Assembly: GCF_023255755.1 (NCBI RefSeq)
Contig: NZ_JAGDVS010000164.1
Location: 1 to 52,270, forward strand
DNA length: 52,270 nt
Source: Acidithiobacillus sp.
Lineage (GTDB): Bacteria; Pseudomonadota; Gammaproteobacteria; Acidithiobacillales; Acidithiobacillaceae
Reading direction: 5' to 3'
Position 1 is the first letter of the stretch. Each line of letters opens with the position of its first letter. The position numbers and the translations under genes are program-made. Shown piece after piece: positions 1 through 52,270 of this stretch. The notes beneath the pieces are model-generated. The model searched no databases. It saw only the letters and a program-made list of their open reading frames with translations, and was not told the DNA's origin.

Positions 1-869
1 CAGAAGCACTCTTGCTTGCCATTTTGGTGCGGGGAATATGGGAGTGTGGTCCGGTGCAGCACCCCCAGCATGGCCAGCCCGTTGGTGGTTTCCTCGGCCA
101 CCATGGCGGCGCCATTGTCGGTCATCAGCGCCCGTGGCAGGCCGCGCTTCATGAAGGCCTGGCAGAGGCCGTGGATGAGGCTCTCGGCGGTCTCGTCCAG
201 ATACCATTGCAGGTGGCAGAGCAGCCGCGAGTGATCGTCGATGATCCCCAGCAGCATGGGTGTCTCCCAGGTGCCGGCGCGGGTCAGCACCTTGCGGGAG
301 CCATGGTGGAAATCCAGATGCCAGAGGGCGGCGGTGTGTTCTACCTCATAGCTGCGCACTTCCAGCCGTTCCAGTCGGTCCCGGGCGGCGATCGCACCGA
401 CGGCGGCGCGTTTCGGCCGCGACTGCCGGAACAGGCCATGTGCCTTGAGATAGCGGCGGATCGTCGGGTAGGACGGAAGCGTCACGTCATGCCCCTGCAG
501 GGCGGACTGCAGATTGTCGTAGTGCAACTGGGCCGTCCAGCCCGGATGCTCCCGGTATTGGGTGGTCAGCGTCTCGATCACCCGTGGCGTGATACTCGGG
601 AACTGGCCGACGTTACCGTGTAACCGATTACGCAAGGTGATGACCGGATTCTGGGCAGTTCGGCCCAGGTAATACCAGCGCTCCAGGGTGGAGAATCCAA
701 ACTGGACTGGTTCACCGGTGAGCGGATGACGCCACGACCGGGCGGCCAGCGCCTTCAATGCCAGGGCCAGTTCCCCTGGGGCCGGTGGTGCCGCCAGCAA
801 GGGGCCGATGATCGCAAAGCGCAACAATGCCCAGCGATCCCGTTGGGGGGAGTCGATACGGGTCTTCAT
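1..869 (-). CDS. DDE integrase-core transposase (IS481-like), truncated by the left window edge
   Basis: Minus-strand frame from ATG at 869 stays open to base 1: MKTRIDSPQRDRWALLRFAIIGPLLAAPP...WHLDFHHGSRKVLTRAGTWETPMLLGIIDDHSRLLCHLQWYLDETAES...LMTDNGAAMVAEETTNGLAMLGVLHRTTLPYSPHQNGKQECF. D-D motifs and PHQNGKQE are typical of an rve integrase core. Absent from the ORF track because it has no stop in the window. Confidence 0.88.
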   Translation of the reverse strand, partial: MKTRIDSPQRDRWALLRFAIIGPLLAAPPAPGELALALKALAARSWRHPLTGEPVQFGFSTLERWYYLGRTAQNPVITLRNRLHGNVGQFPSITPRVIETLTTQYREHPGWTAQLHYDNLQSALQGHDVTLPSYPTIRRYLKAHGLFRQSRPKRAAVGAIAARDRLERLEVRSYEVEHTAALWHLDFHHGSRKVLTRAGTWETPMLLGIIDDHSRLLCHLQWYLDETAESLIHGLCQAFMKRGLPRALMTDNGAAMVAEETTNGLAMLGVLHRTTLPYSPHQNGKQECF

Positions 870-1002
870 GGTCAGGTCTCCAGAGGTGGTGCCGCCCAGG
901 GCAGCACGGGGGACCCAGCTTACAAACCCTCGGCCAGGGTGACACTTGCCAAGTTCTGCGGGAAATCTGCAACCCTCATTCCGCGGGATTTTTACCCCTG
1001 GT

Positions 1003-1593
1003 TTACCCCTGGCGGATCGTCAGCGGCGTGAGCAGTGCCAAACCGTCCAGCACGGCAGCAACGGGTGGACCCGCAAACCGGGCCAGCAGGCTGAGTGGCA
1101 GATCTTCCCGGTGGACCGGCGGCAGATAGCAGGCGACTTCCGCCTTCCAGAGGGAGGTCAGCGGGAAGTCCTGCCTCCACCAGTCTCGCCAGCGCCGCAG
1201 GGTGCGTCCGGGCACGTCGAGCAAAGCGCAAACCGCCTGGGCGCCCGGTGTTCTGGCGGTCAGCCGTCCGGCCATCAGCAGGATCACCAGGGCCAGATAG
1301 ACCCGGCGCCCGAAAAACCGCACGGAGGGTGATGTTCTGCGCTTGCGGCAGTGGCTGCAGCAGAAACTGAAGCGCGAGGCGTACCGCATTCTGAAATCCC
1401 GTAAACAGCCTCTGGGCTTGCGGGGGTAGTCCGCCCGATGCCACTTCCCACCACAGGCACACCGAGTGGCCCTGGCTTCTTCGGCAAGGGCTTCATCAAC
1501 GCGGTACAACAACTGAAATATTTTGGGATCATGCAGAAGGTTGTGGCACACTGACGGGGTCCTTTTCTTGGTCGGAAAGTGACACTCCCCCAA
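1003..1593 (-). CDS. IS companion protein with zinc-binding-like Cys motifs and HTH-like segment, upstream of and co-oriented with the transposase
   Basis: 196-aa ORF with CxC/CxxC (CACGGKW, CCSHCRKR) and a GRTLRRWRDWW helix-turn-helix-like segment; precedes the transposase on the same strand. Confidence 0.5.
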   Translation of the reverse strand: MGECHFPTKKRTPSVCHNLLHDPKIFQLLYRVDEALAEEARATRCACGGKWHRADYPRKPRGCLRDFRMRYASRFSFCCSHCRKRRTSPSVRFFGRRVYLALVILLMAGRLTARTPGAQAVCALLDVPGRTLRRWRDWWRQDFPLTSLWKAEVACYLPPVHREDLPLSLLARFAGPPVAAVLDGLALLTPLTIRQG

Positions 1594-1648
1594 CAGGCGC
1601 GTTTGTTCAAGTTCTTCGAGGGGGTTTACCCCCAGCCCCTCACGCTAC

Positions 1649-2077
1649 GTGACCGTCAGCGCGTCTAAAGCCATCAATATCTTTGACCGTACTCAGGTGA
1701 CCATGAGTAATCGGAGGTTTGAGATGTTTACGATTCGCCAAATCCTGGTACTGATGCGCCAAGGTGATAGGGACAGGGAGATCGCCCATTCCGGACTCAT
1801 GGGGCGCAAGAAGTTAGGCGTATTACGTCATCAAGCAGCACTGCACGACTGGCTGGACCCCCAGCAGCCTTTACCCGACGACGGTGAACTCGCTGCCCTG
1901 CAGCATCAGCGCAAGCAGGCCGTGCCCAACCAGTGTGTCTCCACCCTCAAAGAACATGAGGAGCGCATTGCCCGATGGTCAGGAGAAGGCATACAGGGCA
2001 CCACTATTCACGCTGCTTTGGTACGTAATCACGGATACACTGGCAGCTATTCCGCAGTAAAGCGCGCGTTACGATTC
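1649..2077 (+). mobile_element. istA: Truncated IS21-family element: left end plus N-terminal part of istA
   Basis: MFTIRQILVLMRQGDRDREIAHSGLMGRKKLGVLRHQAA...LKEHEERIARWSGEGIQGTTIHAALVRNHGYTGSYSAVKRAL resembles the IstA N-terminus; after about 2077 the frame runs antisense to an unrelated gene remnant, so homology ends there. Confidence 0.7.
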
Positions 2078-2245
2078 GGGGTTGTCTTTCAACAGTTCGA
2101 CGTACAGGCGATTCAGGCGGCTGGTGGCCCGGATGTCAAAGGCTTCAAGGAAGGTGTAGGGGAACTCTGCGGGGTCAAAGGGCCGCTCCGCGAGGTCGGT
2201 GATGGCTTGTTCGATTTCTACGGCGTTCTCATGGGCGTGAATTCC
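2075..2245 (-). pseudogene. Remnant of an MmeI-like (type IIL R-M) DNA methyltransferase N-terminus
   Basis: Minus-strand translation HAHENAVEIEQAITDLAERPFDPAEFPYTFLEAFDIRATSRLNRLYVELLKDNPES*; two blocks recalled from MmeI-like N-terminal regions are directly fused; no ordinary start codon. Confidence 0.5.
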
Positions 2246-2665
2246 TCATGCACCCTTCCAAGGGTTGATGACGGCCACGCCTGCCGCTTCATAGGGCGAT
2301 GTGTCGCGTGATGCCACGATGAATCCCCGCGATGCTGCAACGGCCGCGATGTAGCCGTCTGGCGTCGGGAAGCCGCGCCCGCCGTTCTTGGCCGTCACGG
2401 CCAGGTCGGCATAGTGGCGCGCCGCATCCGTATCGAAGGGCAGGACCCGATCCTTGAACAGCTCCAGCAGTTCGGTCAGGGCGCGGTCGAGCATGTTCTT
2501 GCGCTTGCCCGCCAGCAGCGCCCGGATGCCAAACAGCAACTCGGCCAGCGTGACGCTCGACAGATACAAGGTTTCCGCCGCCTGGTCGTTCAGCCAGGCC
2601 CTCACGGCCGCGTCTGGCTCTGGCTTCATCGCCTCGGAAACGACGCTGGTATCCAGGACGATCAT
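2246..2665 (-). CDS. PIN-domain toxin, VapC/FitB family
   Basis: MIVLDTSVVSEAMKPEPDAAVRAWLNDQ...LYLSSVTLAELLFGI...TPDGYIAAVAASRGFIVASRDTSPYEAAGVAVINPW, a classic FitB-like PIN domain. Confidence 0.92.
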   Translation of the reverse strand: MIVLDTSVVSEAMKPEPDAAVRAWLNDQAAETLYLSSVTLAELLFGIRALLAGKRKNMLDRALTELLELFKDRVLPFDTDAARHYADLAVTAKNGGRGFPTPDGYIAAVAASRGFIVASRDTSPYEAAGVAVINPWKGA

Positions 2666-2920
2666 TCAGTCGAAGCGCAACGGTTTGGCCGGCGTCTTGT
2701 CGCGCACACTCTCGAAAACGGCGAAATCTTCATTGGTCAGACCGATCTTGCGGCCGATGGCGGCCAGGGCTTCGCCCAAGCGCACGCGCTTCTCCGGCTT
2801 GACCACGGCCGCCAGAATCTCGCGCACCTCCGCTTCCATGCTGCGGCCGTGTTGGGCCGCCCGCACGCGCAAAGCGCGATGCACGTCATCCGGCACATTC
2901 CTTACAGTCAGGATTGCCAT
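2666..2920 (-). CDS. FitA-like ribbon-helix-helix antitoxin
   Basis: MAILTVRNVPDDVHRALRVRAAQHGRSMEAEVREIL is a FitA/Arc-type RHH N-terminus; ends directly before the PIN toxin start (TGA-ATG). Confidence 0.9.
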   Translation of the reverse strand: MAILTVRNVPDDVHRALRVRAAQHGRSMEAEVREILAAVVKPEKRVRLGEALAAIGRKIGLTNEDFAVFESVRDKTPAKPLRFD

Positions 2921-3092
2921 AATTCAATACTCCTCATTTGCTTTCTGTGACTGCAATCACAGAACTATGCAGTCATCCACGCAAGACTGCGTCAAGCTCC
3001 ACGCCCCTTCCTACCCTGGCGTCTCACCTTCTTGGCCTCCATCTGCGCCCGTAGCCGCGCCTCGCGCTGCTCCAATTCGGATGGCGCCGGCT

Positions 3093-3479
3093 TCAGGTGG
3101 CGTGAACCGGCTCGCTCTTGCCCCCCAGCGTCAGCAGGATCATGCGCAGCGCCAGCCGGATGGTCGGATAGGTCGCCACCGACTCCATCTGCCATGCCAT
3201 CAGCCGGATCTCCAGCGGTGACAAGGCGCGATCCTTCGGCACGAAAGCCGCAATCGACGCGGCGCCCAAATCCTTGGCCGGGTTGTCCACCTTCTCGCCG
3301 TGCTGGATGGCGAAGGCATAGACCTGCTTCACGATGTCACGGATGTGGACCGCGGTAGCGGGCGCACCGCGTGCCTTCACCTTGTTGCAGAGGGCGCGCA
3401 GGTCATCAGCGGTGATTTCGTTGAGCTGCCGGTTCTGGAAGGCCGGCGGAATGTCCCTATCGACGATGCTCTTGCGCAT
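3093..3479 (-). pseudogene. Tyrosine integrase fragment (core-binding region of a P4-like integrase)
   Basis: VDRDIPPAFQNRQLNEITADDLRALCNKVKARGAPATAVHIRDIVKQVYAFAIQHGEKVDNPAKDL...LSPLEIRLMAWQMESVATYPTIRLALRMILLTLGGKSE; both N-terminal arm and catalytic domain are missing. Confidence 0.75.
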
Positions 3480-3743
3480 CGCCGCGGAAGGTGACGGTAC
3501 CGGTAGGCGATACCGTCACGTACATCCCATCGCGGTCAGAAGTCTTATAAGTCTTTGACTTAGACTTTAGATAGTGAACGGGAGGGTCTTAATCCGGCCT
3601 CCGGTTCTTGCCGCCACTTTTAACGCCAACCTGTTCCTCTAGCCGACGATAGCCATCAATAGCTGCTGTGACGTATTTATTTATAACTCAAAATGTTACG
3701 GCAGTTTTTCGATACCTGGCGATAGTCCCCGAAGGACGTCAGT

Positions 3744-5288
3744 TCACTCCCACTCGATGGTGGCCGGCGGCTTGGATGAAATATCGTAAACCACGCGATT
3801 GATCCCGGCGACCTCGTTGATGATCCGGGTGGAGATGCGCCCCAGCACTTCATAGGGTATGTGCGCCCAGTCTGCGGTCATGCCATCCGCCGACTCCACC
3901 GCGCGCAGGGCGATGGTTTCATCATAGGTCCGCGCGTCGCCCATCACGCCGACACTGCGCACCGGCAGCAATACCGCAAAAGCCTGCCAGAGGCGGTCAT
4001 ATAGTCCGGCGTCACGGATCTCTTCCATGACGATACGGTCGGCACGGCGCAGGACTTCCAGGCGATGTTCATCAATCGCCCCCAGACAACGGATAGCCAG
4101 ACCAGGCCCCGGGAAGGGCTGACGCCGGATTACTTCTTCGGGCATGCCCAGCTCACGGCCGAGTTCCCGCACTTCGTCCTTGAACAGCTCACGCAAAGGT
4201 TCGACCAGTTGCAGGTGCATGCGCTCCGGCAAGCCACCCACGTTATGGTGAGACTTGATCGTCGCGCTGGGACCCTTAAACGAAATAGACTCGATCACGT
4301 CGGGATAAAGGGTACCCTGGGCCAAAAAGTCGGCGCCTTCCAGATGCTTCGACTCTTCCTCAAAAATCTCGATGAACAGATTACCGATGGCCTTGCGCTT
4401 CTTTTCGGGATCAGTGACATCCGCCAGTACATCCAGAAAACGCTGTCGGGCATCCACCACCTGCAGGGGAATCTGAAAGTAATTGCGAAAGACCGTCGCC
4501 ACCTTCTCCGCTTCCCCAAAGCGCAACAGCCCGTTATCCACAAAAATGCAGGTGAGCTGGTCGCCGATGGCGCGATGAATGAGCACGGCCGCTACGGCCG
4601 AATCCACCCCGCCGGAAAGCGCGGCAATGACCCGGCCCTTACCCACCTGGGTACGGATCGTCGCCACTGCCGTGTCCACATAAGAGTGCATGGTCCAATC
4701 ACCCGTGCAGCCGCATACGCCGCGCACGAAGGCCGTGAGCATCTCCGCACCACGGGGGGTATGGGCGACCTCCAAATGAAACTGCACGCCATAGAAGTTG
4801 CGCGCAGGGTCGCCAATAGCCGCCAGCGGCGAATTGGCACTGCTGGCCAGGACTCGGAAACCATCGGGCACGGACTCGATCCGGTCGCCGTGACTCATCC
4901 AGACTTCTTCGGCAGTGTCTGCCGCCCCGAAGGGTAAGAACGGGCCGACCGCTTCTGTTATCTGAATGTGCGCCCGGCCATATTCCCGATGCTCCGCCTT
5001 GCCGACTCTTCCGCCCAGCAAATGCGCCATCAACTGCAGGCCGTAGCAAATACCGAGGATCGGCAGGCCCAGGGTAAACACGTCCAGATCAACCATGGGA
5101 GCGTCGACATCATGTACCGACGATGGTCCGCCGGACAGAATGATCCCCTGCGCTTGCCACGCACGAATGTCCGCGAGTGGCATATTATAGGGATGAATTT
5201 CACAGTAAACGTGCGCTTCGCGCACCCGCCGCGCAATAAGCTGGGTGAACTGCGAACCGAAATCGAGAATCAGGATACGTTCTTGCAT
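3744..5288 (-). CDS. guaA: GMP synthase (glutamine-hydrolyzing)
   Basis: [54 protein letters not shown]-terminal KPPATIEWE. Confidence 0.99.
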
Positions 5289-5291
5289 GGT

Positions 5292-6758
<1,467 letters not shown>

Positions 6759-6764
6759 TCACCT

Positions 6765-6800
6765 AACAAGAAAGGGGCTGGGCAGTGGCGTCCCAGCCCC
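6765..6800 (-). promoter_or_regulatory. Stem-loop in guaBA 5' leader, possible attenuator
   Basis: Minus strand GGGGCTGGG-ACGCCACTG-CCCAGCCCC (9-bp perfect stem) followed by TTTCTTGTT, about 20 nt before guaB ATG; candidate -10 TATAGT at 6825-6820. Confidence 0.5.
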
Positions 6801-6855
6801 ATGGTCCAAAGCATCCCGCACTATACCCAAGTGAACACTTTTTTTCCAGCATTGT

Positions 6856-6884
6856 TTGACGTGGCGGACACACTCTTGTAGTTT
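6856..6884 (+). promoter_or_regulatory. Candidate sigma70-type promoter for the glycosyltransferase gene
   Basis: TTGACG - 17 nt - TAGTTT upstream of the ORF. Confidence 0.4.
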
Positions 6885-6932
6885 TCTGCGATGGCTCCAT
6901 CATCTCCACGCCCCGGCCCACATCGAAGCATC

Positions 6933-7895
6933 ATGACCGTTTCCATCATCATCCCCTGCCACAACGAATCCGGGAATCTCGCGACACTCTACGCCCGGGT
7001 CTGTGCCGTCATGGACGAGGCGGGTGAGCCGTGGGAGATGATTTGCGTCAATGACGGCAGCGGCGATGACACACTGTTGCAGTTGATCGCCCTGCATCAC
7101 CAGGATCGACGGGTCAGGGTTATTGATTTATCCAGAAATTTTGGCAAGGAAGCGGCGCTCACCGCCGGGCTGGATGCCGCGCGGGGAGAAGCCGCCATTC
7201 CGCTGGATGCTGACCTGCAAGACCCGCCCGAACTTATTCCCGAGCTTCTCGCCCAATGGCGGGAGGGGTTTGATGTGGTGAACGCCGTCCGACTCTCCCG
7301 CGAAGGAGAATCGTGGCTCAAACGCGCCTCTGCGCATGTCTTTTACCGGATCATCAATCGCATGAGCGATGTGGAGATACCGCCGGATACGGGGGATTTC
7401 CGGCTGCTGTCCCGTCCGGTTCTCGATGCCTTGCAGACCCTTCCTGAACGCAGGCGCTTCATGAAGGGTTTGTTTGCCTGGGTCGGTTTTCGCAGCACGA
7501 ATGTTTACTACCATCGTGCGCCCCGCCATGCGGGGAAAACCACCTGGAACTATTGGCGGCTATGGAATCTCGCCGTAGAAGGCGTTACTTCTTTTAGCCA
7601 GGTACCATTACAACTTGCCGCTTATCTGGGTTTTGTGGTTTCGCTGTTGGCCTTCCTTTATGCCGTCTGGCTGATCATCAGCACCCTGGTGTATGGAAAC
7701 CCGGTAAAGGGTTATCCATCCATGATGGTTACCTTGCTATTCCTGGGTGGCGTGCAGCTCATGGCCCTGGGGGTGATCGGTGAATACCTCGGTCGGATCT
7801 ATGAGGAAAGCAAGCAGAGGCCGGTATACCTGGTCAGACAAGCCTGGGGAATGGTCAATTTACCTAACGCGATTCGATCAGAAGACAACCCATAA
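6933..7895 (+). CDS. GT2 family glycosyltransferase (polyprenyl-phosphate glycosyltransferase-like, two C-terminal TM helices)
   Basis: MTVSIIIPCHNESGNLATLYARV, VIDLSRNFGKEAALTAGLDAARGEAAIPLDADLQDPPELIPELL, C-terminal hydrophobic pair and GEYLGRIYEESKQRPVYLV. Confidence 0.93.
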   Translation: MTVSIIIPCHNESGNLATLYARVCAVMDEAGEPWEMICVNDGSGDDTLLQLIALHHQDRRVRVIDLSRNFGKEAALTAGLDAARGEAAIPLDADLQDPPELIPELLAQWREGFDVVNAVRLSREGESWLKRASAHVFYRIINRMSDVEIPPDTGDFRLLSRPVLDALQTLPERRRFMKGLFAWVGFRSTNVYYHRAPRHAGKTTWNYWRLWNLAVEGVTSFSQVPLQLAAYLGFVVSLLAFLYAVWLIISTLVYGNPVKGYPSMMVTLLFLGGVQLMALGVIGEYLGRIYEESKQRPVYLVRQAWGMVNLPNAIRSEDNP

Positions 7896-8005
7896 TTATT
7901 GGACATTAAGAGAAAGGCACGCGCTTCCCGGCGAGCACTGCATTTTCCGCAACTTTTCAGGTACACTGTCGCCCAGATTACCGCCTACCAACCCAGAGAT
8001 CGCCC

Positions 8006-9502
8006 TTGGTATCCATAAAATCCTTTATTACCAAGCAGTTGAACCTGCCCGACAGCGCCATCGAAACGGCGGCGGCGCCTTCGTCGCCATCACCCGGCAT
8101 CCCCGGTGCACGAGTGACGCCGCGCAACGAGCACAACGTATCCCGGCGCCAGATTAGTGACAGTGCCTTGCAAGTGCTCAATGGCCTGCACCGCGCCGGC
8201 TTTCAGGCCTATCTGGTCGGCGGCAGTGTCCGCGATCTGCTGCTGGGACGGGAGCCTAAGGATTTCGATGTCGCGACGGATGCGCGCCCGGAGCAGGTCC
8301 GGAAGCTGTTTCGGCGTAACGCACGACTGATCGGCCGACGCTTTATTCTGGTCCATGTGCAGTTTGGTAACGAGATTATTGAAGTAGCCACGTTCCGTGG
8401 TAGCGCGAACGGCAAGGAAGACGAAGCCAGCGAGCACAGTGAAACAGGGCGCATATTGGCAGACAACGTCTATGGCTCGCTGGAAGAGGACGCGCGGCGA
8501 AGGGATTTCACCACCAATGCCCTTTATTACAATATTGCCGACCGCAGCATTTTGGATTTCTCCACGGGCATGGAAGATTTGCAGGCCGGTCGTCTGCGCG
8601 TCATTGGTGATCCCGAGCAGCGTTACCGGGAAGATCCGGTGCGGATGCTGCGGGCCGTTCGCTTTGCTGCCAAGCTGGGATTCATAATGGATACAGCCGC
8701 ACAGGTGCCCATAGCGGCCTGCCGCGAGCGTCTGCAGGAGGTGCCCTCGGCGCGGCTGTTTGAGGAAACGCTGAAACTTTTTCTGAACGGTAATGCGCAG
8801 ACCAGTTTCGAACACCTACGTCAGCAGGGACTGTTTGCCGCCCTGTTTCCGCAGGTGGATGTGCTCCTCGACAACGCGGAATACGGCGCAGCGCGTGCAT
8901 TGTTGCAAGGCGCGCTGGAAGGCACTGATACGCGGGTACGCGACGGCAAATCGGTGACGCCCGCGTTCCTTTTTGCCGCACTGCTCTGGCCAGCCCTGCA
9001 ACTGCAAAGCCAGTTGCTCGAACAACAGGGCAAACCCGCCACGGTCGCGTTGCAGCAGGCTGCCAGCGACGTGCTGAAGGAATGCGTGGGGCGGGTTTCT
9101 GTCCCCCGCCGCTTCGCCCTGCCCATGCGCGAAATCTGGGATTTGCAGGCGCGTTTTCTGCGCCGTGGCGGACGTCGTCCTCATGCTCTGCTCGCCCATC
9201 CACGCTTTCGCGCGGCCTTCGATTTCCTGAGTCTGCGCCGCCACAGTGGAGAAATACCTGCCACTTTGGTGGAATGGTGGGAACAATTCCAGACTGCAGA
9301 TCATGATGGTCGGCGCCTCCTCATCGAGCAGGCCCGTCTCGAAGAAACCGGACAGGAACCAGCGCTGGGGCCACTCCCGGCAACGTCACGTCGCCGTCCC
9401 CGGCGACGGCGACGGCGCAGTAACCATTCGGATCAGGGCGCCGTGGCCCAACCGGGCGGCGCGGACGACAGTTATGACGACGGACAAACCGCCAACGGTT
9501 AA
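8006..9502 (+). CDS. pcnB: Poly(A) polymerase I / polynucleotide adenylyltransferase
   Basis: YLVGGSVRDLLLGREPKDFDVATDARPEQVRKLFRRNARLIGRRF, RRDFTTNALYYN, Arg-rich C-terminus; followed by folK as in many proteobacteria. TTG start predicted. Confidence 0.93.
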   Translation: MVSIKSFITKQLNLPDSAIETAAAPSSPSPGIPGARVTPRNEHNVSRRQISDSALQVLNGLHRAGFQAYLVGGSVRDLLLGREPKDFDVATDARPEQVRKLFRRNARLIGRRFILVHVQFGNEIIEVATFRGSANGKEDEASEHSETGRILADNVYGSLEEDARRRDFTTNALYYNIADRSILDFSTGMEDLQAGRLRVIGDPEQRYREDPVRMLRAVRFAAKLGFIMDTAAQVPIAACRERLQEVPSARLFEETLKLFLNGNAQTSFEHLRQQGLFAALFPQVDVLLDNAEYGAARALLQGALEGTDTRVRDGKSVTPAFLFAALLWPALQLQSQLLEQQGKPATVALQQAASDVLKECVGRVSVPRRFALPMREIWDLQARFLRRGGRRPHALLAHPRFRAAFDFLSLRRHSGEIPATLVEWWEQFQTADHDGRRLLIEQARLEETGQEPALGPLPATSRRRPRRRRRRSNHSDQGAVAQPGGADDSYDDGQTANG

Positions 9503-10871
9503 TCCGGATCCGCTCATTTCTACGGGACACGACTCGCTGGACGCTCACAGTGCCACCCCAAAGGCAGGCCACCTACCCGCCGAAGAGATTCAGAGGATGC
9601 TGCAACAGCGATGGGGAGACGCGCTGCTAGAGCGCCTGCTCGCCATCGGCAGGATTGCTGCAAAGCTTGGCACACCGGCTTATCTTGTGGGCGGCTCTGT
9701 CCGTGACCTCCTGCAAAACCATCCCACACCAGACGTAGATTTGGCCATTGAGGGTGACGTCCGCGCGGTCGCCGGGGCCTGCTCCGCGGAACTGTCCGGC
9801 GTGCAATGTACATATCATCCGCAATTTGGCACCGCCATCCTCCAGTACCCCGACGGATTCCAACTGGATCTGGCGCGTTGCCGGATAGAACATTATCCAG
9901 CGCCCGCAGCACTGCCGGAAGTGCAGCCTGGAGACATTCAGACAGACTTGATCCGCCGCGATTTCACCATCAACGCCATGGCCATCTCCCTGGATCCGGA
10001 AAAGTTTGGCGACTTTCTGGATCCCTATGGAGGCCGTGAAGATCTGCAACAAAGCTTGCTGCGCGTACTCCATCCCCTTTCTTTTCTGGATGACCCTACC
10101 CGCATTCTGCGCGGACTCCGTTTCGCCGTGCGTTTTCAACTCCAATTGGAAACCGACACGCACGGACTACTGGAGGAGGCGCTGGCCCAGAATATTTTCG
10201 CCCGACTCAGCAGCGCGCGTTTGTGGCGTGAACTGAAGTATCTGCTCGAACTCACCGACCTCCCTGCGGCTTTAGAGAAGCTGGGTGCCTGGCAGTTATG
10301 GCCACTGTTGCGCCCGGCACCGCTGGAACTGGAGGTTCTCCTTCCCCGGGTACGGCGTGGTCAACAGGAAATCAACTGGTTTCACTGCCACTTCTCCGGC
10401 GAAAAACTCTTCGGCGCCGCCGTCTTGCTGACCATACTCTGGCGGGATGTTCCTTGGGCGGAGGTGGAGAAACGCTTACACTATTGGCCGCTGGCTGATG
10501 GGCGTCATATTTTGAACGATCTGCACTTGCTGTCAGAAATGCCTGTGGCCTTGGCGAAGGCCAGTCGCCCCAGTGCAGTAGCGCGATTATGGGAATCGCT
10601 GTCTCTGCCAGGCATACTGGCGCTACTCGCAGAGTACCCGGAAACCGATGCCGTCACCGAAAGTGGCCGCTACTACTTGCTGAAACAGCGTGGTCTGACG
10701 TCACCGCTCAATGGCCGGGATCTGCAAGCCTTGGGCTTGGCGCCCGGTCCACAGCTTGGTAAGGTACTGCGTCGCCTGCGCGATGCCCGCCTGGATGGCG
10801 CGATTAAAGACAAGGAAACTGCCCGACAATGGCTTATCAGACAAGGCATCCTGCCATCCATCCAACCGTGA
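9474..10871 (+). CDS. tRNA nucleotidyltransferase / poly(A) polymerase family protein (second paralog)
   Basis: PAYLVGGSVRDLLQNHPTPDVDLAIEGD, RRDFTINAMAISL, DDPTRILRGLRFAVRF; overlaps the 3' end of pcnB. Confidence 0.92.
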   Translation: MTTDKPPTVNPDPLISTGHDSLDAHSATPKAGHLPAEEIQRMLQQRWGDALLERLLAIGRIAAKLGTPAYLVGGSVRDLLQNHPTPDVDLAIEGDVRAVAGACSAELSGVQCTYHPQFGTAILQYPDGFQLDLARCRIEHYPAPAALPEVQPGDIQTDLIRRDFTINAMAISLDPEKFGDFLDPYGGREDLQQSLLRVLHPLSFLDDPTRILRGLRFAVRFQLQLETDTHGLLEEALAQNIFARLSSARLWRELKYLLELTDLPAALEKLGAWQLWPLLRPAPLELEVLLPRVRRGQQEINWFHCHFSGEKLFGAAVLLTILWRDVPWAEVEKRLHYWPLADGRHILNDLHLLSEMPVALAKASRPSAVARLWESLSLPGILALLAEYPETDAVTESGRYYLLKQRGLTSPLNGRDLQALGLAPGPQLGKVLRRLRDARLDGAIKDKETARQWLIRQGILPSIQP

Positions 10872-11398
10872 TTGCCTGGATCAGTATTGGCAGCAACCTG
10901 GGCCTGCCCGTGGCACAGGCGCGGCATGCGCTGGAGGCCCTGGCCGCTGTACCGGAAAGCACCCTCCTGTGGCAGTCCCATCTCTACCAGACGGCACCCG
11001 TGGGTGGTGTCACCCAGCCTGCGTTCATCAATGCGGTCGCCCGGCTGCAAACGGCATTGCAACCCCGCGCCCTCCTCAGTCACCTGCAAACCCTGGAGGC
11101 AGCAGCGGGACGCTGCCGCGCCGAGGAAATTTACTGGGGTCCGCGGGTGCTGGACCTCGATCTGCTGAGCTACGGGACTACCCGTTCCACGGATCCGGAA
11201 CTCATCCTACCCCATCCCCGCCTGCACGAGCGAGCCTTCGTGCTCATCCCCCTTGCCGAGTTTGATCCGGAACTGGTCATTCCCGGCTGCGGGCGCATCG
11301 CCGACCACCTGTCCGCCGTGGCTGGGCAATCCATCACCCGTATTCCTGACAACATTCAGGAAACGTCCGTGCACAACACCCGTTCCGCCCAGGCATGA
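10868..11398 (+). CDS. folK: 2-amino-4-hydroxy-6-hydroxymethyldihydropteridine pyrophosphokinase
   Basis: AWISIGSNLG, GPRVLDLDLLSYG, LILPHPRLHERAFVLIPLAEFDP; GTG start overlapping the upstream stop. Confidence 0.96.
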   Translation: MIAWISIGSNLGLPVAQARHALEALAAVPESTLLWQSHLYQTAPVGGVTQPAFINAVARLQTALQPRALLSHLQTLEAAAGRCRAEEIYWGPRVLDLDLLSYGTTRSTDPELILPHPRLHERAFVLIPLAEFDPELVIPGCGRIADHLSAVAGQSITRIPDNIQETSVHNTRSAQA

Positions 11399-11571
11399 CC
11401 AATCCCCGCATCATCAGTGCGGCTTACCGTGCGTGGGAGGCTGACTATTCCTTGCCCTGCCTGGATATCGACTCGGCGCAGGTGGATTTTGTCTACGATC
11501 CGCGGCACACTGAGCAACTGATCGACGCCGTCAGATATCGGCTGAAAAAGGCTGAGGAACAAGATGCATAA
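11395..11571 (+). CDS. Small ORF (58 aa) linking folK and panB
   Basis: [61 protein letters not shown] overlaps folK stop (ATGA), stop overlaps panB start. Below the ORF-track length cut-off. Confidence 0.5.
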   Translation: MTNPRIISAAYRAWEADYSLPCLDIDSAQVDFVYDPRHTEQLIDAVRYRLKKAEEQDA

Positions 11572-12349
11572 GAAAATTGCCCGCTGGGTGCAGGACAAAA
11601 AAAACGGCATCAGACGCGCCGTGGTTACGGCCTATGACTATCCCTTCGCCCGTTTCGCGGCGGAGGCGGGGGTGCATGGCATACTGGTAGGCGATTCTCT
11701 CGGCATGGTGGTCACCGGCGCCAACGACACCCTCAGTGTTACGTTGGAGCAGATGGCCTATCACACCCGGATGGTGGCGCGAGGAGCAGGTGACTGCCTG
11801 ATATTTGCTGACCTACCCTTCGGGACCTACGAAAAGGGTCCGGAGCAGGCCTGGGATGCAGCGGTAGCCCTGCTGCGCGCCGGTGCCGATGTCATCAAGC
11901 TGGAAGGTGGTGCGGAGATGGCGCCTACGGTGGCCTTCTGCGCGGAACGGGGCGTCAATATCTGCGCCCATATCGGCCTGACCCCCCAGCGGGTGCGGCA
12001 ATGGGGTGGTTTTCAGCGGCAGGGTACCGACGCGGACAGTGCGCGCCGCTTGCAGACTGATGCCGGAGCACTGGCGGAAGCGGGTGCCCGCTTCGTCGTT
12101 TTGGAAGCGGTCCCCGATGCGTTGGCGGCGAACATTACCCGCGATATCACCATACCCACGATCGGCATCGGGGCCGGGCCGGATACGGATGCCCAGGTGC
12201 TGGTGATGCACGACCTGCTGGGGCTTGGCGCGGAAAGCCCACCCTTTGCCCGGCGCTATATCGAAGGCGGCCAGATCATGCGGGATGCCCTCGCCGAATA
12301 TGTGCAAGACGTGGGCAACGTCCAGTTCCCGCCACGTCGCAAGCGCTGA
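11564..12349 (+). CDS. panB: 3-methyl-2-oxobutanoate hydroxymethyltransferase
   Basis: [73 protein letters not shown]. Confidence 0.98.
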
Positions 12350-12350
12350 A

Positions 12351-13187
12351 ATGGCGATCTTCAAAGATATCAACAGCCTGCGCCATTGGCGCCAAAGTCT
12401 GCGTGGCCCCCTGGCCCTGGTGCCCACCATGGGCAACCTGCACGATGGGCATCTCGCGCTGGTGAAACTCGCCGCCACCCGAGCCGAACAGGTGCTGGTC
12501 AGCATCTACGTCAATCCCTTGCAATTCGGGCCCCGGGAAGACTTTGCAAACTACCCGCGCACCCTTGGCCGGGACTTGCAGCGTCTGCACGACGCTGGCT
12601 GCCAGACCGTATTTACCCCGGATGACGGACTGATGTATCCGCGGGGACGCCAGGATATCAGCATCGTTATGCCACCACGCAGCCTGAGCAAGGTGCTTTG
12701 CGGCGCCAGTCGTCCCGGCCATTTTGCCGGGGTCTGTACCGTACTCGGCAAACTATTGCACATAGTCGCGCCAGAAATCCTCCTGCTCGGCGAAAAGGAC
12801 TATCAGCAACTGCGCATTGTTCAGCAGATGGTGGCCGATCTGAACCTCAACGTGCAGGTCTTGCCGGGCCCCTTACAGAGAGAGGCAGACGGGCTCGCAT
12901 ACAGCTCGCGCAACACCTTTTTGAACCCGGCAGAGCGGCAGGTTGCTCCGCTGCTCGCGCAAACGCTGTTCGATCTCGCCCGACGCAGCACCAGCGCAGC
13001 GGATATCGCAAGCCTCACGACAGAAGGCTGGGAAAGGCTGGAGCAAGCCGGTTTTTTGCCGGACTATCTGGAGTTGTGCGATGCCCAGACTTTGCAGGCA
13101 CTTGACGTTCCGCAGCCTGATGCGCGCTGGTTCGGGGCTGCACGGCTGGGGCAGACTCGGCTCATCGACAATGTTATAGTTCCTTGA
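12351..13187 (+). CDS. panC: Pantoate--beta-alanine ligase
   Basis: [53 protein letters not shown]. Confidence 0.98.
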
Positions 13188-16100
13188 TGAACACTCGCCT
13201 GCGCGAAATTCCTTACAACTACACCTCGTTTTCAGACGCCGAGATCGTGTGCCGCCTGATCGGGATGAATGCCTGGCGGATACTGGAAGACCTGCGCGAA
13301 CAGCGGGTCACTGGACGCTCTGCACGGATGCTCTTTGAAGTGCTGGGCGATCTCTGGGTGGTGCAGCGCAATCCTTACATCCAGGATGATTTGGCGAAGG
13401 ATCGGCATCGCCGTCAGGCCCTCTGGGACGCTCTGGCACATCGCTTGAACGATATTACTGAGCGCGCTGAGGGCAATCCGCTGGTGATTCGTCTGCTGGA
13501 GAGCGCTCGCGTCGCGGTGAGTAGCTTTACGCAGCAATTTGATGAGGATCTGGCCCTGCGCAAGAAAGCGGAGCGCAGCCTGCTCAAAATCACCGCAAGA
13601 GATAATGTCGACTTCAGCGCCTATGCCCGCGTCGCTCATGTCACTGACGCCTCCGACTGGCGTGTGGAATTACCCTTTGTCGTCCTTTATCCCGCCGACG
13701 AGCCCGAAGTGCAGCGCATGGTGGCCGCTTGCCGCGAAATTGGGCTATCCATCATCCCGCGCGGTGGTGGCACCGGCTATACCGGCGGTGCCATTCCGCT
13801 GCGCCGCCACTGCGCGGTCATCAATACCGAAAAGCTGGAACAAATGTCGGTGATCGAAATGGTCACGCCACAGGGCCTGAACACCAGCGTCCCCAGCATC
13901 TTTGCGGGTGCAGGTGTGGTCACCAAGGTCGTGGCCGATGCGGCCGATGCGGCAGGCCTCGTCTTTGCCGTCGATCCCACATCCATGGACGCCTCCACCA
14001 TCGGCGGAAATATCGCCATGAATGCGGGGGGCAAGAAGGCTGTGCTCTGGGGTACGGCCCTCGACAACCTGCTTTCCTGGCGCATGGTGACCCCCGATGG
14101 GAATTGGCTGGAAGTGGAACGCATGGACCATAATCTCGGCAAGATTCACGACCAGCCGGTGGTCCGTTTCCGCCTGAATCGCTTTGCCACCGACGGGCAT
14201 ACGTCGCTCGGGGAGTCGGAAGTGCTCACCCTGCCCGGTGCCAGCTTCCGCAAGGCCGGGCTGGGCAAGGATGTCACCGATAAGTTTCTCGGCGGTCTGC
14301 CAGGCATCCAGAAGGAAGGCTGCGACGGCATTATCACCTCCGGACGCTTCCTGCTCCATCAGATGCCAGCCCATGTGCGCACGGTCTGCCTGGAGTTTTA
14401 TGGCACCGATCTGGATGCCGCGGTACCAGCCATCGTCGAAGTGAAATCCTACGTGGAGGGGTTGGGGCATGTCCTGCTCACTGGTCTGGAGCACCTGGAC
14501 GAGCGCTATCTCAAAGCCATCAAGTACAGCAACAAGGCCCCCCGCCACGAACGCCCGAAGATGCTGCTGCTCGCGGATATCGCCAGCGATGACCCCGATG
14601 CAGCGGGTGCGGCGGCAGCGGCGGTAGTACGTATTGCCAACGCCCGAGGTGGTGAGGGCTTTGTCGCCACTACGCCCGAGTCAAGACGCCGATTCTGGGC
14701 CGACCGCAGCCGCACCGCCGCCATTTCCGCCCATACCAATGCTTTCAAAATCAATGAAGATGTGGTCATTCCTCTGGAGAGGCTGGCGGAGTATAGCCGC
14801 GCGGTCGAGCGTATCAATATCGAGCAGTCCATCAGCAGTAAATTGGCCAGCCTCAGCGCACTGGAGGAATATGTCTCCGGTGATCTCGCAGAAATCCGCA
14901 AAGCTAAGGATTATGAAGAAAGCAGTGAAGATCAGGCCATCGTCGACGCCAAAAAATCCGCCGCCAGGGCGTTGATTGGCGATACACGTCAGCGCTGGCA
15001 ATCTCTGCTGGAGAAACTGGATATACTGGCTATGGAGCATCCGGAACTGCTGGATGCACACATGCTGTCCGCCGTGCATCCCAATGACACCCTGGCCGGT
15101 CTCCTACTACGCGGTGCCCTGCGCGTCAGTTACCGTGAGCACGTCGGCAAGCCGCTGGAGGCGCTGTTCGCTGGCGATGCATTTGCTGCCGTGCGGTCGC
15201 GTATCCGCGAGATCCATGCAGAAGTACGCCGTGCCCGTCTTTTTGTCGCCCTGCACATGCACGCCGGCGATGGCAATATCCACACTAACATCCCGGTGCT
15301 CTCCAGCGACTACGCCATGCTCCACGAGGCCGACAGGGTGGTGGACCGGATTATGGCCATCGCCCAGAAACTGGGTGGCGTCATCTCAGGCGAGCACGGC
15401 ATCGGCATCACCAAGATGCGCTGGATGGAACCGGAAAAGATTGCTGCTTTCGCGGCTTATAAGGCCAAAGTGGACCCGGACAGCCTCTTCAATCCGGGCA
15501 AGCTGCTGGCGGGCTCCGGGCTGGAAACTGCCTATACGCCCTCTTTACAACTGGTGGAACAGGAAGCGCTGTTGCTGGAAGCCAGCGAACTGGGTGCCCT
15601 CAATCGTGAGATCAAGGACTGTCTGCGTTGCGGCAAATGCAAGCCGGTCTGCATGACCCATATCCCCCGCGCCAATCTGCTCTACTCGCCGCGCGACAAG
15701 ATCCTTGCCACCGGCCTGCTCATCGAGGCCTTTCTCTATGAGGAGCAGACGCGGCGTGGCGTCTCTCAGCAACATTTTGCCGCCCTCAACGATGTGGCCG
15801 ACCATTGCACCACCTGCCACAAGTGCGAGACGCCCTGCCCGGTGGATATTGACTTCGGCAAGGTCTCCATTCACATGCGTAACATACTCCGGGCGCGGGG
15901 TGAGAAATCCTTTAATCTCGGCACGCGCTTGGCCATGAGCTATCTCAATGCCACAGAGCCCGGCAAAGTCCACCTCTTACGGCGGGGCGTGCTGCAAAGC
16001 GCCTACAATGCGCAGGCCATCGCCCATAAAATCGTCAAACCACTGCTGCCCAAGGGGCCACCACCGGCCACCACCGGCAAGGCCCCGCTACGCGCCGAGG

Positions 16101-17020
16101 TCATCCACTTCCTGCGCAAACCGCTGCCTACGGACATGGGCGTGCAGACCATGCGCCAGCTTCTCGCCATTGTCGATGACAAGACCGTCCCCATCATCCG
16201 CGACAGCGCCAAAGTCACCGACGAGAGTGATGCGGTGTTCTATTTCCCCGGTTGCGGCAGTGAGCGGCTCTTCAGCCAGATTGGTCTGGCGACACTGGCC
16301 ATGTTGCATCATGTCGGCGCGCAAACCGTATTGCCACCCGGCTACCTCTGCTGCGGCTATCCACAAACGGCGGGCGGTCATGAAGACAAGGGGCAGGAAA
16401 TCTCCGTGCGCAATCAGGTGCTCTTTCATCGCGTGGCGAACACGCTGAACTACCTGGATATCAAGACCGTGATCCTGTCCTGCGGCACCTGCATGGATCA
16501 ATTGCTGCAATACCAGTTCCAGCAGATCTTTCCCGGCTGCCGTCTGCTGGATATCCATGAGTACCTGATGGAAAAGGGCGTCGCTCTGGAAGGCGTAGAG
16601 GGTGTGCAGTATCTCTACCACGACCCCTGCCACAGCCCCATGAAAACCCACAAGCCCCAGGCCGTGGCGTCACAACTGCTCGGGCAACAGGTACTGGACT
16701 CTGCCCGCTGCTGTGGAGAGGCGGGTACCCTGGCCAGCAGCCGCCCGGATATTGCCACCCAGCTCCGTTTCCGTAAGGAAGAGGTACTCAAGGAAGGCAT
16801 CCTGCAGCTCACCGGCAGCCTGCGTGCGGAGAATGGCAACGTCAAGCTGCTCACCAGTTGCCCCGCCTGTCAACAGGGCCTGGAGCGTTACCGCGAAGAT
16901 ACGGGTCTCGACACCGATTACATTGTCGTCGAACTGGCACGTAAAATCCTCGGCGCACAGTGGCAACGGGGTTTTATCGACGCCGCTCGCCAGGGGGGTA
17001 TTGAGCGAGTCTTGCTCTGA
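13187..17020 (+). CDS. DUF3683-type FAD/FMN-binding oxidoreductase with 4Fe-4S and CCG domains
   Basis: 1277 aa: FAD_binding_4 ([16 protein letters not shown]), FAD-oxidase C ([26 protein letters not shown]), ferredoxin ([25 protein letters not shown]), CCG motifs ([16 protein letters not shown]). Confidence 0.93.
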
Positions 17021-17703
17021 TGGCCGCCAACCCGCCACCCCAGCGACTGGGCAAACCGGACCGTTCCATGCACCTGCTCTCGGCCACTTCCGGGGCGGCG
17101 GATATCGTCGCTTTCCTGAAGTTTCATATGGTGTTCACCTCGGCAATGACCGGCAACCTCGCCCTCTTCGGCATCGCCATCGGCCAGGGACATCTGCTTT
17201 CCGCGACCCACTCCCTCTCCGCGCTACTGGGATTCGTGACCGGGGTGGCCATCGCCGCACTCTGGAAAGAACGTCTCCTCGGCTTGCGCTGGATACTGGG
17301 ACTGGAAGTTATCTTTCTCCTGTCATACGCACTCTGCTGGCTACTCTGGGGTTTTCCACCAGAGGGCTTTCCCCTTTATGCGCTCATTCTATTCTCCGCC
17401 ATGAGCATGGGGTTGCAGAGTGTGGCGGCACGACTGGTGAATGTCGCCGGCGTACCATCCGTGGTTTTCACCAACACCCTGACCAGTATCGTGCTGACTT
17501 TCATTCAAAGCCTGCACAAACGCCTTCCTCTGCCATTTGCCCTACGCCAGCAATTTACTGCCTTACTAGCCTATCTCGGGGGCGCCGTGGTTTTTGCTTT
17601 TCTGCTGACGGACATACCGATACTGGCTATGACCCTGCCGGCCGTTTTGGTGGCCTTGGCCCTCTGGATGTACTGGCGCCCCGCAGCAGATGCGGCGAGC
17701 TGA
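17020..17703 (+). CDS. DUF1275 (YoaK-like) family membrane protein
   Basis: SGAADIVAFLKFHMVFTSAMTGNLALFGIAIGQG...GMQSV-like GLQSVAARLVNVAGVPSVVFTNTLTSIV; TGATG overlap with upstream gene. Confidence 0.85.
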   Translation: MAANPPPQRLGKPDRSMHLLSATSGAADIVAFLKFHMVFTSAMTGNLALFGIAIGQGHLLSATHSLSALLGFVTGVAIAALWKERLLGLRWILGLEVIFLLSYALCWLLWGFPPEGFPLYALILFSAMSMGLQSVAARLVNVAGVPSVVFTNTLTSIVLTFIQSLHKRLPLPFALRQQFTALLAYLGGAVVFAFLLTDIPILAMTLPAVLVALALWMYWRPAADAAS

Positions 17704-17719
17704 GGGCAAGCGCAGCCCT

Positions 17720-18109
17720 ATGGAAAGCTCCGCCACCGAGACACGTCCCGCACAAGCACCCCTTGACGGCGTGCTCGACCTGCACGCCTTCCGCCCGCAG
17801 GAGGTACCCGACCTGCTGCGCGAATATCTCCAGGCCTGCCGCGCCGCCCAAATCACGGAAATTCGTATCATCCATGGCAAGGGCAAAGGCGTGCTGCGCG
17901 AGACCGTTCACGCGCTGCTCCGCCGCGAGCCCATGGTCCGGAATTTCCGTCTGGCCAATGACCGCAGCAGTTGGGGCGCGACCCTGGTCGATATTTATCC
18001 GCCGGACGCACCCTTACCACCCCGCAGTTCACCGGCTTCAAAGGCGCGGGTGCCGGAATCCGCACCCGGCTGGTATCGCCTGCTACAACGCATTTTCGTC
18101 AAACGCTAA
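17720..18109 (+). CDS. Stand-alone Smr domain protein
   Basis: LDLHAFRPQEVPDLLREYLQACRAAQITEIRIIHGKGKGVLRETVHALLRREPMVRNFRLAN. Confidence 0.88.
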   Translation: MESSATETRPAQAPLDGVLDLHAFRPQEVPDLLREYLQACRAAQITEIRIIHGKGKGVLRETVHALLRREPMVRNFRLANDRSSWGATLVDIYPPDAPLPPRSSPASKARVPESAPGWYRLLQRIFVKR

Positions 18110-18117
18110 GGACAAAT

Positions 18118-18744
18118 ATGGCTCAGGAGGGCGTCAGCAAATTTCACCTGGACTGGCAGGCCGGTCCCGTCATCGCCTGCGCAGAGCGGGCCATTCTCGG
18201 TCATTGGCGCGACGTACTATATGTCCGCGGCCTGATCGGCGCCGATCCCGCCCGTTACGACGGCATCGGTTTTGGCAATGTGAGTTGTCGTTGCTACGGC
18301 GGTTTTCTGATCACCGCCACCCAGACCGGCCACCTCGCCACGTTGGCACCGGAGCATTTCTGTCAGGTGACCCGCTGGGATATCGTCCACAACCAGATCT
18401 GGGCCAAAGGACCACAGCCGCCCTCCTCTGAAGCCCTCAGCCATGCGGCCTGCTATGACGCCCATCCGGAAATTCGCTGGGTCTTCCACATTCACGATCC
18501 GCTGCTCTGGCAACAGACCGCGGCCCTGGGGTTACCGGCCACTCCGCTCGATGCTGAATATGGCACCCCCGCCATGGCCTTGGCCGTATTTCATCTCGCC
18601 AGACAGGGGCGGTTACCCCTGCTCATCCGGATGGCCGGTCACGAAGACGGGCTCATCGCCGCGGGCCACAGCGCCGCAGAGACTGGCGCCGTGCTATTAA
18701 ACGCCGTTACCGAAGCTCAGGCCTCCAGCGCCTTGCGCAGATAA
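18118..18744 (+). CDS. Class II aldolase/adducin family protein
   Basis: YDGIGFGNVSCRCYGGFLITATQTGHL, HAACYDAHPEIRWVFHIHDPLLW, RMAGHEDGLIAAG. Confidence 0.85.
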   Translation: MAQEGVSKFHLDWQAGPVIACAERAILGHWRDVLYVRGLIGADPARYDGIGFGNVSCRCYGGFLITATQTGHLATLAPEHFCQVTRWDIVHNQIWAKGPQPPSSEALSHAACYDAHPEIRWVFHIHDPLLWQQTAALGLPATPLDAEYGTPAMALAVFHLARQGRLPLLIRMAGHEDGLIAAGHSAAETGAVLLNAVTEAQASSALRR

Positions 18745-19379
18745 ACGTCCATATCGGTAAGGTTATTCAGGGCCCAGCGTCGGTAATCATCGGGCAGATC
18801 GGCAATCTTCACGCCCTTGTGCTTGCCGAAAGGCATCGTCTCGGGAATCCGTGCGCGCTCGCTGAACTCCCATAAATCTTCCCAGGAATTGGGCCGCACC
18901 GAGAGGATGACCTTATTCAGAAGAATCCGGCAAAATTTCACGTCCGCCAGTGCCGAGTGGGCGTTTTTGAGGTTATCCCGGGTTTTGTGCTTATCCTTGC
19001 TGAAGTGATACATCAATGCCGACTGGGAATGGCTATCCACCTCGGGCCAGAGCTTGCGGGTCATGGCATAAGTGCAGATACGTTTGACGTCCGGCTTGCC
19101 GATGACGCCCCAGTCATAATCAATGCTGTGGCCGACGAGATACCCTGTGTCTTCGGGCAACTGAAAGCTGCTGGCGGGCGGGCTTTCCAGCAGATCTTCC
19201 TCGAGAATATGGTGTACCGCCATCGCTCCCATCTCAATGGGCTTGGCCGGTCGGTAACGCTGCACGAATTGTTCCTCCACCTCCAGCGTTTTCAGATCGC
19301 TCACCGCCAGCCAGGCTGCCTCAATCAGATCAGGCTCCACACGGCCCGTCGTTTCGGTATCAAAAATCAATGCGCGCAT
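18717..19379 (-). CDS. 3'-5' exonuclease (DnaQ/ExoX-like) with DUF3820-like C-terminus
   Basis: MRALIFDTETTGRVEPDLIEAAWL, VGHSIDYDW, NAHSALADVKFC; C-terminal MPFGKHKGVKIADLPDDYRRWAL. Converges on and overlaps the aldolase gene. Confidence 0.88.
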   Translation of the reverse strand: MRALIFDTETTGRVEPDLIEAAWLAVSDLKTLEVEEQFVQRYRPAKPIEMGAMAVHHILEEDLLESPPASSFQLPEDTGYLVGHSIDYDWGVIGKPDVKRICTYAMTRKLWPEVDSHSQSALMYHFSKDKHKTRDNLKNAHSALADVKFCRILLNKVILSVRPNSWEDLWEFSERARIPETMPFGKHKGVKIADLPDDYRRWALNNLTDMDVYLRKALEA

Positions 19380-19609
19380 GCAAAACCTCATCCCGGATCC
19401 GGCGAAAAGATGCAGGGTAAATGCCTGCTTCGCAATGGGCAAGCGCCAATGCCCGGTGGAACCCTACGGAAAACACAACATCTCATTGTTTGTACGAGTA
19501 CTTTATCCAGACGTTGCTTTTTTCATCCAGCAACCCCATTCATAAAGAGAGGAGCAAAAAAACATAATTTACGTTATCATGCCAGCGTGTTCGTTCACAG
19601 GAGTCAGAC

Positions 19610-20302
19610 ATGAACCAGAATCAGAACCCATACCAGTTTCCGGACAGTATGAATCCGGCGGGGGCCAGCAGAGGCACATCTATCGGCGCACTCATGGGCA
19701 AAACCTATGCGCTGCTCGCGGCCACGCTCGTGGTGTCTGCCATTGCCTCTGTGTATGGCATGCACTCGGCATTCGCCTACCAGCATCCCTTCATCCTGAT
19801 GATCGGCTCCTTCGCCCTGCTCTTTGCAGTGCAGTACACTGGCGCCCACCGCAGTCCCTTTGCGGTTCCGCTGGTTTTCCTGTTCGCCGGTGGCATGGGC
19901 ATGATGATGGGTCCGGCCATTGAGATGTATCTGCGGATGCCGGGTGGCGCCTCAATCATCGCCGAGGCCTTGGGTACTACCGCAGCCATGTTTGTTGGAC
20001 TGTCCGCGTATGCCCTGACCACCCGACGGGATTTCAGCAACATCGGCGGCTTCCTGATCACCGGCCTGGTGCTGGCCATCGTGGTCTCTTTGCTGAACAT
20101 GTTCCTGTTCCATATCCCCGCGTTGCAACTGGCCATTGCTGGCGTGCTGGTACTGGTCTTCAGCGGCCTGATCCTTTTTGACACCCAGCGCATGATCCGC
20201 GGCGGCATTCAGGAGCCGGTCCTGCTGGTGGTCGGGCTTTATCTGGACATCATCAACCTCTTCATGGCGTTGCTCGAAATCTTTGGGGGCAGTCGCGATT
20301 GA
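19610..20302 (+). CDS. Bax inhibitor-1/YccA family protein
   Basis: MGKTYALLAATLVVSAIASVYGM..., multiple TM segments, ILFDTQRMIRGGIQEPVLLVVGLYLDIINLFMALLEIFG. Confidence 0.93.
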   Translation: MNQNQNPYQFPDSMNPAGASRGTSIGALMGKTYALLAATLVVSAIASVYGMHSAFAYQHPFILMIGSFALLFAVQYTGAHRSPFAVPLVFLFAGGMGMMMGPAIEMYLRMPGGASIIAEALGTTAAMFVGLSAYALTTRRDFSNIGGFLITGLVLAIVVSLLNMFLFHIPALQLAIAGVLVLVFSGLILFDTQRMIRGGIQEPVLLVVGLYLDIINLFMALLEIFGGSRD

Positions 20303-20308
20303 TTACCG

Positions 20309-20342
20309 CGTCCTTCCTGCATCGGTGGGAAGGACGATTTTC
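20309..20342 (+). terminator. Probable rho-independent terminator
   Basis: CGTCCTTCC-N10-GGAAGGACG followed by ATTTTCT downstream of the BI-1 gene. Confidence 0.5.
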
Positions 20343-20417
20343 TGAAAGCATGGCAAGCACTATTTGCCATGTCGCCACCGGGGATGTCAGACATCGCCTT
20401 TTCCCGTTTTATAAACC

Positions 20418-22958
20418 ATGACTGATTCCACCTCTCTGCAAAACCACACCCCCATGATGCGCCAGTATTTCGGGCTGAAGGAACAATGCCCGGATGCGCT
20501 GCTTTTCTATCGCATGGGGGATTTCTACGAGCTATTCTTTGACGATGCTGAAAAAGCCGCCCGCCTTCTCGGCATCACCCTCACCAGCCGCGGACAGAGC
20601 GCAGGACAGGCTATTCCTATGGCGGGGGTACCCGTCCAGAGCATAGATGGCTATCTCGCGAAACTGGTGCGTCTGGGCGAACGGGTGGCCATCGGTGAGC
20701 AGATTGGCGATCCGGCCACCGCCAAAGGTCCTGTGGAACGCGCCATCGTGCGGGTCATCACCCCCGGTACCATCATTGACGGTGCCTTATTGGATGCCGG
20801 CCAGGAGCCTCTGCTCCTGGCCCTCTGTCCGGACGGTCCGCGTTGTGGCCTGGCCTGGCTGGATGCCGCCGGAGGACGCCTCATGGTGAGTGAGGTAGCC
20901 GACACCGCCATCGCAGATACCATAGCGCGGCGTCCCGTCGCAGAAATCATTGCCCCGGAAGAGACGTCGCTTCCAGTCGGAATCGACCCGCAAAAATTGC
21001 AACTCCTGGAGAAAACCGGCTTTCAAACTCGGCGCACCGAGGCAGTACTTGAACGCTATTTTGGGGGACGACTGGCGAGTTTCGGGTGCAATGACTGGCC
21101 CCTCGCCTTACGCGCCGCCGCCGCACTCCTGAATTATGCCGAGACCCAACTACGCAGCAGCCTGACCCAAGTTCAACGAATTCATCCGGAGCGCACTGAA
21201 GAAGAGCTCTATCTGGACGCGACCGCCTTGCGGGCATTGGAAGTGGTGGAAAGCCTACAAGGGAATGGTCCCACTTTGCTCACCTTGTTGCAAAAAACCC
21301 AGACGGCTATGGGCGCCCGCTTGCTCCGTCGCTGGCTTCTGCGACCACTACGCCAGGGACCCGTGCTTGCGGCCCGTCAGGAAGTCGTCGCAGCGCTCAT
21401 CCAAGGCAGCGGGCCGGTTGCCATTCAGAAGGCCTTGCACGGTATCGCGGACGCGGAACGCATTCTCACCCGCGTCGCCCTGAATAGGGCGAGCCCCCGT
21501 GATCTCGCCCAACTCCGCAGCACCTTGCAGGCGCTACCCACGCTGCGCGCCGCCTTCGAAGAAACAGGGCATCCTGCACTAACTGCTTATCAGGAGCGCA
21601 TACCGCTCTTTGCCGCCTTCCGCACACTGCTGGAAGAGTCCTTAGTGGATGCCCCGCCCATGACCCAGCGGGATGGTGGCTACATTCGTGCAGGCCACGA
21701 CGCCGAGTTAGATCGACTGCAGCAGCTCAGCCAGAATTTGCAGGAGGTGCTGCGTGATCTGGAACAGCAGGAACGCCAGCGCACCGGCATCGCCCAACTT
21801 AAAATCCAGTTCAACCGGGTGCATGGCTTTTACATCGAAATCAGCCGCAGCTACCAAGGACCCATTCCCGACGACTATCGCCGCCGCCAAACCACCAAGA
21901 ACGCGGAACGCTACATCAATGACGCCCTGAAAGTAATCGAAGATCAGGCTCTCTCGGCAGAGAGTCTGGCCCTGAGCCGCGAGCGCCTGCTCTTCATGCG
22001 AGTCCTGGAAGCGGCAGCCCCCGAAGTGCCGGCCCTGCAAGACGCCATGACCGCCGTCGCCGAACTGGACGGTCTCAGCACGCTGGCTGAACGCGCCATC
22101 ACCCTGCACTGGTATGCCCCGCATTTCGTCACAGAATCGGTTTTACATCTCCGCGACGGCCGCCATCCCGTCGTAGAAGCCCAGATCGGCAGTAATTTCG
22201 TGCCCAACGATCTCGATTTTGATAAAGAGCAGCGGATGCTGCTGATCACCGGTCCCAATATGGGCGGCAAATCCACCTACATGCGGCAAACAGCGCTCAT
22301 CGTCCTGCTCGCCCACATCGGCAGCTGGGTGCCTGCCCGCGAAGCCATCATTGGCCCCATCGACCAGATTTTTACCCGCATCGGTGCTGCCGACGATCTG
22401 GCCGGTGGTCGCTCCACCTTCATGGTGGAAATGAGCGAAACAGCGCGCATCCTCCATCTCGCTACGGCACAAAGCCTGGTGATCCTGGATGAAATCGGGC
22501 GGGGCACCGCCACTTATGACGGTCTCTCCATCGCCTGGGCCACGGCCGAAGCACTGGTGGAACGGGGCGCCTGCACGCTCTTCGCCACCCACTATTTTGA
22601 ATTGACGGAGATGGATCTTCCCGGCTTGCGTAACGCCCATCTCGATGCTTTGACACAAGGGGATCAGGTCGTATTCCTGCATCGGGTGGAGGGTGGCCCG
22701 TCCGCGCAGAGCTACGGACTGGCGGTTGCCAAGCTTGCCGGGATTCCTGACCCGGTCGTGCAACGCGCCCGCCATCGGCTCAGTCTACTGGAAGAAACCG
22801 CCCAGCAGCCAACCCGCAATACAGCGCCCGCCCAGTTGTCCCTCTTCCAGGCCGCTCCGCACCCGGCGGTGCATCGATTAAGTCAGATGGAACCGGACCA
22901 ACTCAGCCCCAGGCAGGCCTTGGATTTGCTCTACGCACTCAAAGAATTGGCGCGGTAA
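20418..22958 (+). CDS. mutS: DNA mismatch repair protein MutS
   Basis: [87 protein letters not shown]. Confidence 0.99.
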
Positions 22959-22971
22959 ACCGGGTGATGAC

Positions 22972-23002
22972 AAAAAAACGGCCTGGCATTTCTTGCCAAG
23001 CC
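22972..23002 (-). terminator. Rho-independent terminator downstream of tRNA-Val
   Basis: Minus strand GGCTTGGCA-AGAAA-TGCCAGGCC-GTTTTTTT. Confidence 0.75.
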
Positions 23003-23012
23003 ACTGTTTATT

Positions 23013-23087
23013 TGGTGGGCGGTAGTGGGTTCGAACCACTGGCCCCTGCCGTGTGAAGGCAGTGCTCTACCACTGAGCTAACCGCCC
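23013..23087 (-). tRNA. tRNA-Val (CAC)
   Basis: Minus strand GGGCGGTTAGCTCAGTGGTAGAGCACTGCCTTCACACGGCAGG...GGTTCGAACCCACTACCGCCCACCA; cloverleaf with CAC anticodon and encoded CCA. Confidence 0.95.
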
Positions 23088-23250
23088 AAAATGAGTGCCT
23101 CTCATCTGGAGAGGGCACAAAATACCAATCAAAGGCATCAGGGTCAATCATTTTTTGATCTTCTCACACCCATTTTTTCACGTTACACTGCGCTCCGGTC
23201 TTAGCCCATATCGCGCACCCAATGTCCCACCAAAGACGGTTACCTTAGTC

Positions 23251-23904
23251 ATGATGTTCCTGAGACACCTGCCGACGGTGCAGGAACCGCGTCTTTACAT
23301 GGCCTTGGAGCGCACCTACCTGGGCTATTTCAAGCTCCTCTTCGTCTCTATAGGTACCGGCCTGGTCTCTGCACGTCTGGCGATGCTGTTTAAGGCGCTC
23401 CACTACGCCACGCTGGGAGACTTTTTTACTGAAACTTTCTATTGGCTCAGTTGGCCCGCCATCATCCTAATTTTTGTGGTAGGATTTCGTTTTATGTCAG
23501 ACTTGGAACACATCGGAAAAGGACCTCCCGTGGCTGCGAAAGAAATCATTGATCCGCGCATTTATATGGCTGCCGAACGCACCTTCCTGGCTTGGGTGCG
23601 CACAGGCATCGGCCTGATCGCCTTTGGTTTCGTCATTGAGAAGTTCGACTTCTTTCTGGAGCAGCTCTCCCTCATGCTCCATACCAAACTCGTGACGGGA
23701 GCAGGTTTTTCCGGGATGGGCATTGTTTTCATTCTTCTCGGGGTCACCAATCTGGTGATTGGTGGTATCAACTTCATTCGCACGGTCAAAAAAGTAGACG
23801 AAGGTAGTTATCATGTCCACAAATTCCTCTATGGCCTCTACGGAGTCATTCTGCTGAGTATCACCATCGTCCTGGCTGTCATGATCATCCATGTGTCGCC
23901 CTGA
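23251..23904 (+). CDS. DUF202 family membrane protein with internal duplication
   Basis: Two similar blocks: PRLYMALERTYLGYFKLLFVSIGTGL and PRIYMAAERTFLAWVRTGIGLIAFGFVIEKF. Confidence 0.78.
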   Translation: MMFLRHLPTVQEPRLYMALERTYLGYFKLLFVSIGTGLVSARLAMLFKALHYATLGDFFTETFYWLSWPAIILIFVVGFRFMSDLEHIGKGPPVAAKEIIDPRIYMAAERTFLAWVRTGIGLIAFGFVIEKFDFFLEQLSLMLHTKLVTGAGFSGMGIVFILLGVTNLVIGGINFIRTVKKVDEGSYHVHKFLYGLYGVILLSITIVLAVMIIHVSP

Positions 23905-23914
23905 GCAGATATCG

Positions 23915-24487
23915 TTAAGGCATTTGTACAGGCGTCAGGCGATCATCATAAGCCCAGTAGCACGCATGAAATGGATATTTGTCTGATCCCTTTCTCCCGT
24001 TTCTCCAAATGGCTGGCTGATTCTCGCACAAAATTTCGAGGCACCGTGCAACGCGCTTGTCGTAAAGGGCAGGCGGAATGCCCGCATGGCCACCCCAAGC
24101 AACAATGACAGCAGAGCTCGCACCAAGTGTTTCACGAATGGTGGCGTCATTTTGCGGACCTATGACATAGGACTCGCCCCGTTGTCGCAGCACACCGCCT
24201 ACTTCCTTGCTGTCAGTGCCGCGTAAGGCGTAAAGATTCAAAATGTGCAACCCGCCCGCTTGCGGAAATTTGCGCCAGACATACTCTGAGGCCGTGCGTA
24301 CGGTCTTGTCGGCGGCTATTTCGTTCGCGCTGGAAGGATTTTTCAGAAAAACGGCGATCATATCCCCCGCGCGGCCGGAAAACGGGAGGGTAAGCCGGTA
24401 TCGCCAGGTCCTGCAGGGCGAGAACAAGGCCGTGATCCGGGTAGCATCCACGGCGGGCGCATGCTGAACCGTTCTACCAATACGCAA
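23915..24487 (-). CDS. DUF1643 family protein
   Basis: CRTWRYRLTLPF...IAVFLKNPSSANEIAADKTVRTASEYVWRKFPQAGGLHILNLYALRGTDSKEV. Confidence 0.8.
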   Translation of the reverse strand: MRIGRTVQHAPAVDATRITALFSPCRTWRYRLTLPFSGRAGDMIAVFLKNPSSANEIAADKTVRTASEYVWRKFPQAGGLHILNLYALRGTDSKEVGGVLRQRGESYVIGPQNDATIRETLGASSAVIVAWGGHAGIPPALYDKRVARCLEILCENQPAIWRNGRKGSDKYPFHACYWAYDDRLTPVQMP

Positions 24488-24546
24488 CAGATATCTCCTT
24501 CACAGACCGGGATCAAAGCAAGGGGTAACCGACGCGATAACCAACC

Positions 24547-24588
24547 AAAAAAAACAAAAGGGCAAAGAGGATATACCTCAATGCCCTT
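24547..24588 (-). terminator. Rho-independent terminator downstream of tRNA-Arg
   Basis: Minus strand AAGGGCATTGAGGTATATCCTCTTTGCCCTT followed by TTGTTTTTTTT. Confidence 0.75.
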
Positions 24589-24596
24589 GTTTTACA

Positions 24597-24673
24597 TGGT
24601 GCGCTCGGACGGAGTCGAACCGCCGACCTACTGGTTCGTAGCCAGTTGCTCTATCCAGCTGAGCTACGAGCGC
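24597..24673 (-). tRNA. tRNA-Arg (ACG)
   Basis: Minus strand GCGCTCGTAGCTCAGCTGGATAGAGCAACTGGCTACGAACCAGTAGG...GGTTCGACTCCGTCCGAGCGCACCA; anticodon ACG. Confidence 0.95.
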
Positions 24674-24743
24674 GTGGAGGGCGTAATATACCCACAGAAG
24701 GGGGCTCGGTCAATCCTCCGCCCCAACAACCCAACCAGGATCC

Positions 24744-25478
24744 TCAACTACCGCTGGCACCACTCGCCGATGTGCCTTTATCCTTCGCCACTTCCGCTTT
24801 GAGCTTGGCGAGATCATCATCCACACCACTCGTAGCGCGCACGTTATCCAGCTCTTTCTCGATCTGACTACGGCTATCCAAAGGATCATTTAGCGCACCA
24901 GATTCCATCAGCCCATCCATGGCCGCTGCCTTGGCCTCCATGTTCTGAGTACGACCCTGAGCGCGGCGCATGGCATCACCGGCGTCATCCATGCCTTTGC
25001 CAATACCGGTGAGCGACTCGCTGACTTTGACTTCCGCCTGCGCCGCGGTCATCTCACTCTTGGTCACTTCCTTCTGGGTTCTGAACTGCTCGATATGGTC
25101 CCGCAGCTTATTCTCGTAATCGGTCAGCTTCTGCGCCTGGGCGGCGACGGTATCATGCGCTTCCTTGAGGGAAGCGATCTTCTGCAATTCGGACTGCTTC
25201 TGGGCCAATTCAGCGCGCGCCAGATCTTCCCGGTTGGCGCCCAGCGCCATACGGGCATCGGCGTCGGCTTTATCGGACGCTTTCTGCGCCTGCGCCATCT
25301 GGTTTTCCAGAGAGACCCGTTCGGTCACCACATCGGCAAGATGTCTTTTGGTATCCTGCAAATTCGTAACCATCTTCTCATAGGAAAGATCCAGGGCTTC
25401 TGCAGGGTCCTCCGCATTATCGAGAAAATGATTCACCTTGCCTTCCAGTATTTCTGCGGCACGCTTAAAGATCGACAT
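24744..25478 (-). CDS. pspA: PspA/IM30 family protein
   Basis: MSIFKRAAEILEGKVNHFLDNAEDPAEALDLSYEKMVTNLQDTKRHLADVVTERVSLENQ..., long coiled coil. Confidence 0.92.
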   Translation of the reverse strand: MSIFKRAAEILEGKVNHFLDNAEDPAEALDLSYEKMVTNLQDTKRHLADVVTERVSLENQMAQAQKASDKADADARMALGANREDLARAELAQKQSELQKIASLKEAHDTVAAQAQKLTDYENKLRDHIEQFRTQKEVTKSEMTAAQAEVKVSESLTGIGKGMDDAGDAMRRAQGRTQNMEAKAAAMDGLMESGALNDPLDSRSQIEKELDNVRATSGVDDDLAKLKAEVAKDKGTSASGASGS

Positions 25479-25517
25479 CAGATCACTCCTTAGGACAGCA
25501 TCGTGCTGTTCACTGCA

Positions 25518-26342
25518 TCAATCATTCACCGGGATCACCAGTTGCGGACTCAGACCATCGACCAGTGCATCCGCATTCTCCATGGCCTTCACTGCCGTGC
25601 CCACCGCAAAAAACTCAATGACATGCGGCTTCCAGTTGTGACTACCTTCATGCAGTTGCACGCCGGTAATGCCATCAGCCTGGGCCTCCTGGGCCTCATG
25701 CTGCATACGCTCCATGGCCAGCTCACGCGCGTCATACATAGCCTGGGTAAATTGCTCCATTTCGGTATTGCGCCCCACATTGCCCAGAGATTTCAAAAGG
25801 CCCTGATGGGCGACATGATACACACAGGAGCCCATCACCATTTCCATCGGCCGATAGCCCGCCTGTAGTAACATCCAGAAATCCTGCCCGCTGAGATCGC
25901 TGGTGAACGGTTTACCCCCCACCCCCTTAAATCCGGAGGCGCCGCTACGGTGCGCGATAGCCGTACCAATCGCCATAAATTCGAGAATCTCCTGATCCCA
26001 TTCCATGCGTTTGACTTCCAGGCGCACACCAACAATACCATCCGCCTGTAGCAAGGTAGCCTCCTGTTCCATGCGACTCATGGCCAGTTCGCGGGCCTGG
26101 TACATCGCCTGGGACAGCACATCCATCTCCATGTTCTGATTCCAGTTACCATACTGAATACCCATGTGGTAAATGCAGGAACCCACCACCAGCCCTAAAG
26201 GCTCAAAATTGGCCTTACGGACCATAACGAATTCATTGACGGAAAGATCGGAGGTAAATATGCCTTCGTGACTGCCCTGCGAACGCAAGCCTTTCAGACG
26301 TTCGATGGCATGAGGAGCCAGTTGTTCAGCGGTATCAGTCAT
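25518..26342 (-). CDS. Protein with two YbjQ/DUF74-like (heavy-metal-binding domain-like) repeats
   Basis: Internal repeat: [15 protein letters not shown]...[34 protein letters not shown] and [15 protein letters not shown]...[34 protein letters not shown], each followed by EF(M/F)A(I/V)GTA. Confidence 0.75.
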
Positions 26343-27316
26343 ATAAGATCCTTTCGTGTCGTGGTGGCACTTTTCAATGGATGGTCAAGGAGTGAAATCA
26401 TCGGAATCAACTCGTGCTGGGGGACATTTTGCGGCAAATAACTGATGGCCGTGCCAATACTGATGTGTCGGCAAAGAAAGCGTTCTGGGTTGTCCTGATC
26501 TCCGGCGACATGGAACATCTGGGTAGTGCTGGTATGGGCCAGTACCGCAGCCGCCATACGCCGTCCATCTTCACGTAAATCGTAGAGAGCACGACGGCGG
26601 ACATTTTCCTGGAATGCCGACAGGTCGGTGATTTCCATATTCCAGTAGCGTGCCGCAAAGGGAGAAGACTGAGCGGCCTGCGCAGCTACGGTACCCATCC
26701 ACGGGCTGTACCAGTCAAAATTGGCACCTATAGCAATACCCACAGGCACCACCCCGTCTTCCAGCAGCCGTACAAACTCCAGTGCCGACACCGTCGCCAC
26801 GACCGGCTCCGCGGACGGTGGCAGACCGCGAATGCGGATGGCCGTGCCGGTAACGCCATAATCCATATCTTCGTGCTCACCATGATGCACCTTCATCCGC
26901 ACATCGACGATGGCATTCGCACCCACGGCCAGCGCCTCCAGGCGCATGCGCTCTACCGCCGTGTGCCAGCCATCATAGTGCCCCTGGGTCCAGGAATAAC
27001 CAAAATGGTACCAGCAGTTGCCGGTCACCATACCAATGGGCTGCACACCGTGGCTGCGCTGTAGCAGCAACTCGGACGCCTTCGCCGTACTGATCCAGGG
27101 CAATCGCCCCTGGCTGGTCTGAAACATGCGGCTTTGAACGAAAGAAGGGAGGCGGTGTTGGCGCAGCGCCAGTTCCCATTCGGAGTAACGCTGCATTTCT
27201 TCGGGGGTTTGTGAGCGAATGCCTTTGCTGGCACTCTGACCGATATTTTCTGCGGCACGCTGGGCATCATGTGCGACTTCCTCGATGCCGTGTTTGATCT
27301 TGTCCCAAATGGACAT
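26339..27316 (-). CDS. Second protein with two YbjQ-like repeats
   Basis: [15 protein letters not shown]...[35 protein letters not shown] and [14 protein letters not shown]...[16 protein letters not shown]...[13 protein letters not shown]. Confidence 0.7.
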
Positions 27317-27331
27317 AAACCCTCCTTCAGA

Positions 27332-27712
27332 TTACCCCATAAGAAAGTCGTGCAAGGTATTGCTGGCGCCCTGCATTTCGCCGGAGAGATCAGCCAGATC
27401 CGCGACTAAACTTTCCAGCCAGACGGATAACGATAAATCTTCGTGTTTGAGCACTACGCCGCGCACGGTTTTCGCGCGCACGGTGCTGATATGGGCGCCC
27501 TCTTTTTTGAGGATATAGTCGTTATTATTGGTGTGGATAATAATTGACTCAATGTGGCTGGTTTTCGCAAAGAATCCGTCCTTCTTGCGCTCTACCTCCA
27601 CAAAACCCGGCACGTCACCCTCAAGACGCGTCGCCAACCCTTCCACAAAAGCCTTCATGTCTGTTTGTGCCCGCCTGATCCAGGCCATATTTTGCTCAAA
27701 ATCCGTACTCAT
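27332..27712 (-). CDS. Hypothetical protein, part of PspA/YbjQ cluster
   Basis: 126-aa ORF MSTDFEQNMAWIRRAQTDMKAFVEGLATRLEGDVPGFVEVERKKDGFFAK..., co-oriented, 15-nt gap to next gene; family not recognised. Confidence 0.7.
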   Translation of the reverse strand: MSTDFEQNMAWIRRAQTDMKAFVEGLATRLEGDVPGFVEVERKKDGFFAKTSHIESIIIHTNNNDYILKKEGAHISTVRAKTVRGVVLKHEDLSLSVWLESLVADLADLSGEMQGASNTLHDFLMG

Positions 27713-27838
27713 ACAGGGCCTCCCTCCCTAGATTGCCACCAATACACCCGATATGCGGTACCCCACTCATGTTTATAAAAAACGCGCTGCTCATTTGAAA
27801 TGAGACTCTTCGTCTCAACTTTAGTTCGCCAAGCCCGA

Positions 27839-29680
27839 TCACGCACGAACTTTTTGGAGTTCCGGCATATCTTCCACTCCCTCATGCAAGCGCTGCAATT
27901 GCGCGAACTGACGATAAATCGGACAAGAATCCAAAAGCTCCCGGTGATTCCCCACAGCGACCAGCCTTCCCTTATCCAGCACCGCAATACGTGACGCATG
28001 AATAACCGTCGCCAACCGATGTGCCGCAACGAGGGTGGTGCGCTGAGCGGTAAGATTGCCCAGCGCCTCCTGAATAATGCGTTCGTTCTCTGCATCCAGG
28101 GCACTGGTGGCCTCATCCAGGATCAGTACGCGTGGATTACGCAGAATGGCCCGGGCAATGGCAATACGCTGACGTTGCCCGCCCGACAAAGTAACGCCCT
28201 TCTCCCCCACATGGGTCTGCAGCCGCCCCTTCAGACGATCAGAAAATTCATCCACCCGCGCCGCACACACCGCCTCCAGAAGGTCAGCCTCGCTCGCGTC
28301 CGGACGGGCCATCATGATGTTTTCCGCAATACTCATGGAGAAAATCACCGGATGCTGAGGCACCACCGCCAGTTGTTGCCGCAACGAATGGAGCGGCAAG
28401 GTGTTAATATCGACCCCGTCCAGCAAAATGTGGCCCCGACTCGGCTGATAATGGCGCAACAACAGGGAAAATAACGTACTTTTACCAGCACCAGAGGCAC
28501 CCACAAAGGCCATCGTTTCTCCCTCGGCAATGTCGAAAGAGATATTTGCAATCGCGTGGCAATCGCTACGTGACGGATAACTGAAAGATACATCATCCAG
28601 ACGCAGGCGGGCGGGCCTTACCCGCTGCGCCAGCAGTCCGTCGTTCACATGAGGTGGCGCTGCATCCTGTATGGAGGAGACAGGTGCACTTGCCTCCGGC
28701 GTCTCATCCAGCAGGGCCAACAGCCGCTCCGTCGCCCCGGCTAAACGCGCCATGCTGCCCCACAGTTCGCCGAGGGCGGCGAGAGAAGTCGCTGCCATCA
28801 GGGCGTAGAGCAGAAAAGCCGCCAGCACCCCGATCCCCACTTCGTGGCGCAACACGGCCAACCCACCCCAATAGAGCATCACACTGAGCGCCAGGAATAC
28901 GAGCCCGCCGGTCAAAAAGGTGGACCACAATTGCACCATCACCCGGGACCAGACTTGCCCCAGTAACAACCGGATATCGCGCCGATAATGTTCCTCCGTC
29001 TGCGGCTCCAGGGTCAACGCCTGAATCACCCGGATACCATTGACCGACTCTTCCGTATGCGCGCTCAGATCAGCTAGGTAGTCCTGCTCGTTGCGGCTGT
29101 AGCGACGTTGCAGGCGGCCGGATTTCAGGTTGATGAGCACCAGCAGAGGTAAGGCGACCAAGCCGGGGATGATCAGTTGCGGCAGGGTGGCGGCCATCAG
29201 CGTCAGCGCCCCGATCAGGGTAATGCCACTTTGCAGGCTGCGCCCCAGTACCCCGGTCAAGCCAAAACGCAGGATGGTCACATCGCTGCTGAGCCGGGAA
29301 ATGACCTCTCCGGTGCGAAAAACCTCATAAAAAACAGCAGGCAAATGCAAGGCATGACTGAACACCATAGTACGGAGGTCCGCCACCACACCTTGTCCGA
29401 TCCAGGTGGCCAGGGCATCGCGCAGGGCGCGCATGGCGACAGTGAACAGTCCCAATCCCAGCAGGGCGGCACTGATCCACAGCAGCGCCGGGTAGCTGTG
29501 AAATCCCTTATCAAGAATCCAGCGCGCGCCCTGCGGCAGCACCAGCGCACTGGCGGCGCTCAGCAACAGGGCCAGTGCATAGAACAGCAGATACACACGA
29601 CGGGTCAGCAAAAACGGCTTGAGCTTCCACAACACCCAGACATTTCTGTTGACCGGACGTTGCCACGGATTTTGCGCCAC
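27839..29680 (-). CDS. ABC exporter, fused permease/ATPase (MsbA-like)
   Basis: VGASGAGKSTLFSLLLRHYQPSRGHILLDGVDINTLPLHSLRQQLAVVPQHPVIFSMSIAENI, LSGGQRQRIAIARAILRNPRVLILDEATSALDAENE plus six-TM N-terminus. Confidence 0.95.
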   Translation of the reverse strand: MAQNPWQRPVNRNVWVLWKLKPFLLTRRVYLLFYALALLLSAASALVLPQGARWILDKGFHSYPALLWISAALLGLGLFTVAMRALRDALATWIGQGVVADLRTMVFSHALHLPAVFYEVFRTGEVISRLSSDVTILRFGLTGVLGRSLQSGITLIGALTLMAATLPQLIIPGLVALPLLVLINLKSGRLQRRYSRNEQDYLADLSAHTEESVNGIRVIQALTLEPQTEEHYRRDIRLLLGQVWSRVMVQLWSTFLTGGLVFLALSVMLYWGGLAVLRHEVGIGVLAAFLLYALMAATSLAALGELWGSMARLAGATERLLALLDETPEASAPVSSIQDAAPPHVNDGLLAQRVRPARLRLDDVSFSYPSRSDCHAIANISFDIAEGETMAFVGASGAGKSTLFSLLLRHYQPSRGHILLDGVDINTLPLHSLRQQLAVVPQHPVIFSMSIAENIMMARPDASEADLLEAVCAARVDEFSDRLKGRLQTHVGEKGVTLSGGQRQRIAIARAILRNPRVLILDEATSALDAENERIIQEALGNLTAQRTTLVAAHRLATVIHASRIAVLDKGRLVAVGNHRELLDSCPIYRQFAQLQRLHEGVEDMPELQKVRA

Positions 29681-29738
29681 ATATCACCTGACAATACACG
29701 GAGAATGCCTCAGCATACTCCATTCACCCGCCTGGTGC

Positions 29739-32174
29739 TCAGGGTGCTGCCGCCCAGGGCTGTAAACGTTTCAGCCGCAGACTGTTGCTGAGTACAAAAA
29801 TCGAAGACAGTCCCATGGCCACGCCTGCAAGCATCGGGTTGAGCTGAATTCCGAAGGGAATAGCCACACCGGCAGCAACAGGTATCAGCAGAATGTTATA
29901 AAAAAAAGCCCAGAACAGATTACCGCGAATGGTCCGCATGCTTTGGCGTGCCGCCTGAATCGCGGTAATGACCCCCCCCAGATCTCCATGGGTAAGCGTG
30001 ATATCCGCCGCCTCCATCGCGATGTCCGTACCTGAGGCGAGGGCCATGCCCACATCCGCCTGCGCCAGCGCCGGCGAATCGTTGATGCCCTCCCCGACAA
30101 AAACCACTTTGCGGCCCTTTCCCTGTAGTTGACGCACGATCTCCGCCTTATCCTGCGGCAATACCTGCGCATAGATCTCGTCAATCCCCAACTGGCCGCC
30201 AATCACCCGGGCCGCAGCCTCGGCATCGCCCGTCACCATCGCCACCCTTAAGCCCAACGCCCTGAGCGCCCGGACCACCTGGGCAGATTCCGGCCGGACC
30301 ACATCGCTGATCCCCAGCAGTCCCAGCAGGCGGCCATCCCTGGCTACATAGACGATGGTCCTGCCGGTCTGCTGCAAATCGCCCGCAGAAGACTCCGGCA
30401 TAATGATCCCGTGTTCACGCATCCAGGCTAACGTACCTGCAAGCACGATCTCTCCATCCACCCTGCCCTGCACACCCTTCCCCGGGGATGCCATAAAATC
30501 ACGCACTGCCGGGAGATCCAGATGACGCTCGCCCGCAGCCACCAGTACCGCGTGTGCCAGGGGGTGCTCGGAAGCACTCTCCACGGCAGCAGCCATCTGC
30601 AATAAATACCCGGGATCCGTCGCCTCAATCTGCGTCACCGCCGGACGCCCATAGGTCAGGGTCCCGGTCTTATCCAGGCAAACCGTATCCACCGCTGCCA
30701 GAGACTCCAGTGCCTCCCCCTTGCGAAAAAGCACCCCCAGTTCCGCGGCGCGTCCGGTACCGACCATCACCGCCGCCGGGGTCGCCAACCCCATCGCACA
30801 GGGGCAGGCCACCACCAGCACCGCCACCGCCGAGAGCATGGCGAGGGTGATCGCGGGCGGCGGCCCGAACAGCAGCCAGAAGACAAAGCTCAGCAGAGCG
30901 ATAAGGATCACCAGCGGTGTAAAAATTCGCACCACCCGATCCGCCAGGCCTTGAATCGGTAACTTGCCCGTTTGCGCCTGCTCCACCAGCCGGATGATCT
31001 GCGCCAGCACCGTATCCCGGCCCACCGAGGTCGCCCTGATCAGCAGACGCCCCTCGCGGTTCACCGTGCCGCCCACCACCGGATCACCCTGCTTTTTATG
31101 CTCTGGCAGTGGTTCGCCGGTGAGCATAGCTGTGTCCACGTGGGAGTCGCCATCCACGACCACGCCATCCACGGGCAAACGTTCCCCCGGTCTGACCACC
31201 ACCTGATCGCCCAGAACAACGGCGCCGATCGCCACCTGCAACTCCTCGCCGTCGCGCAACACATGGGCCTCCTTTGCCTGCAGACCCAGCAACTGCTTGA
31301 TCGCTGCGGAAGTCCTTCCCTTCGCCAGTTCTTCCAGATATTTACCGAAGAGAACCGCCGCAATCACCACTGCCGCGGAGTCAAAATAGACATGCCGGGC
31401 ACTGGTGGGGAACCAGTCTGGCGCCACGAGGACCAGCATGCTATACAGCCAAGCCGCTCCAGTTCCCGTGGCTACCAAGGAATTCATATCCGGCGACAGA
31501 TGGCGATAGGCGAGAAAACCCGGCCGGAAAAATCGCCGACCAGGACCCGCCAGCACGATCGTCGCCAATCCCGCCTGCACCCAGGCCCAAAACTGCGGAA
31601 AAAGCTCCAGGCGGCCCAGCAGACGATCCAGTGCCGGAACCAGCGCCATGCCCATGGAGAGCAGCAGAATGGGGAGAGCCAGCACCACCGCGATGACGAC
31701 ATCCCGGCGCATGGCGCGGATGACCTGCGCTTTGCGGTCAGCGACGGCCACATCCTCCAGCACCGTGCGCGCCCCATATCCGGCCGCGGTCACTGCGGCG
31801 ATCAAGGTGTTTTGGTCCAGAGTATCCGGCAGATAGCGCAGTGCCGCCCGTTCTGTGGCGAGATTGACCGTCGCCTCCAGCACGCCGGGCAGGCGGCGCA
31901 GACTGCGCTCCACCCTCCCCACGCAGGACGCACAGGTCATCCCTTCGATAACCAGTTCCGTCTCCGCGATCACGGGCGTGTAGCCGCTTTCTGTGATGGC
32001 CGCAGTCAGTGCGTCAGGGGTAATCTGCGTCGGATCGTACTGCACTGTGGCCTGTTCCGTACTCAAATTCACCACCGCGGCCTGCACCCCCGGCAAGCGG
32101 TTCAGGGTGCGCTCCACCCGGCTGCTGCAAGAGGCGCAGGTCATGCCCTCTATTCCAATTTCTACGTTCGCCAT
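29739..32174 (-). CDS. copA: Copper-translocating P1B-type ATPase with two HMA domains
   Basis: GMTCASC twice, CPC motif [38 protein letters not shown]. Confidence 0.93.
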
Positions 32175-32388
32175 AATCACGTCCCCTGCCTTCCGGCCAC
32201 TCAAGCGGTGTCGACTGGATACATGGTGAAAATCGTACTCTTCTAGTCGATTGTAATGTCAATCCTTCACATCCCACATCCCGGCAAATACCTGCCTCGC
32301 GCAAAATAGTTGATTTTAGTCGAAGGATGCTTATCATTTGCGCTCTTGCGCGCATTTTCCGCGCCCGATGAAATTGCTCCTGGAGTTG

Positions 32389-33576
32389 ATGATTGTGGAT
32401 ATCCGCCTTTCCCGCCGCGTGAATGCGGTGCGCCCCTCCCCCACCCTTGCGGTCACTGCCCGTGCCCAGCAACTGCGCCGCGAAGGGAAGGATATTGTCA
32501 GTCTGGGTGCTGGGGAACCGGACTTCGACACCCCGGAGTACATCAAGGAAGCGGCCATCGCCGCCATCCGGCAGGGCTTCACCAAATACACCGCCGTCGG
32601 CGGCACGCCGGAGCTGAAAGCCGCCATCATCGGCAAATTCGCGCACGACAACCATCTGTCATACCGCCCCGATGAAATTCTTGTTTCCGTCGGCGGCAAG
32701 CAAAGCTTCTTCAATCTTTGTCAGGCCCTTCTGGATGCGGGTGATGAAGTCATCATTCCCGCGCCCTACTGGGTGTCTTATCCGGACATCGTGCTACTGG
32801 CGGAAGCACGGCCTGTCATCATCGATACCGACGCCAGCCAGCGTTTCAAGATCAGTCCGGAGCAACTGGATGAGGCGATTACCCCCAACACCCGCCTGCT
32901 GGTCATCAACAGCCCCTCCAACCCCTCCGGCGTGGCCTACAGCCGCCCGGAACTGGAAGCCCTGGGCGAGGTACTTCGCCGTCATCCGCATATCCTCATC
33001 GCCAGCGATGACATGTATGAGAAAATCCGTTTCTACGATGAAGACTTTGTCAATATCGCCAATGCCTGCCCGGATCTGACCCCGCGCTGCATCGTCATGA
33101 ATGGCGTGTCCAAGGCCTATGCCATGACCGGGTGGCGCATCGGCTACTGCGCCGGCCCCAAAGCGCTGATCACCGCAATGAATACGGTACAGTCCCAGAG
33201 CACCTCCAATCCCACCTCCATCGCCCAGGTGGCCGCCCAGGCAGCGCTGGAAGGTGGCGACAGCGCCATCCACGAAATGGTGCATGCCTTCAAGCGGCGC
33301 CACCAATACGTCTACGACCGCCTGAAAGCGCTGCCCGGCGTTGCTGCCATGCCCTCCGATGGTACCTTTTACAGCTTTCCGGGATTCCGCGAAGTCATGG
33401 CGGCGAAAAGTCTGCGTGACGATCTTGCCCTGGCTGAAGCCTTGCTGGAGGCCGGAGTGGCAGTAGTACCGGGCTCAGCCTTCGGCACGCCTGGCCATAT
33501 CCGCCTGTCCTTCGCGACCAGCGATAAGAATCTGGAGATGGCCCTGGACCGCATCAGCGCTTTTATCAACGCCTAG
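32389..33576 (+). CDS. Aspartate aminotransferase family (class I/II PLP)
   Basis: IVSLGAGEPDFDTPEYIKEAAIAAIRQGFTKYTAVGGTPELK, NSPSNPSGVAY, VMNGVSKAYAMTGWRIGYCAGP. Alternate start at 32368. Confidence 0.94.
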   Translation: MIVDIRLSRRVNAVRPSPTLAVTARAQQLRREGKDIVSLGAGEPDFDTPEYIKEAAIAAIRQGFTKYTAVGGTPELKAAIIGKFAHDNHLSYRPDEILVSVGGKQSFFNLCQALLDAGDEVIIPAPYWVSYPDIVLLAEARPVIIDTDASQRFKISPEQLDEAITPNTRLLVINSPSNPSGVAYSRPELEALGEVLRRHPHILIASDDMYEKIRFYDEDFVNIANACPDLTPRCIVMNGVSKAYAMTGWRIGYCAGPKALITAMNTVQSQSTSNPTSIAQVAAQAALEGGDSAIHEMVHAFKRRHQYVYDRLKALPGVAAMPSDGTFYSFPGFREVMAAKSLRDDLALAEALLEAGVAVVPGSAFGTPGHIRLSFATSDKNLEMALDRISAFINA

Positions 33577-33621
33577 ACCGCCCCGAGAACCGGGATCGCG
33601 TTACCGCAGGATCAACCCCGC

Positions 33622-34806
33622 TCAGGAAGCGGGGCAGATTTTGATCGCCGCAGCAACCCGGCGGGCGCGCTCCCGGGCTTCCTCCACATCATCGGCGCAT
33701 GCAATACCTACCCCGAGGCGCCTGAGCTTGCTGGCTGTCGGCTTGCCGAAAAGCCGCAGATCGCTTTCCGGCACCGCCAGCGCCTCCTCCAGCCCAGAAT
33801 ACACCGGCCCCCAACCGAGTTCCTTCCCGCGAATCACCGCAGACGCCGCCGGACGCCGGAAGCCCGGATCGACCGGCAAACCCAAAATGGCACGCAGGTG
33901 CAGGTCGAACTCACTCTGACGCTGACTGGCAAGGGTCACCAGACCCGTATCATGAGGGCGCGGCGAGAGCTCACTGAAGATGACCTCTTCACCACGCACG
34001 AAAAACTCCACTCCGTACAGTCCCCGTCCGCCCAGATTGCCGGTCACCAATTGCGCCATCTTTTCCGCCTGCTGCAAAGCGGCCTCGCTCATCGGCTGCG
34101 GCTGCCAGGACTCCACATAATCGCCGGCCTCCTGACGATGCCCGATAGGCGCACAAAAAGTCGTCCCCAAGACAGAGCGCACGGTCAGCAGGGTGATCTC
34201 GAAGTCGAAATCCACAAAGCCCTCGACAATAATCCGCTGGCCGCCGACCCGACCCGCCGTCTGCGCCTCCTGCCAGGCCAGCGCCAGTTCCGCCGCGCCA
34301 CGCACTACGGACTGCCCCTTACCACTGGAGGACATGACCGGCTTAATCACACAGGGAAAGCCCAGCTCCGCCGCCGCCTCTTCCAACTCTGCCAGCGTCC
34401 CGGCGAAGCGATACGGCGATGTCGGCAAGCCCAACTCTTCCGCAGCGAGGCGGCGGATACCCTCGCGGTCCATGGTCAACTGTACTGCCCGTGCCGAGGG
34501 CACCACGGTGGCCAACCCCAGCGCCTCGATTTCCGCCAATGCGGAAGTCGCAATAGCCTCAATTTCCGGCACCACAAAGTGCGGACGCTCGCGTTTGACA
34601 ATGGCCAGAATGGCCTCTGGATCGGTCATATCCAGCACATGGGAACGATGGGCAACTTGCATGGCCGGCGCATCGGCGTAACGATCCACCGCGATCGTCT
34701 CTACCCCCAGCCGCTGCGCGGCTATCAGAACTTCTTTACCCAACTCACCTGCACCGAGCATGAGCAAACGCGTAGCAGAAGCGGAAAGTGGTGTGCCCAG
34801 TTGCAT
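33622..34806 (-). CDS. purT: Formate-dependent phosphoribosylglycinamide formyltransferase
   Basis: [49 protein letters not shown]-grasp motifs, [15 protein letters not shown]. Confidence 0.97.
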
Positions 34807-34905
34807 GGAAATTTCCTTCGTAGCAGTAAAACGGCGACATAAAGGCCCGAACGTCTATACTCATGCTAACATTTTCTGGCAGGCGTGTACGCAAAGGAGC
34901 AAGCA

Positions 34906-35826
34906 ATGAGTAACAAAAGCATCGGGATGGTCGGCTTAGGTCGAATGGGTGCCAATATGGCGCGGCGTCTGCACATCAAGGGTCTGGAAGTCACCGTTTA
35001 CAATCGCCATACCGAAAAATCCACTGATCTGGCTAAAGAAACAGGCATGCACGCTGCCGAAAGTCTGGAAGCCCTCGTTCAGGCCTTGCCCAGCCGCCGG
35101 ATCGTCTGGCTCATGCTCCCCGCCGGAGAGGCCACCCAGAGTCATATCGACTCCATTCTTCCCTTATTGAGCAAGGGCGACATACTGATTAATGGCGCGA
35201 ATGCCTTTTATGAGGACTCCGTCGCCCAATCCAAAAAAGTGGAGGCGGCGGGGGTGCATTACATAGACGCCGGTGTTTCGGGCGGTGTCTGGGGTCTACA
35301 AGAGGGTTATGCCCTGATGGTCGGTGGCAGCCAGGAAGCCGTAGCTCAGGTAACGCCTTTTCTGGAGGCACTGGCACCGGGCACCGACAAAGGCTGGTTG
35401 CACTGTGGCCCCGTCGGCAGCGGCCACTTTGTCAAAATGGTCCACAATGGCATCGAATACGGCATGATGCAGGCCCTCGCCGAAGGCTTCGCCATTTTGC
35501 AAGGCAAAACCGAATTCGGACTGGACCTCGCCAAGGTGGCCGAAATGTGGCGCTATGGCAGCGTCGTCCGCTCCTGGCTTCTTGATCTCACTGCTGACAC
35601 CCTCGCCAAAGATCAGGTGCTCGCCGACATCGCGCCTGTAGTAGCGGACTCCGGCGAAGGTTTGTGGACCGCGCAGGCCGCTCTCGCACTGAAAATTCCC
35701 GCGCCGGTCATTACCCTCGCCTTGCAAATGCGTTGGGCCTCGCAGGGGCGCGACGACTACGCCGCCAAACTCCTGGCGATGATGCGTAACCAGTTTGGCG
35801 GCCATGCCGTGCAAAAGGAGGACTGA
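34906..35826 (+). CDS. gnd: 6-phosphogluconate dehydrogenase, short decarboxylating form
   Basis: IGMVGLGRMGANMARRLHIKGLEVTVYNR, YIDAGVSGGVWGLQEGYALMVGG, CGPVGSGHFVKMVHNGIEYGMMQALAEGF. Confidence 0.94.
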   Translation: MSNKSIGMVGLGRMGANMARRLHIKGLEVTVYNRHTEKSTDLAKETGMHAAESLEALVQALPSRRIVWLMLPAGEATQSHIDSILPLLSKGDILINGANAFYEDSVAQSKKVEAAGVHYIDAGVSGGVWGLQEGYALMVGGSQEAVAQVTPFLEALAPGTDKGWLHCGPVGSGHFVKMVHNGIEYGMMQALAEGFAILQGKTEFGLDLAKVAEMWRYGSVVRSWLLDLTADTLAKDQVLADIAPVVADSGEGLWTAQAALALKIPAPVITLALQMRWASQGRDDYAAKLLAMMRNQFGGHAVQKED

Positions 35827-37290
35827 ATGAGTAACTGTAATTGTCAGTTCGTCATTTTTGGGGCTACCGGCGATCTCGCCAGCAAAAAACTTCTCCCCGC
35901 ACTTTATCATCTGCATTGTGCAGGCAGAATGCCTGAAGAACTGCGCATTCTCGCCTTCGGCCGACGACCTTGGGATGACAAAACCTGGCAGGACTTTCTC
36001 CATGAGCAACTGGAAACCTATGCCAGCAATTATCACGCGGACCACTTTGCCGATTTTTGCAGGCATTTTGAATATGTGCGCGGTGAAATCCATGAGCCGG
36101 AATCTTACGCCAGACTCCACAGCCTGCTGACCCCGGCAGGGGCCGAAAAACCAGCAGGTACCATTTTTTATCTCGCTATTCGTCCCACCGATTTTATTCC
36201 GGTGGTACAACGCCTTTCCGAGGCAGGATTCAATCAGGATGGCGACTACCGCATCGTCATTGAAAAGCCCTTCGGGGATGATCTGGAAAGTGCCGTACAA
36301 CTCAATGAGCAGTTGCATCGTCACTTCCACGAAGACCAGATATATCGTATCGATCATTATCTTGGCAAAGAAATTGTCCAGAATCTGCTGGTTTTTCGTT
36401 TCGCCAACCTGGCGATTGAAGCGATATGGAACCGTAATTACATCGACCACGTCCAGATAACGGTGGCCGAAGATATCGGCATTGAAAATCGGGCTGGCTA
36501 TTATGATCAGGCCGGTGCTCTGCGCGATATGCTGCAAAATCACCTGATGCAGGTTCTCACTCTGGTCGCCATGGAACCACCACCTTCGCTGGAGGCAGAT
36601 AGCCTGCGCGACGAAAAAGTCAAAGTCCTGCGCTCAATCCGCCCTATTCCCAAATCGGCTGTTACCGCCTATGCCATGCGCGCGCAGTATGGGCCTGGCG
36701 TTGTCCACGATAAACACGTCCCCGGCTATCAGGACGAGGCGGGTGTTGAGCCCAACTCGGTAACAGAAACCTTTGTCGCCGCCAAGTTTTACATTGATAA
36801 CTGGCGCTGGCGCGGCGTGCCCTTTTATTTGCGTACCGGCAAACGTCTTACTGCCAAGACCTCCAGCGTGGCCATCCGCTTCCGTCATACACCGCAACAA
36901 CTCTTCCGCGAAACCAGTATCGAACGTATTGAGCCCAACTGGATATTGCTCTCTCTGGAACCGGAGAGCCTTAAAATTGAAATCCAGGTCAAGGAACCGG
37001 GTCTGGAAATGCGCGTTCGCCCCGTACAACTCAACGCATCTTACCGCAAAGATGGTGAGCAGGAGCTGGATGCCTATGAGGCCCTGCTGCTAGACGTGAT
37101 GCAAGGCGACAAAGCCCTGTTCATCCGCTTTGACGAGGTCGAATGGGCCTGGCGCGTCGTCGACCCTATCATCAAGTCCTGGGGACGGGAGACCGACTAC
37201 ATCCTCACCTACCCCTCTGGCTCCTGGGGACCAGACGAGGCCACCCGGATCATGGACAAAGAAGACCACTACTGGCGCAATCAGATCTGA
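35827..37290 (+). CDS. zwf: Glucose-6-phosphate 1-dehydrogenase
   Basis: VIFGATGDLASKKLLPALYHLH, YRIDHYLGKEIVQNLLVFRFANL, GVPFYLRTGKRL. Confidence 0.98.
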   Translation: MSNCNCQFVIFGATGDLASKKLLPALYHLHCAGRMPEELRILAFGRRPWDDKTWQDFLHEQLETYASNYHADHFADFCRHFEYVRGEIHEPESYARLHSLLTPAGAEKPAGTIFYLAIRPTDFIPVVQRLSEAGFNQDGDYRIVIEKPFGDDLESAVQLNEQLHRHFHEDQIYRIDHYLGKEIVQNLLVFRFANLAIEAIWNRNYIDHVQITVAEDIGIENRAGYYDQAGALRDMLQNHLMQVLTLVAMEPPPSLEADSLRDEKVKVLRSIRPIPKSAVTAYAMRAQYGPGVVHDKHVPGYQDEAGVEPNSVTETFVAAKFYIDNWRWRGVPFYLRTGKRLTAKTSSVAIRFRHTPQQLFRETSIERIEPNWILLSLEPESLKIEIQVKEPGLEMRVRPVQLNASYRKDGEQELDAYEALLLDVMQGDKALFIRFDEVEWAWRVVDPIIKSWGRETDYILTYPSGSWGPDEATRIMDKEDHYWRNQI

Positions 37291-37554
37291 GTGAGAGCCC
37301 GGCGGAGGCCACCTCCTCCGCCAGCGCCGTTAGATGTCGTCCGTTGCACACAGCAAAAACCCCATAGAACTCAATAGCCCCAAGGTACCCCACAAAAAAG
37401 CGTAGCCGACAGGCTACAATATAGCTCGGCTGCGCGCCATCATATCATCGGGCATTTTCAAACTTATGCAAACAATACAGGCCAGTGCGATAATATGGCA
37501 CGATCTATGCTAAATATGGGCGAAGATCGTATTCTGATGACAAGGAGCCTAACC

Positions 37555-37848
37555 ATGCAAAATCCCATTATTCCCGAACGCAAGATTGAGCAGCTTTCCG
37601 AGGTGATCAAAGCCATGTCTCACCCCCTGCGATACAAGATTATCTGCCTGCTGGGACGAGGCGAAATGAGCATGCAAAGCCTCGTGAAAGCCATCAATAC
37701 CAGCCATAGCAATGCATCGCAGCATCTTGCCTTATTGCAGGACAGCGGCTTGGTGCTGGTGCGACGGGTAGCCAGTCGTGTGTACTTTCGCATCCGGGAT
37801 CAGCGCACTCTACGCCTGCTGGCCATGAGTCACCACGTCCTCGCCTGA
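37555..37848 (+). CDS. ArsR/SmtB-like transcriptional regulator
   Basis: MSHPLRYKIICLLGRGEMSMQSLVKAINTSHSNASQHLALLQDSGLVLVRRVASRVYFRI; RBS-like AAGGAG upstream. Confidence 0.85.
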   Translation: MQNPIIPERKIEQLSEVIKAMSHPLRYKIICLLGRGEMSMQSLVKAINTSHSNASQHLALLQDSGLVLVRRVASRVYFRIRDQRTLRLLAMSHHVLA

Positions 37849-37851
37849 CTT

Positions 37852-38832
37852 TCAATCTAACAGCGAGATACCGCGCCGCAGAAACTCCGCGGCGCTCTCA
37901 CCGAGTTCAGCCGTACCCAGAAAATGACGCCATGCTCTCGCGCCATTTTGCCCAAAGCGCAGCCCATGCAAATGACGGCTTAACCGCGGCGCAGGCAACG
38001 CCTCCCCCCACTGTTCCGCATATTCTATCAATCCAGATAAGATCACTTCGGGTTCTGGCAGGGTCTCCCTGCGCCCCATGGCACGTTCAATTTCCGCCAA
38101 TAGTAAAGGATGATGATAGGCAGCGCGCCCGATCATTACCCCATCCACTGAGGAAAACTGCGCCGTCACCGCCGCCAAATCGTTAAAGCCTCCATTGATC
38201 TCGATGGTCAGATGCGGCAGCTCTTTTTTCAACTGATGCACCCAATCCCAGCGCAAGGGCGGCACGTCACGGTTTTCAGCCGGACTGAGGCCTTTCAGCC
38301 AGGCATTACGCGCATGAACAATGAAGTGTCGGCACCCCGCCACCGCGACGGTTTCGATGAAAGCACGCAGCGCCGCGTAGTCCTCTTCCCGATCCAGACC
38401 GAGACGGTGTTTCACGCTGACGGGCAAGCCACTTTCTCCCATAGCTGCCACCAACTCGGCGACCAGCTCAGGCGTCGCCATCAGACAGGCCCCAAAGCGG
38501 CCTTTCTGCACCCGCGGCGAGGGACAACCCACATTCAAATTGAGGCCGTCATAGCCATAGGCATGCGCCATCGCCGCGACCGCTCGCATCGCCGCCGGAT
38601 CATCCCCCCCCAACTGCAAAATCAGGGGGTGCTCCGCCGCAGAGAATTCGAGAAATCGCTCAGGGTCACGCCCCAGAAGAAGCGCACTGGTGGTGACCAT
38701 CTCGGTATAAAGCACACAGGAAGGGCATACCAGGCGCAGAAAATATCGACAATGGCGGTCTGTCCAGTCGAGCATGGGGGCGACGGACAATATCTTATCA
38801 CTTGAATTCACTGTGTTTTTATTGTTATTCAT
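37852..38832 (-). CDS. dusA: tRNA-dihydrouridine synthase A
   Basis: LSVAPMLDWTDRHCRYFLRL, YTEMVTTSALLLG, LNVGCPSPRVQKGRFGACLM, HARNAWLKGLSPAENRDVPPL. Confidence 0.96.
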   Translation of the reverse strand: MNNNKNTVNSSDKILSVAPMLDWTDRHCRYFLRLVCPSCVLYTEMVTTSALLLGRDPERFLEFSAAEHPLILQLGGDDPAAMRAVAAMAHAYGYDGLNLNVGCPSPRVQKGRFGACLMATPELVAELVAAMGESGLPVSVKHRLGLDREEDYAALRAFIETVAVAGCRHFIVHARNAWLKGLSPAENRDVPPLRWDWVHQLKKELPHLTIEINGGFNDLAAVTAQFSSVDGVMIGRAAYHHPLLLAEIERAMGRRETLPEPEVILSGLIEYAEQWGEALPAPRLSRHLHGLRFGQNGARAWRHFLGTAELGESAAEFLRRGISLLD

Positions 38833-38943
38833 AGAGTTACCTCATGGTTCGACGGCCTGTATTATGCCACATTTAGCCGCGTAAACTTGTATTTTACCGT
38901 ATCCAGTGTTACAAGAGTGCAACATGAAGCCGTTTTCCCGTCC

Positions 38944-40083
38944 ATGTTGCACCGGAGCACCGAGTTGGCCACTATTGTCTCACGAAAACAGAAGGATGGT
39001 ACCCTTCGCCATACTGCAACAATTCGCCTCAAGCGCAATGGGGAAGCCTTCCATTGTGAGAGCCGGACGTTCCACAAGAAAGCGACCGCCAAAGCCTGGG
39101 CATTAGAACGCGAACAGGCGCTACGTGAAAACCCCAAAGAGGCTGTGCGTCCCTCATCGGCGTTGCCCATCGGCAAGATGATCGATCGTTACATTGAGGA
39201 AAAGCAAGCGGTCGAGCCGCTAGGTCGTAGCAAGTTGCAGCACCTGCTCCTATTGCGGAGACTGCCCATCGCGGAATGTATGGCATCCGAAGTTGATGCG
39301 CCGCGCCTTATCTCCCACATTCGTAGTCGCCGCGTGTCCGGAACAGGGCCATCCACCGTGCTCAACGATCTGATCTGGTTGCGGGTAATCTATCGCTATG
39401 CACGCGCGGCATGGGGCATCCCGCTGTCCATGGAAGCCATTGGAGACGCGACGGAGCTTTGCCGGGCCGAGCGACTGGTAGCGAGATCACGGAAGAGAAA
39501 GCGACGGCTCAAACGGGAAGAGATAGAGAGAATCTGCGAGCGATTTTTATCACTGGGCCACCGGAAATCCTCGCCACCCATGTATCTCATTTTTTGGTTC
39601 GCCATCTATTCATGCCGCCGGCAATCGGAAATCATGTCCATGCGACTTTCGGACTACGATCAGGACCGTGGAATCTGGCTTGTGCGCAACATCAAAAACC
39701 CTGGCGGATCGCAGGGGAACCATCAATGGATGCACATTACGGATGCCCTTCTGCCCGTCATTAACGCAACGATAGAGGACGCTGATCTGGTGGCACGCCG
39801 AAAAACGATGCAGGATGACCGCCTGTTTCCGTTTGATCCAAAAACCATCGGGTCATACTGGACGCGGCACATGCAAATCCTGGGAATCGAAGATCTGCAT
39901 TTTCATGATTTGCGGCACGAGGGTTGTTCACGGTTGGCGGAAGATGGGCTGAGCATCCCGGATATTCAGCGTATCAGCCTGCATGAGTCATGGAGTAGCC
40001 TGCAAATCTATGTAAACAGGGATGCCCGCAGTCAATCGTTTACACGCGCCGAGTTTGAGCCTTCAGTTACCCAAAAGACGTAA
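38944..40083 (+). CDS. Tyrosine recombinase/integrase
   Basis: Box I IYSCRRQSEIMSMRLSDYD, HDLRHEGCSRLAEDG, LHESWSSLQIYVN (catalytic Tyr). ORF extends to TTG at 38887; ATG at 38944 preferred. Confidence 0.9.
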   Translation: MLHRSTELATIVSRKQKDGTLRHTATIRLKRNGEAFHCESRTFHKKATAKAWALEREQALRENPKEAVRPSSALPIGKMIDRYIEEKQAVEPLGRSKLQHLLLLRRLPIAECMASEVDAPRLISHIRSRRVSGTGPSTVLNDLIWLRVIYRYARAAWGIPLSMEAIGDATELCRAERLVARSRKRKRRLKREEIERICERFLSLGHRKSSPPMYLIFWFAIYSCRRQSEIMSMRLSDYDQDRGIWLVRNIKNPGGSQGNHQWMHITDALLPVINATIEDADLVARRKTMQDDRLFPFDPKTIGSYWTRHMQILGIEDLHFHDLRHEGCSRLAEDGLSIPDIQRISLHESWSSLQIYVNRDARSQSFTRAEFEPSVTQKT

Positions 40084-40162
40084 CCTTCCAGACTTTACTT
40101 AAAACCACCATACACCCCTAGAAAACTCCGCCTTACCCCTCAAAAAAACAGATTGATAAATA

Positions 40163-40213
40163 TGGGGTGACTGACGGGGCTCGAACCCGCAATAATCGGA
40201 ATCACAATCCGAA
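40163..40213 (-). repeat. 3' fragment of tRNA-His (GTG), likely att-site remnant
   Basis: Minus strand TCGGATTGTGATTCCGATTATTGCGGGTTCGAGCCCCGTCAGTCACCCCA: anticodon arm, T-arm, acceptor 3' strand, C73 and CCA; D-arm and 5' acceptor absent. Confidence 0.8.
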
Positions 40214-40755
40214 AGATCAAGAAGAAGACGTAATATAATCAATATTATATGTAAATATAGGCGTGCCATGAAGCGGTCACAGCAGACAAGGCTATGGCTA
40301 TACTGTTCTGAGGCGGGCGCGGTATGGCCGCGAGAAGATGGGTTAGAAGACTATTTGCAAAATGTGGTTGGAAGCCCATGGACTTGTAGGCCAAAAACCT
40401 TAATAATTTATACTGGCTTTGAGTTGGAAGACACAACTCGGTGATGAGGGCATATAGAAGTATGCTGGTAGGAATGATAATGCTTCCGCGACCCGTGTAT
40501 TCCTTATGCCAAAGGCTACCGGTGGAGTTTTTATGTTGAATGGCCGGTACAGACTGATTGCGGTCATTCGCAATTTAAACCCGTATGGCAACAAGGTTGG
40601 TACTGGATAGCTGCTAACCTCCAGAGGAGAGGGCATGAGTTGTCTAGGCATTAATCAAGTGTATGGCGCTAGATGCGGTTCCCGAATGGTGATGCACGAC
40701 TACAAATGCCGAAGATAAAACAGGAATATTCGTTCGAATGCTTCTTTTACGAAAA

Positions 40756-41883
40756 TCAAATTCTTCGAACGCCGCGGAAAATATTTCGAAACGGGGGTCT
40801 ACCATCTTCCGATCTGTATAGCCACATGGCATCATTCTGCATGTCCAGTATACATGAAAGCTCCTGTCTATAAAGATTCGTGGATCTCTTACCGTTTAAA
40901 ATGGCCTTCATATTTTTTGCCGCTGCGCTAGCTCGAAGTTGGGCCATGTGGGCTTGATGTGGCACCCATGGCGGTGGGTTTTCATGATTAGCGCAATCTC
41001 CCGCGGCAAAAACATGAGGCAGCCCCTTTACCTGCCCATATTTATCTACATCAATATGGCCACCAATAGACACGGGAAGGCATGACTTCTGCACAAGCGA
41101 TGGTCCCGTTATTTCAGGAGAATAGAGGACCAAATCGGCCTTCCTGAACCTGCCATCCTTATCAGCCATCCCTCCATCTAAAAATTCTACTGGTGCATAT
41201 CCATCGTCAAGGATAATCCCGCGCTCACGCAGTCGATCGGTTATCGCGCCTTTCTCTCCCGGACTTCTATCTGGGGAGAAGAAATGAATCTCAAAATTAT
41301 TTCTTACCCCCCTTTCTCTCAATGCGTAATCCAGGAGGCAGGCGCATTCATACATGGGGCCGGGACGTCCGGCAACGAAACCGTCCATCCGGTTAATCTT
41401 GTAGCCGACATATATGATACCAGCACTCAGGGATTCCAGCTTCTTTACAAATACGTCCATCTCATCCGGACCATAACATGGCGAATATGTGTATTCTCCT
41501 GTTCCAGGAATGTCGTCTTTTCAAAAGGATGGCCATATACCAATAAATAGATAATCATTCTTGTATTCTCCATCATGGGTAATCACGGTCCGTCCGCCGT
41601 CCTGTATATCGACAACTGTACCCTCAATAAAGCGAATGTTTCGTCGTCTTAGGAATGGACGAATATCAATGGTGACATCTGCTTTGTTTCGCTTCTTTGT
41701 GAGAAATTCAGGAATTGCTGGAAAATAAATGAATTTACCATTTCCGATGACTGTGATGTCGTATCGGGAATATATCCTTCGAAAAAAATAGGCGATGACA
41801 GGAAAGATGGGGATGGCGAGAAAATACCTAACGAAAAACAGGGATGCGAACCCATTGCCTATGATGGTGATTTGTTTCTTCAT
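40756..41883 (-). pseudogene. SQR/NDH-2-like FAD-dependent oxidoreductase interrupted by an in-frame TGA
   Basis: N-part MKKQITIIGNGFASLFFVRYF... ends at TGA (41521-41523); same frame continues KDDIPGTGEYTYSPCYGPDEMDVFVKKLES...GLPHVFAAGDCANHENPPPWVPHQAHMAQLRASAAAKNM to 40756. Confidence 0.75.
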
Positions 41884-41988
41884 CAGTATCCCCTTTCAAC
41901 ATGCTCAACGACATGATGCCCAATGCGCAAGCGATCAGTCCGGAGGACGCGCATCTGTACATGCCCGCCCCGGGGAAACCGTCAGCCG

Positions 41989-42492
41989 TTAGGACTTTTC
42001 GATGATTTCCGCATGCAGGCGGATCTTCCCTTGATTCTGCAGGTGGGCCAGCAGGGTGGTCACGCTCGCCGGACTCATGGACAGCGCAGCGGCCAGAGCC
42101 TCCGGGTCCAGGCTGCCGCGCTCCTCAATAAGCTTTAGAACATCACCTTCCCGGCCCGCGAGCCATTCTTCAAAAAGCTGGTGTAGTTCGGGCTGCGCAT
42201 AGACCGCTAGGGAAGTGGTGCGACTCATGGTGTCCAGCATTTCCGTACACATTTCCATGCATGTCCCCATCATCTGTTGCATCGGATTGTCGCCGCTTTC
42301 CGCCCCTTCTCCTTTCTGGCCCATCATCTTCTGCATCATCGCCATGGGGCCTTCGCCGCCCTGTCCCCTCTGACCCATCATTTTTTTCATCATGCCCATG
42401 CCCATGCCCATGGGTTTACCACCGCCTTCTTTCGTCGGCGCGGCGGCTTCCTGCGGACTCTCCGCCTGACCTTCTGGTACTTTCGTTTCCAT
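41989..42492 (-). CDS. Methionine-rich protein with C-terminal winged-helix-like domain
   Basis: GMGMGMMKKMMGQRGQGGEGPMAMMQKMMGQKGEGAESGDNPMQQMMGTCMEMCTEMLDTM then DVLKLIEERGSLDPEALAAALSMSPASVTTLLAHLQNQGKIRL. Confidence 0.8.
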   Translation of the reverse strand: METKVPEGQAESPQEAAAPTKEGGGKPMGMGMGMMKKMMGQRGQGGEGPMAMMQKMMGQKGEGAESGDNPMQQMMGTCMEMCTEMLDTMSRTTSLAVYAQPELHQLFEEWLAGREGDVLKLIEERGSLDPEALAAALSMSPASVTTLLAHLQNQGKIRLHAEIIEKS

Positions 42493-42567
42493 TTGAAACC
42501 TCCTGAACTGCAGAACCTGATGGAAAAGGAATGTCCTGGAACCTGCGGAACATCCCCACTTTTCCCG

Positions 42568-43174
42568 TTAACCGGGAAGCCGAAAAAGGGCGCCGTAATG
42601 ATAAGGAGGAAGTTCGACCACGCGATCCAGCTGGAGGCCGGCGGCCTCGACGACGGCGCGCACCTGCTCCGGCGTCATGCGCAGCTCCGTGCGCGGTCCG
42701 CGGGCCTGCCCCAGGACCGGTGTTTCTTCCCGGGGACGGGCGTGCCAGTTGACGACGGCGAAGAGCCCGCCGGGCTTCAGGACGCGGGCGATCTCCCAGA
42801 CCAGGCCCGTCTGCTCGGGCACGCCGTGAAAGGTGTTGGCCATGAGGCAGTAGTCCACCGGCTCGGGGAGCAGCCGATGCAGTGCCATGGCGTCGCCCTG
42901 CAGAAAGGTGCAGTTTTCCAGCCCAGCGCACACCGATGCGGCGGCGGCCAGCATCTGCTCGTCCAGATCGAAACCGAGGATTCGGCCGTCCTCCACCTGC
43001 CGGGCGAGGGCGGCGGTGAAATAGCCATCCCCGCAGCAGATATCCAGCACCGTCATGCCGGGCCTGACACCCAAATCCCTGATGACCCCCTCCGGATCGT
43101 GCCACAGGGCCTGCCACCAGTCGGGATCGGGCATGACCGTGGCCGGGAAAAATGCCGCTTGCTCTTTCGTATTC
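42568..43174 (-). CDS. Class I SAM-dependent methyltransferase
   Basis: GVRPGMTVLDICCGDGYFTAALARQVEDGRILGFDLDEQMLAAA...ARVLKPGGLFAVVNWH. Confidence 0.9.
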
Positions 43175-43192
43175 ATCCCGACTCCTTCCCTG

Positions 43193-43435
43193 CTATTCCA
43201 GATCCTTGCGCATCTGCTGGTATTCTTCGCGGGTGATCTCGCCCCGGGCGTAACGCCGGTCCAGGGCTTCCCGCGGAGTTTCTCCTGAGTCGGGCGTTTC
43301 GTGCGAACCACCGCCCATGGCGCCGCCCATGCCGCCGCGCATCATAAAAACCATGAAAACCACCATCAGCACCAGAAAAAACAAAGGGAAAATCATCATC
43401 CAGGGCGTCCAGCCCCACCCGCCATTTATCCACAT
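43193..43435 (-). CDS. Small membrane protein with SHOCT domain
   Basis: N-terminal TM segment, then ALDRRYARGEITREEYQQMRKDLE. Confidence 0.88.
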   Translation of the reverse strand: MWINGGWGWTPWMMIFPLFFLVLMVVFMVFMMRGGMGGAMGGGSHETPDSGETPREALDRRYARGEITREEYQQMRKDLE

Positions 43436-43827
43436 GAGTTGGCCCTCCTTTCGGTTATAGAAACGCTTTCGTTGCTAATATCTTCCGAATCCTGAGTATT
43501 GGCCAATGAGGCATGTGCGGCCACCCAAAGCTGCAACGATTGCAGGATCGCCAACAACTCCGGATCGGGGAGGCAATAGTAAATAAAGGCCCCCCGACGC
43601 TCTGCGCGTACGAGGCCGGCCTCGCGCAAGATGCGCAAATGGAAGGACACATTGGTTTGGGGCAGATCGGTGGCATGAATAATGTCGGTCACCGGCCGAC
43701 ATTCCGTCCCCAATGTGCAGAGGATGCGCAGCCGGTTGGGCTCAGCCAGGGCCTTGAGGACGGGTCCCAGGAGGACGGCGGGGCAGGATTCAAAATCCAC
43801 GGCAGGCACCTCATTGACATAAGTCAT
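43426..43827 (-). CDS. ArsR/SmtB family regulator
   Basis: VLKALAEPNRLRILCTLGTECRPVTDIIHATDLPQTNVSFHLRILREAGLVRAERRGAFIYYCL. Confidence 0.92.
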   Translation of the reverse strand: MTYVNEVPAVDFESCPAVLLGPVLKALAEPNRLRILCTLGTECRPVTDIIHATDLPQTNVSFHLRILREAGLVRAERRGAFIYYCLPDPELLAILQSLQLWVAAHASLANTQDSEDISNESVSITERRANSCG

Positions 43828-43836
43828 GTTACATAT

Positions 43837-43852
43837 GTATGTTTGCTCATAC
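43837..43852. promoter_or_regulatory. Candidate operator of the ArsR-type regulator
   Basis: Inverted repeat GTATG-TTTGCT-CATAC immediately upstream of the regulator start. Confidence 0.35.
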
Positions 43853-43947
43853 TACTTATGACGCATAGATTTTGTCAACGGATTTCGATGGGTTATTTTC
43901 CTCCTCCCACCCTCCCGCCGCCCTAAAAGATGGACTCTGATTCGCGC

Positions 43948-43978
43948 TTGACACCGTACTATAGTACGGCGGTTATAG
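43948..43978 (+). promoter_or_regulatory. MerR-type operator/promoter of the mer operon
   Basis: TTGACA-CCGTACTATAGTACGGCGG-TTATAG: 19-nt spacer containing a perfect palindrome CCGTACTATAGTACGG. Confidence 0.85.
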
Positions 43979-44027
43979 TTCACCGTGAACGATGATGTTA
44001 TCCGGATAAGCGGAGGTTCTGAACAAC

Positions 44028-44447
44028 ATGAATGTGAATGAAATCAAATCGGATCCATCGGAGAACGTTTGTGCCACAAGCGCATTGAATACGCCGAGCC
44101 TCCGACCGAAAGGGCTTTGGGGTTTGCTGGTGGCTGTCGTGGTGGGTTTCCTGGCATCGGCCTGCTGTGTTTTGCCGTTGTTGCTGATTGTGGCCGGTGT
44201 CGGTGGCGCATGGATGGCCAACTTGCGAATCCTAGATCCCTACGCTCCTTACCTGGATGTGATTGTTCTGATATTTCTGGGATACGCCCATATACAAAAT
44301 TATCGCGAGCAAAAAGCTGCGGCCTGTGGCTCCTGTTCGTCAGGGGGGCGGTTAGGCCGGTGGAAAACGCCTCTTTTGTGGATGGGCACTGTTTTTGTGA
44401 TTGTTATGCTGGCTCTGCCGCATGTGTTGCCGCGTTTGCTGATGTAG
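44028..44447 (+). CDS. merT: Mercuric transporter MerT
   Basis: GLLVAVVVGFLASACCVLPLLLIVAGVGGAWMANLRILDPYAPYLDVIVLIFLGYA; TM Cys pair and MerT topology. Confidence 0.92.
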   Translation: MNVNEIKSDPSENVCATSALNTPSLRPKGLWGLLVAVVVGFLASACCVLPLLLIVAGVGGAWMANLRILDPYAPYLDVIVLIFLGYAHIQNYREQKAAACGSCSSGGRLGRWKTPLLWMGTVFVIVMLALPHVLPRLLM

Positions 44448-44484
44448 AAATTTTATCTTTCCATTAAATTAAGGAGTGAAAAGT

Positions 44485-46546
<2,062 letters not shown>

Positions 46547-46564
46547 CGGAGAAGGAGAACGATC

Positions 46565-47218
46565 ATGCGCCTCGATCATGTGGAAAGAGGACTGGAAAAT
46601 CTGCAGAGGGATTTTCCTCTGCAGGCCAGGATAAGCAACGAGCCGGAGCTGATCCAGAGAACCCACACACAGATTTTGCGGTTCTGGATCGTCAGGAGTA
46701 ATCCACCTTCGGCACAGCACTTCCCGGAGGCCGCATTGCGGAGGCTGATTGCACTGGACGCTGTGGTGTCCAGTGTAGAGGGACTGGGCGCTTATCCGTT
46801 CAGCGCCAAAGAAACCTCTATCCGTGTAGCCCATGGGAAACACCGGCCTACATTTGCGATGTGTGCCGTCGATGCGCTCGCGATCCCACTTTTCTGGAAG
46901 TCATTGGTACGCCTGGAGAGCCGGTGCCACGCCTGTGGCGTCGGCATTGAACTGGATCTGGGTCCCTGCGTGGATAGTCCATGTGCGGTGGATGCCCCGC
47001 TTGTGTTTATGCACTTTCTGAATCGTCAGACGCGCACGGAACATCCCGCATGTAGCGGGCTGTGTACGGCTATTTATTTTCTCTGCCCAGATTGCGCCAG
47101 GAACCTGACAGACACTGTGTACACGGTGCAAGAGGCGCAGTGTATAGGACAGATGTTTTTCGCCTTCCAGACCACGCTCCTGCAAGCCTTTCCTGAGCGG
47201 CAAGAGAACTGGTCATGA
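46565..47218 (+). CDS. MerB-like protein (alkylmercury lyase family)
   Basis: RPTFAMCAVDALAIPLFWKSLVRLESRCHACGVGIEL and LCTAIYFLCPDCAR; placement of C-x-x-D and a downstream Cys resembles the MerB catalytic residues. Confidence 0.68.
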   Translation: MRLDHVERGLENLQRDFPLQARISNEPELIQRTHTQILRFWIVRSNPPSAQHFPEAALRRLIALDAVVSSVEGLGAYPFSAKETSIRVAHGKHRPTFAMCAVDALAIPLFWKSLVRLESRCHACGVGIELDLGPCVDSPCAVDAPLVFMHFLNRQTRTEHPACSGLCTAIYFLCPDCARNLTDTVYTVQEAQCIGQMFFAFQTTLLQAFPERQENWS

Positions 47219-47682
47219 ACAGGAACCCCCTGCAACCAGATTATCGCATCGGCGAGGTGGCCAAAGCCGCTGGTGTGCATGTGGAAACAGTGCGTTTTTA
47301 CGAACGGCAAGGCCTTATTCCTCAACCGGTCAAACCCCATCTCGGCATCCGGCGCTATCCACAGGACACCATCGCGCGCATTCGTTTTATCAAGCACGCA
47401 CAAATGCTTGGCTTTACGTTGCAGGAAGCGCGTGAATTGCTAGCGCTGCGGATCAATGACGCGCAAGCCTGCGATACGGTGCATCTTCAGGCACAAATCA
47501 AACTGTCTTCCGTGCACGAGAAAATTCAGGCATTGCAGAGCCTGGAAGTCACCTTAATGCGATTTATAAAGGATTGCGAGAATGAACGCTCCGGCAGCTA
47601 TCATGGTTGCCCTATTTTGCAGTCCCTGGAAACCGTCGAAGTCATCACGAATGCATCGGTTTCGAAGGAAGGACGAAAATGA
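47215..47682 (+). CDS. merR: Mercury-responsive MerR regulator
   Basis: YRIGEVAKAAGVHVETVRFYERQGLIPQP; three Cys (ACDTVH, KDCENE, HGCPIL) at MerR Hg-ligand-like spacing. Confidence 0.93.
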   Translation: MNRNPLQPDYRIGEVAKAAGVHVETVRFYERQGLIPQPVKPHLGIRRYPQDTIARIRFIKHAQMLGFTLQEARELLALRINDAQACDTVHLQAQIKLSSVHEKIQALQSLEVTLMRFIKDCENERSGSYHGCPILQSLETVEVITNASVSKEGRK

Positions 47683-49787
47683 GCGATAAATCCATTTCCT
47701 ATGGGCACGCTTTGGGCATGCCAGGACTTGCACCCGACTGGGCGCCGTCCCATAAGACGGGAGTGGGAACGGCTTTGAGTGCACGCTCACGCGTGTGGTT
47801 CACCATAGCCGATGGCGTGCTCACCGAATGCTATTATCCCCGAGTGGATACTCCCAATATGCGGGATCTCCAGTTTTTAATATTGGATGCCAACGGTGGC
47901 TTTCAGGAAGAACGTCGCGATTTGGTGCACACCGTGCGCTGGATCGAGGAAGGGGTACCCGCCTATCTCATCATGAGTGAAGATCCCGGCAAACGGTTTC
48001 GTTTAACCAAACAAATATGTACCGATTCCGAACGCGATAGTCTACTCATCCACCTGCATTTCGAAGTCTTGTCTCCAGAAGAGGGTCCTTATCGCCTCTT
48101 CCTGTTATGGGCGCCGCAGATTGGAAACACAGGCATGGGCAATCACGCCGTCTGTCAACGCGAACCCGATGGAACCGATTGGTGCCTCGCCTGTCGTGAC
48201 GATATTACCGTCGCGCTCACGGGAACCACACCTTTTGTGCGCATGTCTGCAGGCTATGTGGGTGCCTCGGATGGCTGGCAGGACCTCCATTACCACCATG
48301 ATATGCACTGGACCTTCTCCGAAGCAGGACCTGGTCATGTGGCGCTGACTGCAGAGCTGGATCTCGGTGTGGGCGAGTGCACCCTGGCTCTGGGCTTTGG
48401 TGCGTCCCATGAACAAGCGATGGCTCACGCCAGATTTTCCCTGACCATGGGATTCATTTCAATCCTAAGGGAATACAGCCGCGAGTGGCTCAGCTATCAG
48501 ACGGATCTTCTCGACTTGTCTCCCTCCAGTGAGGATCACGGCAAATTATATCGTCGCAGCGTGGCCATTCTTCGTTGCCATTTCGACAAGGAGGAACCAG
48601 GGGCCGGTGTGGCTTCTCTTTCGATTCCCTGGGGTGAACAAAGCGACGCCACCAGCGCTCAAGGGGGTTACCATCTGGTCTGGCCGCGCGACCTGTATCA
48701 TCTCAGCATGGGGCTGTTGGCCGCTGGAGATTGCGATACGCCTGTGCAAACCTGGCATTATCTGCAGCGTCGGCAAAATGCCGATGGATCCTGGCCACAG
48801 AATTTCTGGGTCGATGGAACGCCATATTGGCGCGGGTTGCAGCTGGATGAAGTGGCTTACCCCATCTTGCTCGCCTGGCGTTTATTCCAGGAAAGCCTGA
48901 TCCCCGATCCGAGCGATACCGTCCATCGAGCTGCGGATTTTCTGGTCAGTCAGGGACCGGTCACGCCGCAGGATCGCTGGGAGGAGAATCGCGGTTACAG
49001 TCCGCAAACCCTGGCCGTGGTGGTGGCGGCCCTACGTGCCGCAAGTCAGCTCTGTGACAGCAAGAAGGGAAAAGCCTGGGGTTGTAATTACCATCAGGTG
49101 GCAGATTCCTGGGGCCAGCGCATTGAGGAATGGACCTTTACCCATTGCGGGCGACTGCTCCCAGGACACCCTGATCATTATGAGCGTATCGCACAGATCC
49201 CGGTTATCGATACCGGAGAGCACCTTCCCGAATGCCGGATATTTCTCCCCATTCGATACCTTCCGCCGGAGGCCATACATAGTCATTCCCAGTGCTGTGT
49301 CGTAGATGGCGGGTTCCTGTCACTCGTCCGTCTGGGCTTGCGGCGACCGGATGATCCCCATGTTCTGAAAACCTTGCCGGTCTGGGATGGGGTTTGTCGC
49401 CAGGAAACACCTTGCGGTCCCTGCTGGTATCGCTATAACGGCGACGGATATGGGGAACACGGCGATGGTGACCCATTCGATGGGCTTGGCCAAGGTCGTT
49501 TATGGCCATTGCTAACCGGCGAGCGAGGGCATTTTGCCATAGCCGCAGGAGAGGAAGTGACTTCCTATATCCGTGCCCTGGAGTGTTTTGCCAATGAGGG
49601 AGGTTGTATCCCGGAGCAGATATGGGATCAGGCAGCCATACCTGCAAAAGGCTTGTATCCCGGGCGTGGCACCGGCTCGGCCACGCCTTTGGCGTGGGCT
49701 CATGCCGAGTATATACGGCTTCTGCGATCAAGGAAGGATGGCGTGCCTTTCGATAGGCCCGCTTTCAACGCCGAAGGTTTGGCATGA
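47679..49787 (+). CDS. GH15 glucan 1,4-alpha-glucosidase (glucoamylase-like)
   Basis: GHALGMPGLAPDWAPSHKTGVGTALSARSRVWFTIADGVLTECYYPRVDTPNMRDLQFLI, HLVWPRDLYHLSMGLLAAGD, GSWPQNFWVDGTPYWRGLQLDE, PEQIWD. Confidence 0.93.
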   Translation: MSDKSISYGHALGMPGLAPDWAPSHKTGVGTALSARSRVWFTIADGVLTECYYPRVDTPNMRDLQFLILDANGGFQEERRDLVHTVRWIEEGVPAYLIMSEDPGKRFRLTKQICTDSERDSLLIHLHFEVLSPEEGPYRLFLLWAPQIGNTGMGNHAVCQREPDGTDWCLACRDDITVALTGTTPFVRMSAGYVGASDGWQDLHYHHDMHWTFSEAGPGHVALTAELDLGVGECTLALGFGASHEQAMAHARFSLTMGFISILREYSREWLSYQTDLLDLSPSSEDHGKLYRRSVAILRCHFDKEEPGAGVASLSIPWGEQSDATSAQGGYHLVWPRDLYHLSMGLLAAGDCDTPVQTWHYLQRRQNADGSWPQNFWVDGTPYWRGLQLDEVAYPILLAWRLFQESLIPDPSDTVHRAADFLVSQGPVTPQDRWEENRGYSPQTLAVVVAALRAASQLCDSKKGKAWGCNYHQVADSWGQRIEEWTFTHCGRLLPGHPDHYERIAQIPVIDTGEHLPECRIFLPIRYLPPEAIHSHSQCCVVDGGFLSLVRLGLRRPDDPHVLKTLPVWDGVCRQETPCGPCWYRYNGDGYGEHGDGDPFDGLGQGRLWPLLTGERGHFAIAAGEEVTSYIRALECFANEGGCIPEQIWDQAAIPAKGLYPGRGTGSATPLAWAHAEYIRLLRSRKDGVPFDRPAFNAEGLA

Positions 49788-50792
49788 CGCCCGCCAAAAC
49801 CAGTGTTCATCCAGCACTTGCCGCAGATCCGAAGATCCAGAGAAATGCGGCACTCCACCTGGGTCTGGATATCGGTGGCACCAATCTTCGTTTAGGTGTT
49901 TTTCGTGGACTTCGACTGCTTTCAGAATATCGCACAGCGCCCGACCTCTCGGAAGTTTGCAGGCACGCCGGAAATCGCGAAGACGCGCAGCGACTGGTGG
50001 TGCGTCTGGTTGGCGATGCCATCGCAGATGCTTTGTGCAAGCACAAGCAAGTGCAGCACATCGGCATGGGCATTCCTGGTTTTGTCGATCCCGGCAATAG
50101 CCTGTTGCTGCAGTCACCCAACTTACAGCATCTGGAAAATACAGACTTGATTTCACTCCTGCAGAAGCGATTTAGCCTGCCGGTGTGCCTGGTAAACGAT
50201 GCCAATGCAGCTGCCTATGGCGAATATTTACTGGCCCGACCACATCACTCAGACCTTAGACATTTGCTCTATGTGGGGTTGGGGACCGGCATAGGCGGCG
50301 GACTGGTTCTGAATGGACAAGTCTATCCTGGTGCATACGGGAGCGCCCTGGAAATCGGCCATTTGATTGTGGAACCCAACGGACGTGTTTGTGGGTGTGG
50401 TAATCGGGGCTGCCTGGAACAATATGCTTCGGCGAGTGGAGTAAAGCTTAGTTACACAGAATATACCGGCTGTTATAAGACCGCTCGCGATATAGGACAA
50501 ATGGCGGATGCCGGAGACCGTTCGGCGCGTCAGGCAAGCTGGTCGCGCCCTTGGCCAAGCCCTCGCACATTTGCAGAAAATTCTGGATGCCGATTTGGTC
50601 TGTATCGGCGGAGGGCTCATCGGCTCTTGGCCATGGATGGCCCCAGCCGTTCAAAGCGCATTGGATGCGGACCTGATTCCTATTCTGAGGGGACGGACAA
50701 GGATAACCCCCTCATCCAGCGCAGATTGCGCTGGCATGTTGGGCGCGGCATATATCGGATTAGAAACGGCAGAGGTGCCCCATGACGAATAA
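49784..50792 (+). pseudogene. ROK-family sugar kinase with apparent frameshift
   Basis: Frame 1 LHLGLDIGGTNLRLGVF...GLGTGIGGGLVLNGQVYPGAYGSALEIGHLIVEPNGRVCGCGNRGCLEQYAS, then frame 2 GRALGQALAHLQKILDADLVCIGGGLIGSWPWMAPAVQSALDADLI; switch near 50530. Confidence 0.8.
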
Positions 50793-51231
50793 TGTAAACG
50801 CTTCTGATCGTTCTTTTTCTGATATTTACAATGGGATACTGATTGGAGTTCGGCAATGGAGTGATTGGGATACTTTGACAAGGTATCTACGCGAAAACAA
50901 CCATGGACAATGGTATGTATACTACCTGAACGCCACAGTCCCTAACATGCCACTCTCCGTGGCAACGTTTGATAAATTCATTCAGGAGATAGATCGCCTG
51001 CTGCGCACCGATCATGACGAGCCCTACTTGGGCATCGTTTATTTCGATGATCCTGGAAATCCAAAATTTATCAAAATATACGACCCCAACAATCTGGGGG
51101 CATCCTGTGGGTGCAGCGGTAAAATCATCCTCCCCGGATGGATAATAAGTTTGGTCGCGCCAGAGGACCTGTCAGCCCATGCCGTAGTTCCTGAGGGGCG
51201 GAGAAGGTGGTGGGCAAGAATATTTACATGA
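50782..51231 (+). CDS. Hypothetical protein
   Basis: 149-aa ORF MTNNVNASDRSFSDIYNGILIGVRQWSDWDTLTRYL..., start overlaps the kinase 3' end; family not recognised. Confidence 0.65.
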   Translation: MTNNVNASDRSFSDIYNGILIGVRQWSDWDTLTRYLRENNHGQWYVYYLNATVPNMPLSVATFDKFIQEIDRLLRTDHDEPYLGIVYFDDPGNPKFIKIYDPNNLGASCGCSGKIILPGWIISLVAPEDLSAHAVVPEGRRRWWARIFT

Positions 51232-51434
51232 AAACGCTGCAGATATTGCGCTCTTCTCAATTGCGACGCACCGTCTTGATTGCGGTCATTGTAGGTACTC
51301 TACTGACTTTGGTGAATGAAGGCGGGGAGATGTTTTTAGGGGTTGTAACTATCGGCATTACATTGAAAATAATTTTCAACTATCTGACTCCTTTGGTTGT
51401 GGCGAATCTCGGATGGTTTTTTTCACAAAATTGA
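51228..51434 (+). CDS. NrtS-like small membrane protein
   Basis: LRRTVLIAVIVGTLLTLVNEGGEMFLGVVTIGITLKIIFNYLTPLVVANLG; two TM helices, NrtS-like pattern. Confidence 0.6.
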   Translation: MKTLQILRSSQLRRTVLIAVIVGTLLTLVNEGGEMFLGVVTIGITLKIIFNYLTPLVVANLGWFFSQN

Positions 51435-51649
51435 ATGCCTCACGAACAGTGAGTAACCACAAATAATTGGCATGGCATGGTTCTGTATAAAATCCCTAAG
51501 TATTACACAGTCAAATTGGGCGGAGCGAAGGCGACAGGGGAGATGTCATCCTTGCAGATGTGCATATCCAATCCCGTACGTCGGTGCGCAGAGTCAACCC
51601 CGCGTCTTTTGATAGAGGCCAATAGATTCATCTAGAAGAGAGATTAAAA

Positions 51650-52168
51650 ATGAACAAGCGAATATTCAAAATATGGGCAAGCGTTATTTTCGTATTCCTG
51701 ATGCCAGAAATGGCTTATGCGGCCCCCGTTGTCACTATCTCCCATCCCGTCCTCGCAGGCATATCACTCCCAGATCTGTCTGGAGGTTTGGTGAACTTAA
51801 GCCATCTTGAAGGAAAAGTAATGGTGATTAATTTGTGGGCAAACTGGTGTCCAGTTTGCCATCATGAGGCACCGGATTTTGCTCGTCTCCACCGGAAACT
51901 TGGATCTAAAGTTCGCTTCGTTGGTATAGCGCTGGATGGCAAAAAATCTGCCCAGAAATTTATACACGATGAGCACCTTAATTATCTGACGCTCTTGGCG
52001 GGGTCGCATCCTGGCAAGGTGCTCTCAGCGATTGGGGATAGAAATGGAATGCTTCCCTATACGCTTATCGTCGCTCCCGATGGACATGTTGTGCAACGTC
52101 ACCTGGGATTCTATCCGGCGCGCCAACTTTCAATAGAACTTAAGCGTGTCATGCAAGGCCGTCACTAG
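51650..52168 (+). CDS. TlpA/ResA-like thioredoxin-fold protein
   Basis: Signal peptide, ISLPDLSGGLVNLSHLEGKVMVINLWANWCPVCHHEAPDFARLHRKL with a WCPVC active site. Confidence 0.92.
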   Translation: MNKRIFKIWASVIFVFLMPEMAYAAPVVTISHPVLAGISLPDLSGGLVNLSHLEGKVMVINLWANWCPVCHHEAPDFARLHRKLGSKVRFVGIALDGKKSAQKFIHDEHLNYLTLLAGSHPGKVLSAIGDRNGMLPYTLIVAPDGHVVQRHLGFYPARQLSIELKRVMQGRH

Positions 52169-52239
52169 CAGCCTGTCGGACTTTCACGGGCCAGCCTATT
52201 GAGGTATAATTATTTATAATTCAATATGATGAGTGAACG

Positions 52240-52270
52240 ATGGCCCACTTTATCGATCCCGACCGCAAGA
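52240..52270 (+). CDS. Start of a transposase truncated by the right window edge (IS1182/IS5-like by N-terminus)
   Basis: ATG at 52240 encodes MAHFIDPDRK, a familiar transposase N-terminus; only 10 codons visible. Confidence 0.5.
   Translation, partial: MAHFIDPDRK

Follow-up and report, generated by a model that had tools for sequence, protein, structure and literature searches.

We have found a GH15 glucoamylase gene inside the mercury resistance (mer) operon of an Acidithiobacillus strain, in a stretch of 52,270 nucleotides that was analyzed as a whole (the window), and similar genes linked to mer in four further genomes. These glucoamylases form a single clade, and the mercuric reductases (MerA) encoded next to them belong to four different lineages, i.e., the glucoamylase gene has been transferred between mer backbones. 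We think it probable that this segment of the window is a Hg-responsive mer operon with a recruited module that would supply NADPH to MerA by using internal glucan. On balance, and with slightly more reserve, we favor a wider reading, in which the mer operons of chemolithotroph-related Proteobacteria would include an NADPH generator induced by Hg. This generator would consist of a glucoamylase lineage dedicated to the task, in some cases together with a glucokinase or Zwf/Gnd, and would burn stored glucan via the oxidative pentose phosphate route to drive MerA. MerA uses one NADPH per Hg(II), and mer operons are usually described as sets of genes for uptake, regulation, lysis and reduction, the reductant being left to the host. 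The repeated moves of GH15 into mer operons, once accompanied by zwf and gnd, suggest that the supply of reductant can limit Hg resistance and can travel with it. This would be relevant for iron- and sulfur-oxidising bacteria, for which NADPH is costly, and for strains used in mercury bioremediation.

The mer operon of the window

All the genes mentioned here for the window are on the plus strand, and the mer genes appear in the order operator, merT-P-A-B-R, GH15, ROK, two hypotheticals and a TlpA-like thioredoxin. The mer operator/promoter (43948..43979) has a TTGACA -35, a TATAGT -10-like element and, between them, the MerR operator dyad CCGTACTATAGTACGG (43954-43969) with zero mismatches. 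Actually, CCGTACNNNNGTACGG was matched with zero mismatches at one place only in the window, which is this dyad. Then follow merT (44028..44447; Pfam MerT 1.3e-18), merP (44476..44838; NCBIfam MerP 3.4e-14 and Pfam HMA), with its start either at the GTG in 44476 or at the ATG in 44485, the mercuric reductase gene merA (44843..46546; NCBIfam PRK13748 2.6e-252, over the cut-off), a merB-like organomercurial lyase gene (46565..47218; Pfam MerB 7e-11, over the gathering score) and merR (47215..47682). MerA carries the signature of its family, with 838.6 bits against a cut-off of 600 for PRK13748 and 562.8 against 454 for the MerA profile. MerR matched the NCBIfam MerR model (E 1.6e-38) under the TIGR02051 equivalog cut-off, and in an alignment with the solved MerR 5crl the three Hg-ligand cysteines (equivalents of C82, C117 and C126) are kept.

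The glucoamylase gene (47679..49787) codes for a protein with a glucodextranase-N and a GH15 domain (Pfam Glucodextran_N 8.8e-92 and Glyco_hydro_15 6.8e-29) that scored 699 bits with TIGR01535, just under the cut-off of 742. It matches PDB 1lf6 and 1ug9 with E about 1e-141, and it is like these glucoamylase/glucodextranase GH15 enzymes in its domain architecture and in its two catalytic Glu motifs (RWEE and PEQIW), but has no obvious signal peptide and possesses a Cys set of its own, as do the other members of the mer clade. The enzyme would be expected to release glucose from alpha-glucan. After it come a ROK-family glucokinase-like gene (49784..50792), a hypothetical of 149 aa (50782..51231), a small membrane-like hypothetical of 75 aa (51207..51434), which is an ORF with nothing over cut-off, and the TlpA/ResA-like thioredoxin (51650..52168; Pfam AhpC-TSA 2.9e-18). 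The 149 aa protein is the second copy of a conserved protein, with a paralogue on contig C23 of the same genome and 45–56% homologues in most of the family, and it matched no curated family, Pfam and NCBIfam included.

A preliminary description of this DNA had pointed to ATGA overlaps between the merR stop and the GH15 start (47679-47682) and between the GH15 stop and the kinase start (49784-49787), and both are present. There is an additional one, absent from that description, between merB and merR (47215-47218). ATGA overlaps are ordinary, and we have rejected them as evidence on their own. What takes the tie between mer and GH15 beyond chance is that the linkage recurs, yet none of 72 other merA loci carries GH15, zwf or ROK (see next section). 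Besides, GH15 is downstream of a mer operator, and no gap of a size to hold a convincing terminator was found before it, either in the window or in the two genomes of the same genus that carry the gene (L036 and L037).

The kinase had been described as one open frame. It consists of two halves in different frames, with a break near 50495-50510. The N part extends from 49784 to about 50500, in a frame that ends at 50785 (Pfam ROK 6.3e-46; TIGR00744 3.1e-37, under its cut-off), and the C part from about 50508 to 50792, in the next frame, which ends at 50792 (Pfam ROK 9.9e-8). In comparison with intact relatives, about 8 nt are missing at the junction. This would be in line with a small deletion, but instead of a real mutation it may also be an error of the draft assembly. 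With the gene divided over two frames, the overlap of the kinase with the following hypothetical has to be read differently, the start of the latter being indeed at 50782 but the 11 bp (50782-50792) involving the C-terminal fragment only. The ROK glucokinase of glycogen operons (L115) is 48% identical over the N part of the mer copy, the latter being frame-broken in this assembly. The strain has a housekeeping ROK glucokinase paralogue on contig C38, placed in the glycogen operon glgC-GH57-GH57-ROK. The window is the one case seen of a ROK gene within a mer operon.

The mer order in the genus is normally merT-P-A-(B)-R-trx, as seen at six loci in five genomes with MerA proteins 75–80% identical to that of the window. 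In these congeners the thioredoxin gene comes directly after merR, while in the window GH15, ROK and the hypotheticals are placed between both, indicating a later insertion into a cluster that already existed.

One glucoamylase clade and four MerA lineages

We searched for GH15 proteins in 57 relatives and in genome samples of the class (369 genomes), of the phylum (399) and of another class (385). Besides the one of the window, four were found with more than 60% identity (L036, L037, L127 and L128), so that five out of five are mer-linked, and they are distributed over three families. L036 and L037 are near-identical and were counted once. The mer-linked proteins form one clade (support 96/93), and none of 500 label shuffles was as clustered, while the 31 GH15s outside this clade had no mer gene nearby within the flanking stretches examined. 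In the samples of the phylum and of the other class there was no GH15 with more than 47% identity; plasmid sequences contained neither a GH15 over 60% identity nor a near DNA match to the region, and viral contigs gave no GH15 match. Conservation of the adjacency of merR, GH15 and ROK had been proposed as a check, and here what recurs is the linkage of GH15 to mer, which with four further genomes is not unique to this strain, but the exact order was seen only in the window among the loci compared.

The position of the gene varies. In L036 and L037 the order is merC-merA-GH15-merD, and in L036 there is a mer operator upstream and an ATGA overlap between GH15 and merD. L128, which belongs to another family, has merA (the contig begins within this gene), a redoxin, a membrane protein, merD, merB, GH15, zwf and gnd. 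In L127, from a third family, GH15 is found directly upstream of a merA with a frame break, and an operator-like site lies between both genes, so that GH15, being upstream of the site, is not under its control and co-induction is not evident.

On a tree of 83 MerA proteins, those accompanied by GH15 are separated by well-supported branches that impose four changes, and 0% of the bootstraps had a single change. One GH15 clade over four MerA lineages indicates that different mer operons have repeatedly received a single specialised line of GH15, and the four changes indicate that this line followed the mer function and not one mer element. The trait is rare. In the class sample, MerA was found in 71 of the 369 genomes, and of the 75 merA loci 3 have GH15. 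For the 72 other merA loci of this sample (up to 8 kb at each side, with many stretches cut by contig ends), tblastn over about 8 kb each side found no GH15, ROK or zwf, and one weak match (28%) to the gnd family.

This rarity, and also the broken ROK, would be consistent with GH15 (plus ROK) being a passenger captured by a mobile mer island, without contribution to Hg resistance. A tyrosine integrase gene is found 5' of the metal-resistance region (38887..40083; Pfam Phage_integrase 3.7e-18), its product being 92% identical to an integrase adjoining a congener's mer operon, and the frame-broken merA of L127, with GH15 outside its operator, points in the same direction. However, a single capture event predicts matching GH15 and MerA trees, against the one clade and four lineages that we have found. 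Furthermore, GH15 occupies differing positions, coupled to merR, merD, merB or zwf, and in L128 zwf-gnd were added. We consider such a passenger unlikely.

Links to glucan metabolism and a putative supply of NADPH

The gnd-type 6-phosphogluconate dehydrogenase (34885..35826; Pfam) and the glucose-6-phosphate dehydrogenase zwf (35827..37290; Pfam G6PD_C 1.9e-119) of the window are about 10–12 kb upstream of GH15 (gnd at about 12 kb), outside the mer gene string, in agreement with the placement given before at 34.9-37.3 kb. In L128, the one case seen of zwf-gnd within a mer operon, GH15 and zwf have an ATGA overlap and gnd starts 114 bp further, and both Zwf and Gnd are over the NCBIfam cut-offs. 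Similar associations were found away from mer. Non-mer GH15s of the same type adjoin zwf in three cases (L122-L124) and gnd in two (L134 and L135), in L129 both genes are at some distance, and within the genus the non-mer GH15s are beside an SDR and a GMC oxidoreductase. The nearest outgroup of the mer clade, L035, is on a 6.6-kb contig with GH15, a CBM48-like ORF, ROK, a gene resembling glucose-6-phosphate isomerase, a HAD protein and gnd. For CBM48 and HAD the assignment comes from reading the sequence only. These neighborhoods with zwf, gnd, ROK and glycogen genes indicate that the route from glucan to glucose, glucose-6-phosphate and the oxidative pentose phosphate pathway is a repeated theme.

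The mechanism that we propose would start with MerR at the 43.95-kb operator, inducing merT-P-A-B-R in response to Hg, and by read-through and translational coupling GH15, ROK and the hypothetical would be co-expressed, presumably as a single transcription unit. The cytosolic GH15 would then release glucose from internal alpha-glucan, its likely substrate, and glucose-6-phosphate would be formed by the mer-borne ROK where intact or else by the housekeeping ROK glucokinase. Zwf and Gnd (housekeeping in this strain, mer operon genes in L128) would oxidise it, the flux giving NADPH for MerA and probably also for thiol repair. NADPH is required by MerA (PMC12263811), and in iron oxidisers reduced pyridine nucleotide is made by uphill electron flow (PMC1142338), a dependence by which a stored-carbon source of reductant would help. 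The preliminary description had already suggested that NADPH for MerA could be derived from glycogen via the pentose phosphate route. This idea gains support from the merB-GH15-zwf-gnd string of L128, from the mer-specialised GH15 clade in four MerA lineages and from the non-mer GH15s near zwf, gnd or sugar dehydrogenases, but the assembly does not support an intact kinase in this strain.

It should be considered that GH15 and ROK alone feed glycolysis too, and that the same operons carry thioredoxin- or redoxin-like genes. The module could thus be a general supply of carbon and energy (ATP, precursors, low-molecular-weight thiols) under Hg stress, and not of NADPH for MerA specifically. This we find quite unlikely, since the further sugar enzymes recruited in L128 are the two NADPH-forming steps and the same GH15 type is linked elsewhere to zwf and gnd.

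The putative NADPH supply module would be an addition to an otherwise familiar system. The canonical mer operon (merR-merTPAB, with merC/merD variants) has in common with the operons described here merT, merP, merA, merB, merR and the MerR operator, with merC and merD in the relatives, and differs by the added GH15 glucoamylase, plus ROK in the window and zwf-gnd in L128. The mer accessory genes that have been reviewed are transporters, regulators, merB and genes for low-molecular-weight thiol synthesis (oah2 in Thermus) (PMC8261052). In At. ferrooxidans, MerC (AFE2480), MerA (AFE2481) and MerD (AFE2483) were identified and AFE2482 was left unnamed in the accessible passages (PMC2621215). The merC-merA-GH15-merD cluster of L036 has the same gene order as merC-merA-(AFE2482)-merD, and presumably comes from the same strain. 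Also, a glucan 1,4-alpha-glucosidase is named among the metal-resistance operons of Acidithiobacillus in a supplementary figure legend, the accessible part of that source, and we found no interpretation of it in published work, within a literature partly available as excerpts and with few subscription journals. In the available passages of both papers there is no report of the GH15 clade, of its presence in other families or of its link to zwf-gnd. The prior record in this literature would then be one drawn gene, and the clade, its spread and the link to zwf-gnd appear to be unreported in it.

Cysteines of the mer-linked glucoamylases

Seven Cys (490, 519, 539, 540, 573, 579 and 636) are invariant in the five mer-linked GH15s and absent or rare in the 31 others, and the mean number of Cys per protein was 14.2 in the mer clade and 7.7 in the rest. 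The mer clade is therefore Cys-rich, and the possibility of a Hg-hardened, Cys-poor isozyme was rejected. Such an accumulation might point to a thiol- or metal-related role, i.e., a Hg-binding or redox-controlled glucoamylase. However, most of the seven are also present in the outgroup L035, for which no linkage to mer is known, so that the set is a clade trait and not proof of a mercury-related adaptation. Besides, the catalytic motifs are intact, and the structure model (four sequences, pLDDT 51) is too poor to reveal clustering of the Cys. All this makes a thiol- or metal-related role very improbable.

Finally, although the genome is a draft in 203 contigs with a contamination estimate of 4.3%, an assembly artefact joining mer and GH15 has a negligible probability and is refuted as a general account by the linkage in four further genomes, one of them a single-contig assembly. 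The same genome has a housekeeping GH15 paralogue on contig C188; we rejected that its frame is truly broken, the apparent break being a run of 10 N.

Integrase and possible frame breaks near the mer region

The tyrosine integrase at 38887-40083 shares 92% identity with the integrase adjoining the mer operon of a congener (L078:5520-6710), and because of this likeness the sequences point to the metal-resistance region being a mobile island. At 40756-41883 (-) a pyridine-nucleotide-disulphide oxidoreductase-like gene seems to be divided between two frames, possibly a second frame break close to the mer region in addition to that of the ROK gene.

The closest outgroup of the mer-linked glucoamylases

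The closest outgroup of the mer GH15 clade is the GH15 of an Armatimonadetes stretch (L035:1-6601) with the gene order GH15, CBM48-like, ROK, glucose-6-phosphate isomerase-like, HAD and gnd; the contig edge falls inside this GH15, so mer linkage could be read on its downstream side only. The mer-clade enzymes carry seven invariant clade-specific cysteines, at residues 490-636 of the window GH15 (47679-49787), and most of them are also present in L035.

Proteins accompanying ROK and mer genes

The 149-aa protein encoded after the ROK gene (50782-51231) belongs to a conserved family that matches no Pfam or NCBIfam model and was found in almost every member of the bacterial family (L098-L109, L110). 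The mer-borne gene is a second copy, and in L110 a homologue (7067-7513) lies a few hundred bp downstream of a ROK gene.

In the mer region of genome G287, the N-terminal part of an ORF (L127:5026-5742, -) matches MerC and the C-terminal part a BufA2 bufferin-type metallophore; this ORF may represent a MerC-bufferin fusion. Several families share a recurring Cys-rich YHS-domain protein, 68-74% alike, whose gene is a neighbour of merA or of the mer operon (L225:5148-5516, L230:5346-5717 and L036:12692-13063).
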